A stretch of DNA of 64,000 nt from Cellvibrio zantedeschiae (GTDB lineage: Bacteria > Pseudomonadota > Gammaproteobacteria > Pseudomonadales > Cellvibrionaceae): NCBI RefSeq assembly GCF_014652535.1, contig NZ_BMYZ01000003.1:434001-498000 (forward strand), read 5' to 3'. This document shows positions 1 to 64,000 of the stretch, in pieces. How positions within the stretch are numbered: the stretch's first letter is position 1; every line of letters starts with the position of its first letter. The notes below the pieces were generated by a model that was given only the letters and a program-made list of their open reading frames with translations, was not told the DNA's origin and searched no databases. Both the position numbers and the translations under genes were made by a program.

Positions 1-85
1 CGTTGTAATGGGTCTGGTGGATGCATTGCCAATTATCGGTGTTGCAATTGGCTTGTACATCCTGTTCGCAGTTGTTGGCTCTTAA
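1..85 (+). CDS. atpE: ATP synthase subunit c, C-terminal end (partial)
   Basis: Only the last 27 codons are present, read in the frame beginning at base 2 and ending in TAA at 83-85. The visible residues (VVMGLVDALPIIG, then GLYILFAVVGS) match the second transmembrane helix and C-terminus of the F0 proteolipid c subunit, which forms the proton-driven rotor ring in the inner membrane. The next gene is atpF, the expected order in a gammaproteobacterial atp operon. The 5' part, including the ion-binding carboxylate, lies outside the window. Confidence 0.93.
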   Translation, partial: VVMGLVDALPIIGVAIGLYILFAVVGS

Positions 86-127
86 TCCACGCAACATAAT
101 TAAACCCTTTAACAAAGGCATTTAAAC

Positions 128-598
128 GTGAACATTAATGCAACGTTAATTGGCCAAATGGTGGCGTTTGTCATCTTTATTTATCTGACGAGCCGTTTTG
201 TGTGGCCACCCATTGTTGCGGCAATGGCTGAGCGTACCAAGCGTATCGCTGATGGCCTTCAGGCTGCGGATAGGGCTGAAAAAGATCTTGAATTAGCCAA
301 GCAAAAAGTAGTTGAACAGCTTTCTACTGCAAAGAAAGAAGCTGCCGCTATTGTTGATTTGGCAAACAAGCGTGCAATTGAAATTGTTGAAGAAGCAAAA
401 GCAAAAGCCCTTGTTGAAGCTGAGCGTGTGAAAGCCGCTGCCCAAGCTGAAATTGAGCAAAACGCTAGCCGTGCACGTGAAGAATTGCGTGCGAAGGTAG
501 TGACTCTTGCTCTTGCTGGTGCAGAAAAGATTCTCGAATCTTCTATCGACCAAAATGCTCACAACGAGTTGGTAAACAAACTCGCTGCGCAGCTTTAA
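128..598 (+). CDS. atpF: ATP synthase F0 subunit b
   Basis: This 156-residue protein is the peripheral stalk subunit b of the F-type ATP synthase and links the membrane sector to F1. One N-terminal membrane helix (about residues 5-25, containing [20 protein letters not shown]) is followed by a long charged, Ala/Glu/Lys-rich helix typical of the dimeric stator, with AGAEKILE near the C-terminus. The start is GTG at 128, chosen because [10 protein letters not shown] aligns with the normal b-subunit N-terminus; the ribosome binding site is weak (AAAGGCA). It lies 42 bp after atpE and 9 bp before atpH, in one operon. Confidence 0.97.
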
Positions 599-607
599 GA
601 GGTAGAT

Positions 608-1144
608 ATGGCTGAACTAACCACCTTGGCTAGACCCTACGCCAAAGCCGCATTTGAATATGCCAAAGCTGCCAGTAAATTGCAGCAATGGTCTGAAGCA
701 TTGGAAGTATCAGCCGCAGTAGCAGAACAAGACCAGGTTAAAAAAGCGCTCGCCGCTTCTGGTCTTTCTGCCGAGCAGAAAGCTTCTGTGTTTGTACAAG
801 TTTGTGGTGAGCAGTTGGATGCAAATTTCAAAAATTTCATCCAGACCCTTGCGAGCAATAAGCGTTTGGCATTGATTCCTTACATCAAGGATTTGTTTGC
901 CAACCTGAAAGCGCAGCAAGAAAAAACTATTGATGTTGAGGTGACAGCGGCTTACGAGTTGCCTGTTGACTTAATTAACAAATTGGCCCAGTCCCTGAGC
1001 GCCAAGTTGGATCGTCAAGTGAATGTAAATGGCTCTGTTGATAAGAGCTTGCTGGGTGGTGCAATTATCCACACCGGCGACATGGTAATTGATGGTTCAG
1101 TCCGTGGCCGCTTGGCGAAACTCGCCGAAGCATTGAAATCCTAA
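608..1144 (+). CDS. atpH: ATP synthase F1 subunit delta
   Basis: This 178-residue protein is the F1 delta (OSCP-like) subunit that connects the peripheral stalk to the top of the alpha3beta3 hexamer. The N-terminal helical domain starts with [17 protein letters not shown], a family signature. The C-terminal part contains [22 protein letters not shown], matching the conserved end of the family (GG-x-x-I-x-x-GD-x-x-IDGS). It has the usual length. It starts 9 bp after atpF with AGAGGTAG as ribosome binding site and is followed 22 bp later by atpA, so all are presumably cotranscribed. Confidence 0.97.
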
Positions 1145-1166
1145 TTTTAGGATCGAGGAACAGAGC

Positions 1167-2711
1167 ATGCAGCAACTGAATCCTTCTGAAATCAGTGAAA
1201 TTATCAAGAAGCGCATTGAGAGCCTTGAATTTTCTACAGAAGCGCAAAACGAAGGTACGGTCGTATCCGTAACCGACGGTATTATCCGCATTCATGGTCT
1301 CGCCGATGTTATGTACGGTGAGATGATTGAATTTGAAGGCGGCGTATATGGTATGGCACTGAACCTGGAGCGTGACTCCGTAGGTGCTGTAATCCTTGGC
1401 GACTACCGCAGCGTTGCGGAAGGTCAAACCTGTAAGTGTACCGGTCGTATTCTGGAAGTACCTGTTGGTCCAGAATTGTTGGGTCGCGTGGTTGATGCCT
1501 TGGGTAACCCAATTGACGGTAAAGGTCCATTGAACACCAAAATGACTGACGCAGTTGAAAAAATTGCTCCAGGCGTAATTTGGCGTAAATCAGTAGACCA
1601 ACCAGTACAAATTGGTTTGAAAGCAATTGATGCGATGGTACCAATCGGCCGCGGTCAACGTGAGTTGATCATCGGTGACCGTCAAATCGGTAAGACTGCC
1701 ATTGCTGTTGATGCCATCATCAACCAAAAAGGTTCTGGCATTAAGTGTATTTATGTAGCTATCGGCCAAAAAGCCTCTTCTATTGCGAGCGTTGTTCGTA
1801 AATTGGAAGAACACGGCGCTATGGATCACACAGTAGTGGTAGCCGCTACTGCATCTGACCCGGCCGCTATGCAATTCTTGGCAGCGTTCACCGGTTGCAC
1901 CATGGGTGAATACTTCCGCGATCGCGGCCAAGATGCATTGATCATTTATGACGACTTGACCAAACAAGCTTGGGCTTACCGTCAAATTTCTCTCTTGCTT
2001 CGTCGTCCACCAGGTCGTGAAGCTTACCCAGGCGACGTGTTCTATCTCCACAGCCGTCTGTTGGAACGTGCTTCTCGCGTGAGCGAAGACTACGTAGAGA
2101 AATTCACCAAGGGTGAAGTGAAAGGCCAAACCGGTTCTTTGACCGCATTGCCAATCATTGAAACCCAAGCAGGTGACGTATCTGCATTCGTACCAACCAA
2201 CGTAATTTCGATTACCGACGGCCAGATCTTCCTGGAATCGTCCATGTTCAACTCAGGCGTACGTCCTGCGATGAACGCCGGTATTTCGGTATCGCGTGTA
2301 GGTGGTGCTGCACAAACTAAAGTTATCAAGAAGTTGTCAGGCGGTATCCGTACTGCTTTGGCGCAATACCGCGAATTGGCTGCGTTCTCGCAGTTCGCAT
2401 CTGACCTCGACGAAGCTACTAAAGCTCAGTTGGATCACGGTCAACGCGTAACTGAGTTGATGAAGCAAAAGCAATTTGCTCCATTGAGCGTAGCGCAAAT
2501 GGCATTGGTATTGTTTGCTGCCAACGAAGGTCACTTGAAAGATATTCCGGTTAACAAAGTGCTCGACTTTGAAGCTGCTTTGCTCTCGTTCGCTAAATCG
2601 CAATACGCTGATGTGATCAATCACATCGACGCAACTGGCGATTGGAATGGCGAATTGGAAGGCAAGTTCAAAGAACTGGTTACCAAGCTTAAAGCTACTG
2701 GCACTTGGTAA
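1167..2711 (+). CDS. atpA: ATP synthase F1 subunit alpha
   Basis: This 514-residue protein is the non-catalytic nucleotide-binding alpha subunit of F1. The beta-barrel N-terminal domain is followed by the P-loop GDRQIGKTA near residue 170, the Walker B-like ALIIYDDL, and the alpha/beta signature [14 protein letters not shown] around residue 370. The length equals that of typical bacterial alpha subunits. GAGGAACAGAGC precedes the ATG as a good ribosome binding site. Codon use in the operon is biased toward a limited set, as expected for a highly expressed gene. Long antisense open frames across it are shadows. Confidence 0.98.
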
Positions 2712-2769
2712 TAGCCGTTAACAGGAGGCCGCAGAAAGCGCGGTCTCAATCTCTCAAGAGCATTTGAGT

Positions 2770-3633
2770 ATGGCAGGCACTAAAGAAATCCGGACGCAAA
2801 TTGCAAGCGTCAAAAGCACGCAGAAAATTACCAGCGCAATGGAAATGGTTGCCGCTAGTAAAATGCGTCGTGCGCAAGAGCGCATGCAGCTGGGTAAGCC
2901 TTACGCCAGTCGCATGCGCGATGTAATCGGGCACTTGGCTAACGCCAATCCCGAATACAAACACCGTTTTATGCTGGAACGTCCAGTGAAGCGTGTGGGT
3001 TTTGTCATAGTGTCCAGTGATCGCGGTCTTTGCGGCGGCTTGAACGTTAACGTGTTCAAAGCAGCCATCAAATCCATGAAGTCCTTTGCCGATCAAGGCA
3101 TAGGTGTGGATTTGTGCTTGATAGGCGCAAAAGCCGGTGCTTTCTTCAAGAGTTTTGGTGGCAACATTGTTGCTGCAACTCGCGATTTAGGTGAAGCACC
3201 CGCCATTGCCGATTTGATCGGTGGCGTAAAGGTGATGTTGGACGCGTTTGAAGAAGGCAAGATCGACAAGCTGTTTGTGGTGAGCAACGAATTCGTTAAC
3301 ACCATGACCCAGACACCACGTGTACAGCAATTGTTACCTTTGTTGGCCGATGAGAACAGCAAGCTTAAGCATCACTGGGATTACTTGTATGAACCCGATG
3401 CTGAATTCTTGTTGAAAGGCTTGTTGACTCGTTTCATTGAATCGCAGGTATATCAAGCAGTGGTTGAAAACGCCGCTGCCGAACAAGCCGCGCGTATGAT
3501 TGCAATGAAGAGTGCAACCGACAACGCCGGCGATTTGATCAACAGTTTGAAACTGATTTACAACAAGGCGCGTCAAGCGGCCATTACCCAAGAGATCTCC
3601 GAGATCGTGGGTGGTGCGGCAGCGGTTTCTTAA
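2770..3633 (+). CDS. atpG: ATP synthase F1 subunit gamma
   Basis: This protein of about 287 residues is the central rotor shaft of F1. It begins [19 protein letters not shown], the conserved N-terminal helix. It carries [11 protein letters not shown] and ends in a conserved C-terminal helix ([19 protein letters not shown]) that enters the alpha3beta3 cavity. The ATG at 2770 is preferred over an in-frame TTG at 2764 because family members begin at M-A-G. A short imperfect hairpin sits in the 58 bp atpA-atpG spacer. It lies between atpA and atpD as usual. Confidence 0.97.
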
Positions 3634-3703
3634 GACGCGAACCGACAAAATTAGTTTTTATTGATTTTTAACCTTCAGATGTACTTTGTGAAAAAGCATC
3701 TGA

Positions 3704-5110
<1,407 letters not shown>

Positions 5111-5116
5111 TGTGAT

Positions 5117-5139
5117 GGGGCAGGTTTTTCCCCTGCCCC
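5117..5139 (+). other. Intercistronic GC-rich hairpin between atpD and atpC
   Basis: GGGGCAGG (5117-5124) is perfectly complementary to CCTGCCCC (5132-5139) with a 7-base loop. No run of T follows on the plus strand, so it does not look like a normal intrinsic terminator. It may adjust the amount of epsilon subunit through attenuation or mRNA processing and stability; that is inference. Confidence 0.6.
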
Positions 5140-5177
5140 GTTAACCGTGAGTTTGAAATTCATCAAGAGAGACAGAT

Positions 5178-5603
5178 ATGGCCATGACTGTTCAATGCAA
5201 TATCGTCAGCGCTGAGCGCGAGATTTTCTCTGGCTTGGTCGAAATGTTGATTGCTACAGGCACCATAGGTGAAGTTGGTATTACCTACGGCCACGCGCCA
5301 TTGTTGACTGGTTTGAAACCAGGCCCAATTCGCGTGATCAAGCAAGACGGTACCGAGGAAATCTATTACGTGTCTGGCGGCTTTCTGGAAGTACAGCCCT
5401 ACCATATCAGCGTATTGGCAGACACTGCCCTGCGCGCCGATGACGTAGACGAAGCTGCTGCCCTGCAAGCCCAGCAACACGCTCAACAAGAGTTGGCGAA
5501 CAAAGGCGGTGAGTTTGATTACTCGCGCGCTGCCATCCAATTGGCAGAAGCCTCAGCTCAATTGCGTACCTTGCAAGCCATCAAGAAAAAGGCTGGCAAG
5601 TAA
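5178..5603 (+). CDS. atpC: ATP synthase F1 subunit epsilon
   Basis: This 141-residue protein is the epsilon subunit, attached to gamma at the foot of the rotor; it couples and can inhibit ATPase activity. The beta-sandwich N-terminal domain carries [10 protein letters not shown] and [19 protein letters not shown], both family hallmarks, and [11 protein letters not shown] follows. The C-terminal two-helix part is present ([15 protein letters not shown] to KAGK). ATG 5178 follows AAGAGAGACAG; a second in-frame ATG two codons later is possible. It is the last gene of the operon and is followed by a clear terminator. Confidence 0.97.
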
Positions 5604-5620
5604 TAAGCAAGATGTAAAAC

Positions 5621-5650
5621 AAAAAGGCGACTTTCGAGTCGCCTTTTTTA
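5621..5650 (+). terminator. Intrinsic terminator of the atp operon
   Basis: AAAAAGGCGAC, a short TTTCGA loop region and GTCGCCTTTTTTT form a six-base-pair GC-rich stem followed by seven T residues, placed 18 bp after the atpC stop. A-runs on the other side would also allow termination of minus-strand transcripts. Confidence 0.9.
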
Positions 5651-5941
5651 TTTCCGCAGATGATGACATGCTCATTTTATTGTTTTCATCACCTGAAAAA
5701 TTAAGAGCCTAAAAAATACATCCAATAAAAATGATAGGCAGAATGCACGCGAATCTGGATTTATAGTAAGCCCAGATAAGAAAAGACATGCTGGCACCTT
5801 GGGTTAAAAGCATCATTGGAGCTTATCGTACGCAAGAACGTCATCATGACTTCATAATCTGGGCACAGCCGCGCGCAAAGCGCTAGAATGCGCGCATTCC
5901 CATTTATTCTCAGTCAAATTTTTCATCGTAAAGGAATCATC
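5651..5941. other. Non-coding spacer upstream of glmU
   Basis: This stretch between the atp terminator and the glmU start holds no convincing gene. A TAGAAT at 5884-5889 could be a -10 element, but no well-spaced -35 was found. GC-rich alternations (GCCGCGCGC, AATGCGCGC) lie just before it. The ribosome binding site AAAGGAATCATC immediately precedes glmU. Confidence 0.5.
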
Positions 5942-7303
5942 ATGCTCGACATTCTCATTCTCGCCGCTGGTAAAGGCACTCGCATGCGTTCAGATCTCCC
6001 CAAGGTCTTGCACCCTATCGGTGGCAAAGCCCTGGTGCAACACGTAGCGGAAACGGCGCGTCAGGTGGGCGGTGAGCAACTGCTGATTATTGTCGGTCAT
6101 GGTGCAGAAAAAGTGGAAGAACGCATGGCCGCGCCTGATGTGAAATTTGTGTTGCAAGCGCAACAACTCGGCACCGGTCACGCGGTGCAACAAGCCCTGC
6201 CGCAATTGCGTAATGACGCTACCGTATTAATTCTCTACGGCGATGTTCCGCTCACCCGCGCTGAAACCCTGCAAAAATTAATTGCGGGCGTGAGCGAAAC
6301 CCAAATGGGCTTGCTTACCGTAAACATGCAAGATCCCACCGGTTATGGCCGCATAGTGCGCGATGCTTCCGGCGCAGTCACAGAGATTGTTGAACACAAA
6401 GACGCGAGTGATGAGCAAAAGAAAATTGCTGAAATTAATACCGGAATCATGGCGGTAAAAGCAAAGCATTTACAAAAGTGGTTGCCCGCGTTGAAGAACA
6501 ATAACGCGCAAGGCGAATACTATCTCACCGATATTATTGCCATGGCGAAAGCCGATGGTGTTGCGATTCATGTTGAACAACCCAACGCAGTAGAAGAAGT
6601 AGAAGGCATTAACAATCGCCAACAACAAGCCGCGCTGGAGCGCTTTTACCAAAAGCAAAAAGCCAATGATTTGATGGTTGCTGGTGTGACTTTGCTCGAC
6701 CCGGCGCGTATTGATATTCGCGGCAATTTAACCGTAGGCCGCGATGTTGTTATTGATGTGAACTGCGTATTTGAAGGCGAAGTGGAATTGGGTGATGGCG
6801 TAGTGCTGGAACCAAACTGCGTAATTGTTAACAGCAAAATCGGCGCGGGCAGCCACATCAAAGCTTACACACACATTGAAGATTCTGTACTCGCTGCAGA
6901 TTGTGATATTGGCCCTTACGCTCGCTTGCGTCCGGGTACAAATTTGGCAGACGGCGTAAAAATCGGTAACTTCGTGGAAACCAAAAAAGCGGTAATTGCG
7001 AAGGGCAGTAAAGTAAATCATCTGTCTTATGTTGGTGACGCAATTGTCGGTAGTAACGTAAACGTGGGAGCGGGCACCATCACCTGCAATTACGACGGCG
7101 TGAATAAATCCAAAACCGAAATTGGCGATAATGTTTTTGTCGGCTCTAATTCCGCGTTAGTTGCGCCAGTAAAATTAGGCGCAGGCAGTACGATTGGCGC
7201 GGGTTCGGTAATTACTAAAGATGTAGAAGCTGCCGAGTTGGCGATTGGTCGCGGCAAGCAACGAAATATCCAGGGTTGGGAGCGCCCGGTTAAGAAAAAA
7301 TAA
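5942..7303 (+). CDS. glmU: Bifunctional UDP-N-acetylglucosamine pyrophosphorylase / glucosamine-1-phosphate N-acetyltransferase
   Basis: This protein of about 453 residues makes UDP-GlcNAc for peptidoglycan and lipopolysaccharide: it acetylates glucosamine-1-phosphate and transfers UMP to it. The N-terminal nucleotidyltransferase domain has LAAGKGTRM (residues 7-15) and LYGDVPL; the C-terminal left-handed beta-helix has hexapeptide repeats and GAGTITCNYDG, the acetyl-CoA binding region. ATG 5942 is chosen over a longer in-frame extension at 5888 because the family begins M-L-D-I-L-I-L-A-A-G and AAAGGA precedes it. In related bacteria glmU lies next to glmR-glmS; here about 10.7 kb separates it from glmR. 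Confidence 0.97.
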   Translation: MLDILILAAGKGTRMRSDLPKVLHPIGGKALVQHVAETARQVGGEQLLIIVGHGAEKVEERMAAPDVKFVLQAQQLGTGHAVQQALPQLRNDATVLILYGDVPLTRAETLQKLIAGVSETQMGLLTVNMQDPTGYGRIVRDASGAVTEIVEHKDASDEQKKIAEINTGIMAVKAKHLQKWLPALKNNNAQGEYYLTDIIAMAKADGVAIHVEQPNAVEEVEGINNRQQQAALERFYQKQKANDLMVAGVTLLDPARIDIRGNLTVGRDVVIDVNCVFEGEVELGDGVVLEPNCVIVNSKIGAGSHIKAYTHIEDSVLAADCDIGPYARLRPGTNLADGVKIGNFVETKKAVIAKGSKVNHLSYVGDAIVGSNVNVGAGTITCNYDGVNKSKTEIGDNVFVGSNSALVAPVKLGAGSTIGAGSVITKDVEAAELAIGRGKQRNIQGWERPVKKK

Positions 7304-7330
7304 TATTGATACATTGCTCATTAGAAAATA

Positions 7331-7360
7331 AAAAGGCGCGATTAAATCGCGCCTTTTTAT
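7331..7360. terminator. Bidirectional terminator between glmU and the convergent gene
   Basis: AAAAGGCGCGATT and AATCGCGCCTTTTT form an eight-base-pair GC-rich stem flanked by A and T runs, between the glmU stop and the minus-strand gene ending at 7380. Both convergent transcripts could stop here. Confidence 0.9.
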
Positions 7361-7379
7361 TTTCCGCTTAGTCGGAGAA

Positions 7380-8090
7380 TCAGTGCAGGTTTAATTGACC
7401 CCCCTTGATTTCCAAAGTGTCTGCTGATCGCTTGAGAAGTTGTTCCAGATTAGCTTTTGCGTGGTTTTGGAAATGTGTCTGCGCTTGCGGATTTGGTGTC
7501 TTCGTTAGTGCCATCTGGGCAGTGGTCATAAACATGCCCATCATTGCCAGTTGTTCATAGGCTTGGCGTTTTTGTGATGGCGATGCCTTTGCAAATTTAT
7601 GCGAACTGGCGAGTGATGCGCGCAATTGTTTGGTCAATGCGATGAAATCTTCGTCAGCTGGTAATGCTGTGTCCTTCATGGCAATGTAATTGCCGACCAG
7701 AAAAGCTGCCAGTGCTGCGGCTACATCATCCTTCGGTAAGCCAAGTCGCGCAGCGACTTGCTCAAAGTTAGTTAGCGATTCGGTGAAAATTTGCGTGAGT
7801 TGAGCCTGCGCGCCACCCGGATAGCGCGCTGCCAAATCTGCGGCAGTGGTGGAGCGACCAACGCGCGGTGCTAAAGTAGATACTTCTGAAGATGCGGCTT
7901 CACCGCTCGCGTTGTTCAGCACCGAAAAGTTAAGAAAGCTATTGGCAGCGTAGTTAACTTGGGGAACACCATAAGTGGCGTAATCGGCGCCTAACCATTG
8001 GGCATGGGCGGAAGAATTGATCAGGTAGAGAAGCGTAACTGCAACAGTAGTTTTTATTAAGCGAATAAATTGGTTAATTGTGGCGTCCAT
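7380..8090 (-). CDS. Secreted helical protein, DUF6683-like
   Basis: This protein of about 236 residues has a signal peptide (INQFIRLIKTTVAVTLLYL, cleavage near SSAHAQ). The rest is mostly helical, with a conserved-looking core RLGLPKDDVAAALAAFLVGN and a C-terminal region around RQAYEQLAMMGMFM. It resembles the DUF6683 family, which has no known function; the assignment is from memory of the pattern. ATG 8090 is chosen because GGAGGG sits just upstream and the signal peptide begins there, whereas the longer open frame has no such signal. It is the last minus-strand gene downstream of the SapC-like and halogenase genes, though a 219 bp gap separates it. Confidence 0.6.
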   Translation of the reverse strand: MDATINQFIRLIKTTVAVTLLYLINSSAHAQWLGADYATYGVPQVNYAANSFLNFSVLNNASGEAASSEVSTLAPRVGRSTTAADLAARYPGGAQAQLTQIFTESLTNFEQVAARLGLPKDDVAAALAAFLVGNYIAMKDTALPADEDFIALTKQLRASLASSHKFAKASPSQKRQAYEQLAMMGMFMTTAQMALTKTPNPQAQTHFQNHAKANLEQLLKRSADTLEIKGGQLNLH

Positions 8091-8309
8091 ATGTTCCCTC
8101 CTAATCAATGATAAATATCCAGAAGTAAATTCTCGGGCAAAATTTTGCAATCCGACAATTAAAGCACGTCGTAAATAAACGACTAGCAAAACGGATTAAT
8201 TTATATCGTTTAGAGGTGACTTAATCAATATGAGTTTCGCGCCATTTTTTTCACACAGGTTTAATCTGACTAACTTCGCGTTATCCTAATAATTCAAGTG
8301 CGATTAGTA

Positions 8310-8999
8310 TCAGGTTGTTTCAGTTTTACTTAACAAAGCCTGATTGCGCATATGCGCGAGCGAATTAAATTGCTTGAGCGAACCTGCAACCAAATAAGCC
8401 AGCTGCATATAACCCGAGCGAAAAAATTCAATGACTTTTGCATCATCTAATTGATGAAGTGAATCCAGGCTAATGCTGTATAAACCTTTTAATGAGATCC
8501 GCTCGCCCTTCTCAAAACTAAAATCCAAATCAACCGGTTCAATTAATTGATTTTCTGTCATGGCTTTAATAAACGCCTGGTTTTGTTCCTGTCCGATATG
8601 CAATTTGCCTAACGTGTGTTGTACCTTACGTAGGCACTCAGCAGGTTGACGGCTTGCCGTAAATAAAGCTTCGCCCTCTGTGCTACTAAAACGGGGATTG
8701 TCCCTGTCTATAGCAATTTGCTGGTCGGAAATATAAAAGCCCTGGCATTGCAGTGACAGTGGAACGAAACCACCCCGTTGCGCAAGATTTTTAATGGGTG
8801 GCTCACCAGATTTCATGCTCAAAATTACAACGGCAAAAAATTCACCTGTCTCCGAATTTTTGGTCAGCATGATGGGCAATGAATTAGCCGCCTCAAAAAA
8901 CTCGCTCGTAATGACCGATGTAAAATGCGGCGTTTCACCTTGGGCTATCAAACGCAAATCCTGATGTTGGTCAGCAGACAGTAATTCAAAACGGGCCAC
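8310..8999 (-). CDS. SapC-like family protein
   Basis: This 229-residue soluble protein resembles the SapC family found beside TonB receptors and tryptophan-halogenase-like genes in Caulobacter- and Xanthomonas-type bacteria. Visible family-like features are an early FELLSADQHQDLRL, the central LAQRGGFVPLSLQCQGFYI (family members have a YIP..L..YPF motif here) and SLDSLHQLDDAKVIEFFRSG near the C-terminus. No signal peptide is visible. It starts 18 bp downstream of the halogenase stop on the same strand, so the two are probably one transcript. The biochemical role is unknown; the name is historical, from a Campylobacter S-layer-related protein. Confidence 0.7.
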   Translation of the reverse strand: MARFELLSADQHQDLRLIAQGETPHFTSVITSEFFEAANSLPIMLTKNSETGEFFAVVILSMKSGEPPIKNLAQRGGFVPLSLQCQGFYISDQQIAIDRDNPRFSSTEGEALFTASRQPAECLRKVQHTLGKLHIGQEQNQAFIKAMTENQLIEPVDLDFSFEKGERISLKGLYSISLDSLHQLDDAKVIEFFRSGYMQLAYLVAGSLKQFNSLAHMRNQALLSKTETT

Positions 9000-9017
9000 G
9001 AATTTCTCCGGAATCAG

Positions 9018-10565
9018 TTAAACAGTTTGTAAACCGCGCTCATGTATTTTCATGATTAAGTCGCGATGATAAGGCAAGGATAAGCCCAGCTTTTCTGTCA
9101 GGTTTCTATTCTCGCGCAACAAGCGTTCGGCGTATTTGGCGGTGTTTTGCAAAGTATCCGCTTCAACCTGAGTTTTAAATTTCATACCGTAGAGAACATA
9201 TTGATAACTCGCGGCCGGAAAAATTTCTTCGACTTGGTTGAACTCATCATGAAACCAGGGCGACTGATAACTCCACAATAACAATAATTCTTTTAACCTG
9301 TCGGGTATGGAAGATGGATCGAGATTGTCGCGCCAAAAATCGGAATCGCGGCGTTGGGTCAACACATAATGCAATTTTAGAAAATCGATTATTCTGCCCC
9401 AGCGATAAAGCGTGGTTGCATTAAAACGTTTTGCCACTATGTCCATCACCTCGCGGCAAACCGGCAATTGTTCGGCAATCAGTTTTGCGGATAACTCAAT
9501 CATCACAATCGCAGAGGCTTCAAGCGGCTCCATAAATCCTGCGGATAAACCCACAGCAACACAATTATTTTTCCAGAAGGTTTCGCGATGACCTGCACGA
9601 ATTTTTATTTTTCGAGCCGATACAGAATCTTTTCCAATATAAGCAGCCAATTCGCGCTCTGCTTGTTCATCGCTAATATGTTGGCTTGAATAAACATGCC
9701 CTACGCCGCGCCGCGTAGGTAGGCCTATATCCCAAATCCAGCCGGCGCTTTGTGCAGTTGAAATTGTATGGGTGGCAATCGGGGAAAATTCATTTTCATA
9801 AGGCACTTGTACCGCAAGCGCTGTATCGCAAAATAAAATATCTTTGCAATCTTTAAAGGGAACTTGCATGGCGTCGCCAATTAAAAGCGCGCGAAAGCCA
9901 GTGCAATCAATAAATAAATCACCGGCAATTTCCTGATCTCCATTCAATACCAATCTATCAATATCACCTGAGTCGGTTAATTTGACTTGGGTGACGTCGG
10001 CAATGCGGTGCTGGACATTTAATTGTTTGCAGGCGTGTTGCTGTAAAAAAACGGCAAATTTTCCAGCGTCTAGATGGTAAGCATAATTAGCGACAGCTTC
10101 GAATTCTGCATGACTAATCGTTTTGGGTGCGAGGCCTTTTTGGCAAATGACACCTTGTGGACAAACCGCATCACAAAAATTTTGTTCACTGCTTTTATGC
10201 AAGTTTTGCTGCAACCAATGAGGCACCAAATTAGTGTGCGAAAAACCTTGCGGCAGCATTAGAGGATGAAAATAAGCATCACTGGCTTGGCCAGTGGTCC
10301 AGCGTGAAAATAGCGCGCCTTGTTTGAAAGCGGCATCGCACTGCCGGAAAAATTCTGTTTCGGAAACGCCAATGCGCGATAAAGTACTGCGCATGGTTGG
10401 CCAGGTTCCTTCGCCGACACCAATGGTTGGAGTGTTTGCGGATTCAATGAGCGTCACGCTAAAGCCCGAAGCTTCGCGACCTTTGTGCCGCGCTGCGATA
10501 ATGCAAGCGGTTAACCAGCCGGCTGTGCCGCCACCGACGACGACGATTTTTTTTATGGGTTTCAT
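9018..10565 (-). CDS. Flavin-dependent tryptophan-halogenase-like protein
   Basis: This 515-residue protein belongs to the flavin-dependent halogenase / tryptophan 7-halogenase family. VVGGGTAGWL (residues 9-18) is the FAD-binding GxGxxG segment and GVGEGTWPTM follows near residue 50. K81 in AAFKQGALFSRW sits where the catalytic lysine of PrnA-type enzymes lies. The WxWxIP signature appears in altered form as WIWDIGLP. Such proteins next to TonB receptors are widespread in glycan-degrading bacteria and mostly untested, so a true halogenating reaction is not assured. The following gene is SapC-like. A terminator separates it from the upstream TonB receptor gene. FADH2 would have to come from a separate reductase, which is not nearby. 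Confidence 0.85.
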   Translation of the reverse strand: MKPIKKIVVVGGGTAGWLTACIIAARHKGREASGFSVTLIESANTPTIGVGEGTWPTMRSTLSRIGVSETEFFRQCDAAFKQGALFSRWTTGQASDAYFHPLMLPQGFSHTNLVPHWLQQNLHKSSEQNFCDAVCPQGVICQKGLAPKTISHAEFEAVANYAYHLDAGKFAVFLQQHACKQLNVQHRIADVTQVKLTDSGDIDRLVLNGDQEIAGDLFIDCTGFRALLIGDAMQVPFKDCKDILFCDTALAVQVPYENEFSPIATHTISTAQSAGWIWDIGLPTRRGVGHVYSSQHISDEQAERELAAYIGKDSVSARKIKIRAGHRETFWKNNCVAVGLSAGFMEPLEASAIVMIELSAKLIAEQLPVCREVMDIVAKRFNATTLYRWGRIIDFLKLHYVLTQRRDSDFWRDNLDPSSIPDRLKELLLLWSYQSPWFHDEFNQVEEIFPAASYQYVLYGMKFKTQVEADTLQNTAKYAERLLRENRNLTEKLGLSLPYHRDLIMKIHERGLQTV

Positions 10566-10601
10566 AATGTAATTATTTTTTATTTAAACAAGTATCGTTC
10601 T

Positions 10602-10638
10602 AAAAACAAAAAGGGAACCAGCTCAAAGAGCTGATTCC
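10602..10638 (-). terminator. Intrinsic terminator after the TonB receptor gene
   Basis: On the minus strand GGAATCAGCTC, a TTT loop and GAGCTGGTTCC form a stem of about ten pairs with one mismatch, followed by CCTTTTTGTTTTT. It lies just downstream of the receptor stop, so the receptor and halogenase are probably separate or only partly linked transcription units. Confidence 0.8.
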
Positions 10639-10660
10639 AAAGGGGTAAGCAACAACAAAA

Positions 10661-13600
10661 TTAAAATCTGTAACGAACGCCCAGTTTGTAACGGCTGCCA
10701 TATGCCCAGGCATCTAACAACTGGTTGTCATATCGGCCATGAGTACTCATTGTCTCGTTGGTGATATTGGTCGCTTCAAAAAATACATTTAATTGTTCGG
10801 TAAATGCATAACTTCCGCTGACATCGATTTGTGTACTTGCGTTAACAAATGTAGGTTCAGCGCCGTATTCAGAAATATTTTGGCCCTGCCCGAATTGCAA
10901 CAAGTATTCATCGCGCCAGTTAACAGCCACACGCAATTCAAAACCGTTACGATCATAGAAGCCAACAAAGTTCATTGAGTCGGCAAGGCCGGTCACTGCA
11001 AATCCACTTTGACTTAAATCGTTGCGGTCATAGGGTTTGTCGGTATTTACGATGGTGGCGTTGGCATTGAAACCAAAACCTGATTCACCAAATACATGTT
11101 GCCACGCAAGCTCAAGTCCATCGACGCGCGCTTTAGGACCATTCACGCGTTGGCTCACGTTATAAATGGCTTTTTGGCCGGTGCTTGGATCAATCACGTC
11201 GTTAATGGTTTGACGTTGCGTACCTTGCACGATGAAGTTGGTTACATCCTTCACAAAATAGTTACCGGCAACATAAGAGTTGTCCTGGTAATACCATTCC
11301 AACGCAAGGTCCATGTTGTCCGACAGGAAGGGTTCCAATTTCGGATTGCCGCCCGTTGCCGTTAAGGCCCCTACGCGTGGCAATGAACCTACGTTTAATA
11401 CTGGAGTGAGGAAGTTAATGGATGGACGAGTGAGTGTGCGTGATGCATCAAAACGCAAATTCAATTCGTCGGTTAATTCCAGTTTTAAATCCAGGCTGGG
11501 TAACAGGAATGCATAATCGTGCGAAGTTGAAATAGATTTTGAATCAGAGAAAGTGGTTGTCAAAAGTGTGGGGTCGGCGGGGCTCAAAGTTAATTGAGTG
11601 GGTACACGACCTTGGCCTTTGGATTCTATTTCGGTTTGTTCTTCTCTAACACCTGCGTTGATATGGAAAGGTAAGCTACCTAATTCGGTATCAAATGCAA
11701 TTTTCAAAAATAATGATGTTGTGGTTTCCGTAATATCTTGCACGCTACCAGGATCTAACGCCAACTCCAATTTGCCGGTGTAGTTAGTACCACAGCAATC
11801 ATAGTTGTAGCCTGGAATATTTTTCGTTTGCGGATTACCTAATCCTTCAAGATAGCTGTACACATCAAACGGATTGTAGGCCAACAACTCAGGAATTAAC
11901 GCATCATTACCAGAGAATCCTGGAATAAAATCTGAAGTGCTAACAAAATGTCTGGGCACTGATGTTGGAATGACCACGCCAGTGGTTCTGCCAGATGGCA
12001 AACCATAACCTGACCAGGTTTGCCAGAAATTATTGGCGAAGGTATTGCTGTTTTGCAGCGTGAAATTATCGTCAACAATCGACGCACCAAGGCTTAGCTT
12101 AAGATTATCTTGCGTCCAATTCACCGCGAATTTCGCTTGGTCAATAGTGTCAGTATTTTCCTGACGCATACGCACAATAACGTGCGAACCAATCACGCTC
12201 GGATCGCGCACAACTTTGCTTTCATTGCAAGAAGGACCAAAGGTAGACATCACCGGCAAGTGACTGCTGCTATCGCCCGTTACAGCAACGCCCATATCAC
12301 AGCCCAGGGCGCCACCGTAACCCAGGTTCATACCATCGGTACTATTTTGCCCGTCGGGATTTAATTCACTTTTTGCGTGTGCTAAATCAAATGTATATGA
12401 AAGATTATCGTTAAGATCATATTTTACGTTCACGCCAATTTGATTGGTTTCGAGCAGTGAACGGTTGATGCCCGCGTTTAAATTCATTACGTCATCAAGG
12501 TTAACGAAATCAACAATGGTGCCGTTTGAATCTTGCTTAACATTACGAAACGCGTTGAAATCAAACCATACACCAAAACCATAGTTAAAAGTTTCAACTT
12601 CCTGGCGCGAATAGTTGTCGTCAATGGTTAATAATAATTGATCGTTAGGTTTCCATTGGAAAGCAATGCGTCCGTCCAGACGTTCATCGGTTGTAATATT
12701 TTGATCAGCACCAAATTGAATTTGGCTCCAGCTAACAAGTGAGCCGGGCGCATTTAATTCGCTATTCGTACAATTCGCTGTTAATTGGCAGGGGCGAACT
12801 TTTCCGCCTTGCCATCCGGAAACAAATACGTGGTTGGCTTCGGTTTCCTGTTCGGTTTGAATCAGGTTCACCAAAATACCCAGGGTGTCGTCAGCAAAAG
12901 TGTTGCTGTACAAAGCACCCAATGTTGGTTTTATTTCACCAGACTGATCTTGCGTGGAGCCAGAAGCAGATAGCGCAACTTTTTGGCCGGGATGATCAAA
13001 AGGTTTCGGATATGAAATATTAACGGTGGCACCAATCGAATTGCTGCCCATGGTTACGTCAGGTGTTTTCATGACGGAAACACCGCCAACAAAATCTGCA
13101 CCTACCGTACTGAAATCAACCGAGCGGCCGCCGGATGCAGTAGAAATTCTGCGGCCATCAAATAATGTTTCGTTAAAGTCGCCACCAAAACCACGCACGG
13201 TAATACCTGTAGGTTCACCACGCGCACCGCTGCGTTGAATTGAAACACCAGGAACACGTTGCAATGATGCTGCAATGTTTGAATCGGGAAATTTACCTAT
13301 ATCTTCAGCGGTAATTGCGTCCACAACTCCGGAAGCATCGCGTTTAATATCCATATTGCGTTGTAAAGATTGGCGAATCCCGGTGACTATAACTTCTTCA
13401 GCAGTAGGCGCAGTTCCATTGTCCTGTGCGGCTGCATATTGCGAAGTGAACACCGAAGATATTATCGCCACTATAGCGGTTGATAACTTGGTTTTTTTTG
13501 GCATCTCTTCAGACTCCTGATTATTAGTATTTTGGATAATCATGAGCTGACCGTTGGTATCGACTACCATTTTTAAACCGGTATTACGCAATAAAATATC

Positions 13601-13921
13601 TATAGCGTCGTCAATAGAATAATGACCAGACAACTTGTGAGCTTGTATTTCTTTAACTTTATCGTAAGGAAATATCAGCGTCAGGTTGGCTTGTTCGGCA
13701 AAGGTAGTCAGAGCAAGATCAGCTCGTTCTCTCGGTATGTCGAAGTCATATTTTTTTGACAAAACCTCAGCGCTAGCCAAAGTTGCCGGTGAATTTAATA
13801 CCAGACAACCTACGACTAAAGTGCTGAATAAGACTTTATCGACCATACGTGGTGACAGGTTTTTGCCTGCACACTTATAAGACGATAGAGATTGCTTTTT
13901 CCACCATTGCGAGTGCTTCAT
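10661..13921 (-). CDS. TonB-dependent receptor with N-terminal STN signalling domain
   Basis: This 1086-residue outer-membrane protein takes up a substrate using TonB energy and probably signals to FecR. Order: signal peptide (about 28-51), STN domain (about 57-131, with YDFDIPRERADLALTTFAEQ), a second hydrophobic stretch, TonB-box-like EEVIVTGIRQSLQ near 175, plug (DIGKFPDSNIAASLQRVPGV, TVRGFGGDF), then a large barrel ending in ...YKLGVRYRF with terminal aromatic. It resembles the Xanthomonas/Caulobacter receptor group. Oddly, M140 begins MPKKTKLSTAIVAIIS, itself a plausible signal peptide ending AAAQ, and AGGAG lies about eight bases upstream of that codon (13504). This looks like an STN cassette joined in frame to a complete receptor precursor, or two alternative starts. 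Confidence 0.9.
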   Translation of the reverse strand: MKHSQWWKKQSLSSYKCAGKNLSPRMVDKVLFSTLVVGCLVLNSPATLASAEVLSKKYDFDIPRERADLALTTFAEQANLTLIFPYDKVKEIQAHKLSGHYSIDDAIDILLRNTGLKMVVDTNGQLMIIQNTNNQESEEMPKKTKLSTAIVAIISSVFTSQYAAAQDNGTAPTAEEVIVTGIRQSLQRNMDIKRDASGVVDAITAEDIGKFPDSNIAASLQRVPGVSIQRSGARGEPTGITVRGFGGDFNETLFDGRRISTASGGRSVDFSTVGADFVGGVSVMKTPDVTMGSNSIGATVNISYPKPFDHPGQKVALSASGSTQDQSGEIKPTLGALYSNTFADDTLGILVNLIQTEQETEANHVFVSGWQGGKVRPCQLTANCTNSELNAPGSLVSWSQIQFGADQNITTDERLDGRIAFQWKPNDQLLLTIDDNYSRQEVETFNYGFGVWFDFNAFRNVKQDSNGTIVDFVNLDDVMNLNAGINRSLLETNQIGVNVKYDLNDNLSYTFDLAHAKSELNPDGQNSTDGMNLGYGGALGCDMGVAVTGDSSSHLPVMSTFGPSCNESKVVRDPSVIGSHVIVRMRQENTDTIDQAKFAVNWTQDNLKLSLGASIVDDNFTLQNSNTFANNFWQTWSGYGLPSGRTTGVVIPTSVPRHFVSTSDFIPGFSGNDALIPELLAYNPFDVYSYLEGLGNPQTKNIPGYNYDCCGTNYTGKLELALDPGSVQDITETTTSLFLKIAFDTELGSLPFHINAGVREEQTEIESKGQGRVPTQLTLSPADPTLLTTTFSDSKSISTSHDYAFLLPSLDLKLELTDELNLRFDASRTLTRPSINFLTPVLNVGSLPRVGALTATGGNPKLEPFLSDNMDLALEWYYQDNSYVAGNYFVKDVTNFIVQGTQRQTINDVIDPSTGQKAIYNVSQRVNGPKARVDGLELAWQHVFGESGFGFNANATIVNTDKPYDRNDLSQSGFAVTGLADSMNFVGFYDRNGFELRVAVNWRDEYLLQFGQGQNISEYGAEPTFVNASTQIDVSGSYAFTEQLNVFFEATNITNETMSTHGRYDNQLLDAWAYGSRYKLGVRYRF

Positions 13922-14002
13922 TTACCAGTTTATTGTTGACCGCATAAAATTATTTTTATAAAAAAGTTTCCTATGTAAAAAGTTATTCTTCGATTAGCCG
14001 AA

Positions 14003-15013
14003 TCATTTATCCATGGTTAACAGGATTTGGTTCGCTTTATCGTATTCATATTGGATATCAAAATTATTGTGCAAGGTTGATAGCAAACTGGGGGTATCGC
14101 CAATTTTAAATACACCGGCAATACGAATTTGTTTAAGGGAGGAGTCGTGAATCACAAAAGTTTGGTCGCTGTAGCGGTTAAATTCCAACACAGCTTCATC
14201 CAGTGTTTCGCCGCGAAATACGATAGTGCCTTGTTGCCAGCTTAGTTGTGCCGTCATTTCACCATCGCTGATTTTTTCTACCTGTTGGATCACGCCAGAT
14301 AAAATTGCCTTCTCGCCTTTGGAAATAAATAGGTTGGGATTATTCAGCGGCTCTTGTTCCAGTGCGACAGGATTTTCAATATGTTTGTTATCCGCAATAG
14401 CCACGCGCCCTTCGGTAACCCACAATTTCACTTTGTTCGAACTCAGTACTCGCACATCAAAAGCAGTGCCCACTGCTTGAACGACTTTGTCGTTAGCGAC
14501 AACGCGTAAAGGCCGTGAGGTATCGTGAGCAACATCAACATGAATTTCACCGCGGCTGAGCAACAACAAACGCTGCTTGGGGGAATAGACAACTTTCACC
14601 TGGCTATCGGTATTCAAAATCAGCGTTGAGCCATCGTCGAGCAAAATTTTTCGCTGTTCGCCTACAGACGTTTTGTAAGCCAGTTCAGGCGTAGCTTTTT
14701 CCACGGCAAATGGCATCAACAAAAAAGCACCCAGGCAGGCAAACAAAAAAGATGCCGCCACGGCGTAGTGCATGGTGTAGGATTTTTTTCGCGGTTGTAT
14801 CTGAAAAATTTCTGACAACAAAGACAGTCTGTCCATCTTGTCCCAGAGCTGGGCCAAACGCATTAATACTTTGCCGTTCTCGGCATCTTGCGCTAACCAG
14901 TGTTGTAATTCCGCTTCTTCGCTTTTGGTTAATTTTCTATCCAGACGCGCAATCCACAAACTGGCTTCGTCAAAACGTTTTTCCTGATTGGGGAAATCCA
15001 CAATATTACTCAC
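14003..15013 (-). CDS. FecR-type anti-sigma / sigma regulator
   Basis: This 336-residue inner-membrane regulator carries an N-terminal cytoplasmic domain (DUF4880-like: EASLWIARLDRKLTKSEEAE, LQHWLAQD), one transmembrane helix near residues 90-110 (YAVAASFLFACLGAFLLMPF), a periplasmic FecR domain (TSVGEQRKILLDDGSTLILN, LSRGEIHVDVAHD, VGTAFDVRV) and a C-terminal DUF4974-like/STN-like region (LDEAVLEFNRYSDQ). In the FecIRA model it receives a signal from the STN domain of the receptor and controls the ECF sigma factor. Its start overlaps the sigma gene stop by 8 bp and the receptor gene follows 81 bp downstream, forming a complete signalling cassette. Confidence 0.92.
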   Translation of the reverse strand: MSNIVDFPNQEKRFDEASLWIARLDRKLTKSEEAELQHWLAQDAENGKVLMRLAQLWDKMDRLSLLSEIFQIQPRKKSYTMHYAVAASFLFACLGAFLLMPFAVEKATPELAYKTSVGEQRKILLDDGSTLILNTDSQVKVVYSPKQRLLLLSRGEIHVDVAHDTSRPLRVVANDKVVQAVGTAFDVRVLSSNKVKLWVTEGRVAIADNKHIENPVALEQEPLNNPNLFISKGEKAILSGVIQQVEKISDGEMTAQLSWQQGTIVFRGETLDEAVLEFNRYSDQTFVIHDSSLKQIRIAGVFKIGDTPSLLSTLHNNFDIQYEYDKANQILLTMDK

Positions 15014-15578
15014 AATGAACCTCCATGACGGAATCTTCTCTGCTGGTTTCTGGCAGTGGTTCCAACTGAAAGTTCATGTAGTGGAAACATCGTTTAATCC
15101 CGAAGGCTATATGTTTTTCAACGGTGCTCTCACTGATATTTAAATCAGCGGCAATTTCTTTTTGGCTGTAACCATAAACTTTCTTCATCACAAATACGCG
15201 TCTGCATTGAATAGGCAGCTCGCGAACTGCTCTGCAAAACAATTCAAATTCTTCTTTGGAAGCGACTGTATTGAAGGTGGAATCTTCGCCCGTCTGCTCA
15301 ATGAGCTCCTGGATATCGGCATGCTCGCTATCATCAAGGCTGATGGACAACCGGTTTTCCGCGCGTTTGACATGGTCCAGCGCCAGGTTTTTCACAATCC
15401 GGTACATAAACGAACGAGGGCTTTTTATAGGTTCCTCGTTGGATATTTCACAAATCCGGACGTAGGTTTCCTGAACTATGTCTTCAATTTCCTTGGGCGG
15501 TGCAATAGTAGATGCGACCTTGGCCAAACTCCGCTGGATACCCATAAACAGGGTCGAAAGATTCTCTCGGTTTGACAT
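15006..15578 (-). CDS. ECF-family RNA polymerase sigma factor (FecI-like)
   Basis: This 190-residue protein has sigma region 2 (DIVQETYVRICEIS, SFMYRIVKNLALDHVKR) and region 4 with a helix-turn-helix (ELPIQCRRVFVMKKVYGYS, QKEIAADLNISESTVEKHI). The SPRSFMYRI pattern is typical of FecI-type ECF factors. It is the first gene of the sigma-FecR-receptor cassette and probably directs transcription of the receptor. ATG 15578 is preceded by AGGTCACCT. A sequence resembling a Fur box lies about 160 bp upstream. Confidence 0.93.
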   Translation of the reverse strand: MSNRENLSTLFMGIQRSLAKVASTIAPPKEIEDIVQETYVRICEISNEEPIKSPRSFMYRIVKNLALDHVKRAENRLSISLDDSEHADIQELIEQTGEDSTFNTVASKEEFELFCRAVRELPIQCRRVFVMKKVYGYSQKEIAADLNISESTVEKHIAFGIKRCFHYMNFQLEPLPETSREDSVMEVHCE

Positions 15579-15737
15579 AGGTGACCTGTGATTATTATGT
15601 TTTGACCCAAAATACTAAGACGAATTAGCGAAAAAAATCCGCTAGTCAGTTTGAAAATAAATCCAAAAATTTAATAATTACTTAAAAATCAATAAGATAA
15701 AAATTTCGCTTAACTAAACTTAATCATCATTCTATAT

Positions 15738-15756
15738 GATATTTAATCTGATTATC
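15738..15756. promoter_or_regulatory. Possible Fur box upstream of the ECF sigma gene
   Basis: Read on the minus strand, the 19-mer GATAATCAGATTAAATATC matches 14 of 19 positions of the classical Fur consensus (GATAATGATAATCATTATC). The region is very A+T-rich, so chance similarity is possible. Iron control would suit a FecI-like cassette. Distance to the sigma start is about 160 bp. Confidence 0.3.
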
Positions 15757-15766
15757 ATAAGAGATA

Positions 15767-15923
15767 CCTGAGCTGGGAAACAAGTTCCCTAACCTCAGGG
15801 GGCTGTAAATATTTCCGCTGCGTGGACAGTCAGCTCGCCACCTTTAAAGACGTCATGAGCTTTTCAGTTATGTTGTGATTAAGGTTGACGCAGAAATACC
15901 CGGGCTTGGGCAATCGCCAAGCC
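15767..15923. other. Stem-rich intergenic segment, possible structured RNA
   Basis: In the 481 bp gap between the sigma gene and the beta-lactamase gene, several nested inverted repeats occur. CCTGAG (15767-15772) pairs with CTCAGG (15794-15799) around GGGAA/TTCCC; CTGCGT (15818-15823) pairs with ACGCAG (15888-15893); GGCTTGG (15903-15909) pairs with CCAAGCC (15917-15923). The last is followed on plus by TGAGGATTTTT, terminator-like. I matched it to no known riboswitch. Either strand could be transcribed. Confidence 0.35.
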
Positions 15924-16033
15924 TGAGGATTTTTCTGTTGATGAGGAGGAATTACGCCGACGCTGCAGAAGGCGGCATTAGCGGTGCGAAGATCTTGTTA
16001 GAAAAACGCATCGCTAGTTTGGGAGAGTTTTAA
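15875..16033 (+). CDS. Possible small ORF or gene remnant
   Basis: A plus-strand frame of about 52 codons (GTG 15875) or 30 codons (ATG 15941) ends in TAA at 16031-16033. The last part, GGISGAKILLEKRIASLGEF, has a protein-like composition. The ATG at 15941 has no clear ribosome binding site. It overlaps the stem-rich segment and is convergent with the beta-lactamase gene. It could equally be chance or the tail of a decayed gene. Confidence 0.15.
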   Translation: MIKVDAEIPGLGQSPSLRIFLLMRRNYADAAEGGISGAKILLEKRIASLGEF

Positions 16034-16059
16034 AATTTGCGGCTTGATTAAGACAACAA

Positions 16060-16914
16060 TCATTTCTGCTTTTGCTTTTCTAATTCAGCGTCAAAAGCAG
16101 CTTCTGCTTTGGTGACAAATTCCTTTAATTCATTTGGGTTAACAAACGCATTCGGGTTACCGTTTTTTTGCGCTTGGTGTTTTTCATCGTGATTAATAAC
16201 AGGCGGATGGCCAATCAATAAAATATCTGCCTGGATCACCTTGGCGCGCGCAAAAGTTTTGCGGTAATCCTCAACGATGTTAGGGCTCACTTTATTATTA
16301 ATTAAACGATTTCCCGCCACAGTAATACTGCTTAAGAAAAACACGCTGTGATCTTCGCCGTTAATTGTATCGCGCGTTAACCAACTGGTTGCGCCTTCGG
16401 TGTGGCCCGGTGTAAATACCGCTTGCAGACTAATACCACCTAATTTTATTTGCTCACCATCGGCGATGATGCGATCAACTTTCACAGCAGGAAATTTTGT
16501 TGCGCCGTTTTCATTATCGCCAGTATGCGCGCCTCTCTCCAAAGCTTTTACATCGTTCTTGCTCGCAAGCAATTTAGCGCCAGTAGATTTTTTTATTTGC
16601 GCAAGGCCCGCGACATGATCGTAATGTGCATGGTTTTCCAAAAGATATTTAACGTCGCTTAACTTAAAGCCCAGGCTTTTTATATTAGCCTCCACGATCT
16701 TCCCACCTTCCTCAGTAGCACCGTCGACTAATATATGGCCTTCCGGCGTGGTAATCAGGTAAACACCTATGCCTTTGGTACCCACAGAATAGATGTGATC
16801 GGTAATTTGAAAGGGCGCGTGAGGCTCGCTCCAGCTGGGGTCGTGGGCGAAGGCGCTACTTGAAACTAAAATGTTCGACACTAAAAGCGCACTTAAAATC
16901 TGAAAAGCTTTCAT
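16060..16914 (-). CDS. Subclass B3 metallo-beta-lactamase
   Basis: This 284-residue periplasmic hydrolase has a signal peptide (MKAFQILSALLVSNILVSSS, cleaved near AFA-HD). The zinc ligands fit subclass B3: H95 and H97 plus D99 and H100 in HAHYDH, H171 in FTPGHTEG, and H235 in LLIGHPP as the last ligand. Length and the post-H235 tail (NPNAFVNPNELKEFVTKAE) also fit. B3 enzymes hydrolyse most beta-lactams including carbapenems, but environmental members vary and some have other substrates. It stands alone, with no regulator beside it and no mobile element visible. Confidence 0.88.
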   Translation of the reverse strand: MKAFQILSALLVSNILVSSSAFAHDPSWSEPHAPFQITDHIYSVGTKGIGVYLITTPEGHILVDGATEEGGKIVEANIKSLGFKLSDVKYLLENHAHYDHVAGLAQIKKSTGAKLLASKNDVKALERGAHTGDNENGATKFPAVKVDRIIADGEQIKLGGISLQAVFTPGHTEGATSWLTRDTINGEDHSVFFLSSITVAGNRLINNKVSPNIVEDYRKTFARAKVIQADILLIGHPPVINHDEKHQAQKNGNPNAFVNPNELKEFVTKAEAAFDAELEKQKQK

Positions 16915-17277
16915 AAGTTTTTCCTTAATAACGACAGGCTAACAAACGGTGAGTTACTTTAACCCTGTCTATGGTGAATTGCTGAAAATATTTTTCTAAA
17001 AAAAGAATCCAAACAGGTACAAACATACGTCTAGAGAACTGCAGGCACAGCACCCGAGTAGATTTCTGTACTGCATTACAATGTCTATGCCAAAAAATTA
17101 ACTCGTTGATTTGCGTGAAAATTATTTTAAGAAGTAAATCTATTGGCAGGATTATTCCGAAAACGAACTGCTAATTCCGAAATCGGACACAAACAGCGAG
17201 ACAAGATGAATCAGCGCAATCAGGATCAATAAATAATAAGGCAGCTCTTTCGGGCTGCCATCACCTAACTCTAATGG
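16915..17277. other. Non-coding spacer between divergent genes
   Basis: This 363 bp spacer separates the beta-lactamase gene (minus) from the secreted protein gene (plus). The only clear structure is a hairpin at 17240-17259 (GGCAGCTC, loop TTTC, GGGCTGCC; one G-T pair). Its T-rich flank lies on the minus-strand side, where no gene ends, so it could be a 5' leader hairpin of the downstream gene. No operator was recognised. Confidence 0.45.
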
Positions 17278-17952
17278 ATGGCCAATATGTTTAGCATGAG
17301 TCGCAACAAAATCGTCTACAGCGCCCTTACCTTGGCGGTGGCGTTCAATTCTGCCATGGCTTTTGCAGCAGAAGGTGAACGAACAGTAACCTTGCAAGAG
17401 GATATTGCTCAGGCGGAGCTCCTGCGGTTAGAAATACCCGCTGGTGATGTGGAAATCATTGGCACGGCGGGTACTGGTTTAACTGCAGTGGTTACGGTAG
17501 TTTGCCAGAAAGAAAATCAGGAAAACTGTTACAAGCTGATCAAAGAATTAGGCTGGAGCAAAAAAACTGGCACGGTCACCGAGTTGAGCTTAAGCCCGGC
17601 TGGAATTACCCGTTACGATCACATTACCCTTAAGGTGAAAATCGGCGTACCCAAAGATAAAAAATTGGACGTTAACTTGAGCGCTGGCGAACTGCGCATT
17701 AGCGACACCAGCGCCTGCCTCACTGCCGAAGTCAACGCCGGTGAGCTCAATATCAGGCTCAAGGAAAATCAATTTGCCTCGGCAGAGCTCAGCGCCAAAG
17801 TTGGCGATGCACATGTAATTTCCCCTACAGGCGAAAAAATCGAAGGTGACCGCTCGCTGTTGGTAGGTGCAAATGCAAGCTGGAAAGGCACGGGCTCTTG
17901 CCAGACCAAAGCCAGTGTTCTGGCTGGTGAAGTGCAACTTAGGCTCAATTAG
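17278..17952 (+). CDS. Secreted beta-rich protein, DUF4097-like
   Basis: This protein of up to 224 residues has a signal peptide starting best at the seventh codon (MSRNKIVYSALTLAVAFNSA, cleavage near AFA-AE). The mature part shows short repeated strands with GDVEI, AGELRI, AGELNI and AGEVQL turns, a pattern seen in DUF4097/DUF2807-type beta-helical adhesin-like proteins. Three cysteines in the mature part (VVCQKENQENC, and one near the end) may form disulfides. The longest start (17278) is listed; ATGs at 17287 and 17296 are alternatives. It ends 72 bp before the DeoR-type regulator gene. Function unknown. Confidence 0.6.
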   Translation: MANMFSMSRNKIVYSALTLAVAFNSAMAFAAEGERTVTLQEDIAQAELLRLEIPAGDVEIIGTAGTGLTAVVTVVCQKENQENCYKLIKELGWSKKTGTVTELSLSPAGITRYDHITLKVKIGVPKDKKLDVNLSAGELRISDTSACLTAEVNAGELNIRLKENQFASAELSAKVGDAHVISPTGEKIEGDRSLLVGANASWKGTGSCQTKASVLAGEVQLRLN

Positions 17953-17971
17953 TAATCAATAGGCTTGCTTT

Positions 17972-18003
17972 TATCTTTCGAAAAGCTACAATATCTTTCG
18001 AAA
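17972..18003. promoter_or_regulatory. Probable operator of the DeoR-type regulator (two 20-bp-spaced repeats)
   Basis: TATCTTTCGAAA occurs at 17972-17983 and again at 17992-18003, exactly 20 bp (two helical turns) apart. The second copy continues as TTTCGAAACGAAA. DeoR-family operators commonly contain such TTTCG half-sites. The pair lies 21 bp before the regulator start and is enclosed by the inverted repeat TAGGCTTGC (17960-17968) / GCAAGCCTA (18015-18023). Autoregulation is the likely use. Confidence 0.6.
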
Positions 18004-18024
18004 CGAAACTTAAGGCAAGCCTAA

Positions 18025-18795
18025 ATGACCAAACGTAACACTCAACAGCGTCGCCGCGCCATTATTGACCTGCTTAACGCCAGTGGCGAAGTCAGTGTTG
18101 AGGCTTTGGCGGGGCAGTTTGTGACCTCAGAAGTTACGATTCGAAAGGATCTTGCCGCTTTAGAAACCAATGGTTTGCTGTTGCGCCGTTACGGTGGCGC
18201 TGTTCCAGTTCCGCAAGAGCTCATTGCCAACCCCGCCGAAGAAAAAGTTTCAGTTCGTAAACAAGCCATTGCTAAAGCCGCTGCTGCGCTTATCCGCGAC
18301 CACAACCGCATCATTCTGGATAGCGGTAGCTCCACCACCTCCGCCCTTTTGCCTGAACTTTCCAGCAAGCAAGGCTTGGTGGTGATGACCAATTCCCTCA
18401 GCATCGCCAACGCCCTGCGCGAGCTGGAAAACGAACCCACGATTCTTATGACCGGCGGCACTTGGGACCCAAAATCAGAAGGCTTCCAGGGCCAGTTGGC
18501 CGAACAAATACTGCGCTCCTATAACTTTGACCAATTCTTTATAGGTGCAGACGGACTGGATTTAACACGCGGAACAACTACCTTTAATGAGCTTTACAGC
18601 CTGAGCCGCGTTATGGCCGAAGTTGCGCGCGAAGTGATTGTGATGGCCGAGTCCGACAAAATCAGCCGCAAAATTCCCAATCTGGAATTGCCCTGGTCAG
18701 CGGTAAAAGTATTGGTGACTGACGACGGAATTAGTAGCCAAGACAAAACAAGAATTGAGCAACAAGGTGTGCAAGTAATTTGCGCAACCTTGTAG
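18025..18795 (+). CDS. glmR: DeoR-family transcriptional regulator (GlmR-like)
   Basis: This 256-residue protein has an N-terminal DeoR helix-turn-helix (RRRAIIDLLNASGEVSVEAL, then SEVTIRKDLAALETNGLLLRR, GGAV) and a C-terminal sugar-phosphate sensing DeoRC domain (ILDSGSSTTSALLPEL, MTNSLSIANAL, LMTGGTWDPKSEGFQG, FIGADGLD, MAESDKI). In Pseudomonas and relatives a DeoR regulator lies between glmU and glmS and controls glmS; position and family fit that role. A pair of repeated TTTCGAAA elements precedes it. A small secreted-protein gene separates it from glmS here. Confidence 0.82.
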   Translation: MTKRNTQQRRRAIIDLLNASGEVSVEALAGQFVTSEVTIRKDLAALETNGLLLRRYGGAVPVPQELIANPAEEKVSVRKQAIAKAAAALIRDHNRIILDSGSSTTSALLPELSSKQGLVVMTNSLSIANALRELENEPTILMTGGTWDPKSEGFQGQLAEQILRSYNFDQFFIGADGLDLTRGTTTFNELYSLSRVMAEVAREVIVMAESDKISRKIPNLELPWSAVKVLVTDDGISSQDKTRIEQQGVQVICATL

Positions 18796-18808
18796 CAGGA
18801 AACCAGTA

Positions 18809-19303
18809 ATGAATAACCTGAAAACCCTATTCCTGATCGTTTGCTTTGCATCAACGATTGCACAGGCGCAGCCAGCTTCAGGAAATTTTTCAGGTTTGGA
18901 AAATATTGTTGGGATGTGGAAATTAACTGAGCCGGCATCAGAGCAAGAGAAAAATTTTCGACTCAACTACCACTTTATTTCGCGCGACTCTGCGTTGGTA
19001 GAAGTTTACGGTGATCCAGCGCGCCAAACGACAGAAACGATTTTTCACCGCGATGGCGAAAAACTATTGGGAACACATTATTGCGCTCGCGGTAACCAGC
19101 CGCGTTTAAAAGCGAGCAAGTTAGTTGGAAATACAATCGAATTTAACTTTCAGGATATTACCAATCTGAAAGACAAAAATGATCCGCATATGGTGCGCAT
19201 GAAATACACCTTTATCGACAAAGATCATTTTAAGAAAGAAGAAGTTTATTGGATGGCAGGTAAAGAAGAATCCTCCACCATGTCATTAATACGCGTTAAC
19301 TAA
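18809..19303 (+). CDS. Secreted hypothetical protein (lipocalin-like)
   Basis: This 164-residue protein has a signal peptide ([20 protein letters not shown], cleaved before QPA). The mature part begins with a GMWKLTEP-type segment and alternates strand-like stretches ([45 protein letters not shown]), resembling small lipocalin- or DUF1579-type beta-barrels. No catalytic motif was recognised. It starts 13 bp after the regulator stop and ends 32 bp before glmS, so it is probably cotranscribed with glmR-glmS, an unusual position for a secreted protein. Confidence 0.65.
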
Positions 19304-19335
19304 TTTTATTTATCCTGACAAAAAGGAACTCAATT

Positions 19336-21168
19336 ATGTGTGGAATTGTAGGCGCAGTTGCGCAGCGTGATGTAGTAGAAATTTTGGTAGAAGGCCTGCG
19401 TCGCCTTGAATACCGTGGTTATGATTCTGCGGGTGTTGCCGTTATTAGCAATGGCGGTGAATTGCAACGCTTGCGTCGTCTCGGCAAAGTAAAAGAATTG
19501 TCAGATGCAGTAAAAGCAGAACCAACACCAGGCGGCACTGGCATAGCACATACACGCTGGGCAACTCACGGCGAGCCAAGCGAGCGCAACGCGCATCCAC
19601 ACGTTTCCAATGAACACATCGCGGTAGTGCACAACGGCATTATCGAAAACCATGCAAACCTGCGTCGCCTTTTGCAAGAAGAAGGTTATGTATTTACGTC
19701 AGATACAGACACAGAAGTTATCGCGCACTTGGTAGAAAAAGAATTAAAAGCAACCGGCAATTTATTAGCAGCCGTACAAAAATCTGTTAAAAATTTACAC
19801 GGTGCTTACGGCACAGTGTTGATGGATAAAAACGATTCATCGCGTTTAGTGGTTGCCCGTTCTGGGTCACCACTCGTAATTGGTTTGGGTATTGGCGAAA
19901 ACTTTATCGCATCAGATCAACTTGCATTGTTGCCAGTAACGCGCCGCTTTATCTTTTTGGAAGAAGGCGATGTTGCAGAAATCACTCGCCAAACGATTAA
20001 AATTTTCGACAAAGATGGCAAAGCCGTTGAGCGTCAAATCCACGAATCAACCGCAAGTTACGACGCTGGTGACAAAGGCCAATATCGCCACTTCATGCTT
20101 AAAGAAATTTACGAACAACCTAACGCTGTGTTGAACACATTGGAAGGTCGTTTGAGCAATGAATCCGTAATGGATGAAACTTTCGGCAACGGCGCTGCTG
20201 AATTATTCAAAAAAGTAAAACACATTCAAATCGTGGCTTGCGGCACCAGCTACCATTCAGCAATGGTTGCGCGTTACTGGTTGGAATCTCTCGCGGGTAT
20301 TTCATGTAACGTAGAAATCGCCAGCGAATTCCGCTACAGAAAATCATTCGTGCAACCTAACAGCATGGTAGTCACCATCAGCCAATCTGGTGAAACGGCA
20401 GATACTTTAGCCGCATTGCGTTTGGCAAAAGAACTCGGCTACTTGGGAAGCCTTTCTATTTGTAACGTTGCAGGTTCGTCATTAGTGCGCGAATCAGATC
20501 TCGCATTTATGACACGCGCCGGTGCAGAAATTGGTGTGGCATCAACCAAAGCATTTACCACGCAATTAGTGGGCTTGGCGATGTTGGTTTTAGCCATTGG
20601 TAAATATAATGGCTTAAGTGCAGAGCAACAAAAAGACATGGTTGCCGCACTTAAAAACTTGCCTGCGAAATTAGAAGAATCTTTGAAGCTTGCAGAAGGC
20701 ATTGAAGCGCTCGCTGAAGAATTTGCAGACAAACACCATGCACTTTTCTTGGGCCGTGGCGATCAATACCCAATCGCAATGGAAGGTGCATTGAAGTTAA
20801 AAGAAATTTCTTACATCCACGCAGAAGCATACGCAGCGGGCGAATTAAAACACGGCCCACTCGCATTGATCGACGCAGAAATGCCCATCATCGTAGTTGC
20901 ACCAAATAACGACTTGTTGGAAAAATTAAAATCCAACGTAGAAGAAGTTCGCGCACGCGGCGGTATCTTGTATGTGTTTGCCGATGTAGACGCACAATTC
21001 GAATCCGACGAAACCATGCGCGTTATCAACGTGCCGCATATTCACCCATGGTTAGCGCCAATTCTCTACACCTTGCCGTTGCAGTTGTTGAGTTACTACG
21101 TGGCAATTATTAAGGGCACAGATGTGGATCAGCCTCGTAATTTGGCAAAATCGGTTACTGTGGAATAA
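19336..21168 (+). CDS. glmS: Glutamine--fructose-6-phosphate aminotransferase (isomerizing)
   Basis: This 610-residue enzyme converts fructose-6-phosphate and glutamine to glucosamine-6-phosphate, the entry step to UDP-GlcNAc. It begins MCGIVGAV, so Cys after Met removal is the glutaminase nucleophile. The glutaminase domain has [18 protein letters not shown]; two SIS isomerase domains follow ([62 protein letters not shown]). The C-terminus [13 protein letters not shown] is the conserved catalytic tail. AAAAAGGAAC is the ribosome binding site. A bidirectional terminator follows. Confidence 0.98.
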
Positions 21169-21190
21169 TTTTCAGCCTAGTGAAAATGAA

Positions 21191-21227
21191 AAAAAGACCC
21201 TTTGTTAATTTAGCAACGGGTCTTTTT
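21191..21227. terminator. Terminator after glmS
   Basis: AAAAAGACCC (21191-21200) and GGGTCTTTTT (21218-21227) form a ten-base-pair stem with A and T runs in its arms and a 17-base loop, 22 bp after the glmS stop. Confidence 0.88.
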
Positions 21228-21270
21228 CATATGTGTCTAATAATAACTTACTCATTAGAAGGATTAAAAA

Positions 21271-21777
21271 ATGAAATTAATTGCAGCATTAGGCATTTTA
21301 TTATTATCACTCACCCAGTCTGTTCTCGCAGATGAAATGTCACCCTATACGGGAAATTGGACGGTGAGCGTAGATAAGACTCTGGAAAACTCCAAAAACA
21401 GCCCTAAATATAAAAAGGAACAAGAAGAGGACTTTAAACAAGCACTCACGAGCATGATGAATGCTATGAGGTTAGAAGTAACAACAAATAAAGTAATTTT
21501 CCATCTGGGTGAAAGTAAAGAGATAATTCCTCTCGGTACAATAACGGCTACTCCGCCTTCAGTCGTTGCAAAAATAAGTGCTGATAATAAAGAGGCGACT
21601 CTGACTTTCACGCCATATCAAAAAAATTATATAAATGTTAAATCGAGCGTTTCACACGATCTGGATTATATTATTTGGGAAAAAACGACCAAGGCCAGTG
21701 ACACCAAAAAGCTGGATGTGATCACTAACGCAATTCAAGATTCAGCCGCAGCTAACAAAAAGGCGGAAGCGAAATAA
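21271..21777 (+). CDS. Secreted hypothetical protein
   Basis: This 168-residue protein has a signal peptide (MKLIAALGILLLSLTQSVLA, cleaved before DEM). The mature part starts SPYTGNWTVSVDKTLEN, has a helical charged stretch (KYKKEQEEDFKQALTSMM), then strand-like segments (VIFHLGESKEIIPLG, KEATLTFTPYQKNYINV) and a lysine/alanine-rich tail. I do not recognise a family; a small periplasmic beta-barrel is plausible. AGAAGGA precedes the ATG. It stands alone between terminators. Confidence 0.6.
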   Translation: MKLIAALGILLLSLTQSVLADEMSPYTGNWTVSVDKTLENSKNSPKYKKEQEEDFKQALTSMMNAMRLEVTTNKVIFHLGESKEIIPLGTITATPPSVVAKISADNKEATLTFTPYQKNYINVKSSVSHDLDYIIWEKTTKASDTKKLDVITNAIQDSAAANKKAEAK

Positions 21778-21925
21778 ATATTGTCGCGTAAATGAGCTAG
21801 CTCGCGTTGAACGCTTAAATAATTAAGGCTATAAATCCCATCGGACAAATGCTCATATAATTGTTAAAGAAAGTTGTGCATATTAGTTGCGCATATTAAA
21901 GGAACATTGAGATCCATTACCGAAG

Positions 21926-21963
21926 TGCCCACGTACTGGTGTAAATAGTATGTGGGCATTTTC
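21926..21963 (+). terminator. Hairpin terminator between secreted-protein gene and exonuclease gene
   Basis: TGCCCAC (21926-21932) pairs with GTGGGCA (21952-21958), extended by TACT/AGTA, and is followed by TTTTCAG. It lies about 150 bp after the 21777 stop and 50 bp before the next gene, so it may end the former transcript or act in the leader of the latter. Confidence 0.6.
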
Positions 21964-22013
21964 AGTTTTGCTCAGCGGTAAAAAGCCGCGGCTTCCTTTA
22001 ATAGGTGTAATCA

Positions 22014-23423
22014 ATGCTTAAACATTTTCCTTTGCCTTGCGTTATTGTTGATATAGAAACAACGGGCGGCAATGTTACTTATGATCGTATTACCGAAATC
22101 GGTATTATCGAAGTCACCGAAAACGGCATTACGGAATGGTCAACACTCATTAATCCCAGGACGAAAGTTCCCGAGACTATCCAGCGTCTCACTGGCATCA
22201 CCAATGCTATGGTTGAATCAGCGCCTTACTTTGAACAAGTTGCCAAAGAAATCATTTTAAAATTACAAGGAAAGTTATTTATAGCCCATAACGTGCGTTT
22301 TGATTATGGATTTATCCGCAATGAATTTGCGCGTTTGGCCTACACCTATAAAGCAAAACTAATGTGCACCGTAAAACTTTCGCGTTTTCTTTACAGCGAG
22401 TGCGACGGCCACAGTCTTGAGAAAATTATCAAGCGCCACCAAATTTTCGTGAGTGACCGACATCGCGCATTGGCAGATGCCCAAGCAACCTACACCTTTA
22501 TGCGAATTGCTGAAGACGAACATGGCGAAGACAAAATCAAATCGGCTATTGCGCACCAATACCGTAAAGAAAGTATTCCCGCAGGCTTCGATGCAACCTT
22601 GATTGATGAATTACCCAATTCACCGGGCGTGTATTATTTTTGGGGCGAAAACAAAGAGCTTTTGTATATTGGTAAAAGCATCAATATTCGTAAGCGGGTT
22701 CTGTCGCATTTTACGTCCGATCATAAATCATCAAAGGAAATGAAAATTTGCCAACAAACACGTCATGTCACTTTTGATAAAACCGCTGGTGAATTAACCG
22801 CGCTAATTCTCGAATCCAAAAAAGTAAAAGAGTTAAACCCAATTTATAATCGCAGGCTGCGCAGGGTTAGCAAATTTTATAGCGTTCATTTGGAAGAAAA
22901 TGCGGAAGGGCTTTTAAAGCCACACATATTCTCGGTATCAGAAATACCCGCAGGGCGAAAAAAACTCTACGGCTTATTCCCCTCCAATAAAAAAGCCCGC
23001 GACAGTTTGGAGTTAATCAGCAACGAACATAAACTTTGTTACCAAGTGATTGGCCTTGAACAAACTGCCAAGCGAGCATGCACAAGTCACCAACTAAAAA
23101 AATGCGAAGGTTACTGTGTGGGCAAACAATCTGCCGTGGTCCATAACCTTAAACTCTTGCAAGGCTTATCAACACTAGCGCTTAAAACCTGGCCCTACCA
23201 AGGCCCAATAGCGCTTATCGAGCAATGCAAACACGACGAAAGAGAGGTACACCTACTGGTAGATAACTGGTGCATTTTGGGTGCGGCAGACTCAGTAGCG
23301 GACTACAGCGAAATATTAAATAAAACATCCGCGCCAGAAATCGACAGGGATATTTATAAATATCTTGTGAAAGCGATTTACAGCAAAAGTATGTCGATAA
23401 AGCTGCAACCCTTATTTAAATGA
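22014..23423 (+). CDS. DEDD 3'-5' exonuclease fused to GIY-YIG (UvrC/Cho-like) nuclease domain
   Basis: This 469-residue protein joins two nucleases. The N-terminal domain (about 1-180) is a DNA polymerase III epsilon-type exonuclease: VIVDIETTGGN (first acidic pair), AHNVRFDYGFIRNEF (second), and HRALADAQATYTF (HxAxxDA). The middle domain (about 200-285) is a GIY-YIG nuclease as in UvrC N-terminus or Cho: PGVYYFWGENKELLYIGKS and IRKRVLSHF, with LESKKVKELNPIYNRRLR. Such fusions are known in several bacterial phyla and are usually annotated as epsilon-like or Cho-like proteins; a repair role is inferred. The C-terminal 180 residues match no motif I recognise. Confidence 0.88.
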   Translation: MLKHFPLPCVIVDIETTGGNVTYDRITEIGIIEVTENGITEWSTLINPRTKVPETIQRLTGITNAMVESAPYFEQVAKEIILKLQGKLFIAHNVRFDYGFIRNEFARLAYTYKAKLMCTVKLSRFLYSECDGHSLEKIIKRHQIFVSDRHRALADAQATYTFMRIAEDEHGEDKIKSAIAHQYRKESIPAGFDATLIDELPNSPGVYYFWGENKELLYIGKSINIRKRVLSHFTSDHKSSKEMKICQQTRHVTFDKTAGELTALILESKKVKELNPIYNRRLRRVSKFYSVHLEENAEGLLKPHIFSVSEIPAGRKKLYGLFPSNKKARDSLELISNEHKLCYQVIGLEQTAKRACTSHQLKKCEGYCVGKQSAVVHNLKLLQGLSTLALKTWPYQGPIALIEQCKHDEREVHLLVDNWCILGAADSVADYSEILNKTSAPEIDRDIYKYLVKAIYSKSMSIKLQPLFK

Positions 23424-23704
23424 CATAGCTCTCAAATCTTATCCGTGTATCCTCATCTAAATGCTAAATTGGATTTAATTCTTGAATACTTATAGAAAAA
23501 CCAACACTATCATTTAACCAAGGTTGCCCGGCGTTTTTAAGGTCTGTCGCACGGGTAGCCAAATCATTACTTGTATAATTGCGCCGATTGATCGCTTTTG
23601 GCACCAAATTAATTAGCCATGTGCGCATGGCCCTCAAGATTTCATAAACGGAACTCCAAGTTGTTAAACAAATATTTAACCAACCGCAAGATGCGGGGTG
23701 AAGC

Positions 23705-25672
23705 GTGACTGAACATGATCTGCGTTGGCTGCAACGATTCACATCAGCTTTAGGCTTATGCACATTAATAGCCGGTGTTATTTCATTCAGTGGTTGGGCC
23801 CTGGATATCCCACGCCTTACAGACTGGCTGAATGACGGTATTTCAATTCAACCCAATACAACTGTATTGATCGCGCTAGCTGGTGCCGCAGTATTGTTAC
23901 TGCAATATGAATATTTTAAGTCCACCATTTTACTGGGCGGATTTGTTGCCTTTATTGGAGCACTCAATTTGCTGCAATACATGGTTGACGCAGATTTTGG
24001 TTTTAATCATCAGCTGCTCTTTGGTCGCGAATGGGGTCGCGCCGCTACCATGGCACCAGGCCGCTTTGGCCCACCGGCATCAATATCGTTTGTCATCATT
24101 GGCATCTCACTAGCGTTATTGGGAGCGCGTAAAAATAATTTGTGTCGGCTCGTTCCTGGTCTCGCTCTTTTTGTCGTGCTGCTTATGATGTTCTCGCTTT
24201 TAGGTTACATGTTTGGCGCGCGCAATTTTTACGCTATACCCTGGCTCTCAGCTATTTCCCTACCGAGCGCGGCAATGCTAATGACGCTAGCAGTGAGTTT
24301 GATCATGAGCGCCCCGCAACACCAGCCAATGCTTTTATTAATCGAACGCTCAAGCGCCGGTGCAATGGCAAGAAAAGTTCTGCCGATTTTGATTCTTATG
24401 ATTCCGCTGCTCATTTGGCTTCGAGTCAAAGGATACGAGCTCGGTTTATTTGATCTTGGCACGAGCCGGGCCTTAGGCGCAGCGGCCTTGATGTGCGGTT
24501 CAGTCTTATTAATGTGGAAGGCATTACAAGATTTGCGCCGTCAGGAACAACGCGAACGTGAAGCAGATAAACGTAAAGACGAATTCATCGCAACCTTGGC
24601 TCATGAGTTGCGCAACCCTCTCGCTCCCATTGGCAACGCCGCGTCAATGTTAAAATTTGCACAAAGCAAACCAGAAGTATTGGGACAGGCAACCAACATT
24701 ATTGAGCGACAGCTTTCACACCTCGTGCGACTCGTGGATGAATTGCTCGACGTGAGCCGCATAAGCCAGGGAAAAATTGAACTGAGCCGTGAGCGCATCG
24801 AGTTGTCGTCAGTGGTTCAACAATCGCTCGAAATTTGTAAACCATTAGCAGAAGCGGCAAGCCACAAAATTACCGTTAATCTGCCTAGCCAACCCATTTA
24901 TTTAAATGCTGATCCGGTTCGGTTATCCCAAGTGCTAAGCAACTTGCTCGTCAACGCCTGCAAGTTCACCAACAAAAATGGCCACATAAGTTTGGATGTT
25001 CACACCAATAATCGCAGCCTGACAATAACCGTAGAAGACAACGGTATCGGCATTCCTCCCACGATGCTTAAAACTATTTTCGAAATATTTTCGCAAGTCG
25101 ACCAATCCCTGGAGCGATCACGAAGTGGCTTGGGCATTGGTCTTACCTTAACCAAGCGTTTGGTTGAACTCCACGGCGGCAACATTGAAGCCTTTAGTGA
25201 AGGGTTAGGTAAAGGCAGTGAGTTTATCGTGCGTTTGCCAATTGTTATTGATGAAGCACCAACACTTGCAGCATCAAAAAACGTAGAAAAACCCACGGCA
25301 AAAAAACGCATTCTCATTGCCGATGATAATGTCGATAGCGCAAACACCCTGGCGGAATTTTTAAGGTTAATGGGTAATGAAATTTTTGTAGTGCATGATG
25401 GAGAACAAGCCGTTGTTGTGGCAAATGCGCAACGCCCGGATGCCATCTTGCTAGACATAGGCATGCCTAATTTAAATGGCTTTGAAACCTGCCAACAAAT
25501 TCGCAAACATCCATGGGCAGAAAATATTTTAATTATTGCGCTAACCGGTTGGGGCCAAGATGAAGACAGACGTAAATCTGCACAAGCAGGATTTAACGAG
25601 CATTTCGTAAAACCTGTTGACCTTACCAAGTTGATGGAATTGTTAGCGACACCCGTCGCAACAAAAGATTGA
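23705..25672 (+). CDS. Hybrid sensor histidine kinase / response regulator
   Basis: This 655-residue protein has about six to eight hydrophobic helices in residues 12-272, then a HisKA domain with phosphoacceptor H300 (FIATLAHELRNPL), HATPase with N box (QVLSNLLVNACKFT), G1 (EDNGIGIP) and G2 (SGLGIGLTL), and a C-terminal receiver domain with the acidic pair D540/D541 and phosphoacceptor D584 (ILLDIGMPNLNGFE). No separate sensing domain or DNA-binding output is present, so a partner protein must act downstream. The start is GTG 23705, supported by GGGGTG just upstream. About 280 bp without a gene precede it. Confidence 0.92.
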   Translation: MTEHDLRWLQRFTSALGLCTLIAGVISFSGWALDIPRLTDWLNDGISIQPNTTVLIALAGAAVLLLQYEYFKSTILLGGFVAFIGALNLLQYMVDADFGFNHQLLFGREWGRAATMAPGRFGPPASISFVIIGISLALLGARKNNLCRLVPGLALFVVLLMMFSLLGYMFGARNFYAIPWLSAISLPSAAMLMTLAVSLIMSAPQHQPMLLLIERSSAGAMARKVLPILILMIPLLIWLRVKGYELGLFDLGTSRALGAAALMCGSVLLMWKALQDLRRQEQREREADKRKDEFIATLAHELRNPLAPIGNAASMLKFAQSKPEVLGQATNIIERQLSHLVRLVDELLDVSRISQGKIELSRERIELSSVVQQSLEICKPLAEAASHKITVNLPSQPIYLNADPVRLSQVLSNLLVNACKFTNKNGHISLDVHTNNRSLTITVEDNGIGIPPTMLKTIFEIFSQVDQSLERSRSGLGIGLTLTKRLVELHGGNIEAFSEGLGKGSEFIVRLPIVIDEAPTLAASKNVEKPTAKKRILIADDNVDSANTLAEFLRLMGNEIFVVHDGEQAVVVANAQRPDAILLDIGMPNLNGFETCQQIRKHPWAENILIIALTGWGQDEDRRKSAQAGFNEHFVKPVDLTKLMELLATPVATKD

Positions 25673-25886
25673 TAGCTGTAAGCAGCAGATGGTTTGTTAA
25701 ATAAAAACATATACAAACAACCGCCGTTGCTGATGTTAAAAACAACGCGGTTATTTGCGAAAAAAGATTTAATCCGTATTTGTTGATTATATTGGGCTAG
25801 ATTGCACTCGCACGCTTAATTATTTTTGCTTCCACTTTTCCCGCTGTTCATTTGATCATCCTTAGTTAAACCGAGAGGGAACCGAC

Positions 25887-26522
25887 ATGACAATCACCAT
25901 TACAGCGTTTGAAAAATCACCCGACGGCGGCAAAGGTTTAGCGCGCGACACACGCGTGCGCTGGGCGCTTGAAGAAGTGGGCCAGCCATATCAGGTTCGC
26001 TATTTATCCTTTCAGGCAATGAAAGAACCCGCGCACCTTGCGCTGCAACCCTTTGGCCAAATCCCCACTTACGAAGAAGGCGATATTGCCCTGTTTGAAA
26101 CAGGAGCCATTGTTTTACACATCGCACAAACTTACGCAGGCTTACTGCCAAACGACAACACTCGAGCACGCTCCATCAGTTGGATGTTTGCAGCAGTCAA
26201 CACCATAGAGCCACCCATTCTGGAATTAGTAACCGCAAAAATTTTTGAGGGCGATAAGCCATGGGCTAACGAACGAATACCTTTAGTAGCAGAGCGCATT
26301 CGCAACCGCCTCACACAACTGTCCAATTACCTTGGCGATAACGAATGGCTGCAAGGCGCATTCAGCGCCGGCGATTTAATGATGGTATCCGTACTACTAA
26401 GATTAAGGCCATCGGCAATCCTAAATGAATTTCCAAACCTTGCAGCTTACGTCGCACGCGGCGAAGCTCGGCCCGCCTACCAGCGCGCTTTTGCTGCGCA
26501 ATATGCGGCGAATAATCCATAA
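25887..26522 (+). CDS. Glutathione S-transferase family protein
   Basis: This 211-residue cytosolic protein has an N-terminal thioredoxin-like domain (DTRVRWALEEVGQPYQVRYL, FGQIPTYEEGDIALFETGAI, where the cis-Pro and the Glu-Thr/Ser glutathione contacts lie) and an all-helical C-terminal domain (WLQGAFSAGDLMMVSVLLRL, with the N-capping Asp motif). The substrate is unknown. GAGAGGGAACCGAC precedes ATG 25887. It appears monocistronic, with no partner gene nearby. Confidence 0.88.
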   Translation: MTITITAFEKSPDGGKGLARDTRVRWALEEVGQPYQVRYLSFQAMKEPAHLALQPFGQIPTYEEGDIALFETGAIVLHIAQTYAGLLPNDNTRARSISWMFAAVNTIEPPILELVTAKIFEGDKPWANERIPLVAERIRNRLTQLSNYLGDNEWLQGAFSAGDLMMVSVLLRLRPSAILNEFPNLAAYVARGEARPAYQRAFAAQYAANNP

Positions 26523-26698
26523 AGCCGTTCATTTAAACTCGCAAAAAATCATTTTTATTTGCTAGACAATTTCGTTGGCTTTTGGACCTTAAATCCAGAC
26601 GAAACATTCCAAGCACAGGTATTATCCCGCATACAATGGATATGATCGAAATCTGAGACCAATAACGAAAAATAGAATTAGCTGGAGCGCTAAGAGAA

Positions 26699-27121
26699 AT
26701 GACGAATTTAATTACAATTTTATTAATACTGGTAAGCGTGGCATCAATTGTAATGTGGGGAATATTAGTTTGGTCTACGTATTGGCCGCAAGTCGAAGGG
26801 CTTCTTGAAAAAGCTGATTATCACGCGTTAGAAATAAATCGCAGAAAGCTTTTTAAATTGGATGTTCTATACAAATATGAGCTAAATGGAAAATCCTTCA
26901 AATCAAACACAATTTATATGTTTGGTGGGGCGCCTTGTAAAAGCGAAAATGAAGCTTCCGGTTTAATCAAAAGCTTTAATGAAAATTTAGTTATTACCTA
27001 TTGCCCCATGCTGCCCGCAATTTCCTGCATTCTGCTCAATAAGAAGCTAATGCTTTATTTACCAATAATGCCAATTCTTGCTATGTTGGTTTATCTGCTC
27101 GCTGCATTTCTCACTATCTAA
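26699..27121 (+). CDS. Membrane protein, DUF3592-like
   Basis: This 140-residue protein has N-terminal (about 4-26) and C-terminal (about 105-138) membrane helices with an extra-membrane strand-rich part between them that includes YKYELNGKSFKSNTIYMFGG, the typical DUF3592 core. The cysteine-proline turn YCPMLPAISCIL precedes the last helices. Function unknown. It lies 135 bp before the MORC-like ATPase gene and shares the A+T-rich character of that island, so it could be its left edge, but nothing ties it to the defence genes. Confidence 0.6.
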   Translation: MTNLITILLILVSVASIVMWGILVWSTYWPQVEGLLEKADYHALEINRRKLFKLDVLYKYELNGKSFKSNTIYMFGGAPCKSENEASGLIKSFNENLVITYCPMLPAISCILLNKKLMLYLPIMPILAMLVYLLAAFLTI

Positions 27122-27256
27122 CGAACTAGGAGCAAAATTACAGCGAGAGAGGATCTTCTAACTCTATATAAATGGACTCCGTGTAATAGCATGTAATATT
27201 TTAAATCTTCGGCTATAGTGGAAAATTGCGCCAATAGTAGTTTACAGGAATAATAT

Positions 27257-28738
27257 ATGGCTCGTGACTGCCTACACCCACCAAGTGCTGCTTGTCTTTC
27301 CGCTTCAATGAGAGATCTCGGATATTCTCTTGAAACTGCAATTGCAGATTTAATCGATAATAGTATTTCCGCTAATGCAGATAAAATCGACATCATTTGT
27401 GACATATCTGGAAATGATCCCGTTGTTGTGATTCTAGACAACGGAAAGGGAATGACGCATGTAGAACTGTTAAGTGCAATGCGTCATGGAACAATTAATC
27501 CACAGCAAAAACGCTCGCCTAAAGATCTCGGACGCTTTGGTTTAGGCCTAAAAACTGCCTCATTTTCCCAGTGTCGCTCTTTAACTGTTGTAAGCGCTAA
27601 AGAATCTTCGATTAATGGGGCTGAATGGAATCTTGATCGAATTGATAAAGCTGATGACTGGATTTTATCTATTCTCGACCAAACAGATATTAATTCATTA
27701 CCTTACGTTGAACGACTCACCAAACAAGGTACTGCTGTTATTTGGAGAGAGCTTGATCGATTATTTGAAGATGAATCAGGAAGTCGTCGCGATGAAATCG
27801 TCAATGAAAAACTGGAAGCAGTTAATAGGCATTTATCTCTCGTATTCCATAGATTTATTTCCGGGGAAGTAAAAGGTCAGCCGAAAATCTCCTTAACTAT
27901 TAATGGGCACTCGCTCAAAGCTTTTGATCCTTTTTGCAGAAAAAATCCCGCTACCCAATTATTGCCCGAAGAAATAATTCGTATTGGCGATGCAGAGGTT
28001 CGTATACAACCTTATGTTTTGCCGCATCATAGTCGGTTGTCTGCATCTGAATATGATTATTATCAAAGTCGTAGCGACTTCATTTCTAATCAAGGAGGTT
28101 ACGTTTATAGAAATGGGCGACTTATGGCATGGGGCGACTGGTTTAGATTGGTCCCTAAAGGTGAAGCAACTAAATTGGCAAGAGTGCGGATTGATTTTCC
28201 TAATAATCTAGATGAAGAGTGGACAATTGATATAAAAAAATCACGTGCTCGCCCTCCATTAATTGTACGCGAACGTCTTCGACAGATAATTACCAAGATT
28301 GTCAATCGAAGTGTGACAGTACATCGTGGTCGCGGACAGAAGCTTTTTCAAGAAGACCAAGCCCCAATGTGGGAACGATATGCTGATCATGGCGGCATAC
28401 GCTTCGCTATTAACAAACAACATCCTGTGATTGCAGCTCTGGAGTCAAAAATAGCACCAAAAGAAAGAGAATCACTTAAGGTTTTGCTTGATGCAATTGC
28501 TACCTCAGTACCATTAGAGATGATTTATTCCGATTATTCGACTAGCCCTCGAGAAATTAATAGACAAAAAATAGATGAGCATCTGGTTATAGAGAAGTTA
28601 AAAAAATTGTGGGAAACAATTTATAGTAGTGGCGCTGGCAATCCTGATGAGTTTATTCAGATAGTACTTTCAACACATCTTTTCGATAGTCAATTGGAAC
28701 TTGTAGAAAAATTTTTATTTGAGAAACTTTATGACTAA
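27257..28738 (+). CDS. MORC/MutL-like GHKL ATPase of a defence operon
   Basis: This 493-residue protein carries the GHKL ATPase (Bergerat) fold: N box ADLIDNSISANA (residues 30-41), G1 ILDNGKGMTH (59-68), and G2 GRFGLGLKTASFSQ (92-105), as in MutL, Hsp90 and MORC proteins. A second S5-like domain seems to follow (about 220-360), and there is no sign of the MutL C-terminal endonuclease. Prokaryotic MORC-type ATPases in restriction-like operons were described by comparative genomics (Iyer, Abhiman and Aravind). It probably clamps on DNA in an ATP-dependent way and coordinates the nuclease partners; that is inference. Its stop overlaps the Z1 gene start by 8 bp (ATGACTAA). Confidence 0.9.
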   Translation: MARDCLHPPSAACLSASMRDLGYSLETAIADLIDNSISANADKIDIICDISGNDPVVVILDNGKGMTHVELLSAMRHGTINPQQKRSPKDLGRFGLGLKTASFSQCRSLTVVSAKESSINGAEWNLDRIDKADDWILSILDQTDINSLPYVERLTKQGTAVIWRELDRLFEDESGSRRDEIVNEKLEAVNRHLSLVFHRFISGEVKGQPKISLTINGHSLKAFDPFCRKNPATQLLPEEIIRIGDAEVRIQPYVLPHHSRLSASEYDYYQSRSDFISNQGGYVYRNGRLMAWGDWFRLVPKGEATKLARVRIDFPNNLDEEWTIDIKKSRARPPLIVRERLRQIITKIVNRSVTVHRGRGQKLFQEDQAPMWERYADHGGIRFAINKQHPVIAALESKIAPKERESLKVLLDAIATSVPLEMIYSDYSTSPREINRQKIDEHLVIEKLKKLWETIYSSGAGNPDEFIQIVLSTHLFDSQLELVEKFLFEKLYD

Positions 28739-31403
28739 AACACAGCATTTCACCAATACGCTCATATCAGGTTTAGCAGCTAAATATAAAAATGAAATAC
28801 CGACAAAAGAACAAGTTAGAGAAACAGCAAAACAGCTCGCTGATCTTCTTAATTACACAGATGAGCTCACTAACATAATCACAGAAGTAATGATAGCGAT
28901 TGATACCCGTATGGGAGCCGGAGTTTCACTTATCGATGTAACAGCAAAACACGATGATCAATGGGTTCATAAGCGTGAAAACATCAAGTGGACTTACACC
29001 CATGCATATGAGCAATTTCTTCGCGAAGAAAGCTGGCCACCACAAATGGTTCAATCATTAAGCGATGTAACTAACCGTATTCTCGGGCATCTGCAAGACC
29101 CATCAAGTGAAGGTTCAACTTGGAGTCGACGCGGTCTTGTTATCGGCCATGTTCAGTCGGGTAAGACTGCGAATTACACAGGTTTAATAGCTAGAGCAGC
29201 GGATACAGGCTATAAGTTCATTATTGTTATCGCGGGCATTCATAATAACTTGCGCAAACAAACACAACAACGAATCGACGAAGCATTTATTGGCCGCTCA
29301 AGCGATCCCGATGATCGTCGCTATATTGGTGTAGGTCTTACATCTGACTATCCGCATCCCGCAACACTCACCAACGTTAACGAAGACTTCAATAAAAATA
29401 CCGCTGCGAAGAGTGGCTGGAAAATTAATAATCAAGTTAACCCAACAATTTTAATAATTAAGAAAAACGTAACAACGCTCACCGCTCTATATAAATGGCT
29501 AAAAGAGTTAAACGCAACCAATGATGGTCGTATCCGTGATATCCCTATGCTAATGATTGATGATGAAGCAGACAATGCATCAATCAATACAAATAAAGAA
29601 GATCTAGATCCGACCAAGACAAATGCAAAGATGAGGGAAATATTGAGTCTATTTGCCAAATCATGCTATGTAGGATATACCGCTACACCGTTCGCTAATA
29701 TCTTTATAAATCCCGATGCTTACGGTGAAGGTGTGAGTGAAGATCTATTTCCTCGTGACTTCATTTATTGTCTCGATGCACCAACAACTTATTTCGGTCC
29801 AGAAAAGGTCTTTCTCAATGAGACTACAAGCTCACGGATAGTGAGACCGATAGATGATTGTGAAGACCTAATTCCATACTCACACAAACGAGATGATCTT
29901 ATCTCTGAGCTTCCACAGAGCCTCTACCGAGCGCTAAATGAATTTATTATTGCTCGCGCAATTAGGAATCTCCGGGGGCAGGCCAATAAACATTGCTCAA
30001 TGATGATCAATGTTTCTCGATTTGTCCCGATTCAGAACGCAGTGCGAGACTTTCTAAGCCTCAGAGAAAAACTGATACGGCAAGCCGTCATTGCTAATTA
30101 TGCAATGGATGAGGGAATTTCTTCCAAAAACATGTATATGCAGGAATTAAAGCAAGTTTTTGAAAACGAGTATGCTAGTGTTGGATTTACTTGGCCTGAA
30201 GTAAAAGCTGCGCTTAACAGTGTCTTTGATAACCTTCATTTATATGTAATTAACAGTAAGAGCGATGAAATTCTTGATTTCAAACGTTATGAAAATGAGG
30301 GGGTTGGCTTAACTGCAATTGCAGTTGGCGGATTCAGCCTTTCGCGCGGATTGACAATTGAGGGCTTAACTATAAGTTACATGTATCGCAATACAAAAAT
30401 GTATGACTCATTAATGCAGATGGGGCGATGGTTTGGTTACAGACCTAGTTATGAAGATCTTTGTCGCGTCCATTTATCTTATGACTCTATTGAGTGGTAC
30501 TCACATATTGCTGATGCTGCTGAAGAACTTATCCAACAAGTTAGACAAATGAGAAGGGACAAACTTAGTCCGAAAGACTTTGGTTTATACGTTCGATCAC
30601 ATCCCGACACCTTACTGATTACAGCTGCAAACAAAATGCGGTTTGGTGAAAAAGTTACAGTAGAACAAAGCTACAGTGGAAGAATATGGGAAAGTCATAT
30701 TGTCTCAATTGATCCAGAGGTTAACGCCAAGAATTTCTCTTTGATTACTGAGCTTTGGCAAGGCAGATTTGGTGGCTGCAAGGAAGAATCTACAAAAAAA
30801 GGTCCAATTTATCGCGACGTAGCTATCGAGATACTAAATGAGTTTTTAGTTCGATTCGAATGTCATGCATCTATTTCATCCACGAAATCAGCCGTTAAAG
30901 ATTATCTCGACCGGGTTAAAGGAAAATATCCGCTAGCGGATGTTGTACTAATTTCTCCAGCACGTGGAACGCAAAGTTCGAAGCCTTTTGCGTTGAATAA
31001 CCAGGAGCGAGCGGTTGGCCCTAATCAGCCAAAAGGCAATGGATGGCATTTAAATAAAGGTAGAGTTGCTTCTCGTGGGGATGAGCAGCTAGGACTTAGC
31101 GACGATCAAATAGAGCAAGCAAGAAAGAAAGCTGCTGCTGGAAGCGAAGAAGAGCTTGATTGCACAATCGAAAAAATTGCCGTCTCAGATACTCACTATC
31201 GAATGATTCGAAATAAACCTCTTTTGATGATACATAGCCTTGCACCCAAGGGAGATATTGTACAAGGCCCAATTGCGGCTTTCGGAATTAGCTTTCCATA
31301 TGGAGATCAAAAAACAACTATCAATGTAGTAGTAAACAAAATATGGCTTCAACAAATGACGGGATATTCAGACAATCCTGACGAGGATGATCATGATGAT
31401 TAA
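28731..31403 (+). CDS. Z1-domain superfamily 2 ATPase/helicase-like protein
   Basis: This protein of about 890 residues is the motor-like component of the operon. Motif I is GHVQSGKT (about 139-146), motif II DDEADNAS (277-284), motif III-like GYTATPFANIFI. The Z1 region holds GGFSLSRGLTIEGLTISYMY and MQMGRWFGYRPSYEDLCRV, where the RWFGYR arginines are the presumed arginine finger region. ATG 28731 overlaps the MORC stop and gives an M-T-K start; a TTG at 28719 is less likely. Z1 proteins occur with MORC, PD-(D/E)XK and AIPR proteins in predicted R-M-like systems. It may translocate on or remodel DNA. Confidence 0.92.
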   Translation: MTKTQHFTNTLISGLAAKYKNEIPTKEQVRETAKQLADLLNYTDELTNIITEVMIAIDTRMGAGVSLIDVTAKHDDQWVHKRENIKWTYTHAYEQFLREESWPPQMVQSLSDVTNRILGHLQDPSSEGSTWSRRGLVIGHVQSGKTANYTGLIARAADTGYKFIIVIAGIHNNLRKQTQQRIDEAFIGRSSDPDDRRYIGVGLTSDYPHPATLTNVNEDFNKNTAAKSGWKINNQVNPTILIIKKNVTTLTALYKWLKELNATNDGRIRDIPMLMIDDEADNASINTNKEDLDPTKTNAKMREILSLFAKSCYVGYTATPFANIFINPDAYGEGVSEDLFPRDFIYCLDAPTTYFGPEKVFLNETTSSRIVRPIDDCEDLIPYSHKRDDLISELPQSLYRALNEFIIARAIRNLRGQANKHCSMMINVSRFVPIQNAVRDFLSLREKLIRQAVIANYAMDEGISSKNMYMQELKQVFENEYASVGFTWPEVKAALNSVFDNLHLYVINSKSDEILDFKRYENEGVGLTAIAVGGFSLSRGLTIEGLTISYMYRNTKMYDSLMQMGRWFGYRPSYEDLCRVHLSYDSIEWYSHIADAAEELIQQVRQMRRDKLSPKDFGLYVRSHPDTLLITAANKMRFGEKVTVEQSYSGRIWESHIVSIDPEVNAKNFSLITELWQGRFGGCKEESTKKGPIYRDVAIEILNEFLVRFECHASISSTKSAVKDYLDRVKGKYPLADVVLISPARGTQSSKPFALNNQERAVGPNQPKGNGWHLNKGRVASRGDEQLGLSDDQIEQARKKAAAGSEEELDCTIEKIAVSDTHYRMIRNKPLLMIHSLAPKGDIVQGPIAAFGISFPYGDQKTTINVVVNKIWLQQMTGYSDNPDEDDHDD

Positions 31404-32361
31404 TATCTCACCATGGGATGAAATCAATATTCCTGAAAAAGATTTTAATGTCCGTCAAATATCCGAAAGAACTGTTGCACCTTGCTATTGGGCTCGCGAC
31501 CCTAGAGGAAATTGCCTTTTTATAATTGAGCTCGAAGGCGATCATACGCTTCAATTTAGAAAGGATTTTATTACAGTAAATGGCATCAACATTGATCTTC
31601 GGTCAGGAGGGCATGAACAGCAGCGAATTATACTTTCTCTCGAAAAACAAGTTGATCGAGATATTTTTGAAGCACTTTGCAAAGCGCTTATTGTTTCTCT
31701 AAGGAATGCCACGGACTCTGCGTCCTCATTAGCCATATCACTTTCGCATCTTCGCCGCTGGAAGGCGTTTTTGGCGGGACACAGCCAGCAACTTTCAGTT
31801 GAGGAAGTACGTGGTTTATTTGCAGAAATTACTTTTTTATCAGAGTTACTTGATCAGGACATTGCAAGCAATGATGCAGTTGCCTCTTGGCTTGGTGCGG
31901 AGAGATCACATCATGATTTCATTTTTGGGAACACCAGTATTGAAGTTAAATCCATATCTGGTATTGAGCGAGGCGTGGTGTGTATATCATCTGAAGATCA
32001 GTTAGAATCGGTAAACGATTTTTTGTTTCTTCGTATATATAGGCTTAGCGCACAAACAAAGTCACCTGCAGCCAAATCTTTAAATGAGGCGATCAATATC
32101 ACATATATAAAACTTAAAGACGCTGAGGCAATAGATGCTTTTGATAAAAAACTAGCAGCTTATGGGTATGTACCAATACCACAATATGATCTTCCTAGAT
32201 TTGTGATTAGCGAGGTAAACACATATAAAATTGATAATGATTTTCCTCGTTTAATTCGCTCCCAGCTTCCGGCTGGAGTCACCAATGTTAGTTATTATTT
32301 AAAGCTGGAGAATATCGCATCACATAAGTGCGATGAGCGGTTGATATTTAAGGGCATCTAA
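31393..32361 (+). CDS. PD-(D/E)XK-motif protein (DUF4420-like)
   Basis: This protein of about 322 residues has a nuclease-type core: an early glutamate in VRGLFAEITFLSEL, then the Asp of SHHDFIFGN and IEVKS (E-x-K) with the usual strand spacing, the PD-(D/E)XK signature of restriction-like endonucleases. This matches the DUF4420 family found in MORC-Z1 operons. It probably supplies DNA cleavage. Three in-frame ATGs exist (31387, 31393, 31396); 31393 is chosen because GAGG at 31383-31386 is then six bases away. It overlaps the Z1 gene by 11 bp and its TAATG stop overlaps the AIPR start. Confidence 0.88.
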   Translation: MMINISPWDEINIPEKDFNVRQISERTVAPCYWARDPRGNCLFIIELEGDHTLQFRKDFITVNGINIDLRSGGHEQQRIILSLEKQVDRDIFEALCKALIVSLRNATDSASSLAISLSHLRRWKAFLAGHSQQLSVEEVRGLFAEITFLSELLDQDIASNDAVASWLGAERSHHDFIFGNTSIEVKSISGIERGVVCISSEDQLESVNDFLFLRIYRLSAQTKSPAAKSLNEAINITYIKLKDAEAIDAFDKKLAAYGYVPIPQYDLPRFVISEVNTYKIDNDFPRLIRSQLPAGVTNVSYYLKLENIASHKCDERLIFKGI

Positions 32362-34199
32362 TGGAACAGACAAAAGAAGAATTTTTTCACGATTTCCGTC
32401 AAGAATTACTTTCAAGTGCCGAGGCTAATGGAAGTTTTTTTCTTTCGGAATTTATGGAAAAAGTCGCAAATGAACTTATAGAAACTGGTTTTAGCGAGGG
32501 CTTTGAAGTTTGCCACTTTCGTGCACAACGTGGGATGCGCGTGGACGGTTACTGGTTTGACGATGAAGGAAATTTAGCTCTATTTATTGCTGATTTTGAT
32601 AATCGCGTAGAACTTACCTCACTAAGCAGAACCGAAGTTGCTGTTTTATTCAAACGCCTTATAAGCTTCCTCGAAGCAAGTACTAATAAAGGATTAGCGC
32701 AGAGTCTGGAAGTTACCTCTCCAGAATACGGACTTGCAAGACAGATTGCTGACAGAATAGATAGTATTTACAAAGTTAACTTATTTCTATTTTCTGAACG
32801 CTCTTTGAGCGAGAAAATTCAAGAGCTACCCAATGCCCTAGTTGCCGGTATTCCTGTAACTCACCATATATGGGACATATCACGAATACATAGGCAACAA
32901 AGCTCCAAAAATCATAAAGAAGCGTTAGATCTGGATTTCGTGCAGATGTTTGGCAAAGGTATCGCCTCACTTCCCGCTCATTTAACAACTCATAGCTATC
33001 AATCATATCTAATGGTAATGCCAGCAGATGTTCTAGCGGTGCTCTACGACAAATATGGTGCTCGTTTGTTAGAACAAAACGTTCGAACATTCTTGCAGGC
33101 GCGAGGTACTGTGAACAAAGGGATACGAGAAACGATTTTAAAAGAACCCTATATGTTTTTCGCTTACAACAACGGGATTACAGCTACCGCTCAAAGTATT
33201 GAGAAAAGCGTAACAGATTCCGGTCTAGTGATTACAAAAATTGTTGATCTTCAGATTGTTAATGGTGGTCAAACTACAGCTTCACTATTCCATACCAAGA
33301 AGCGAGACAAAGCGGATCTTTCACAGATATTTGTTCAAATGAAGCTATCCGTAATAGATAGCCAGCAAAGTGATGTTGTTGTACCAAAGATTTCAGAATA
33401 TGCAAACACGCAGAATAAAGTAAATGCAGCCGACTTTTTTTCAAATCATCCATTTCATGTTCGAATGGAGGGATTTTCCAGGCGTCTTTGGGCTCCGGCA
33501 AAATCTGGATCACAACGTGAAACTCGTTGGTTTTATGAACGGACTCGTGGTCAATATGCGGATCAGCAGTCAAAACTCAGTCTCGCTGAACAACGCCGCT
33601 TCAAGGCTGAACATCCAAAGCCTCAAATGTTTACTAAAACTGATCTAGCAAAATATGAGAATATCTGGGATGACCATCCAAAATGGGTAAATTTAGGGTC
33701 ACAAAAAAATTTCAAACAATATGCCGAGAGAATTGGCAGGGAGTGGGAAAAATCATCCGATTCATTTAATGAATTTTATTATAAGCGAGCGGTAGCACGA
33801 GCAATAATTTTTCGAAACACCGAACGAATCGTATCCAACCAAAATTGGTATAACGGAGGATACCGAGCAAATATCGTGGCTTATACACTGGCAATGCTTG
33901 GTGAAATTACTAAGCGTAAAAAAGAGTCTATCGATTATTTAAAAATTTGGAACGAACAAGAAATTGATGCTGCTCTAGAAAATGCCATATCAACTATCGC
34001 AGAAGCGGTAAATGGCATCATCATTAAGCCTCCTCATGGAATTTCAAATATTTCAGAATGGTGCAAGAGAGAGGCTTGCTGGAAGCAATTAACTGATTCT
34101 GCCGAGCTAATTACCAATAAAATATTACCTAAATTTTTTAGCCAGCTAGTTTCAACTGACAATATTTTAGAAAGAAGAAAAGCAGATTTAACTGCGTAA
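32361..34199 (+). CDS. AIPR (abortive phage infection-type) protein
   Basis: This 612-residue protein has the AIPR core FAYNNGITATA (about 267-277) and VDLQIVNGGQTTASLF (295-310), characteristic of the family named after abortive phage infection proteins. The N-terminus contains VDGYWFDDEGNLALFIADF, which resembles a degenerate PD-(D/E)XK strand arrangement without a clear catalytic lysine. It is the last gene of the four-gene overlapping operon, starting at the A of the preceding TAA. AIPR proteins are linked to phage resistance and to R-M-like contexts; the molecular action is not established. Confidence 0.9.
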   Translation: MEQTKEEFFHDFRQELLSSAEANGSFFLSEFMEKVANELIETGFSEGFEVCHFRAQRGMRVDGYWFDDEGNLALFIADFDNRVELTSLSRTEVAVLFKRLISFLEASTNKGLAQSLEVTSPEYGLARQIADRIDSIYKVNLFLFSERSLSEKIQELPNALVAGIPVTHHIWDISRIHRQQSSKNHKEALDLDFVQMFGKGIASLPAHLTTHSYQSYLMVMPADVLAVLYDKYGARLLEQNVRTFLQARGTVNKGIRETILKEPYMFFAYNNGITATAQSIEKSVTDSGLVITKIVDLQIVNGGQTTASLFHTKKRDKADLSQIFVQMKLSVIDSQQSDVVVPKISEYANTQNKVNAADFFSNHPFHVRMEGFSRRLWAPAKSGSQRETRWFYERTRGQYADQQSKLSLAEQRRFKAEHPKPQMFTKTDLAKYENIWDDHPKWVNLGSQKNFKQYAERIGREWEKSSDSFNEFYYKRAVARAIIFRNTERIVSNQNWYNGGYRANIVAYTLAMLGEITKRKKESIDYLKIWNEQEIDAALENAISTIAEAVNGIIIKPPHGISNISEWCKREACWKQLTDSAELITNKILPKFFSQLVSTDNILERRKADLTA

Positions 34200-34235
34200 A
34201 TAACATTTCCCTGAGCTTGACAAAATTAATATCCT

Positions 34236-35786
34236 TTACAATAAATCGTAAACTATTTCAGCCAACTTATTTGCTAAAAACGGCGGCACGGCGTTTCCTA
34301 CCTGAACATATTGTTGCGTGCGATTTCCTTCAAAAAAATAATTATCAGGAAATGTTTGGATACGTGCCGCTTCGCGAACAGTCAAGCTGCGACATTGAAG
34401 CGGATCATAATGAATAAAGTAGTGCCCATCTTTTGAAATATGGCTAGTTATTGTTGTCGCATATCTTCCTTTCGCTTGCACACGGAAACGGTCAGAAAAT
34501 TTTCCTGACGCCCAGTTTTTGTGTTTGGGAGCTAAAAATTTTGGAAATTCATGCGATTTAGGATTTGGGTTTTCACGGTTGGCGAAAGCTATGGCGAAAC
34601 TTGAACAGAAATAATAACGTTCCAAGTCTTCTACAATATGTCCGCGAGTTTCGTGATTTAAAACATACTTCAAATTTTCATCTTTGTACCAGTCTTTTAA
34701 CTCTGGTGGCACACTCTTTACAACAGAACGGTTAATTTGAATTGCTCTTAGGCCACGACTTTCCACTTTTAGATCTTGCGAAGAGTAAAGCGGAATTTTT
34801 TCGGCGAGTTCTTTACAGCCTTCTTTCTTAAGTTTAGATGATAGTTTTTTAGCGATTTCACCGACTATGTCGTACCATTTCTCATGGCTATCACCTTCTT
34901 TTGAGAGTCCACTTCTAAGAACTGGCAAATCGCCAATGATTTTTTCAATATTTACTTCATCCTTGGTGGCTAACTGCCCAGGAATTTTTTTAATATCTTC
35001 TCTGACACCTAAAAGAATTACTCTGTGCCTGGCTTGAGGAATTCCGTAGTCTTCCGCACGGATAATAAAATCAGAATTGTCCTCATAGGTGGGATCAGTA
35101 GAATCAGCTGCTGCTTTAACAAAAGAATAAATTTTATATCGATTTCCAGTTTTGTTCCCCACGGATTTCCCGGGGCACTTTAAATCATTCAATATTTTTG
35201 GAAATATCTTTTCGCCATCCACCGTTGATGAAAGAATACCTTTAACGTTTTCCATTACAAAAACTTCAGGATTCACTAATGAAAGAATGCTTAAGTATTC
35301 TTTATACAGAAAATGTTTAGGATCATTTTTGGCTTCATAACCAACAATCCCCATATTTCTGGCACGGCCTACAAGCGAATAAGCTTGACATGGTGGTCCT
35401 CCAATGACGATTGTTTTACCTTTGTGATTTTTTAGAGCATTTTCTATTTGCTCATAAATATATTTATTATCTTCACCTAAAGCGCGCGGCCCATGAAGAG
35501 TTTCTTCTTGCGCGGCTTTAGCTTCCTTTGGATAGGCTTCAAATAATTCTTCGCGTGAAATTTTTCCACTTACATACTGATAGTATTCATGAGGGGCTTG
35601 CCCATCAGGAAACTTGCGAAAGAAAGATCGTAGCTGTAGTGTTTTGTGAGCACTGGCTTCCTTTTCAACAGATATAGCAATAGAAAATGGATGCTTCTCG
35701 GTTTTTTTATCTTTGTATGCAGAAAAGCCTTCTCCGAGCCCGCCCGGACCTGCGAAAAGATCAATTATTTTGATTTGAGTTGACAT
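34236..35786 (-). CDS. DNA (cytosine-5-)-methyltransferase
   Basis: This 516-residue enzyme would methylate cytosine at C5 in a specific DNA sequence using S-adenosylmethionine. Motif I is IIDLFAGPGGLGEGF (residues 7-21), motif IV GGPPCQAYS with catalytic C133, motif VI ENV (179-181), motif VIII ARHRVILLG and motif X VQVGNAVPPFLANKLAE. The spacer between motifs I and IV is long. It is convergent with the AIPR gene (36 bp apart) and divergent from the Vsr gene, an arrangement in which it probably protects self DNA from the neighbouring nuclease operon. The recognition sequence cannot be told from the protein. Confidence 0.95.
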   Translation of the reverse strand: MSTQIKIIDLFAGPGGLGEGFSAYKDKKTEKHPFSIAISVEKEASAHKTLQLRSFFRKFPDGQAPHEYYQYVSGKISREELFEAYPKEAKAAQEETLHGPRALGEDNKYIYEQIENALKNHKGKTIVIGGPPCQAYSLVGRARNMGIVGYEAKNDPKHFLYKEYLSILSLVNPEVFVMENVKGILSSTVDGEKIFPKILNDLKCPGKSVGNKTGNRYKIYSFVKAAADSTDPTYEDNSDFIIRAEDYGIPQARHRVILLGVREDIKKIPGQLATKDEVNIEKIIGDLPVLRSGLSKEGDSHEKWYDIVGEIAKKLSSKLKKEGCKELAEKIPLYSSQDLKVESRGLRAIQINRSVVKSVPPELKDWYKDENLKYVLNHETRGHIVEDLERYYFCSSFAIAFANRENPNPKSHEFPKFLAPKHKNWASGKFSDRFRVQAKGRYATTITSHISKDGHYFIHYDPLQCRSLTVREAARIQTFPDNYFFEGNRTQQYVQVGNAVPPFLANKLAEIVYDLL

Positions 35787-35911
35787 TATAAAAGTAGAAT
35801 ATAATTGAAAGGGTGCAGGATAACAGGATTTCGATCTTTTTCCAGGGACGGGCGGCTTATAAATGTAGGCCTTTTTACGAAAATATCTTACTTAACCACA
35901 AGATTGTGACT

Positions 35912-36364
35912 ATGGACATAGTAGATAAATCCAAAAGATCTTCAATGATGGCTGGTATCAAAAATAAAGATACCAAAGGCGAGCTATTAATTCGTAGAGG
36001 CTTATATAAACTTGGCTTCCGTTATCAATTGCACCGAAAGGATTTACCAGGAAGGCCAGATTTAGTTTTTCCAAAATTTAATTCTGTAATTTTTGTTAAT
36101 GGGTGCTTTTGGCATGTCCATAATTGTCATTTATTCAAGTGGCCTTCCAGTAGGCCAGAGTTTTGGAAAGAAAAAATAAACTCCAATAAAATCCGCGATG
36201 AAGTTAACCTTGAAAAGCTTACGAAGCTTGGTTGGAAAGTATTAGTAATTTGGGAGTGCGCTTTAAAAGGGAAAACACGTCGAAATTTAGATGAAGTGAT
36301 TCATACAGCGGCTAACTGGATTCAATATGATTCACAAAACGCTGAAATTGAGGGTAAGAAGTAA
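35912..36364 (+). CDS. vsr: Very short patch repair endonuclease (Vsr)
   Basis: This protein of about 150 residues nicks next to T:G mismatches that arise when 5-methylcytosine deaminates, so it protects genomes carrying a Dcm-type methylase. It begins MDIVDKSKRSSMMAGIKNKD as the family does; GRPDLVF carries the catalytic Asp, and FVNGCFWHVHNCHLF the metal- and zinc-site His/Cys residues and the intercalating aromatic; WKVLVIWECAL is also conserved. ATG 35912 is chosen over a longer open frame from 35813 by family alignment. It is divergent from the adjacent C5-methyltransferase, its expected partner. Confidence 0.95.
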   Translation: MDIVDKSKRSSMMAGIKNKDTKGELLIRRGLYKLGFRYQLHRKDLPGRPDLVFPKFNSVIFVNGCFWHVHNCHLFKWPSSRPEFWKEKINSNKIRDEVNLEKLTKLGWKVLVIWECALKGKTRRNLDEVIHTAANWIQYDSQNAEIEGKK

Positions 36365-36582
36365 CGCTGGATTACTCACATTGTTCGCCTTTCACGTCAA
36401 CCTCTGGTTGTTCAAAGTACCCGGTACTTTAGTCTCGCTTTCGCGAAAATGGCGACTCCCTAATTTTTAGGCTTGAAGTTATAATCAAGATACTCGGGTC
36501 GATTAAAAAATAATAATTCATTAACCACACCATCCAGCTCTAGAAAACATCAATAACAGTAAAACTTTAAAAAGGATTAATA

Positions 36583-38151
36583 ATGAAAAAAATTGCTTTA
36601 GGTCTATTTATAACACTTATGCTGCTGGGTTGCGCAACCGCGCCCGTAACGCAGGATGCAAATCTTCTTGCTAAAACCCAAGGTTATGTATTTGCTTATT
36701 TCCCCAAAACTGGTGCTGGTAATCAATTAACGGTTGCGCGTGTTGGTACTAAAGAGACTTACACTCTTTTGTCGCGCTCTGAGGCAAATGGTTGGGGGCG
36801 TTGGTTGCCGCCGGGTGAATATAAAATAAGTCAGTGGGGCACCACTCCATGGGGCGAGTATCAAACATTTACTGTTAAGGTCGGCCAAGTCACTGATTTG
36901 GGTAGCCTCATCCCTATGTCCTTAGGTGGTTATCAATATGTGATATTGCCGGTTAAGCTCAAAGAAACTGAAACGGCTGTACAAGCACCGTTACGTGAAT
37001 TTTCTGCGCAACTCGCAACATCGGAGCCGATTAGTTGGGCGCCGCAAACAGTTCCTCCAATTTTGAAAGAAGTTGCGCCTTCCACCGGGCTTGGATTAAT
37101 TGTCGACATCATGAATGAGTACCAACGCAAGGTCGTTAAACCTTCGCTAAATAAACAATTGCTTGCTACAAAAAATCCACAGGATTTTTTCAAAATAGCC
37201 AAAAGCGGTTCCGCACCATCAACTGATGAAACACCAATAGACGCAAAAGGAAATTTATACTTCGGCGCTGATTTTGGACAAGTAAGAGTTAGAAGCTCTT
37301 CGGGTGTTTGGTCCAGCCTGGATACAGCGAGCCTTTACCCTGTTACGGCGGTGGAAGTGTGCGGAAATAATTTAGTGGCAGGCTATGCCAATGGCATTTT
37401 AAAAATGTCTCGCGATGGCGGCGCAACCTGGGTGCAAGTAAAAGATTTTGGCAGCGCGGAATCTGTTTTGGATATTGATTGCCTTAAAGAGCGCAACATT
37501 GTCATTACCGGGCAATATGCAGAAAGCCCCTGGGCGTTTAAGCCACTGAAGAATGTGCGTTTGTATAGTGGCACGCAAGCTGGTCTTAATGACCTCACGC
37601 AACTTTATAATCACGATATTCCCGCTTCGCAACAGGGCGGCATTTTGCAAATCCGTGGCGAACAGTTGCAAGACAAGTATGTGTTTATAGTTCCTGTGAG
37701 TTTGTTTAGTCTTGATCTTAAAACCAATCAAATAACGGATATTTCCAAAGAGAAAAAAGTCAACGGATTCCACGTTACGCCGAACTCGCAAATCATCACC
37801 GCTTGGCTTGCAGCCGGTGCTTTCTCTGATACCTACATATCCACCAATGCAGGCCAAAGCTGGAAAGAAATAGATTCACCGTCATTGCAGATCAACGACA
37901 TTATTTTTGACAGTGAAACAAAAGGTATAGCTACGCGCATAAGCCCCGGTATGTTTACGGCGACGCCGGAGTTTAACAATTATGATGCTGTGAAAAATAA
38001 ATGGGTTAAAGACTACGATGGGTTAACCAGCTGCAACGTGCTTTTACATAACGAAAAAAATAAAGTCCAATTCTGTGTTGCACCAGGCGGCAATATTTTT
38101 AGTTACGATAAAGCTAACAAAAAATGGCAAGCTGAATTTATTGTTGATTAA
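36583..38151 (+). CDS. Lipoprotein with Asp-box (BNR) beta-propeller-like repeats
   Basis: This 522-residue protein has a lipoprotein signal peptide (MKKIALGLFITLMLLGC, lipobox LLGC). Residues 30-130 form a strand-rich domain (GYVFAYFPKTG, YTLLSRSEANGWGRWLPPGE). The second half contains Asp-box repeats (MSRDGGATWVQV and STNAGQSWKEI), typical of sialidase- or photosystem-stability-type beta-propellers. Binding partner and function are unknown. AAAAAGGA is the ribosome binding site. A terminator hairpin follows directly, and two further exported proteins are encoded downstream on the same strand. Confidence 0.8.
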   Translation: MKKIALGLFITLMLLGCATAPVTQDANLLAKTQGYVFAYFPKTGAGNQLTVARVGTKETYTLLSRSEANGWGRWLPPGEYKISQWGTTPWGEYQTFTVKVGQVTDLGSLIPMSLGGYQYVILPVKLKETETAVQAPLREFSAQLATSEPISWAPQTVPPILKEVAPSTGLGLIVDIMNEYQRKVVKPSLNKQLLATKNPQDFFKIAKSGSAPSTDETPIDAKGNLYFGADFGQVRVRSSSGVWSSLDTASLYPVTAVEVCGNNLVAGYANGILKMSRDGGATWVQVKDFGSAESVLDIDCLKERNIVITGQYAESPWAFKPLKNVRLYSGTQAGLNDLTQLYNHDIPASQQGGILQIRGEQLQDKYVFIVPVSLFSLDLKTNQITDISKEKKVNGFHVTPNSQIITAWLAAGAFSDTYISTNAGQSWKEIDSPSLQINDIIFDSETKGIATRISPGMFTATPEFNNYDAVKNKWVKDYDGLTSCNVLLHNEKNKVQFCVAPGGNIFSYDKANKKWQAEFIVD

Positions 38152-38165
38152 CATCTAAAGAAATG

Positions 38166-38191
38166 ACTGGGCAGCGATGCCCAGTTTTGTT
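38166..38191 (+). terminator. Hairpin terminator after the Asp-box lipoprotein gene
   Basis: ACTGGGC (38166-38172) pairs with GCCCAGT (38179-38185) around AGCGAT and is followed by TTTGTT. It lies 14 bp after the stop and 17 bp before the next gene start, so partial read-through is possible. Confidence 0.75.
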
Positions 38192-38207
38192 AATAAGGAC
38201 TAATAAA

Positions 38208-38747
38208 ATGAAAACGCTAAAGTCTTGCTTTGGTTTGATGCCTCTAATAGCTTTGTCAGCCTGTGGGGTTAATCCAGAAAAATTAAATGCACCGGTAACA
38301 GCTTCAAGCATTTATTTGGATGCGGATAGGGAAGCCAAAGAAACCATTCCAGGCGCTGTTACAACATACACCTTACGCAAAGGTATTTATGAATCCGCCA
38401 AGGAAGATGCAAAAGGTACATATTACTTGGGGCCTGAAAGTTGCTTCATGGTTAAAATTGATGTAGCTGATGCATTTCACCGGACTACAACTAACTGTGG
38501 CATTTTTGTTCCCAGTAACGCTAATCAGCCAGCCGTTATATTTACTGTAGTCGGGACGCAAAAAGTGGAGAAGCTTTCCAAACAAGCGGACCAAAAAAAT
38601 AATGCAACAGCTAATATTGGCACAAGCCCAATTGCAATGGCAGCCACCAACGCCGCCATTAAAATGGAGTTAGGCCAGTACGAATTAAGAATTCGAAAAG
38701 ATGATCCATTGGCTAAAGATTTACGATCCTTGGTCAAGCAAAAATAA
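38208..38747 (+). CDS. Small lipoprotein, paralogous to the next gene
   Basis: This protein of about 179 residues begins MKTLKSCFGLMPLIALSACG, a lipoprotein signal with lipobox LSAC. ATG 38208 is preferred over an in-frame ATG at 38163 because AAGGAC lies upstream and the signal starts there; the longer frame would run through the terminator hairpin. The mature part has TTYTLRKGIYESAKEDAKGTYYLG and NCGIFVPSN, shared in pattern with the following gene product (TTYVLQ... and DCGIFLPKD). No known family recognised. Two conserved Cys (one before MVKID, one in NCGIF) may pair. Confidence 0.7.
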   Translation: MKTLKSCFGLMPLIALSACGVNPEKLNAPVTASSIYLDADREAKETIPGAVTTYTLRKGIYESAKEDAKGTYYLGPESCFMVKIDVADAFHRTTTNCGIFVPSNANQPAVIFTVVGTQKVEKLSKQADQKNNATANIGTSPIAMAATNAAIKMELGQYELRIRKDDPLAKDLRSLVKQK

Positions 38748-38773
38748 AATTTAAAGCACCGGAGTTTCTTCAC

Positions 38774-39262
38774 ATGTCTGTGAAACTAATATCAATCTTA
38801 ATTCTATCGTTAATACCATCAGTGGTGTTTGCGAAGCATGTTTATCCAAAAAGCTTAAAAACGGTAGAGAATGGTACAACCTATGTGCTGCAAGAGGATT
38901 ATAAGTTTCAAGAAAAATCGGCCACTTTTACGCTGAGTGCTGGTAGTTTCAAACTTGCTTATGAAGATTCTTCGGCACATTACTTAATTGGCCTAACACC
39001 TCAATGTTTGGAAATGCGTGTAGTTCCACCGAAGTATCCTGAAAATGCGTGGAGCGATAAATGGGACTGCGGCATATTTTTACCGAAAGATGACAAAAAA
39101 GGCGCCGCTTTTTTTATGATTCGAAAAACGCCTAACGAACCAAAAAGCTCCAATCAAGGCCCAATTATTGATGCAATTATAAAAGCGGGATACGGTAGTT
39201 TTGATTTTCCTACGTCTACACATAAAGATGCTGTGCTGCGCAGCAAATTGGTAGTGCAGTAA
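38774..39262 (+). CDS. Secreted hypothetical protein, paralogous to the previous gene
   Basis: This 162-residue protein has a signal peptide (SVKLISILILSLIPSVVFA, cleaved before KHV) without lipobox. Its mature region parallels the upstream lipoprotein: TTYVLQEDYKFQ, SSAHYLIGLTPQCLEM and DCGIFLPKDD correspond to TTYTL, GTYYLGPESCFMV and NCGIFVPSN, and both end with a short charged tail after a glycine-tyrosine segment. It starts 26 bp after the upstream stop (ribosome binding site CCGGAG) and is probably cotranscribed. A tandem duplication is the likely origin. Function unknown. Confidence 0.68.
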   Translation: MSVKLISILILSLIPSVVFAKHVYPKSLKTVENGTTYVLQEDYKFQEKSATFTLSAGSFKLAYEDSSAHYLIGLTPQCLEMRVVPPKYPENAWSDKWDCGIFLPKDDKKGAAFFMIRKTPNEPKSSNQGPIIDAIIKAGYGSFDFPTSTHKDAVLRSKLVVQ

Positions 39263-39617
39263 CCAACCACCGCTACTCAAAAAAAACAGCCACGTAAAAA
39301 AGACAGGTCCTCAAATCTATTGCCTCTAGTGAATGAGGACCTACTTAATCCTGCCCTGCATATTCCAGGCTCGTCGTATAAATATTCCCTTCTACGTTTG
39401 AACCACAATATATTTTGAAACCGCCGCCAAATTTTTTGGCGAGGCCTCGGGGTGGCGTATCGCCGGCTATTTGTCATCTACGCGTATCAGCATGGGGAAA
39501 AAAGGATTGAGTTGGTTTTGTAAAAATAATCCATGTGACTGTCGAATTTGCTGTGTATCGTTCGTCTATTAGAAGACAGAATAAAGAATTGTCGCCTCAA
39601 TAACCTGGAGAAAAACC
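39263..39617. other. Non-coding spacer with two hairpins
   Basis: No gene is convincing in this 355 bp stretch. It holds a perfect nine-base-pair inverted repeat, AGGTCCTCA (39305-39313) / TGAGGACCT (39334-39342), and CGCCAA/TTGGCG (39425-39441). The first lacks a T tract. Open frames on the minus strand here are Arg-rich and unlike a protein. GGAGAAAAACC at the right end is the ribosome binding site of the next gene. Confidence 0.45.
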
Positions 39618-40031
39618 ATGACCAAAACGATTTTTATAAGTTTACCGGTAACCAACCTTGACGCGTCTGTGGCCTTTTATAAATCCATTGGCTTTACGCC
39701 CAATCCTAAATTTACGGATGATACTGCTGCGGGTATGGAATGGAGTGAGGCTATTAAGCTCATGCTGATTACGCACGAAAAGTGGCGCACTTTTACGACA
39801 CGCCCTATTCCTCCCTCTACCTCAAGCGAAGTAGGATTTTCTTTGTCGTGCGAAAGTCGTGAAGTTGTTGATGCTATGAACGAAGCGGCAGCTGCGCATG
39901 GCGGAACGGCTGATATTAATCCGGTGCAAGATCATGGCTTTATGTATTGCCGCGACATGGCTGATCCCGATGGACATATTTGGGGAGCTTTGTGGATGGA
40001 TGAATCAGCAATGCCTTCTGGTGATCAGTAA
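39618..40031 (+). CDS. VOC-superfamily (glyoxalase/bleomycin resistance-like) protein
   Basis: This 137-residue protein has the paired beta-alpha-beta-beta-beta modules of the vicinal oxygen chelate fold: IFISLPVTNLDASVAFYKSI at the N-terminus and HGFMYCRDMADPDGHIWGAL at the C-terminus (the DPDGH-x-W strand carries the usual metal-ligand position). The substrate is unknown; members include lactoylglutathione lyase-like and antibiotic-binding proteins. GGAGAAAAACC precedes ATG. The DUF7662-like gene starts 21 bp downstream. Confidence 0.82.
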   Translation: MTKTIFISLPVTNLDASVAFYKSIGFTPNPKFTDDTAAGMEWSEAIKLMLITHEKWRTFTTRPIPPSTSSEVGFSLSCESREVVDAMNEAAAAHGGTADINPVQDHGFMYCRDMADPDGHIWGALWMDESAMPSGDQ

Positions 40032-40052
40032 AAAGCTGACGTGGAGAATACT

Positions 40053-40319
40053 GTGGCAAAGCAACCCGAATTTACTAAATATCTTCCGCTGGACGAATGG
40101 TTTCGCACTCGCCCTGCTTCAGCAAAAAAACTCACCTTAACATTTGCGGAGGCGGAGCAAATTCTTGCCGCGCCCTTGCCTGCTTCTTCGCAAAAGCCGA
40201 GCTGGTGGACGAATGTGTATCCAAAAATCCAGAGCCACCGTACAGCCTGGCTGAACCACGGTTGGCTAGTTCACGAGTATGATGCGGAAACGCAAACTGT
40301 TAAGTTTGTGCGCGAGTAA
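40053..40319 (+). CDS. Small DUF7662-like protein
   Basis: This protein of about 88 residues has the pattern KYLPLDEWF, LTFAEAEQILAAPLPASS, SWWTN, AWLNHGWLVHEYD and VKFVRE, which I recall from the DUF7662 family, often fused or linked to restriction-type or other small proteins. Function unknown. GTG 40053 is chosen because GGAG sits six bases upstream; a GTG at 40041 would give four more residues but lacks a site. It directly follows the VOC gene and is probably cotranscribed with it. Confidence 0.65.
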   Translation: MAKQPEFTKYLPLDEWFRTRPASAKKLTLTFAEAEQILAAPLPASSQKPSWWTNVYPKIQSHRTAWLNHGWLVHEYDAETQTVKFVRE

Positions 40320-40370
40320 CCAGGCTAAAGCGCGACGAGAATTTTTGCGTCTGTGCTTGTGATTGAACCG

Positions 40371-41180
40371 CTACAAAATGTGTTCAGTTAAAAAACGCGC
40401 CACGCCATCTTTGTAGTTTGCTTGCGCGCGTTCTGCAATTGGGAAAAGCGCTTTCAAATTTTTGACTGCGTTTTCCATAAGGATTGGGTGTGCTGCGGTT
40501 CTGAAGAGTTCCACATCATTCATGCTATCGCCAAATGCCATGGTTTGGTTTAGCGCAACTCCCAGTGTGGGAAGCAGAGCTTTGAGTGCTTCACCTTTGG
40601 AAATATTTTTTTGCATAATTTCCAAATAATTTTCGTCAGAAAACGTAACGTTCATGCTAGAGGCTATGACCGGATCTATTTTCTCGCGCAAGGCGAGAAG
40701 TTCACTGTGTTGGCCGTAAAACATAATTTTTAATGCGGGCGCTGCGAACATTTCTTCCTGACTGGTTTCGCGATAAAAGAATTTTGAGCGCTGGTGTGCT
40801 TTAAGCATTTCTTCGCAAGGCTGGCAGACAAGCCATTCATCAGGTGTGTAGAGGTTGGTGTATACATCAAATTGATTGCCGAGGTTAATTAACGCCTCGT
40901 TTGCTGTTCTTGGAAGATTTTGGCTGGCGACAAGTTGGCCATTCATATCATGAATGTTAGCGCCATTACAGGTAATGGCTGCGATACTACCGCCGAGTTG
41001 CTCTATGTAACAGCGAATGTCGTTGATATGCCTGCCGGTGGCGATAATCAAATTGGCATTGCGTGCCTGCAATTCATTAAGTGTGCGAATGGTTAATTCT
41101 GAAAGCTCATGTTTCTCGTTGAGCAGTGTTCCGTCCATATCGAAGATAAATGTGTTTACAGCTTGGTAATGGGCGGTCAT
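40371..41180 (-). CDS. Cof-type HAD-IIB sugar-phosphate phosphatase
   Basis: This 269-residue cytosolic hydrolase has HAD motif I FIFDMDGTLLN (nucleophile first Asp), motif II IIATGRH, motif III Lys in ISKGEALKAL and motif IV AFGDSMNDVELF. The large alpha/beta cap between about residues 85 and 190 is of the C2B type, as in YbiV/Cof proteins that dephosphorylate sugar phosphates and related metabolites. The exact substrate cannot be told. It is convergent with the small gene at 40053 and preceded by a terminator for the gene upstream of it. Confidence 0.92.
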   Translation of the reverse strand: MTAHYQAVNTFIFDMDGTLLNEKHELSELTIRTLNELQARNANLIIATGRHINDIRCYIEQLGGSIAAITCNGANIHDMNGQLVASQNLPRTANEALINLGNQFDVYTNLYTPDEWLVCQPCEEMLKAHQRSKFFYRETSQEEMFAAPALKIMFYGQHSELLALREKIDPVIASSMNVTFSDENYLEIMQKNISKGEALKALLPTLGVALNQTMAFGDSMNDVELFRTAAHPILMENAVKNLKALFPIAERAQANYKDGVARFLTEHIL

Positions 41181-41258
41181 TAGCTATCCTCGATAGGGCT
41201 TTGTATTGAAGTAGTTAAAACGGGATATGGTCATCGAGTGATTTACAAAATTCACCAT

Positions 41259-41290
41259 AAAAAATGGGCTTTTAAAAAAGCCCATTTTTT
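41259..41290. terminator. Bidirectional terminator upstream of the HAD gene
   Basis: AAAAATGGGCTTTT and AAAAGCCCATTTTTT form a long stem with A/T-rich ends. It lies downstream of the minus-strand GlsB-like gene, whose transcript it should end, and upstream of the minus-strand HAD gene. Confidence 0.88.
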
Positions 41291-41313
41291 AAACGCAGCA
41301 TATTACAACATTT

Positions 41314-41583
41314 TTAATGTGCGGAGCGACGGCGAAATAGGTTAACAATAGCCAAAAGAATAATTGCGCCTAAAAACGAAACGAGTAATCCGGACAAGCT
41401 AAAGTCATCGCTGTTTATAGTGCCCGTGCCAAACAATGGCGCTAAAAACAGGCCACCTAAAAACGCACCGATGATGCCAACCACAACGTTTAGAAAAAGG
41501 CCCTGCTGCGCATTGGTTTTCATAACTATGCTCGCGAGCCAACCGATTATACCCCCTACGACAATCCAGACAATAAAGTTCAT
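41314..41583 (-). CDS. GlsB/YeaQ/YmgE-family stress-response membrane protein
   Basis: This protein of about 89 residues has three membrane helices: MNFIVWIVVGGIIGWLASIV with the family motif GWLAS, LNVVVGIIGAFLGGLFLAPL with the glycine-rich second helix, and LLVSFLGAIILLAIVNLF. A basic tail follows (RRRSAH). The transglycosylase-associated name is historical; the role in stress or membrane homeostasis is not settled. ATG 41583 is taken because family members start at the first helix and GAGGG lies upstream. Confidence 0.9.
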   Translation of the reverse strand: MNFIVWIVVGGIIGWLASIVMKTNAQQGLFLNVVVGIIGAFLGGLFLAPLFGTGTINSDDFSLSGLLVSFLGAIILLAIVNLFRRRSAH

Positions 41584-41807
41584 AGTGAAGCCCTCATTTA
41601 GCGATTGATGTACATGCAAAATTGCATCGAGAGAAATGCTATGATTTGTGCAAATAGATTACAGTACGTTGCCGCACAGCTGGAATATTTAGTCGTTCTG
41701 CTAAAGCGAGAAAATTAATTTGTGTTTCGTTTAACATAAGTAGAAGGTTTAGTTTATTTTCGCTTAAGGCCGCGTTGGTCTTGTGATGAATATTTGAACG
41801 TCATTGG

Positions 41808-42353
41808 ATGAATAATTTTATGAATTTTTTAGCGATATCAGGCAGCTTAAGGAAGACCTCTTACAACACCGCTGCGCTCAATGCATTAAAGAGACTGGCA
41901 CCTGAAAATATTGAGATTATTATTTTTGGTCTGCTGGATGAAATTCCATTATTTAATCCCGACCGTGAATTGGAAATCATTCCCGCTGTTGTAGAACTCC
42001 GCAAATTACTTTCCACCGCTGACGGTTTGATTATTGCGAGCCCTGAATATGCTCATGGAATAAGTGGCGTGTTAAAAAATGCATTGGACTGGTTGGTGAG
42101 CGGCCCGGAATTTGTTAATAAACCCATCATGCTCATTAATACCTCACCCCGCGCTTACATTGCTATGGATGCTTTGCGGGAGGTTGTTACTACTATGTCG
42201 GGCATTATTATTGAGAGTGCGTGCGTTTCTGTGCCCTTACTCGGGAGCAATATGAATTGCAATGAGATTATTGCACATCATGAAATGGCTGATTTGCTGA
42301 GGTGTGGGTTGCACGAATTTACCAAAGAAATAAATTCCGCTCAGGGTGACTAA
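41808..42353 (+). CDS. NADPH-dependent FMN reductase family protein
   Basis: This 181-residue flavodoxin-like protein begins with LAISGSLRKTSYNTAALNAL, the phosphate-binding loop for FMN, and carries IIASPEYAHGISGVLKNALDWL, the second signature of NADPH-dependent FMN/quinone/azo reductases. The ring substrate is unknown. Two in-frame ATGs, 41808 and 41820, are possible; neither has a strong ribosome binding site. It is monocistronic and convergent with hmp across a terminator. Confidence 0.88.
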   Translation: MNNFMNFLAISGSLRKTSYNTAALNALKRLAPENIEIIIFGLLDEIPLFNPDRELEIIPAVVELRKLLSTADGLIIASPEYAHGISGVLKNALDWLVSGPEFVNKPIMLINTSPRAYIAMDALREVVTTMSGIIIESACVSVPLLGSNMNCNEIIAHHEMADLLRCGLHEFTKEINSAQGD

Positions 42354-42446
42354 TTGCAGCGGTTTTTCTTTTTAAGAATAGTTTTTTGTTATCTCGTTTT
42401 CACGGGCTTTGTTTGTTGCAATTGCGCAAAGAAATCATTCAATAGA

Positions 42447-42480
42447 ATGCCACGCGGAAAACCGCATGGCATGTTGTTTT
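42447..42480. terminator. Terminator between the FMN reductase gene and hmp
   Basis: ATGCCACGCGG (42447-42457) pairs with CCGCATGGCAT (42462-42472) with one mismatch and an AAAA loop, and is followed on plus by GTTGTTTTT. The T tract runs into the hmp stop codon. It can serve both convergent genes. Confidence 0.78.
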
Positions 42481-43664
42481 TAAAAATCACTATGGGGACC
42501 AAATACCTCGTAATGAATGGATTCGGGTTTTACATCCATCGCCAGTAACTGATCCTTCGCAAACTTCATAAATCCTGTTGGGCCACATAAATAAAATTGC
42601 CCGGTTTGCAAAGGTAGTTCGTCGGCGATGTCTGCCAGTTGCATTAGCCCATTAAATGGGTGATTAAGTTGTGGCTGGTTGTACCAGGTGTGATTATGCA
42701 ATGTAGAGTGATTTTCTTTTAACTCCTGAATGCGTTGATCAAATGAATGCTGGGCCGGATTTTCGCAGGCGTGCAGGTACCAGATAGGCGTGGATGATTG
42801 TTTGCTGGCCAGCGTTTCCAACATCGCCATCATGGGTGTTTGCCCTACACCTGCAGAAATTAACACCGTCGGTTGTGTTAAAGACTTTAAATAAAAATCG
42901 CCACCCGGTGGCATGACTTCTATTGAGTCGCCAACCTGGATCTGGTCATGTAAATAATTGGATACCACGCCAGCTTGCGGCAGTTCTTCGCGTTTCACGC
43001 TGATGCGGTAGCTGCGGCCATTGGCTTGGTCTGACAAGGAATACTGGCGGATTTCAACGTAGTCCGCATGGTCAGGCTTGACCTTGATACCCAAATATTG
43101 GCCGGGTTGGTAGTCGACAACCGCTCCGCCATCTTCTGGCGTCAACACAAAACTGGATACCAATTCAGATTCCGCCGTTTTCTCGCTCACCACAAAACGG
43201 CGCGCACCACGCCAGCCCCCTTTGGCTTGGCTCTTGTCTTGATAGAGGTGCTGTTCACGTCCAATCAGAATGCCCGCTAACATGTTGTAAGCTTGCGTCC
43301 AAGCCTCGGCAACGGGTTCGGTGAATTCTTGAGGCGCCAGTTCCTTGAGTGTGCCAATCAAGTGGTGGCCCACAATATCGTAATGGGCGGGCTCGATCAT
43401 AAAGCTTGCATGTTTATGGGCAACCCGCTCAACCATGGCGCCCAAAGCGCCAAGGTTATCAATATGTTTTGCGTAGGAGGCTACGGCGCTGAATAGGGCA
43501 AATTGCTGTTTGCCATTCACCTGGTTGCTCATATTGAAAATGTTCATTAGCTCCGGGTTAGCCTTAAACATGCGTTTGTAGAAATGTTCGGTGATGGCGA
43601 CGCCAGCGCTTTCAAGTAATGGGACTGTACTTTTGACGATTTGGATCTGTTCAGCAGATAACAT
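42480..43664 (-). CDS. hmp: Flavohemoprotein, nitric oxide dioxygenase
   Basis: This 394-residue enzyme converts nitric oxide to nitrate using O2 and NADPH. An N-terminal globin (1-140) has HKHASFMIEPAHYDIVGHHL with the proximal histidine region; a FAD domain has RQYSLSDQ (RxYS) and PGGDFYLK; a NAD domain has SAGVGQTPMMAMLE, ending in CGPTGFM and YEVFGPHSDF. It fits the E. coli Hmp layout and length. AGAGGTTGTT precedes ATG. It is the last gene of the operon downstream of nnrS, under the NorR-type sites at 45209-45290. Confidence 0.96.
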   Translation of the reverse strand: MLSAEQIQIVKSTVPLLESAGVAITEHFYKRMFKANPELMNIFNMSNQVNGKQQFALFSAVASYAKHIDNLGALGAMVERVAHKHASFMIEPAHYDIVGHHLIGTLKELAPQEFTEPVAEAWTQAYNMLAGILIGREQHLYQDKSQAKGGWRGARRFVVSEKTAESELVSSFVLTPEDGGAVVDYQPGQYLGIKVKPDHADYVEIRQYSLSDQANGRSYRISVKREELPQAGVVSNYLHDQIQVGDSIEVMPPGGDFYLKSLTQPTVLISAGVGQTPMMAMLETLASKQSSTPIWYLHACENPAQHSFDQRIQELKENHSTLHNHTWYNQPQLNHPFNGLMQLADIADELPLQTGQFYLCGPTGFMKFAKDQLLAMDVKPESIHYEVFGPHSDF

Positions 43665-43686
43665 AACAACCTCTAGGTGTGGACAA

Positions 43687-44880
43687 CTAATCCGCGCGGC
43701 CGTCGAGCCGGGGAGCCGTTAAAATGGGCCAATAGACCCGGATAAAAATCAGGAACGAGATAAGCCAAAGGGCGGCGCTGAGCTGCCAAAGTAAATGTGG
43801 CCGCCCGGTGATTAGTGCTGAAGCGCGGAATAGGCCAGCCAGTAGCAAGAGGACAAAGCTGGTGGTTATCCACTGGCCTACCGCCAAAGGGCGGCCAGTG
43901 TGACCGAGTGATACGCGAGCCATCATCGCCAACATCATTCCGGCCATGGCCCCCACCGCGACCAGATGCAGCATGTCTTTAAAGTTCACCCATCCGGTTA
44001 GCAAACTTAAGCCCATCAATAGCAGGCCTATGCTCATGGCGAGATAGGACGAATGCAGTGACCACAGCAAAGGCTGGCGCAATAGCCCTGGCGTAAACCA
44101 ACGCTTCAACCGGACCAGATGAAATATTCCTGCTAGCAACATCAACCAGCCGGGCGAAAATAGAGGCTGTACAAAGCCGCTGCCAATAAAAAGTGTTGTG
44201 CCTAAGAGGGCGGTAACCAGCAGTAATTTATCCAGCCCCGGTGTTTTGATTTGCCCGGTTTGGGTAGCGCGGGCGGTGAAAAACGGAATCACCCTGCCGC
44301 CAATAAGACCCATCAGCAGGCAGAACATGAGGATCATGGAGTGGCTAAGATGAGCCGCCAGTGCGTATTGCCTTTGGCTTAACCACAGAAAACTGCCATT
44401 GAGAATTGCCATGGCCAGTAAGAGCGCGGCCAGCGGGTAATTGCCAGGGTTTTTGGCGAGCCACAGCTGACGGCTGAGCGCAGCAATTACGCCTAGCCAC
44501 CAAAGGCTTTGTAAGATGATGAGTAGTACTAATCCTTGCTTCTGTTCGGCCCAAAGGAAAAGCCATAGGAAGGGCACTAAACGGGCGGCTAGCCAGATTG
44601 CACACAAAAGCACGAGCTTGTTGCCCTTCACGCCTGGTACGCCAGTCCAGTTTTGTGCTGCGGTTAGTAAAAAACCTGCTGCGACCAATGCGCCAAAACC
44701 AAATAGCATTTCATGGGCATGCCACAGGCTGGGAGTTAATAGCTGCTGGTTGGGCCACCAGCCTGATAAGTCCCCAAGCCAAAGGCTAATGACCACAACA
44801 GCCCAGATGCCGCTCATGAGAAAAAAGGGCCTGAAGGCCATGGCAAAGAGCGGGTGTGTAGAAGATGAGCTGTGTTGCAT
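43687..44880 (-). CDS. nnrS: NnrS-family heme/copper membrane protein
   Basis: This protein of about 397 residues has around twelve membrane helices. Family marks include FAMAFRPFFLMSGIWAV near the N-terminus, WHAHEMLFGFGALVAAGFLL, RVIPFFTARA, and MARVSLGHTGRPL near the end. NnrS proteins help bacteria resist nitrosative stress and often belong to NO-controlled regulons. ATG 44880 is chosen because GAGG lies nine bases upstream; a TTG at 44895 would overlap the preceding gene further. It starts 2 bp after that gene's stop and hmp follows 22 bp after it. Confidence 0.94.
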   Translation of the reverse strand: MQHSSSSTHPLFAMAFRPFFLMSGIWAVVVISLWLGDLSGWWPNQQLLTPSLWHAHEMLFGFGALVAAGFLLTAAQNWTGVPGVKGNKLVLLCAIWLAARLVPFLWLFLWAEQKQGLVLLIILQSLWWLGVIAALSRQLWLAKNPGNYPLAALLLAMAILNGSFLWLSQRQYALAAHLSHSMILMFCLLMGLIGGRVIPFFTARATQTGQIKTPGLDKLLLVTALLGTTLFIGSGFVQPLFSPGWLMLLAGIFHLVRLKRWFTPGLLRQPLLWSLHSSYLAMSIGLLLMGLSLLTGWVNFKDMLHLVAVGAMAGMMLAMMARVSLGHTGRPLAVGQWITTSFVLLLLAGLFRASALITGRPHLLWQLSAALWLISFLIFIRVYWPILTAPRLDGRAD

Positions 44881-44881
44881 C

Positions 44882-45133
44882 TCAGAGAACCTCAAGTTTT
44901 AAGCCATGACGGGCAACACACCGCCCGATGTAGCTGAGTTTTAACAGCGTTGCACTGCAAATCAGGCATAGGTGGCTGGCGACGAGCTGGCTTATGGATA
45001 GGAATTCTGCAAACGGATAGCAGATCAGCACGGTAGTCACTAAAACCAGCACTGACAGGCTTAAGCAAAAGTTGGAAAAGCCGAGTAGCCGTTGGTAATT
45101 CGCAGGGTTAAACAGGGGTTCTGTCATTTGCAT
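44882..45133 (-). CDS. Small membrane protein in the NO-detoxification operon
   Basis: This 83-residue protein has two hydrophobic helices (NFCLSLSVLVLVTTVLICYP and QLVASHLCLICSATLLKLSY) and a short basic C-terminus. I do not recognise a named family. It is the first gene after the predicted sigma-54 promoter at 45166-45181 and its stop is 2 bp from the nnrS start, so it is very likely part of the NorR regulon. The cysteines within the helices (five in all) are notable for a protein expressed under NO stress. Confidence 0.75.
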   Translation of the reverse strand: MQMTEPLFNPANYQRLLGFSNFCLSLSVLVLVTTVLICYPFAEFLSISQLVASHLCLICSATLLKLSYIGRCVARHGLKLEVL

Positions 45134-45165
45134 GGGGTGCGTCCGTCTCTAGATAAAATCTATAG

Positions 45166-45181
45166 AGCAGGAGCTGTGCCA
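45166..45181 (-). promoter_or_regulatory. Sigma-54 (-24/-12) promoter of the NO operon
   Basis: Minus strand TGGCACAGCTCCTGCT has GG and GC separated by exactly ten bases, matching the -24/-12 consensus (TGGCAC-N5-TTGCT) except at one main position. It lies 33 bp before the first gene and 28 bp from the nearest NorR-type site, as required for a NorR-activated promoter. Confidence 0.85.
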
Positions 45182-45208
45182 TCTTAAAATTTGTTTAAAA
45201 TTCAATTA

Positions 45209-45290
45209 GTTGAAATTACTTATTTATGATGTGAGTCAATTTGACTTATACTTTATCGAGGTTATTTCGATTTATAAGAGTCAAATTGAC
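45209..45290. promoter_or_regulatory. Three NorR-type enhancer sites (GT-N7-AC)
   Basis: GTTGAAATTAC (45209-45219), GTCAATTTGAC (45235-45245) and GTCAAATTGAC (45280-45290) each fit GT-N7-AC, the known NorR core; the last two are near-perfect palindromes. E. coli NorR also uses three sites upstream of its sigma-54 promoter. The third lies 14 bp before the norR start and may also control norR itself. Confidence 0.85.
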
Positions 45291-45303
45291 TTTGCGAGCT
45301 AAT

Positions 45304-46866
45304 ATGGTTGAGCAAAACACTAATCTACTTCTGGAAGTCGCGTTAGATCTCGCGAATAGCCTGAACAATGAAAATCGGTTCGACCGATTATTGACCTCAA
45401 TCCGCAAGGCGATTCGCTGTGATGCTGTAGTTCTGCTCGGCCTGCATCAGCAAGTGCTAACCCCGCTCGCCATTCAGGGATTGTCACCCGATACTATCGG
45501 GCGGCGCTTTTTGCTCAGCGAGCACCCGCGCCTGCAGCAGCTCTGCCAGAGCTCCGGCCCTCACCGCTTTGCTGCCGACAGTGACCTGCCCGATCCTTAC
45601 GATGGTTTATTGCTATCGCGCAGTGGCGACCTTCCCGTGCATTCCTGCATGGGTTTGCCGCTCTATTCCGACGATCAAATAATTGGTTTGTTAACGATTG
45701 ATAGCCTCGAGCCCAATGCGTTTGATCACATTAGCGACAAAACCCTGGAGCTAATGGCGGCCTTGTCTGCGGCCACCTTAAAAAGTGCCTTTGAGATGAC
45801 CAAGTTGGCCCTGAGCGCACAACATGCCCGGCAATTGGTAGAAGAACTGACGCAGGAAGCTTTGCTGCGGGATGGGGGTGAACTGATTGGCCAAAGCCCA
45901 GCCATGCAGGCCTTGCGCAAAGATATACAGCTGGTAGCCAGTTCAGATTTTACGGTGCTGGTACAAGGTGAAACTGGCGTGGGCAAAGAACTGGTGGCGC
46001 GCACGCTACATCAATTGTCGCCGCGAAAAACGGCGCCCCTCGTCCATTTGAATTGCGCCTCTTTGCCAGAGAGTTTGGCGGAAGCCGAACTGTTTGGCCA
46101 CGCGCGCGGCGCCTTTACCGGCGCGGAAAAAGAACGGCCCGGAAAATTTTTGCTGGCGGATGGCGGTAGTATTTTTCTGGATGAAGTTGGCGAGTTACCC
46201 CTCAGTATTCAGGCCAAATTATTGCGCGTATTGCAAAGCGGTGAAATTCAGCCAGTGGGCAAGGATGAGGTTCAAAAAGTGAATGTCCGGATCATTGCTG
46301 CGACCAACCGCGATTTACAACAGGAAGTAGAGCTGGGTCGCTTCCGCGCAGATTTGTATCACCGCTTGGCGGTTTACCCCCTTACAGTTTCACCCCTGAG
46401 GGATCGCCAACAGGATGTATTGCTATTGGCGGGTTATTTTCTTGAGCAGATCAGTCGCAAGTTAGGCATTCGTCAGCTAAAGCTTGCGGCAGATGCTGCG
46501 GATGCATTGCTGTCATACAACTGGCCGGGAAATGTGCGTGAATTGGAGCATGTGCTTAGCCGTGCGGCATTAAAAGCTGCTGGCCAAAATGGCCGCGCGG
46601 GTATTGTCAGTATCAGCGCAGCCTTACTTGAGTTGAGCCAAACAAATTTACCAAGGCTGCCAATTGTTATGAGTGCTGAGCGAGAGTTGGAAACCAATTT
46701 AAAAACAGCGACTGATAATTTCCAACGCACATTAATTTTGCAAACCCTTGAGCGCACTCACGGCAATTGGGCAGAAGCTGCGCGTTGCCTGCAACAAGAC
46801 AGAGCTAACCTGACACGCTTGGCAAAGCGCTTAGGTATTAGCGTGCAGAAGCAGATTTTGTATTGA
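45304..46866 (+). CDS. norR: NO-responsive sigma-54 activator NorR
   Basis: This protein of about 520 residues has an N-terminal GAF domain (about 15-170) that in NorR holds the NO-sensing mononuclear iron, a central AAA+ sigma-54 interaction domain (GETGVGKELVARTLH Walker A, ARGAFTGAEKERPGKF with GAFTGA loop, GSIFLDEVGELPL Walker B, RVLQSGEIQPVGKDE) and a C-terminal Fis-type helix-turn-helix (LERTHGNWAEAARCLQ). ATG 45304 is chosen; the TTG start at 45241 lies inside an operator site and would add a non-family extension. It is divergent from the nnrS-hmp operon, which it should activate. Confidence 0.95.
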   Translation: MVEQNTNLLLEVALDLANSLNNENRFDRLLTSIRKAIRCDAVVLLGLHQQVLTPLAIQGLSPDTIGRRFLLSEHPRLQQLCQSSGPHRFAADSDLPDPYDGLLLSRSGDLPVHSCMGLPLYSDDQIIGLLTIDSLEPNAFDHISDKTLELMAALSAATLKSAFEMTKLALSAQHARQLVEELTQEALLRDGGELIGQSPAMQALRKDIQLVASSDFTVLVQGETGVGKELVARTLHQLSPRKTAPLVHLNCASLPESLAEAELFGHARGAFTGAEKERPGKFLLADGGSIFLDEVGELPLSIQAKLLRVLQSGEIQPVGKDEVQKVNVRIIAATNRDLQQEVELGRFRADLYHRLAVYPLTVSPLRDRQQDVLLLAGYFLEQISRKLGIRQLKLAADAADALLSYNWPGNVRELEHVLSRAALKAAGQNGRAGIVSISAALLELSQTNLPRLPIVMSAERELETNLKTATDNFQRTLILQTLERTHGNWAEAARCLQQDRANLTRLAKRLGISVQKQILY

Positions 46867-46876
46867 AACTCATTGG

Positions 46877-47115
46877 TTATTTATTTACCGATTTACGCGC
46901 AACGCCGATAAAAAATTGCTTCCATTCTTTAGTTGCATTATCAAATTTCAAAAACTCTTTGGTGATAGAACTATCCGCTTGCTCCGTGTTGGGATACATG
47001 GTTCCTTCAAGCACAAAAATTCCCGTTCGCACCAGAGTATTTTCTAATCTTCCAGAATTAAACAACCTGCTTCTTTTTTGTAATAAAACTGGTCAGCGAT
47101 TTTCTTGCCGTGCAT
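46877..47115 (-). pseudogene. Possible frameshifted small gene remnant
   Basis: On the minus strand a frame starting at ATG 47115 (MHGKKIADQFYYKKEAG...) ends in TAG after 23 codons, while a second frame overlapping it runs on to TAA at 46877 (RLENTLVRTGIFVLEGTMYP, then EFLKFDNATKEWKQFFIGVA). Both pieces have protein-like composition and would join by one frameshift near 47045. I recognise no family. It lies downstream of the SnoaL-like gene on the same strand and abuts the norR stop. It may be a decayed gene, two chance frames, or a sequencing error in a real gene. Confidence 0.3.
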
Positions 47116-47143
47116 TAAATTGAAAAATATGTCGTCGTTATGA

Positions 47144-47512
47144 TTAATCCTTAACATCAAAACGTTTTATCCTGCCCTTCTCAATGTGGAAGATATGCAA
47201 GACAGTTTTGTCCTTGAGGCCGTGGGTTTGTCCGCTTAGCGGTTGGCCGTTAAGATCGAAAACAGACTGAACGACAGTCACCGTAACAGTTTCTTGAGTT
47301 TCTTCAAACGCCAGAGGTTCAACATGAGGGCTGACCATTGCCCACTGGCGACTCCAGTATTCGCGAACACCCTCATGTCCCTGAACGTGACCTCCGTCCA
47401 TAGCATTGGCCCAACAAACGTCTTCAGTAAGTGCTGCAAGTACACCCTCTATATTTCTTGAATTGAAGTATTCATAAAGGCGATGGATGAGTTGAACGTG
47501 GGTGGTCGACAT
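47144..47512 (-). CDS. SnoaL-like / NTF2-fold protein
   Basis: This protein of about 122 residues has the NTF2-like fold pattern: VQLIHRLYEYFNSRNIEGVL, AALTEDVCWANAMDGG, HVQGHEGVREYWSRQW, and strands ending HIFHIEKGRIKRFDV. The family includes polyketide cyclases, isomerases and many ketosteroid isomerase-like proteins of unknown substrate. ATG 47512 is chosen because GGAGG lies just upstream. It is divergent from a MarR regulator across two palindromic sites, suggesting MarR control. Confidence 0.85.
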   Translation of the reverse strand: MSTTHVQLIHRLYEYFNSRNIEGVLAALTEDVCWANAMDGGHVQGHEGVREYWSRQWAMVSPHVEPLAFEETQETVTVTVVQSVFDLNGQPLSGQTHGLKDKTVLHIFHIEKGRIKRFDVKD

Positions 47513-47550
47513 GGGGGCCTCCAAAGGGTGGATTGCGGTAAACCTTTCTG

Positions 47551-47599
47551 ATATATATGCACATATGTAATTTAAGATAAATATATATGCGCATATGTA
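47551..47599. promoter_or_regulatory. Twin palindromic operator between SnoaL and MarR genes
   Basis: ATATATATGCACATATGTA (47551-47569) and ATATATATGCGCATATGTA (47581-47599) are identical except for one base and start exactly 30 bp apart. Each is a near-perfect palindrome centred on ATATGCRCATAT. Their place between divergent genes, one encoding a MarR regulator, makes them likely MarR operators. Confidence 0.8.
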
Positions 47600-47636
47600 T
47601 CCCTGTCAAATCGCATTTTTATTGGAAGCCTCTCAA

Positions 47637-48104
47637 ATGAATGAAAACGTACTGGCTACTCCCGGTCATCTAATAAGCATTGCTGCGCGCGGCTTTGCCC
47701 GGCTTGCTGAGTCCCGACTTAAACCGCTGGGTTTTGGTGTTGGCCATCTGCCGGTTTTGGTTGCATTACAAAATGGCAACGCGAGTACGCAGCGAGAGCT
47801 CGCGCGTTTCGCCAGAATTGAGCAGCCGCCCATGGCGCAAATGCTGGCACGTATGGAGCGGGATGGTTTAATCGAGCGAAACCGCCACCCGGAAGATGGC
47901 CGCAGCAGTCACATTGTGCTGACTGGTGCAGCGCAAAAGCTTATGCCCGAGGCGATAAAAACATTGCTTGAGGGAAATGATGAAGTTATGAAAGGCTTTT
48001 CCGATGCCGAAGCAAGCCAACTCGTTAATTTGCTCACAAGGCTAATTGCCAATCTGGATAAGATATCTAATGCGGAGCCTGCAAATAGTACAGATTGCGC
48101 ATGA
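47637..48104 (+). CDS. MarR-family transcriptional regulator
   Basis: This protein of about 155 residues has the winged helix-turn-helix of MarR proteins: FGVGHLPVLVALQNGNAST, QRELARFARIEQPPMAQMLA (recognition helix), RMERDGLIERNRHPEDGRS with the conserved D-x-R wing, and a helical dimerisation tail. ATG 47637 is chosen (GGAAG upstream, M-N-E-N start); the longer frame would begin inside an operator. Ligand unknown; the divergent SnoaL-like gene is its likely target together with its own promoter. Confidence 0.92.
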   Translation: MNENVLATPGHLISIAARGFARLAESRLKPLGFGVGHLPVLVALQNGNASTQRELARFARIEQPPMAQMLARMERDGLIERNRHPEDGRSSHIVLTGAAQKLMPEAIKTLLEGNDEVMKGFSDAEASQLVNLLTRLIANLDKISNAEPANSTDCA

Positions 48105-48117
48105 TAGGAATAGAGTA

Positions 48118-48807
48118 TTGAAACTCGGTAAGCGTCTCGAACAAATTAAATCCATGGTCACACCGCACTACGATCATATTTGGGATTGTTGCTGCGACCA
48201 CGGATTGTTAGGTGCTGCACTACTTGCGCAAAGGAACGCACCTCACATTCACTTTGTGGATGTTGTACCCGAGTTGATGCAGCAATTGCATGAAAAATTA
48301 ACGCGCTTTTTTCCGCAGGATTCGCAATCAATTCCACGTTGGCAAGTGCATACTTTAGACGTATCGAAATTGCCATTGCTTGAATTTTCAGGAAAACATT
48401 TGGTGATTATTGCGGGTGTTGGTGGTGATTTGATGTGTGACTTGGTTACAGCAATTCATCGCAATAATCCAAATTGCGAGATAGATTTTTTATTGTGTCC
48501 GGTGCACCACAACTACACCTTGCGCCAACAATTAATAGCATTGGATTTACGATTGAAAACTGAATGCTTGCTCGCTGAAAACAATCGCTATTATGAAATT
48601 TTATGGGTGACCACGAATAAAAATACAACATCAAAAATTGGCGCGGTGGGCACTTCGTTGTGGCACAGTAATGATCCCGCGCAGCGTAAGATTGCAGAAG
48701 ATTATTTACGCAGAACAATTTCCCATTATCGCAGAGTTGAACAGAACAACCCCTCAGAATCTAAACCTATTCTTGAAGCCTATAGCGCTATAAAACTCAT
48801 CCCTTGA
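48118..48807 (+). CDS. trmK: TrmK-like tRNA (adenine-N1) methyltransferase family protein
   Basis: This protein of about 229 residues looks like the TrmK (formerly DUF633) SAM-dependent methyltransferases, which modify A22 of some tRNAs. Marks: KLGKRLEQIKSMVTPHYDHI, WDCCCDHGLLGAAL (motif I; usually D-x-G-x-DH), IHFVDVVPELMQQL (acidic loop), VIIAGVGGDLM and FLLCPVHHNYTLRQQL. The usual motif-I glycine is a Cys. Start is uncertain: TTG 48118 gives a family-like M-K-L-G-K-R-L; ATG 48070 would overlap the MarR gene. Confidence 0.7.
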   Translation: MKLGKRLEQIKSMVTPHYDHIWDCCCDHGLLGAALLAQRNAPHIHFVDVVPELMQQLHEKLTRFFPQDSQSIPRWQVHTLDVSKLPLLEFSGKHLVIIAGVGGDLMCDLVTAIHRNNPNCEIDFLLCPVHHNYTLRQQLIALDLRLKTECLLAENNRYYEILWVTTNKNTTSKIGAVGTSLWHSNDPAQRKIAEDYLRRTISHYRRVEQNNPSESKPILEAYSAIKLIP

Positions 48808-48979
48808 GGAAGATTTGACGTTGAATAAGATGTTAGACGGAACGCTTTAGGTACAGCACACATTGGGTTTATAAGTTATAGGTGTGTATTCATCTTTACG
48901 CTTTTTATCCTGATAATCATTGCCTTTTTACCTTGGCCTGCCAAAATTGCCCACCATCTTTCTCTTCGGAATTTATTCG

Positions 48980-50113
48980 ATGCTATCTCCAGATCAACCT
49001 GCAACACGTTTAGCCACTCGTTTAGCTTTTTTGGTTGCGGGTTTTGGTTACGCTTGTTGGGCGCCGCTCGTACCTTTTGCGCAAAAACGTTTGGGCGTTG
49101 ATGACGGCATTCTTGGGTTACTGCTTTTGTGTATTGGTGCAGGCTCTATAGCCGCGATGTTGGTGACGGGGCCATTGTCGTCGCGTTATGGAAGCAAGCC
49201 GATTATTGTGGTGAGCGGTTTTGGGCTTCTGGCAATTTTGCCTTTTTTGCCGATTGTCGATACGCCAATAATGCTTGGACTTTCATTGTTGGTTTTTGGT
49301 GCCTCGCTTGGTTCATTGGATGTTGCGATGAATGTGCACGCGGTTGAAGTGGAGCGTGCTTCCGGCAAACCATTGATGTCGGGCTTTCACGGTTTATTTA
49401 GCGTAGGTGCATTTGCCGGCGCAGGTTTAATGACATTTTTATTATCGATAAATGTAAATGCTTTTCTCAGCACACTATTGTGTTCTGCGCTTATGGTTAT
49501 CGCAATGTTGCTAGCCTGGCCGCGTTTGTTAACCGCCGTTAAAGCGAGCGATGGTCCTTTATTTGTTTTGCCGAAAGGATTTGTATTAGTGCTTGCTGGT
49601 TTAGCGGCGGCAACTTTTTTAGTGGAAGGTGCTTTGCTAGATTGGGGCGCTTTGTTAATTATTGGCAAAGGACAAGTTAGCGAAGCACAAGGCGGTTTAG
49701 GCTATATGATATTTTCCATTGCCATGATTATTGGTCGCTTCAGTGGCGATGCAATCACCGCACGCTTGGGTGACAAACGTATTTTATTTTGGGGCGGCAT
49801 TATTGCGGTAACAGGTTTTGTATTTTTATTGATGGGCCCTAATACACTGATCGCGATGTCTGGATTTTTATTAATTGGTTTAGGCGCATCCAATATTGTG
49901 CCCGTGTTGTTTCGGCGCGCCGGAAACCAAAATGCTATGCCAGCTGCTTTGGCGGTGGGCGCTATGACGACTATGGGTTATGCCGGAATTCTGGCCGGTC
50001 CAGCCTGTGTTGGTTTTGTTGCACAGGCAATTGGCTTGGCTTCCGCATTTTGGATTCTTGCAGGTTTGATGACTTTGGTACCTCTGTGCGCGCGTATGGT
50101 TACGCGTGCCTAG
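48980..50113 (+). CDS. MFS transporter, YbjJ-like
   Basis: This protein of about 377 residues has twelve predicted membrane helices in two halves. The loop between helices 2 and 3 carries GPLSSRYGSKPII, the MFS signature; FGASLGSLDVAMNVHAVEVE and LMSGFHGLFSVGAFAGAG resemble the YbjJ-type group of MFS proteins. The substrate is unknown. ATG 48980 is chosen because the first helix (LATRLAFLVAGFGYACWAPL) follows directly; the longer frame from 48920 adds a non-matching leader. It appears monocistronic and is convergent with the next gene. Confidence 0.88.
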   Translation: MLSPDQPATRLATRLAFLVAGFGYACWAPLVPFAQKRLGVDDGILGLLLLCIGAGSIAAMLVTGPLSSRYGSKPIIVVSGFGLLAILPFLPIVDTPIMLGLSLLVFGASLGSLDVAMNVHAVEVERASGKPLMSGFHGLFSVGAFAGAGLMTFLLSINVNAFLSTLLCSALMVIAMLLAWPRLLTAVKASDGPLFVLPKGFVLVLAGLAAATFLVEGALLDWGALLIIGKGQVSEAQGGLGYMIFSIAMIIGRFSGDAITARLGDKRILFWGGIIAVTGFVFLLMGPNTLIAMSGFLLIGLGASNIVPVLFRRAGNQNAMPAALAVGAMTTMGYAGILAGPACVGFVAQAIGLASAFWILAGLMTLVPLCARMVTRA

Positions 50114-50125
50114 GTTATTGAAAAT

Positions 50126-51244
50126 TTAATCGCTTTTTACTTCAATAATTATTCGGTCAACCAATTCTTTTGCCGTGGTGAGGTTATTCATATCTGTATG
50201 AACCTTGCCATCTTTCCCTGAATGATGGCCATGCCCGATCAATGTCATTGGATAATATTGTTGTGAAGATTGTGTATCTATGATGGCTTCATAAATCACA
50301 GAAGGTTGTCCGTTGTAACCATCACCGGAATAAATAGGATCATCAGGAAAGCGATCACTGGAATAAAATGTGTTGAAATCGAACGACTGGTTTATTTCAA
50401 AACGGATTTTATATTTTTCCGGCAAATCATTATTTGAACGCGAAGACATTAAAAAATTATTTAACAAAGTTGCGCCTGCATAAGCATCCATAGTGCTAGC
50501 TGGGTTGTTTTGATTATCAGTTAATTTCTGCGATGCAAGTTGATGTAAAAAGACAGGTAAAGATTCAGGCCGCGTCCGTTTACTTGCCGTTTCGGGGCTC
50601 AATTCAGAAGCGAAGGTTTTATCCCAGGTTTGGTCATCAAAGCCCGAGACATCACTGGTAAAAATCTGCTTTTGATCGCGCAAAGTTACTTTATTGGTGA
50701 ATTTGTTTTGCGCCAATTTTTGGGTGATATACAAGGGCTGAATGAATTTTCCCTCGAGGGTCTCCAACCAAATAGCATATTGTGGAAACCTGAAATAGGG
50801 ACCTTTACGTAGGTCAATAACTAATTTATTTCCAAGTGCACTAGCATTAGTTTGGTCAACTCTTACATAACTGAATTGAAGCTGTTCTGCTGATTTTTCA
50901 GCACTCCTCAATTTATTACCCCATGCGTAAAGCGATGCGAAAGGCAAAGATTGCATCAGGCCCAAACCTAACATGGTCATACTAAGCGCTAGGGCAACCG
51001 GCATTGCAAGGTTGGTGCCAGATTTTGCCGTGCGAAACGTAAAATAGGTTTTAAGGCTGGATAAATTATTTTTGAGGTGCCAGCCAAGTATTAACAGCAA
51101 AACAAAACCTATACCCGTATGTACCATAGACACCATAGGGGTATGTGGGCTGATAAACATCAAAAGTGAAGTAACAAGAATAACCGTAAAAAACAGGAAA
51201 ACGAGGAGGGAGACAAAAGCCCTGCGATTAAAAGATTTGGCCAT
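50126..51244 (-). CDS. Membrane-anchored protein with DUF4405-like heme-binding-type helices
   Basis: This 372-residue protein starts with two membrane helices (FVSLLVFLFFTVILVTSLLM and MVHTGIGFVLLLILGWHL) in which single histidines are placed as in the cytochrome b-like DUF4405 domain, and a third (LAMPVALALSMTMLGLGLMQ). A periplasmic part of about 270 residues follows, with RKGPYFRFPQYAIWLETLEG and a C-terminal VIYEAIIDTQ and LIGHGHHSGKDGK. Whether heme is bound is not shown. I know no function. Ribosome binding site is not obvious. It is alone on its strand with a 115 bp gap to the next. Confidence 0.65.
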   Translation of the reverse strand: MAKSFNRRAFVSLLVFLFFTVILVTSLLMFISPHTPMVSMVHTGIGFVLLLILGWHLKNNLSSLKTYFTFRTAKSGTNLAMPVALALSMTMLGLGLMQSLPFASLYAWGNKLRSAEKSAEQLQFSYVRVDQTNASALGNKLVIDLRKGPYFRFPQYAIWLETLEGKFIQPLYITQKLAQNKFTNKVTLRDQKQIFTSDVSGFDDQTWDKTFASELSPETASKRTRPESLPVFLHQLASQKLTDNQNNPASTMDAYAGATLLNNFLMSSRSNNDLPEKYKIRFEINQSFDFNTFYSSDRFPDDPIYSGDGYNGQPSVIYEAIIDTQSSQQYYPMTLIGHGHHSGKDGKVHTDMNNLTTAKELVDRIIIEVKSD

Positions 51245-51359
51245 AGCGTGAATCCTTATTTATTGGCCCATGATTTTGGGCGGTAGCCTCCCTGCTGCCC
51301 AATTAAAAATTGTGAAATTTTATGAAATTATATTTATCGCTAATGATTTAGTACTAATA

Positions 51360-51593
51360 CTATTTGGCTTCTTTGCAATTAACGAGTTTGTCGGTTTTGC
51401 TGCAATAGAATTTGGTATTTTTACAGGTTGCTGTCCAGGTTTGGCCTGAGAAATCATGTGGTTCGATTGCGATTTCCTTTGGATGGCAGCCAATTAGCCC
51501 GGATGTTTCGTTTTGGGTGATACTGGTGTAAGCAGAGGAACAAGCTGTAAGGGCGAGAAGCGACAACAAAGAGGTGAGAGTAACTATTTTCAT
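51360..51593 (-). CDS. Small lipoprotein
   Basis: This 77-residue protein has a lipoprotein signal (MKIVTLTSLLSLLALTAC, lipobox LTAC). The mature part of about 60 residues contains four further cysteines (GCHPKEI, ATCKN, FYCSKT, VNCKE), probably two disulfides, and a SGQTWTATC segment. No family recognised. It stands alone, with gaps on both sides of 115 and 100 bp. Confidence 0.7.
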   Translation of the reverse strand: MKIVTLTSLLSLLALTACSSAYTSITQNETSGLIGCHPKEIAIEPHDFSGQTWTATCKNTKFYCSKTDKLVNCKEAK

Positions 51594-51695
51594 TTTTAAA
51601 AATCCTTTGTTAAGGTTTTGCTGCGAAACTGTATGGTAGTTGTCGCAACTTAACCCAAAATGAATAATTAGACGCTACGCCTGTTTCTTTAAATA

Positions 51696-51968
51696 CTAGT
51701 TTAAAAAATGTCGGCAAATTATTTCTGTCACAGCTAAAGCCCAGCCGACGCAGAGAATAATATATAGGGTCACCATCGTTGAGGAGTTTGCATCTTCATC
51801 AAACTTTCCTTTATACAAGGAATACCAATCTGGCCAGAGAAGGTATTTGATGGCCTCACCCAGCGATTCAAAATTCTCGCCCCAAAAGCCGCGCGCAATG
51901 GTTAGGTAGAGAGGAATACTCAAAAATGCCACGAGTAAAATAAGTTTTGGATGATCCAAAAATTCCAT
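51696..51968 (-). CDS. Small membrane protein
   Basis: This 90-residue protein has an N-terminal membrane helix (KLILLVAFLSIPLYLTIARG), a loop with LLWPDWYSLYKGKFDED, and a second membrane helix (MVTLYIILCVGWALAVTEII). No named family recognised. It is preceded 25 bp upstream by the Sel1-like gene on the same strand, so the two are probably cotranscribed. Confidence 0.6.
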   Translation of the reverse strand: MEFLDHPKLILLVAFLSIPLYLTIARGFWGENFESLGEAIKYLLWPDWYSLYKGKFDEDANSSTMVTLYIILCVGWALAVTEIICRHFLN

Positions 51969-51993
51969 TACTACTCCGCTTTTTTATTTTCGT

Positions 51994-52470
51994 TCACAAG
52001 TGGTTTGCGTTATAAATAATTTTAAGTTCTTCGGCTGCAAGCTCAATCCCCTCCTCTGCAGCCTCTTTAAGCAGTTGAAGACCGCGAGCTTTAGCTTGCC
52101 CTGCTTGTTCATAGTAAAGACTAAATCCATAAGTAAATTTGGAATGTGAATGACCTTGGGAAATTGCACGTTCAAAATAGACCGACGATTTTTGATCTTC
52201 CTCAGTCGCTAAATCACTGTAGAGATAAAGTACACCCAAGCGGTAAGAGGCTTCTGCAAGCCCGCCTTCTGAAGCAGCTTTCAACAGCTCAACACTACGT
52301 TTTTCAAAATCATCGTCGCTTTCGTTCAAACTTTCCAAACTAAAGCTTGAGTAAAGAAAAAGGGCGTAGGGATCATTGGCCTTAATAAAGGGTTCAATCA
52401 ATTGGTAAAGCTCTTCAACTTCACCCTTTTCGAGTAGTTGTTCAGCTTGTTCTTTAAGCGTGTTTTCCAT
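51994..52470 (-). CDS. Sel1-like / TPR-like repeat protein
   Basis: This 158-residue protein contains helical repeats of the Sel1 type: AASEGGLAEASYRLGVLYLY, AISQGHSHSKFTYGFSLYYE and LKEAAEEGIELAAEELKI show the A-x-x-G-x-x-x-A spacing of about 36 residues. It has no signal peptide. Such repeats bind proteins. It is likely cotranscribed with the small membrane protein gene downstream; the partner is unknown. Confidence 0.75.
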   Translation of the reverse strand: MENTLKEQAEQLLEKGEVEELYQLIEPFIKANDPYALFLYSSFSLESLNESDDDFEKRSVELLKAASEGGLAEASYRLGVLYLYSDLATEEDQKSSVYFERAISQGHSHSKFTYGFSLYYEQAGQAKARGLQLLKEAAEEGIELAAEELKIIYNANHL

Positions 52471-52527
52471 GTTTTTCTCTTTACAGTTTTTGATGTCGTC
52501 AATTAGCAGACGTTAAATCAAATATTA

Positions 52528-53415
52528 TCAAGATGCGGTACGCCGCGACTTAAGCGCAATCATCAATCCCGATGCAGCCACTATGATCATGCCAAGTATG
52601 CTGATCTGATCAGGCGTGTTGTTGAAAATAATCCAACCGAGTAACGCCGCCCACAGCAGTTGCAGATAAGTGACAGGCGCAAGCATTGAAGCAGGTGCGT
52701 AGCGAAAAGCTGAGGTGAAAAAATAATGCCCTAAGCCGCCCGACACACCCATTAATAAAAATAATCCAAATTCCAGATTGCTGGGCGTTTTATTTTCCCA
52801 AAACCATGGCAGGGCAAGGCCAAAAAAAATGGAGCCGACGAGTGCTGTGTAAAATAAAAGAGTGATGGCTTTTTCAGTGCTAGCGAGAACCCGCGATAGC
52901 AGCTGGTAAGTCGTGTTTGCGCAAACGGCGAGCAAGGAAAATAAAATTCCCGCGGTATCCAAACCACTTCCCGGTCGCACAATTAACAGCACACCTAAAA
53001 ACCCTCCAACTGCGGCAACCCAACCCATGGGCCCAATTGTTTCACCAAGTAAAGGGCTCGCGAGTAACACCACTAACATGGGCGCAAGAAAATTAATGGC
53101 GGTTGTTTCTGCCAGCGGCATACGCTGCAATGCCAAGCCTACAAACAGCGAAGCAAAACTTAAGGAGACTGCGCGCACAATAGCAAGACCAGTGCGTTGG
53201 GTTTTAATAAGGTGACTGGAATGACGCGGTACCAGCACAACAAACATAAGCACACATTGGGTGATGTAGCGCATAGCGACTACGAAAGGTACGTTGTAGT
53301 GCGCTGCAAGATATTTAGTGCAGCTATCCATACAGGCAAACATAAGTAAACCCGATGCAGCCAGCAGGAATCCGGTAAATGGATTTTGGTGCGGCGCCGT
53401 TTGGGTGAGGCTCAT
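52528..53415 (-). CDS. EamA/DMT-family transporter
   Basis: This 295-residue inner-membrane protein has ten predicted helices in two homologous EamA halves. The first half has MFACMDSCTKYLAAHYNVPF and MPLAETTAINFLAPMLVVLL (family loop); the second has ILFSLLAVCANTTYQLLSRV and ASMLAPVTYLQLLWAALLG, with the G-W-I-x-F loop. The exported metabolite is unknown. It starts at ATG 53415 and is separated by about 190 bp without a clear gene from the glycoside hydrolase-like gene upstream. Confidence 0.92.
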   Translation of the reverse strand: MSLTQTAPHQNPFTGFLLAASGLLMFACMDSCTKYLAAHYNVPFVVAMRYITQCVLMFVVLVPRHSSHLIKTQRTGLAIVRAVSLSFASLFVGLALQRMPLAETTAINFLAPMLVVLLASPLLGETIGPMGWVAAVGGFLGVLLIVRPGSGLDTAGILFSLLAVCANTTYQLLSRVLASTEKAITLLFYTALVGSIFFGLALPWFWENKTPSNLEFGLFLLMGVSGGLGHYFFTSAFRYAPASMLAPVTYLQLLWAALLGWIIFNNTPDQISILGMIIVAASGLMIALKSRRTAS

Positions 53416-53605
53416 TTCTTAATCCACTGACAGTAAGCTATTGGTTTTGCGCATGGGGAATATGGCAGGCGTGATGTGCTAAAACGTGAAGCTAACCAAT
53501 ATACCCTAGTTCAGCTAAATGATGCGGGGATTTTTAACGCAGAAGCTATAGATTCATATTGTCGCCACTTCACTTATGAAAATGGCGACAACAATTTAAT
53601 CATTC

Positions 53606-55690
53606 TTAAAAACCTTCGCTACGAATGTTCCAGGTTTTTGGAAAGCCTGTGTAGTCGCCTGTCTGCGGATTTTTTTCCAACATTATGGCGACCGCGCTCA
53701 ACAAAGATGCGTTGGCGGGAAGATAAACGGCGAGATCTGCGCCCACTTGTGGGCAATGGCCGTTGTTCAAGTAGTAATTATTTTTACTATCTTTCAATAA
53801 CAATTGCACGGCTTGCTCCGGGCGATTTAAACGCGCGGCGGTCATGGCCAACATAGGATAATCCCAGCCCCAAATTTTTGTATCGAATGCCCAATGTTTT
53901 AACACGGCATCCAAAGTGTTATTCATTACTTTTTGGTCAACATGAGCATCGTTAAAAAATGCGGTGGGTGCAAGCATGCTGGGATGATCTTCACGACTCG
54001 CTGCATTATCAAAGGTATCCGGAATGGATTCCATGGCAACATATTTTCCATCTTTAATTGGTAGCGCCGATAATAACTCCAATTGCTTTTGCCATTGCGC
54101 ATTTACAGGTAAACCCTGGCGTACACGCCACGCTTGTGCAATTTCAAGTCCGTAACGCCAATAAGCCAATTCATAAGTCGGGTTGCGGCTTTGGGTGGGC
54201 GTGTAAATTTCTTGCGCAATCCAGATAGGTGCGTTTAATTCGAAACGATTTTTAACTTTATCCCAAGTCAGCATCGACGACATGGCTTGCGCGGTTTCTT
54301 CTACTAGCGCGGCGTATTTTTGCATCACTTTATCGCGTGAATTTTTATTGCCAGATTTGGTAAACAATAATTCTGCCAGATGAATTGCGTGAGGTTGATT
54401 CCAAATAATTAAGGCGTTACCACCGGGGCTCTCGCGTCCCTCCGGCCCTACCATTTTTGGCCAGCGTGCGCCTTCAAGACCTCTTTTTTTTGCGATATCG
54501 CGTGCAACATCCAAGTGTTTCAGGTACCAATCAAAAATAGGTTGTGCAGATTCGCTGCGGTTCCAGAGAATCCAATGGGAATAACTAAGCCATGCCATTT
54601 CGGTGTGAAATTTTCCGTACCAGGAACTCGCCGTTAAGCCGGTTTCTTGCGTAGGAATGTTTGCGCGTGCCTGGGTTGCAAGCACATATTGCGATAGCAG
54701 AATACGACGTTGCAATTCTGTTGCCTGTGAATCTGTGTTTTGCGTTAAATCGACAAAAGCGCCGGACTTCCAATAGCCTTGCCAGAAATGTTTGGCAGAT
54801 TGCGCTGTGTCAGCAAAAGCCAGTGATTTTATTTTGGCATTTACCGACTCCACATATTCCACGGTAAATTCAAACGACTCTTTATTACTAGCCGGTGTGA
54901 GTTCAATGTTGTGCGCAGAAAGTTGTCTTAGACTTGCCTGGCCTTTCCACTGGACGACTATAGAGAAAACTTCATCGTCTACTTTGCGTTCAAGTACGAG
55001 CTGTTGTTTGGATTCTTTGATTATGCGCGTGCTGTGTTCGTCGTCGCGAAGCCAATCCATGTTCGGGGTGTTTTTTACGGCGAAGTCATAACCGCGCGGA
55101 AAACGAAATTGCACAGTCAATCGCGCATTTTTATTCAGTGGCGATTTAAGTTGGAAAGCAACGGCATCACGATTTGCGTGAGCTGCGCTTGTAACTAAAA
55201 CAGGTTGGTTAGTTAATTCATAACGGCTGGTTAATTTGCCATTCCATAAATCCAATTGCTGATTGATGTTGGATATTTTATTGGGATCTACTTTTTGCCC
55301 ATCCAACAAAAGACTAATTTGTCCCAAAGGTAAATCGTGGGGATTTTGCCGTAACCATTGGGCAGCAGGTGTATTGGTTTGGGTGGGGAATTTAATGGTG
55401 CGCTCGTAAGCTTGGTATTCTTCATCGGCCTCGGCGAGTTGGTGCACATTAGAGCCTTTGTTGTGCCACGCCCAGCGCGCTTTGGTTTCCAGCGGAAAAC
55501 CTGCGGAAAAATATTCATCACCAAAACTTTGAAATCCTGTTACGTCTGCAGTGAATGCAAATTTTCCGTTGCCCAAGGTGAAAGGGCTTTTCATATCAAC
55601 ACTTTTTACAGCGGGTGAAAAAGCAGACACAATTTTTTGGCGGTTTATGGCATCGGCGTTAGTATTCCAACTCAACATACAAAGCAACAC
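53606..55690 (-). CDS. Secreted glycoside hydrolase-like protein (GH65-like, (alpha/alpha)6 type)
   Basis: This protein of about 694 residues begins after a strand-rich region with SPFTLGNGKFAFTADVTGFQ and WAWHNKG, a pattern I recall from uncharacterised GH65-related proteins. A helical (alpha/alpha)6-type domain follows (FHTEMAWLSYSHWILWNRSE, RWPKMVGPEGRESPGGNALI, YWRYGLEIAQAW). The reaction is unknown. The open frame begins at TTG 55690 inside a signal peptide. A better start, ATG 55754, is one base out of frame because of an A10 run (55725-55734); with nine A it would read into a full signal peptide. It follows the TonB receptor gene on the same strand but behind a terminator. Confidence 0.72.
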   Translation of the reverse strand: MLLCMLSWNTNADAINRQKIVSAFSPAVKSVDMKSPFTLGNGKFAFTADVTGFQSFGDEYFSAGFPLETKARWAWHNKGSNVHQLAEADEEYQAYERTIKFPTQTNTPAAQWLRQNPHDLPLGQISLLLDGQKVDPNKISNINQQLDLWNGKLTSRYELTNQPVLVTSAAHANRDAVAFQLKSPLNKNARLTVQFRFPRGYDFAVKNTPNMDWLRDDEHSTRIIKESKQQLVLERKVDDEVFSIVVQWKGQASLRQLSAHNIELTPASNKESFEFTVEYVESVNAKIKSLAFADTAQSAKHFWQGYWKSGAFVDLTQNTDSQATELQRRILLSQYVLATQARANIPTQETGLTASSWYGKFHTEMAWLSYSHWILWNRSESAQPIFDWYLKHLDVARDIAKKRGLEGARWPKMVGPEGRESPGGNALIIWNQPHAIHLAELLFTKSGNKNSRDKVMQKYAALVEETAQAMSSMLTWDKVKNRFELNAPIWIAQEIYTPTQSRNPTYELAYWRYGLEIAQAWRVRQGLPVNAQWQKQLELLSALPIKDGKYVAMESIPDTFDNAASREDHPSMLAPTAFFNDAHVDQKVMNNTLDAVLKHWAFDTKIWGWDYPMLAMTAARLNRPEQAVQLLLKDSKNNYYLNNGHCPQVGADLAVYLPANASLLSAVAIMLEKNPQTGDYTGFPKTWNIRSEGF

Positions 55691-55724
55691 TAGCGAATAC
55701 CAAGTGGATTTCGCACCTACTGGA

Positions 55725-55734
55725 TTTTTTTTTT
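55725..55734. repeat. Homopolymer T10/A10 in the probable signal-peptide region
   Basis: Ten consecutive T (A10 on the coding strand) lie between ATG 55754 and the open frame of the GH65-like protein. Nine or twelve A would join them in frame. Such runs slip in replication and in sequencing, so this may be an assembly error or a phase-variable switch. Confidence 0.6.
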
Positions 55735-55811
55735 GCGTTGGGTTGAGGAGCCATTCCGATATCCACTAAATAGTTAAGCCTAGTGTAATGCGAATAATAA
55801 ATTTGTCGCGA

Positions 55812-55845
55812 ATAAAAAGGTAACCCGCTTTTTAGAGCGGGTTAC
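55812..55845 (-). terminator. Terminator after the carbohydrate-locus TonB receptor gene
   Basis: On the minus strand GTAACCCGCT and AGCGGGTTAC form a perfect ten-base-pair stem followed by CTTTTTATT. It lies 20 bp after the receptor stop and separates it from the GH65-like gene. Confidence 0.9.
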
Positions 55846-55864
55846 AAGTGGGGTCTAGCAAAAA

Positions 55865-58800
55865 TTAAAACTTGGCATTGATACCAATGAAATACTCTTG
55901 CCCGAGTACGTCATAAGTTGCGGGATAAGTATTTGCACGAATTTGCGCGCTACCTACCACTGGTGGATCATTGTCGAGGACGTTGTTGATACCGCCATAC
56001 AACTGAATGTTTTCCATCACATTGGCAGTGAAAGAAATATCCAGATATTGCTGGGAAGGTAATTTTGGATACACCAAGGTGCTAAGCGCCGGCGCTGTTT
56101 TGCCGAGGCGTGTTGGCAATACATGGGTATCTATAGTGACGGCACTCATATAGCGGTGACGCAGGCTAAATGAGTAATTGTCCAAGGCCCAGGTAATGCG
56201 AGTGGTGCCGCGATATTCCGGGATTGGTTCGCCACAGGTTGCCCCGTAAGAACCTACACAGTGGTTGATAACATTCGGGAACGCCTGCACAGGTGTGAGC
56301 GAGAAATCATCGGTGTAAGTCCAATCGGTTCCCACATCGATTTTGCTGTTACTGAGTTCAAAGCTGTAACGCATCGCCAAATCCACACCAGAGGTTTCCA
56401 GCGCGCCGGTGTTGGCCTGGCGAATTTGCACGGCATTGCTATCGGTAATTGCGCCTGTGTTGCCGTCGCGATGAACCGCTTTACAGAATTCGCTATTTGC
56501 ATCCTTGATCACGTTGTAACAGAGGTTGAGGGTATTGTTGAGGCCGCCGCCCAAGGTGGCGATAGCACCGTCCAAGGTGATATCGAAATAATCCAGGCTC
56601 AAGCGCAGGTTAGGCAGGGCAGATGGAGTAATAACAACACCCAGGGTTTTGGTGTCCGAGGTCTCTTCACCCACGTTGGGGTTGCCACCAAAATCCGCTG
56701 GAATAATGGTGTTGGGCTGCACGCCCGCTGTGAACACTTGTGATGTAGGAACACCGGTGGCTTCGCAGACGGCGCGAACATCGGCAGTTTGCTGGGATGC
56801 GGGTTGTTTGCTGGAACATGGATCTGTCGCTGTCTCCACTGAACGACGCAAGCCGCCAAACAATTCAGCCATATTGGGCGCACGTATGGCGCGTTGGAAT
56901 TGGCCGCGGAATGCTAAGTCATCATTAACTTGCCATTCCAAACCACCTAAATAAGTTGCCGCCCCGCCAATCCCGGACAAGCTGTAATCTGAATAACGGA
57001 AGGCTGCGTTGGCGGTAAGGTTTTTAATGGCCGTGACATCTTTAACCAGAGGTACGCGCATTTCAGAGAATATCTCTTTAACGCTCAGGCTGCCGCCGGT
57101 CGGTAAACCTGCGTTAAAGCCCACGACATCGCCGGAGGATAAATAAGTATCTGGCGAATATTGCGCGCTGGTACTGCGCCATTCTGTACCCACCGCAAAA
57201 CCGACTGCGCCTGCAGGCAATTGGAATAAATCACCGGAAATGCTGGCCGCAAATACTTTCATGCTGGCTTCGGTGGTATTTTTTGCGCTGATTCTGATGG
57301 CCTTCGCACAGGCTTCATCTACATTCAACCCGAACACATTACACACGGGCTTGTTGCTGCCGTTGCTGAGAAGCGCCGCTTGTAATTGGCTGCGCGATAA
57401 AGCATTGAACAGATCTTCGGTGGTGTCGGTTTTGGCGTAGGTGTAATAAACGTCGTAGTTGAGGTTGCTCAGGAAGTTATTGGAGTAACTGCCCAACTCA
57501 CCTTTTATACCCAAGGCACCGCGGAATACATCGCGCTCGGTTTCCGAGCGGCGCTTACCCACTTCGCTGTAACGTTTGCCCAAAGTGACCATCGCCAAAC
57601 CGTCGCCTGCAACTGTGGTGCGCGAGGTGGAGCCACTAGTGACTTTGGTGCTGCCGGTTTCGCGCAAATCCAGTTGGTTGAGCACTTCCTGCATGCCTGC
57701 GGACAGGTAAGGATTGTTCACGTTTAACAGGGTGGTGGTGCCTACGTTGCTGGGTGCGAGCTGTGCGTCTACGGTATTTTCGCTGTAGTGCAACTCAAGG
57801 TAACCGGTAGCCTTCTCGCTAAAGTCGTAATGGCTGAAGAGGTTCGCCATTACACGTTCTTGCGGAATAATCAGGTAGTTGTCTGGCCCGAGGTTGAAGC
57901 GATCTTGCGGGTCCAGAGCTGCGCGTGCGGTTTTACCGGTGTTATCAAAAGTCACACCGAAGGCGCCAAAGTTACCTATGCCCGCTCCCGTATAAGCTGC
58001 ATTCAAAGCAGCGTTGGATTGCGCCGAACCGGGTAAAGGAATACCGGAAATGCGCGACGCCGGAATATCACCACTGCCGCCGCGTACAAAACCGAGCTCG
58101 CCACCTGCGCTTACACAACTGGCAAGTGATGCGTTAAACACGTCGCCCGCACTGTGATCAGTACCGCTGCCTTTCACTACGCAACCGTCAGAGAGCGAAT
58201 CAAATGCAAAATCACCGCGCTCGCCACGGGTAATGCCGCCGCGCGTGAGCTTGTTAATGGAGATAACCGCGTTACCGCGACCTTCGTCAAAGTTAGTGCC
58301 GGCGGTGATATCGAAACTGTAGTTGCCGGTACCGGTGGGGCTATCTGCACCGTATTGTGCATTGAGCTCTACACCTTCAAAGTCATCACGCATGATGAAG
58401 TTGACCACACCGGTGATGGCATCGGAGCCGTAAACAGCAGAGGAGCCGCCGGTGACAATCTCGGTTCGCTCAATCAATGCGGAAGGAATGGTATTCAGGT
58501 CGGTGACTTGTTCCGGCCCATGGATCGCAAAGCGGCGACCATTGACCAACACGAGATTGCGGGTAGCGCCGAAGCCGCGCAAGTTGACGTCAGCCGTACC
58601 TCCGGGAACTGTATTGGCAGAGGCGCCGCCGTTGGTGGAAGCCACAAACTGGGGCGATTTAGCTAGCTGTTCTTCCACGTTGATTTTGCCGGACAGCTTG
58701 ATGTCCTCGGCGCTGATAACGGATACGGGGGTGGATGCATCAAAACCATCGCGCTTGATGCGCGAACCTGTTACCACAACTTCTTGCACGTCGCCGGCAG

Positions 58801-58918
58801 TTTCACCATTGGGCGCGGCATACAAAATGGGGCTCAGGAGTGAGGCACACAGAACGCTTAAACCGCCGATGCCTCCCAATAAATTAGTGTGATCTGAGCT
58901 GGAACGATTCTTTTTCAT
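55865..58918 (-). CDS. TonB-dependent receptor of a carbohydrate locus
   Basis: This 1017-residue outer-membrane transporter has a signal peptide (about 12-35), TonB-box-like DVQEVVVTGSRIKRD, a plug domain with STPVSVISAEDIKLSG, DVNLRGFGATRNLVLVNGRR, SSAVYGSDAITGVVNFIMRD, and a long barrel ending EYFIGINAKF with a terminal Phe. It has no STN domain, so it does not signal through FecR. Placement beside an IclR regulator, sugar dehydrogenase and hydrolases suggests uptake of oligosaccharides. GAGAGG precedes ATG. It diverges from the IclR gene across a large palindromic site. Confidence 0.93.
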   Translation of the reverse strand: MKKNRSSSDHTNLLGGIGGLSVLCASLLSPILYAAPNGETAGDVQEVVVTGSRIKRDGFDASTPVSVISAEDIKLSGKINVEEQLAKSPQFVASTNGGASANTVPGGTADVNLRGFGATRNLVLVNGRRFAIHGPEQVTDLNTIPSALIERTEIVTGGSSAVYGSDAITGVVNFIMRDDFEGVELNAQYGADSPTGTGNYSFDITAGTNFDEGRGNAVISINKLTRGGITRGERGDFAFDSLSDGCVVKGSGTDHSAGDVFNASLASCVSAGGELGFVRGGSGDIPASRISGIPLPGSAQSNAALNAAYTGAGIGNFGAFGVTFDNTGKTARAALDPQDRFNLGPDNYLIIPQERVMANLFSHYDFSEKATGYLELHYSENTVDAQLAPSNVGTTTLLNVNNPYLSAGMQEVLNQLDLRETGSTKVTSGSTSRTTVAGDGLAMVTLGKRYSEVGKRRSETERDVFRGALGIKGELGSYSNNFLSNLNYDVYYTYAKTDTTEDLFNALSRSQLQAALLSNGSNKPVCNVFGLNVDEACAKAIRISAKNTTEASMKVFAASISGDLFQLPAGAVGFAVGTEWRSTSAQYSPDTYLSSGDVVGFNAGLPTGGSLSVKEIFSEMRVPLVKDVTAIKNLTANAAFRYSDYSLSGIGGAATYLGGLEWQVNDDLAFRGQFQRAIRAPNMAELFGGLRRSVETATDPCSSKQPASQQTADVRAVCEATGVPTSQVFTAGVQPNTIIPADFGGNPNVGEETSDTKTLGVVITPSALPNLRLSLDYFDITLDGAIATLGGGLNNTLNLCYNVIKDANSEFCKAVHRDGNTGAITDSNAVQIRQANTGALETSGVDLAMRYSFELSNSKIDVGTDWTYTDDFSLTPVQAFPNVINHCVGSYGATCGEPIPEYRGTTRITWALDNYSFSLRHRYMSAVTIDTHVLPTRLGKTAPALSTLVYPKLPSQQYLDISFTANVMENIQLYGGINNVLDNDPPVVGSAQIRANTYPATYDVLGQEYFIGINAKF

Positions 58919-59171
58919 AGCCTCTCTTTTCCTTTGAATTAGTTATTAATCTCGCCGCCCCTGCTTGGTGCCGAGCGTGGCTGCAATCTGTCAGGTTGAG
59001 CAACTGCTAAAACGCGTAAAGCCTGGAGGAACCGACCGAACTGTGACCAGGTTATTAAGGGGCTTTTGCTGCAGAGCGCCTGCTTGCCTTATTTTTACTC
59101 TTATGGTCATCGCTTCACCGCGCTACACTAGGTGTCTAACGCTATAGGCGAACACAAACTAAAAAATCGTC

Positions 59172-59208
59172 GTTTCACACTATGGGATTTAATCCTATAG
59201 ATTGAAAC
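59172..59208. promoter_or_regulatory. Large palindrome between TonB receptor and IclR genes, probable IclR operator
   Basis: CTATGGGATT, T, AATCCTATAG (59180-59200) is a 21-bp palindrome with one mismatched pair, flanked by GTTTCA (59172-59177) and TGAAAC (59203-59208), which extend the symmetry. GTTTCA/TGAAAC half-sites recur in IclR-family operators such as that of KdgR. The rest of the 395 bp spacer 58919-59313 holds no gene; another TGAAAC occurs at 59285-59290. Confidence 0.7.
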
Positions 59209-59313
59209 AAAATACGTCAATGCTATACGTTGAATATTATCTATGCGCGTTTTTTGATTGACATAGGCCATAAAATTCCACAATATGAAACTCAATCCCT
59301 TTAGGTGAGACAA

Positions 59314-60117
59314 ATGCAGGAACATGAAACCAATAACGAATCGGGTGAAGAAGCTAAGGGAAAGGGCCTTTCAGGGGCGCAAACTCTCATTCGCGGCTTG
59401 GAAATTTTGTCGGTAGTCGCCAATGGCACCGGTAATTTGCAGGATATCGCCAATGCTTTAGGGCTATCGCGCTCAACCGCGCACCGGCTTGCCAACACCA
59501 TGGTTGAACAACGGTTTCTGAATTTCACTCCGCGTATTGGTTACAGCCTGGGCGCAAAATTAATTGAGCTTGGGCATAAATCATCCCAGCAAATGAGCTT
59601 GCCCCGGGTTGCCTACGAGCACATCGCACTCCTCGCCTCCGCTACTGGCGATACGGTGCACTTGGGGGTGTTGGATAATGACAGCGCGCTCTATCTGGAC
59701 AAAATTCCCGGTTCGCGCCGCATTGAAATCAGCTCGCGCATTGGCGAGCGCCAGCCGCTCAGTTCTACCGGGTTGGGGAAAGCATTGTTGCTCGACCATT
59801 CCAAAACGCAGCTGGAAGCCATTTATAACCGCGAGCAAAGCCAGTACCACACCAATTTGGAAAGCTGGCTGGAGCGGATGGATGCATATAGCCGCCAGGG
59901 CTGTGCATTTGACCTGGAAGAAAACGAAGACCGCATTCGCTGCGTAGCGGCGCCTATTCGCAATGCGGGCGACAAAATTATTGGTTCAATTAGCGTTGCC
60001 TCGGCGGCCCAGTACATGGACGACGAGCGCATGAATGAACTGAGGGAAAGCGTTATTGCTACGGCGAAAGCCATCTCCGCTGAATACGGATGGAGTGAAA
60101 AATCCGTCACTAAATAA
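59314..60117 (+). CDS. IclR-family transcriptional regulator
   Basis: This protein of about 267 residues has an N-terminal winged helix-turn-helix (LIRGLEILSVVANGTGNL, QDIANALGLSRSTAHRLANT) and a C-terminal IclR effector domain (GDTVHLGVLDNDSALYLDKI, PLSSTGLGKALL, GCAFDLEENEDRIRCVAAPI, GSISVAS). ATG 59314 is chosen because AGGTGAG lies four bases upstream; a GTG at 59305 overlaps that site. It is 29 bp before the SDR gene and likely regulates the whole locus in response to a sugar acid or deoxy-sugar derived intermediate. Confidence 0.94.
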   Translation: MQEHETNNESGEEAKGKGLSGAQTLIRGLEILSVVANGTGNLQDIANALGLSRSTAHRLANTMVEQRFLNFTPRIGYSLGAKLIELGHKSSQQMSLPRVAYEHIALLASATGDTVHLGVLDNDSALYLDKIPGSRRIEISSRIGERQPLSSTGLGKALLLDHSKTQLEAIYNREQSQYHTNLESWLERMDAYSRQGCAFDLEENEDRIRCVAAPIRNAGDKIIGSISVASAAQYMDDERMNELRESVIATAKAISAEYGWSEKSVTK

Positions 60118-60146
60118 ATCTATCAATACAACAAGGCAGGCTGTGA

Positions 60147-60923
60147 ATGTTGTTGCAAGGCAAAAGAGTTTTAGTCACCGGCGGCACTCACGGTATTGGC
60201 CGCGCAACGGCATTGATGGTTGCGGCCCAAGGTGCAGATGTTGGTATTAATGATCTTCAAAACGGTGACGCTGCTGCCAGCCTTGTGCAAGAAATTCAGG
60301 CTATGGGCCGCCGCGCATTTTTTCATGCGGGTGATGTTGCAGATCCCCAAGTTGCCACGGATTTTATTGCAGCGGCCGTAAAAAATTTTAATGGTGTGGA
60401 CGTGTTTGTCTCCAACGCTGGCATTTGCCCCTTCCACAGTTTTTTAGAAATGCCTATCGAGACCTTGCGCCGCACTATGGATGTAAATCTGCTCGGCGCC
60501 TACACCATGTGCCAGGCTGCCGCGCAACAAATGGTTAGCCAGGGTAAAGATTCCCAAGGTCGCGGCGGTTCTATTATTGCAATCAGTTCCATTTCGGCGT
60601 TGGTGGGCGGTGAAATGCAAACCCACTACACACCAACCAAAGCAGGCGTACATTCGCTTATGCAATCCACGGCCATCGCATTGGGAAAATATGGCATACG
60701 CTGCAACTCGGTGATGCCTGGCACAATCCAAACTGACATCAACAAAGACGATTTAAGTAATCCCGAAAAACGTGCCTATATGGAAAAACGAATTCCACTC
60801 GGGCGCTTGGGGGTGCCAGAAGATATTGCCAAGGTAGTAGTATTTTTAGCATCAGATCTTGCGGACTATGTGACGGGTGCTTCGGTACTTGCAGATGGCG
60901 GGATGTTTGTAAATTTGCAGTGA
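60147..60923 (+). CDS. SDR-family oxidoreductase, probable L-rhamnose 1-dehydrogenase
   Basis: This 258-residue enzyme has TGGTHGIG (residues 11-18) for NAD(P) binding, SNAGI near 89, the catalytic Ser in AISSIS (about 145-150), and Y161-x-x-x-K165. It closely resembles the Azotobacter L-rhamnose 1-dehydrogenase as I remember it, sharing NAGICPFHSFL, SSISALVGGEMQTHYTPTKAG, CNSVMPGTI, TDINKDDLS, PLGRLG and the exact C-terminus FVNLQ. That enzyme makes L-rhamnono-lactone in the non-phosphorylating rhamnose pathway. It lies between the IclR gene (29 bp) and lldD (99 bp). Another deoxysugar or aldose is possible. Confidence 0.82.
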   Translation: MLLQGKRVLVTGGTHGIGRATALMVAAQGADVGINDLQNGDAAASLVQEIQAMGRRAFFHAGDVADPQVATDFIAAAVKNFNGVDVFVSNAGICPFHSFLEMPIETLRRTMDVNLLGAYTMCQAAAQQMVSQGKDSQGRGGSIIAISSISALVGGEMQTHYTPTKAGVHSLMQSTAIALGKYGIRCNSVMPGTIQTDINKDDLSNPEKRAYMEKRIPLGRLGVPEDIAKVVVFLASDLADYVTGASVLADGGMFVNLQ

Positions 60924-61022
60924 TTTTTATTTTTTACAATGACACTAGATCCCTGCGGGGATTACGGCAAAAAAAGATAAATAAAATTAGAAACTAAGTT
61001 TTGTGAGAGAAAACTACAACAA

Positions 61023-62168
61023 ATGATCCTGGCCAATATCGAAGATTACCGAACACTCGCACGCAAACGCTTGCCGCATTTTTTATTTGAATATATCGAC
61101 GGCGGCGCCTTTAGTGAAACTACGTTGCGCAACAACAGTGCCGATTTGCAAACTATCGCTTTGCGTCAGCGAGTGCTGCGCGATGTTTCCTCCGTATCAA
61201 CCGCTACGACTTTGTTTGGAAAAGAATATGCCATGCCCTTGGGTTTATCGCCCATAGGTATCGCCGGTTTAAACGCGCGGCGCGGTGAAGTACAAGCAGC
61301 ACAAGCGGCGGAAGAAGCAGGTGTACCTTTTTGTCTTTCAACAGTGTCGGCCTGTGCAATTGATGAAGTGCGTGCAGCGGTAAATAATCCCATCTGGTTT
61401 CAGTTGTACATGATTAAAGATCGCGGATTTTTGCGCGAGATTTTAGCGCGCGCAAAAGCAGCGGGAACCGATACTTTGTTATTTACGGTTGATATGCCGG
61501 TGCCTGCAACACGCTACCGCGATATGCGATCCGGTTTATCGTCCGGCACTATATTGCAACGTAAAATTACGCGCGCACGGCAGGTACTTATGCGTCCACA
61601 ATGGGCGTGGGATGTCGGATTGTTTGGTCGTCCGCACACGCTCGGTAATATTGCGCCCGTGTTAGGTGATAACGCGGGGATTGATGAATTTTGGAGTTGG
61701 CTTGCACAAAATTTTGATCCAACAGTCACTTGGGCGGATATAGATCGCATTCGCGCAGAGTGGGACGGAAAATTTATTATCAAAGGTATTCTGGATTCGG
61801 AAGACGCCAAGCAAGCGGCATCAATAGGCGCAGATGGCATTATTGTTTCCAATCACGGTGGTCGACAATTGGATGGCGCCCTGTCATCCATTCGTGCATT
61901 GCCAGACATTGCTGATGCCGTGGGCAATGACCTCGGTATTATTTTAGACAGCGGTGTACGCAGCGGACTTGATGTCGTACGTGCACTCGCACTCGGTGCA
62001 AATTTTGTAATGATTGGACGACCTTGGGTTTATGCTTTGGCGGCGCGCCAGAAAAAAGGTGTGCGGGAAATATTGGATATTTTTAAAAACGAAATGCGCG
62101 TTGCAATGGCGCTCTCTGGCAATACATCGGTCAACACAATTAAACGTGACAGTTTGGTAAATTTATAA
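61023..62168 (+). CDS. lldD: FMN-dependent alpha-hydroxy-acid (L-lactate) dehydrogenase
   Basis: This 381-residue enzyme belongs to the FMN-dependent alpha-hydroxy-acid oxidase/dehydrogenase family, a TIM barrel. Family marks are YIDGGAFSETTLRNN near the start, PLGLSPIGIAGL, FQLYMIKDR, LLFTVDMPVPATRYRD, and the active-site SNHGGRQLDG with H278 and R281, followed by DSGVRSGLDVVRALALGA. Length fits respiratory LldD. It oxidises L-lactate to pyruvate at the membrane. In a rhamnose or fucose locus, L-lactate is an end product of the non-phosphorylating route, so this placement makes sense. Confidence 0.85.
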   Translation: MILANIEDYRTLARKRLPHFLFEYIDGGAFSETTLRNNSADLQTIALRQRVLRDVSSVSTATTLFGKEYAMPLGLSPIGIAGLNARRGEVQAAQAAEEAGVPFCLSTVSACAIDEVRAAVNNPIWFQLYMIKDRGFLREILARAKAAGTDTLLFTVDMPVPATRYRDMRSGLSSGTILQRKITRARQVLMRPQWAWDVGLFGRPHTLGNIAPVLGDNAGIDEFWSWLAQNFDPTVTWADIDRIRAEWDGKFIIKGILDSEDAKQAASIGADGIIVSNHGGRQLDGALSSIRALPDIADAVGNDLGIILDSGVRSGLDVVRALALGANFVMIGRPWVYALAARQKKGVREILDIFKNEMRVAMALSGNTSVNTIKRDSLVNL

Positions 62169-62249
62169 ATCCATAATCCTGTGTCGCTGAGCGGAAATTA
62201 CAGGAGCTTTAAATTTACCGAACATAAATGAAAATTATGAGTGAGAGCA

Positions 62250-64000
62250 ATGATGAATAGAAAAGCGATATTGAATTTCTTAAGTCTCCCGGTGTTTATT
62301 TTGTTTGGCAGTATAAGTTTATCCAGTGCGGCGCAAGAAAAAGCGAGCCTTATAGACGATACGCAAAAGCTGAATGTAGAAATTAGCAAAAATAAAATAG
62401 CGGTAGATGTTTTCAGCAAAAACAAAAAAATTATCGCGCTTGATGATATTCGCTTCAACGATACAGCTGCGTCCCGATGGACCTTGTCAAACACCTCAGA
62501 AAATTCAATCACGCTTGTAGGTGAGTTTCCTGCCCATGTGGATTTTTATAATCCGGTCACCAACACTCAGCCGCGCTCAGTTAATCTTACGCTAAGCAAA
62601 GTTGCGGGCGGCTTTCGTTTAAATGCGGAACCTGCCTGGGGCAGATCGACTGCCTTGCATTTTAATTATCTCGGCGACCACTTCTTTGGTTTGTCAGAAC
62701 CCTTGCAACCTGACGCACAAGTATCACCTGATTTAACAGGCAGTAGCATTAACGTAGATATCAATAGCGAAGATGCTTACCTTCACGAAAATTACGCGAC
62801 TGCCTATTCCGCGTTTTATATCAGTAGCTTTGGTTATGGTTCCTTTTTCGATAGCTTTGCGCGCGGCCGCTACGATTTAGCGATTAATGGAAAAAATCGC
62901 ATTACTCACGACACCGGAAAGTTGGATTGGTATGTGTTTCCCGGTGACGACGGCGTTGCCATACAACAAAAATATTTTGCATTAATCGGTGCACCTAAAC
63001 ATGTACCCGCCTGGGGCTTGGGGCCAATGGGATGGCGCGATCAAAATAACGGTGGTGCGCCAGAAATTCTTGACGATGTTAAGAAAATGCGTGAGTTAAA
63101 AATTCCGTTTACTTCATGGTTTGTTGATCGCCCTTACAGCGATGGTGCTCACGCTTGGTCAAAAATGAATTTCAATTCATTATTTGCAAATCCTGCGCAG
63201 TGGATTAACCAATTGCGTACGCAGGAAGGTCTGGAATTTATGACCTGGACGGCCACCGCAACTTTTAACGATTATTCCGTTGCAAAACATTTGCCCGGCA
63301 GATTTTCTTATCTCGATTTAAGTGATGCTGCGACTGTAAATGTTTTCCAAAAAGCGCTCGCCGAAAAACAACACGCATTTGGTGTTAAAGGCCACAAGAT
63401 GGATCGCGCTGATGAAGTATTTCCCGCCGCAGAAGATTGGGCAGACAAAAATGTGACGATTCCAGAGCGCCGTAATAAATATTCTTACTTGATGGCGAAA
63501 GTACATGACGAAGCCTTGCGCAAACAATGGGGGGATGACCAACTCACATTTGCACGTTCCGCTTATCAACGCAGCCAACCTTATTTGAGCGCAATTTGGG
63601 GCGGTGATCCGCGCACCAGTTGGGAAGGTTTGCAAAGCAATATCGCCAACGCTATGCGTTCATCATTTATGGGCTTCCCGGTGTGGGGAACAGATGTGGG
63701 TGGTTACCAGGGCGATGGTTATATTCCAGAAAATCTTTACATCCGCTGGATGCAAGCGGGCAGCATGAGTGGCTTATTTGAAATTAAATTAGATGGTGCT
63801 GGTGGTGCTGGAAATGATCGCATGCCCTGGCGCTACGATGAAAAATTCCAGGCTATTTTCCGCAAAATTTGTGAAGAGCGCATGCAATTTTTGCCTTATT
63901 TATATTCGCTGGCAAATACAAGTGCAACAAAGGGTGCATTAATGCAACCGCTCGCTTACCGCCATCTGTTAGATAAAAACACCTACGCAATTGCTGACGA
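62250..64000 (+). CDS. GH31-family glycoside hydrolase, secreted (partial, cut by window end)
   Basis: An uninterrupted frame from ATG 62250 runs past the window end (583 codons seen). A signal peptide (ILNFLSLPVFILFGSISLSS, cleaved near SAA-QE) precedes the GH31 N-terminal beta domain (NYLGDHFFGLSEPLQP), and the (beta/alpha)8 barrel follows with PAWGLGPMGWRDQ. Catalytic nucleophile Asp is in GHKMDRADEVFP, the acid/base Asp probably in WGGDPRTSWEGL; GTDVGGYQGDG is also a family mark. GH31 contains alpha-glucosidases, alpha-xylosidases and others, so the substrate is open. AGTGAGAGCAATG precedes the start. It lies 81 bp after lldD on the same strand. Confidence 0.9.
   Translation, partial: MMNRKAILNFLSLPVFILFGSISLSSAAQEKASLIDDTQKLNVEISKNKIAVDVFSKNKKIIALDDIRFNDTAASRWTLSNTSENSITLVGEFPAHVDFYNPVTNTQPRSVNLTLSKVAGGFRLNAEPAWGRSTALHFNYLGDHFFGLSEPLQPDAQVSPDLTGSSINVDINSEDAYLHENYATAYSAFYISSFGYGSFFDSFARGRYDLAINGKNRITHDTGKLDWYVFPGDDGVAIQQKYFALIGAPKHVPAWGLGPMGWRDQNNGGAPEILDDVKKMRELKIPFTSWFVDRPYSDGAHAWSKMNFNSLFANPAQWINQLRTQEGLEFMTWTATATFNDYSVAKHLPGRFSYLDLSDAATVNVFQKALAEKQHAFGVKGHKMDRADEVFPAAEDWADKNVTIPERRNKYSYLMAKVHDEALRKQWGDDQLTFARSAYQRSQPYLSAIWGGDPRTSWEGLQSNIANAMRSSFMGFPVWGTDVGGYQGDGYIPENLYIRWMQAGSMSGLFEIKLDGAGGAGNDRMPWRYDEKFQAIFRKICEERMQFLPYLYSLANTSATKGALMQPLAYRHLLDKNTYAIAD

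Follow-up and report, generated by a model that had tools for sequence, protein, structure and literature searches.

The 64,000-nucleotide stretch of DNA analysed here (the window) carries an operon of four overlapping genes homologous to mzaB, mzaC, mzaD and mzaE, next to genes for a C5-cytosine methylase and a Vsr mismatch endonuclease. Sequence comparison across relatives indicates that the methylase and Vsr genes are a cassette inherited separately from the B-C-D-E genes rather than a constant component of the operon. The explanation that we consider probable is methylation-guarded restriction. MzaBCDE would restrict DNA without the methyl mark, with MzaD as the predicted cutter of the system; the methylase would mark the cell's own DNA, the mark guarding it against MzaBCDE, and Vsr would repair deaminated 5-methylcytosine at the methylated site, which is probably CCWGG.

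The MzaBCDE operon and its neighbours

The genes and the elements discussed below are located in the window as follows:

27257..28738, plus strand, MzaB-like GHKL ATPase, probably of the MORC type, 493 aa (Pfam, PADLOC, NCBIfam)
29145..29168, plus strand, Walker A motif of MzaC, GHVQSGKT, residues 143-150, numbered from the TTG at 28719 (alignment)
31393..32361, plus strand, MzaD-like DUF4420 PD-(D/E)XK nuclease, 322 aa from the ATG at 31393 (324 aa from 31387)
32361..34199, plus strand, MzaE-like AIPR protein, 612 aa (Pfam, PADLOC, NCBIfam)
34236..35786, minus strand, C5-cytosine methyltransferase, DrmMII-like, 516 aa (Pfam, PADLOC)
35787..35911, no strand, 125 bp separating the start of the methylase gene from that of the divergent Vsr gene, where both promoters are presumed to lie (gene coordinates only)
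35912..36364, plus strand, Vsr mismatch (very short patch repair) endonuclease, 150 aa (Pfam, NCBIfam)

In agreement with the initial annotation, which had described a four-gene operon with a methylase and a Vsr gene, PADLOC matches and gene coordinates place the B, C, D and E homologues in the MZA order in one operon, overlapping one another. The MzaB-like protein matches HATPase_c_3 in Pfam (6.5e-33) and MzaB in PADLOC (3.5e-92), and the top PDB match of its family profile is MORC2 (1.1e-9); the GHKL motifs DN, DxGxGM and GRxGLGxKT are invariant in 8/8 aligned MzaB sequences. For MzaC the PADLOC match is 1.5e-132, and the Walker A, DDExD and QMGRWFGYR motifs are invariant in all nine aligned relatives. 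MzaD matches DUF4420 (Pfam, 1.9e-62) and MzaD (PADLOC, 2.4e-21), with the E-D-ExK residues E147, D177, E186 and K188 (numbered from 31387) present in 9/9 aligned sequences. MzaE matches AIPR (5.7e-106) and AIPR_N (1.5e-42) in Pfam as well as MzaE in PADLOC (1.4e-82). The NCBIfam scores of the four proteins all lie under the equivalog cut-offs (MzaB 332.8 bits versus 850, MzaC 507.3 versus 1500, MzaD 119.6 versus 420, MzaE 361.6 versus 1050). Hence, the operon is a distant relative of MZA and not an equivalog. Directly upstream of mzaB lies a 140-aa open reading frame with membrane-like stretches (26699-27121), for which neither Pfam, PADLOC nor NCBIfam gave a match.

Sequence-profile searches of the PDB gave no match for MzaC at E<=0.1 or for MzaD at E<=1, and for MzaE just two kinase chains, both with E near 0.7. 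MzaE has a conserved QIVNGGQ stretch. In an alignment of 83 MzaE sequences, the core residues Q298, N301, G302 and Q304 are present throughout and D62 and D78 of the N-terminal domain in 74 and 70 sequences, respectively; no recognisable (D/E)xK is found in this domain. An AlphaFold2 model from the 83 sequences (pLDDT 87.6, pTM 0.56) replaced an earlier one from 8 sequences (pTM 0.38), and none of its 224 Foldseek matches in the PDB reached E<=0.001. The weak top rows include a repair endonuclease from Pyrococcus (E 0.3) and N-domains of pNOB8-like ParB (E 0.65-1.0). As unrelated folds rank equally in the same listing (e.g. Hsp33, E 0.39), we take the likeness to an endonuclease or to ParB as a lead only. 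PMC3506569, in its passages on AIPR, links DndB to AIPR and gives AIPR an N-terminal HEPN domain.

The methylase matches DNA_methylase in Pfam (3.3e-44), with DrmMII as the top PADLOC model (4.5e-99), and its PCQ, ENV and QxRxR motifs are invariant in 21/21 aligned sequences; catalytic motifs are thus intact in both the methylase and the MzaD nuclease. Vsr matches the Pfam model at 2.4e-29 and, scanned from 35909, scores 133.7 bits with NCBIfam vsr, over the cut-off of 97.85. Its residues E25, D51, C66, W68, H69, W86 and D97 are invariant in 22 aligned sequences, hand-chosen from 75 listed plus the window. Over 148 aa, the window Vsr and E. coli Vsr share 40% identity; the methylase is just 26% identical to Dcm over 163 aa. 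A promoter scan of 26500-36800 gave 12 sites versus a mean of 27.8 in shuffled sequence, and since this is fewer than in the shuffles, we claim no promoter in the gap between the two genes.

Conservation and separate inheritance of the methylase-Vsr pair

Among the best 80 loci by MzaC, of at least 576 confirmed, 49 have full context, i.e. at least 6 kb on either side of MzaC. In these, B-C-D-E are contiguous in 48/49, a C5-methylase (any open reading frame of the locus matching the C5-methylase profile at E<=1e-5) is nearby in 49/49, and Vsr in 44/49, the other five having no detected Vsr. The composition of a restriction-modification-like island of six genes is therefore conserved, and the possibility that the four genes never co-occur elsewhere, which the initial annotation had raised, does not hold. 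Where the usual methylase is missing, another C5-methylase takes its place; the idea that MZA in Dcm-bearing hosts does without its own methylase was not supported in the loci examined. Ten loci from the family of genome G327 have the window-type methylase in 9/10 and Vsr in 9/10, an indirect test, as the 70%-identical dcm-like stretch is known from G327 itself and not from the ten loci.

A host C5-methylase linked to every full-context locus among the best 80 would be self-destructive if the module attacked phage DNA carrying methyl groups or other modifications and the methylase served another end, unless the attack targets another modification. Systems that behave in this way exist, GrwAB being described as one of them, yet we regard modification-dependent restriction as very improbable here.

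Within the genus, a DNA search of 57 genomes, including the window's own, gave matches in 11. In G013 (locus L020) the window-type methylase adjoins the DISARM genes DrmA/DrmB. Its neighbour in G003 (L022) is a double-GHKL protein of 745 aa, accompanied by one of 369 aa, and in G020 (L023) a GHKL protein of 637 aa that matches a type-II-nuclease profile. In G001 (L021) it lies beside a diverged MZA, and in G012 beside an MZA that is close but split. In four congener loci (L024-L027) only a related Vsr is found, with a different methylase. Outside the genus, neighbouring genes match PADLOC's M33B and M33C in L123, a 3.8-kb contig, and M33A only in L124.

Two of these loci show further peculiarities. 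In G020, beside the methylase and the GHKL gene, there is only a 43-aa Vsr match (L023 1742-1870) and no full Vsr in the stretch. In G012, MZA breaks inside mzaD, and its two parts lie about 250 kb from each other (L018 7854-7960 and L019 12597-12640); both edges have similar insertion-sequence-like ends, one of them next to a run of N, which leaves either an insertion with rearrangement or a scaffolding error as the cause.

The DISARM locus L020 and the MZA locus L021 share a Vsr-methylase block of 2392 bp at 91% identity, and this block reaches within about 30 bp of the 3' ends of both genes, the two flanks being 72% and 76% identical. Compared with L021, the window is 82% identical in the methylase and 76% in Vsr versus 40% in MzaC and 43% in MzaE; compared with L032, the order is reversed, with 74% in MzaC and 77% in MzaE versus 46% in the methylase and 44% in Vsr. 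Across the 70 loci having all four proteins, identities correlate at 0.89 between MzaC and MzaE and at 0.45 between MzaC and the methylase. A methylase tree groups the window with L021 and L020 (support 99); it was built by a quick method from 71 rows, with letter-composition warnings that include the window, and its 66 MZA-labelled rows include loci cut by contig ends. An MzaC tree (65 rows, quick, simple model, long-branch warnings) groups it with G012, L032, L040, L041, L042, L044 and L043 at support 100, which falls to only 59% for the remaining seven rows once L043 is left out. When the MzaC-tree rows other than L043 were forced into one group in the methylase tree, this grouping was rejected (AU p 2.3e-8, for a clade picked after the identities were seen). 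The complete six-gene island proposed in the initial annotation thus stands as a conserved composition, but its methylase and Vsr genes appear as a cassette with a separate history.

Shared descent was removed before effector proteins were compared for co-variation with the methylase, with the region of it presumed to recognise the target, or with Vsr. The methylase and Vsr still co-varied after this correction (partial r 0.33, p 0.002). For whole MzaB, MzaD and MzaE versus the methylase, partial Mantel p values were 0.17-0.75 (55 loci). The C-terminal part of MzaD gave p 0.026 with the methylase, the sole one of 24 tests below 0.05, and is not claimed. None of the effector subunits shows convincing co-variation with the methylase, hence we identify no specificity subunit.

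This result, together with the separate history of the methylase and Vsr genes, would also suit a phage sensor or abortive system formed by MzaB-C-D-E and blind to DNA methylation, beside which the methylase and Vsr would be an orphan restriction-modification remnant of the sort that clusters in defence islands; AIPR proteins are termed abortive-infection proteins where PMC3506569 treats them. We nevertheless hold this to be unlikely. With a C5-methylase in all and Vsr in 44 of the 49 full-context loci of the best 80, the pair is kept so constant that chance clustering is not expected, and the substitution of another C5-methylase for a missing one likewise speaks against a remnant.

Vsr could instead belong to the attack, as a nickase partnering the MutL-like MzaB, rather than repair DNA. 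A parallel between MutL, Vsr and helicase is drawn in the MORC passages of Iyer et al. 2008 (PMC2292703), and Vsr-type domains are the nuclease domains of YprA-type defence helicases according to parts of a preprint. Vsr, however, tracks the methylase and not B-C-D-E; it stands beside the methylase also where the effector is DISARM or M33, its close relatives adjoin EcoRII, and in five of the 49 full-context MZA loci among the best 80 no Vsr is detected. These observations make a role in attack improbable, and methylation-guarded restriction with Vsr as the repair enzyme is the reading that we retain.

The composition is foreign, and the initial annotation had suggested a recent transfer. This holds for the composition but not for the timing within the genus: in one congener, B, C and E are 88-92% identical to those of the window, hence the MZA module is not newly arrived there. 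The stretch from glmS to a HAD-phosphatase gene (window 19336-41180; L120; L121; L028) looks variable in the genus, with MZA in the window, a kinase and other genes in G020, and a weak AIPR-like match about 2.6 kb past glmS in G005. It may be a defence hotspot.

The recognition site

Three lines, none of them conclusive, point towards CCWGG, which is probably the site as judged from the exchange partners only. In the first, the full MZA loci L065, L067 and L077 carry methylases nearer to Dcm, sharing 44, 53 and 39% identity with the E. coli enzyme, with scores of 325, 452 and 224 bits, all under the NCBIfam Dcm cut-off of 710. The L067 methylase has the TLSARYYKDGxEIL stretch of Dcm, and the B, C, D and E proteins of this locus share 77, 79, 76 and 70% identity with their counterparts in L082, whose methylase is of the window type. 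If the L067 and L082 modules read one site, both methylase types would protect the same site. In the second, EcoRII-domain nucleases in L024 and L025 stand beside Vsr proteins that share 79% and 71% identity with that of the window, and EcoRII reads CCWGG as stated in the account of phage KL3 (PMC3091744); no EcoRII gene is found among the neighbours scanned in the congener loci L026 and L027, which have a Dcm-type methylase and Vsr. In the third, the L020 methylase, 82% identical to that of the window, adjoins DISARM genes, and DISARM modifies CCWGG according to the passage on it in a review.

The residues KDG precede motif IX in 69/69 window-type methylases and in 8/22 scorable others, including the Dcm-type methylases of L024-L027 and L067; the count leaves out 7/29 non-family methylase reading frames without a scorable motif IX, and the strict pattern misses SITAHIAKDG in L068 and L095. 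In five Firmicutes MZA loci (L114-L118) other C5-methylases are found, with KSMWIHP before motif IX and no KDG. By their sequences these may mean another site, and one site for all MZA is hence not expected. Vsr is also not always tied to CCWGG: PMC12907096, in its passages on Vsr, gives degenerate motifs in Neisseria and a Vsr-like protein beside YGCCGGCR methylation in Caulobacter. The distance in sequence between the window methylase and Dcm likewise counts against CCWGG.

A broader reading, which we put forward tentatively and somewhat below even chances, is that the C5-methylase and Vsr form a 'self-code and repair' cassette that stands on its own, is very likely specific for CCWGG and serves exchangeable, unrelated effectors. 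MZA would then be a CCWGG-reading restriction machine, and MZA, DISARM, EcoRII, GHKL restriction-like genes and PADLOC's M33 genes would be the effectors plugged into the cassette.

Relation to known systems and implications

The MZA system, mzaABCDE, reportedly stems from Gao et al. 2020. MZA is the name used by PADLOC and NCBIfam, and no MzaA or sigma domain was found among the ten window proteins from 25887 to 38747 with Pfam, PADLOC and NCBIfam. The methylase and Vsr genes adjoin the window operon as they also do in a near-canonical MZA with MzaA.

The operon type itself is already described, in 2008 (PMC2292703) and in 2022 as a relative of the validated mzaABCDE (Miller et al. 2022, PMC9523054), as far as the relevant passages of both go. 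The claim that such systems are little tested is therefore only partly right, the four genes being homologues of a named system called validated, and the prediction of this composition by comparative genomics is borne out by the 2008 paper. In the passages of PMC9523054 on its candidate 'type II' system, mzaA occurs in only a few type II systems, DNA-repair endonucleases are named with type I and not with type II, and methylase exchange is absent. Where Iyer et al. 2008 treat Type-3 MORC operons, these share with the window a probable MORC protein, a distinct SFII helicase (DThhQXuRhFG) and an E-D-ExK nuclease, with cytosine methylases and VSR frequent nearby. The window's DSLMQMGRWFG has S for T, and its GGYVYRNGRLM in MzaB fits GhXhhpXXRhl of the S5 domain at 10/11 places by eye, the second being G and not hydrophobic. 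That part of PMC2292703 proposes DNA looping and the displacement of MORC by paraMORC genes; an exchange of methylase and Vsr is absent from it.

CglI and NgoAVII differ in that, in the passages of PMC4267653 describing them, the nuclease combines PLD with a B3 recognition domain and the three genes include neither MORC nor AIPR; Pfam finds no PLD-B3 R-protein domain among the ten window proteins. The link to DISARM is the congener methylase beside DrmA/DrmB, and PADLOC finds neither DrmA nor DrmB among the same ten proteins. EcoRII-type restriction-modification with Vsr, as in the phage KL3 passages of PMC3091744, likewise joins methylase, Vsr and a restriction effector in one module, but there the effector is a single EcoRII-type nuclease. 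In the open-licence literature searched we found no report of methylase and Vsr exchange between MZA, DISARM and others, and none of the mechanism, trigger or recognition site of MZA.

The same marking-and-repair pair beside quite different defence machines in relatives suggests a shared self-mark. If true, an exchangeable cassette of methylase and Vsr would explain the DNA-repair enzyme inside defence islands, and one methyl mark would be an interchangeable password for several defence systems, so that the methylome would predict which unrelated effectors a cell could acquire without self-harm. If the self-mark of MZA is CCWGG, the question would be testable in E. coli, where Dcm sets that mark.
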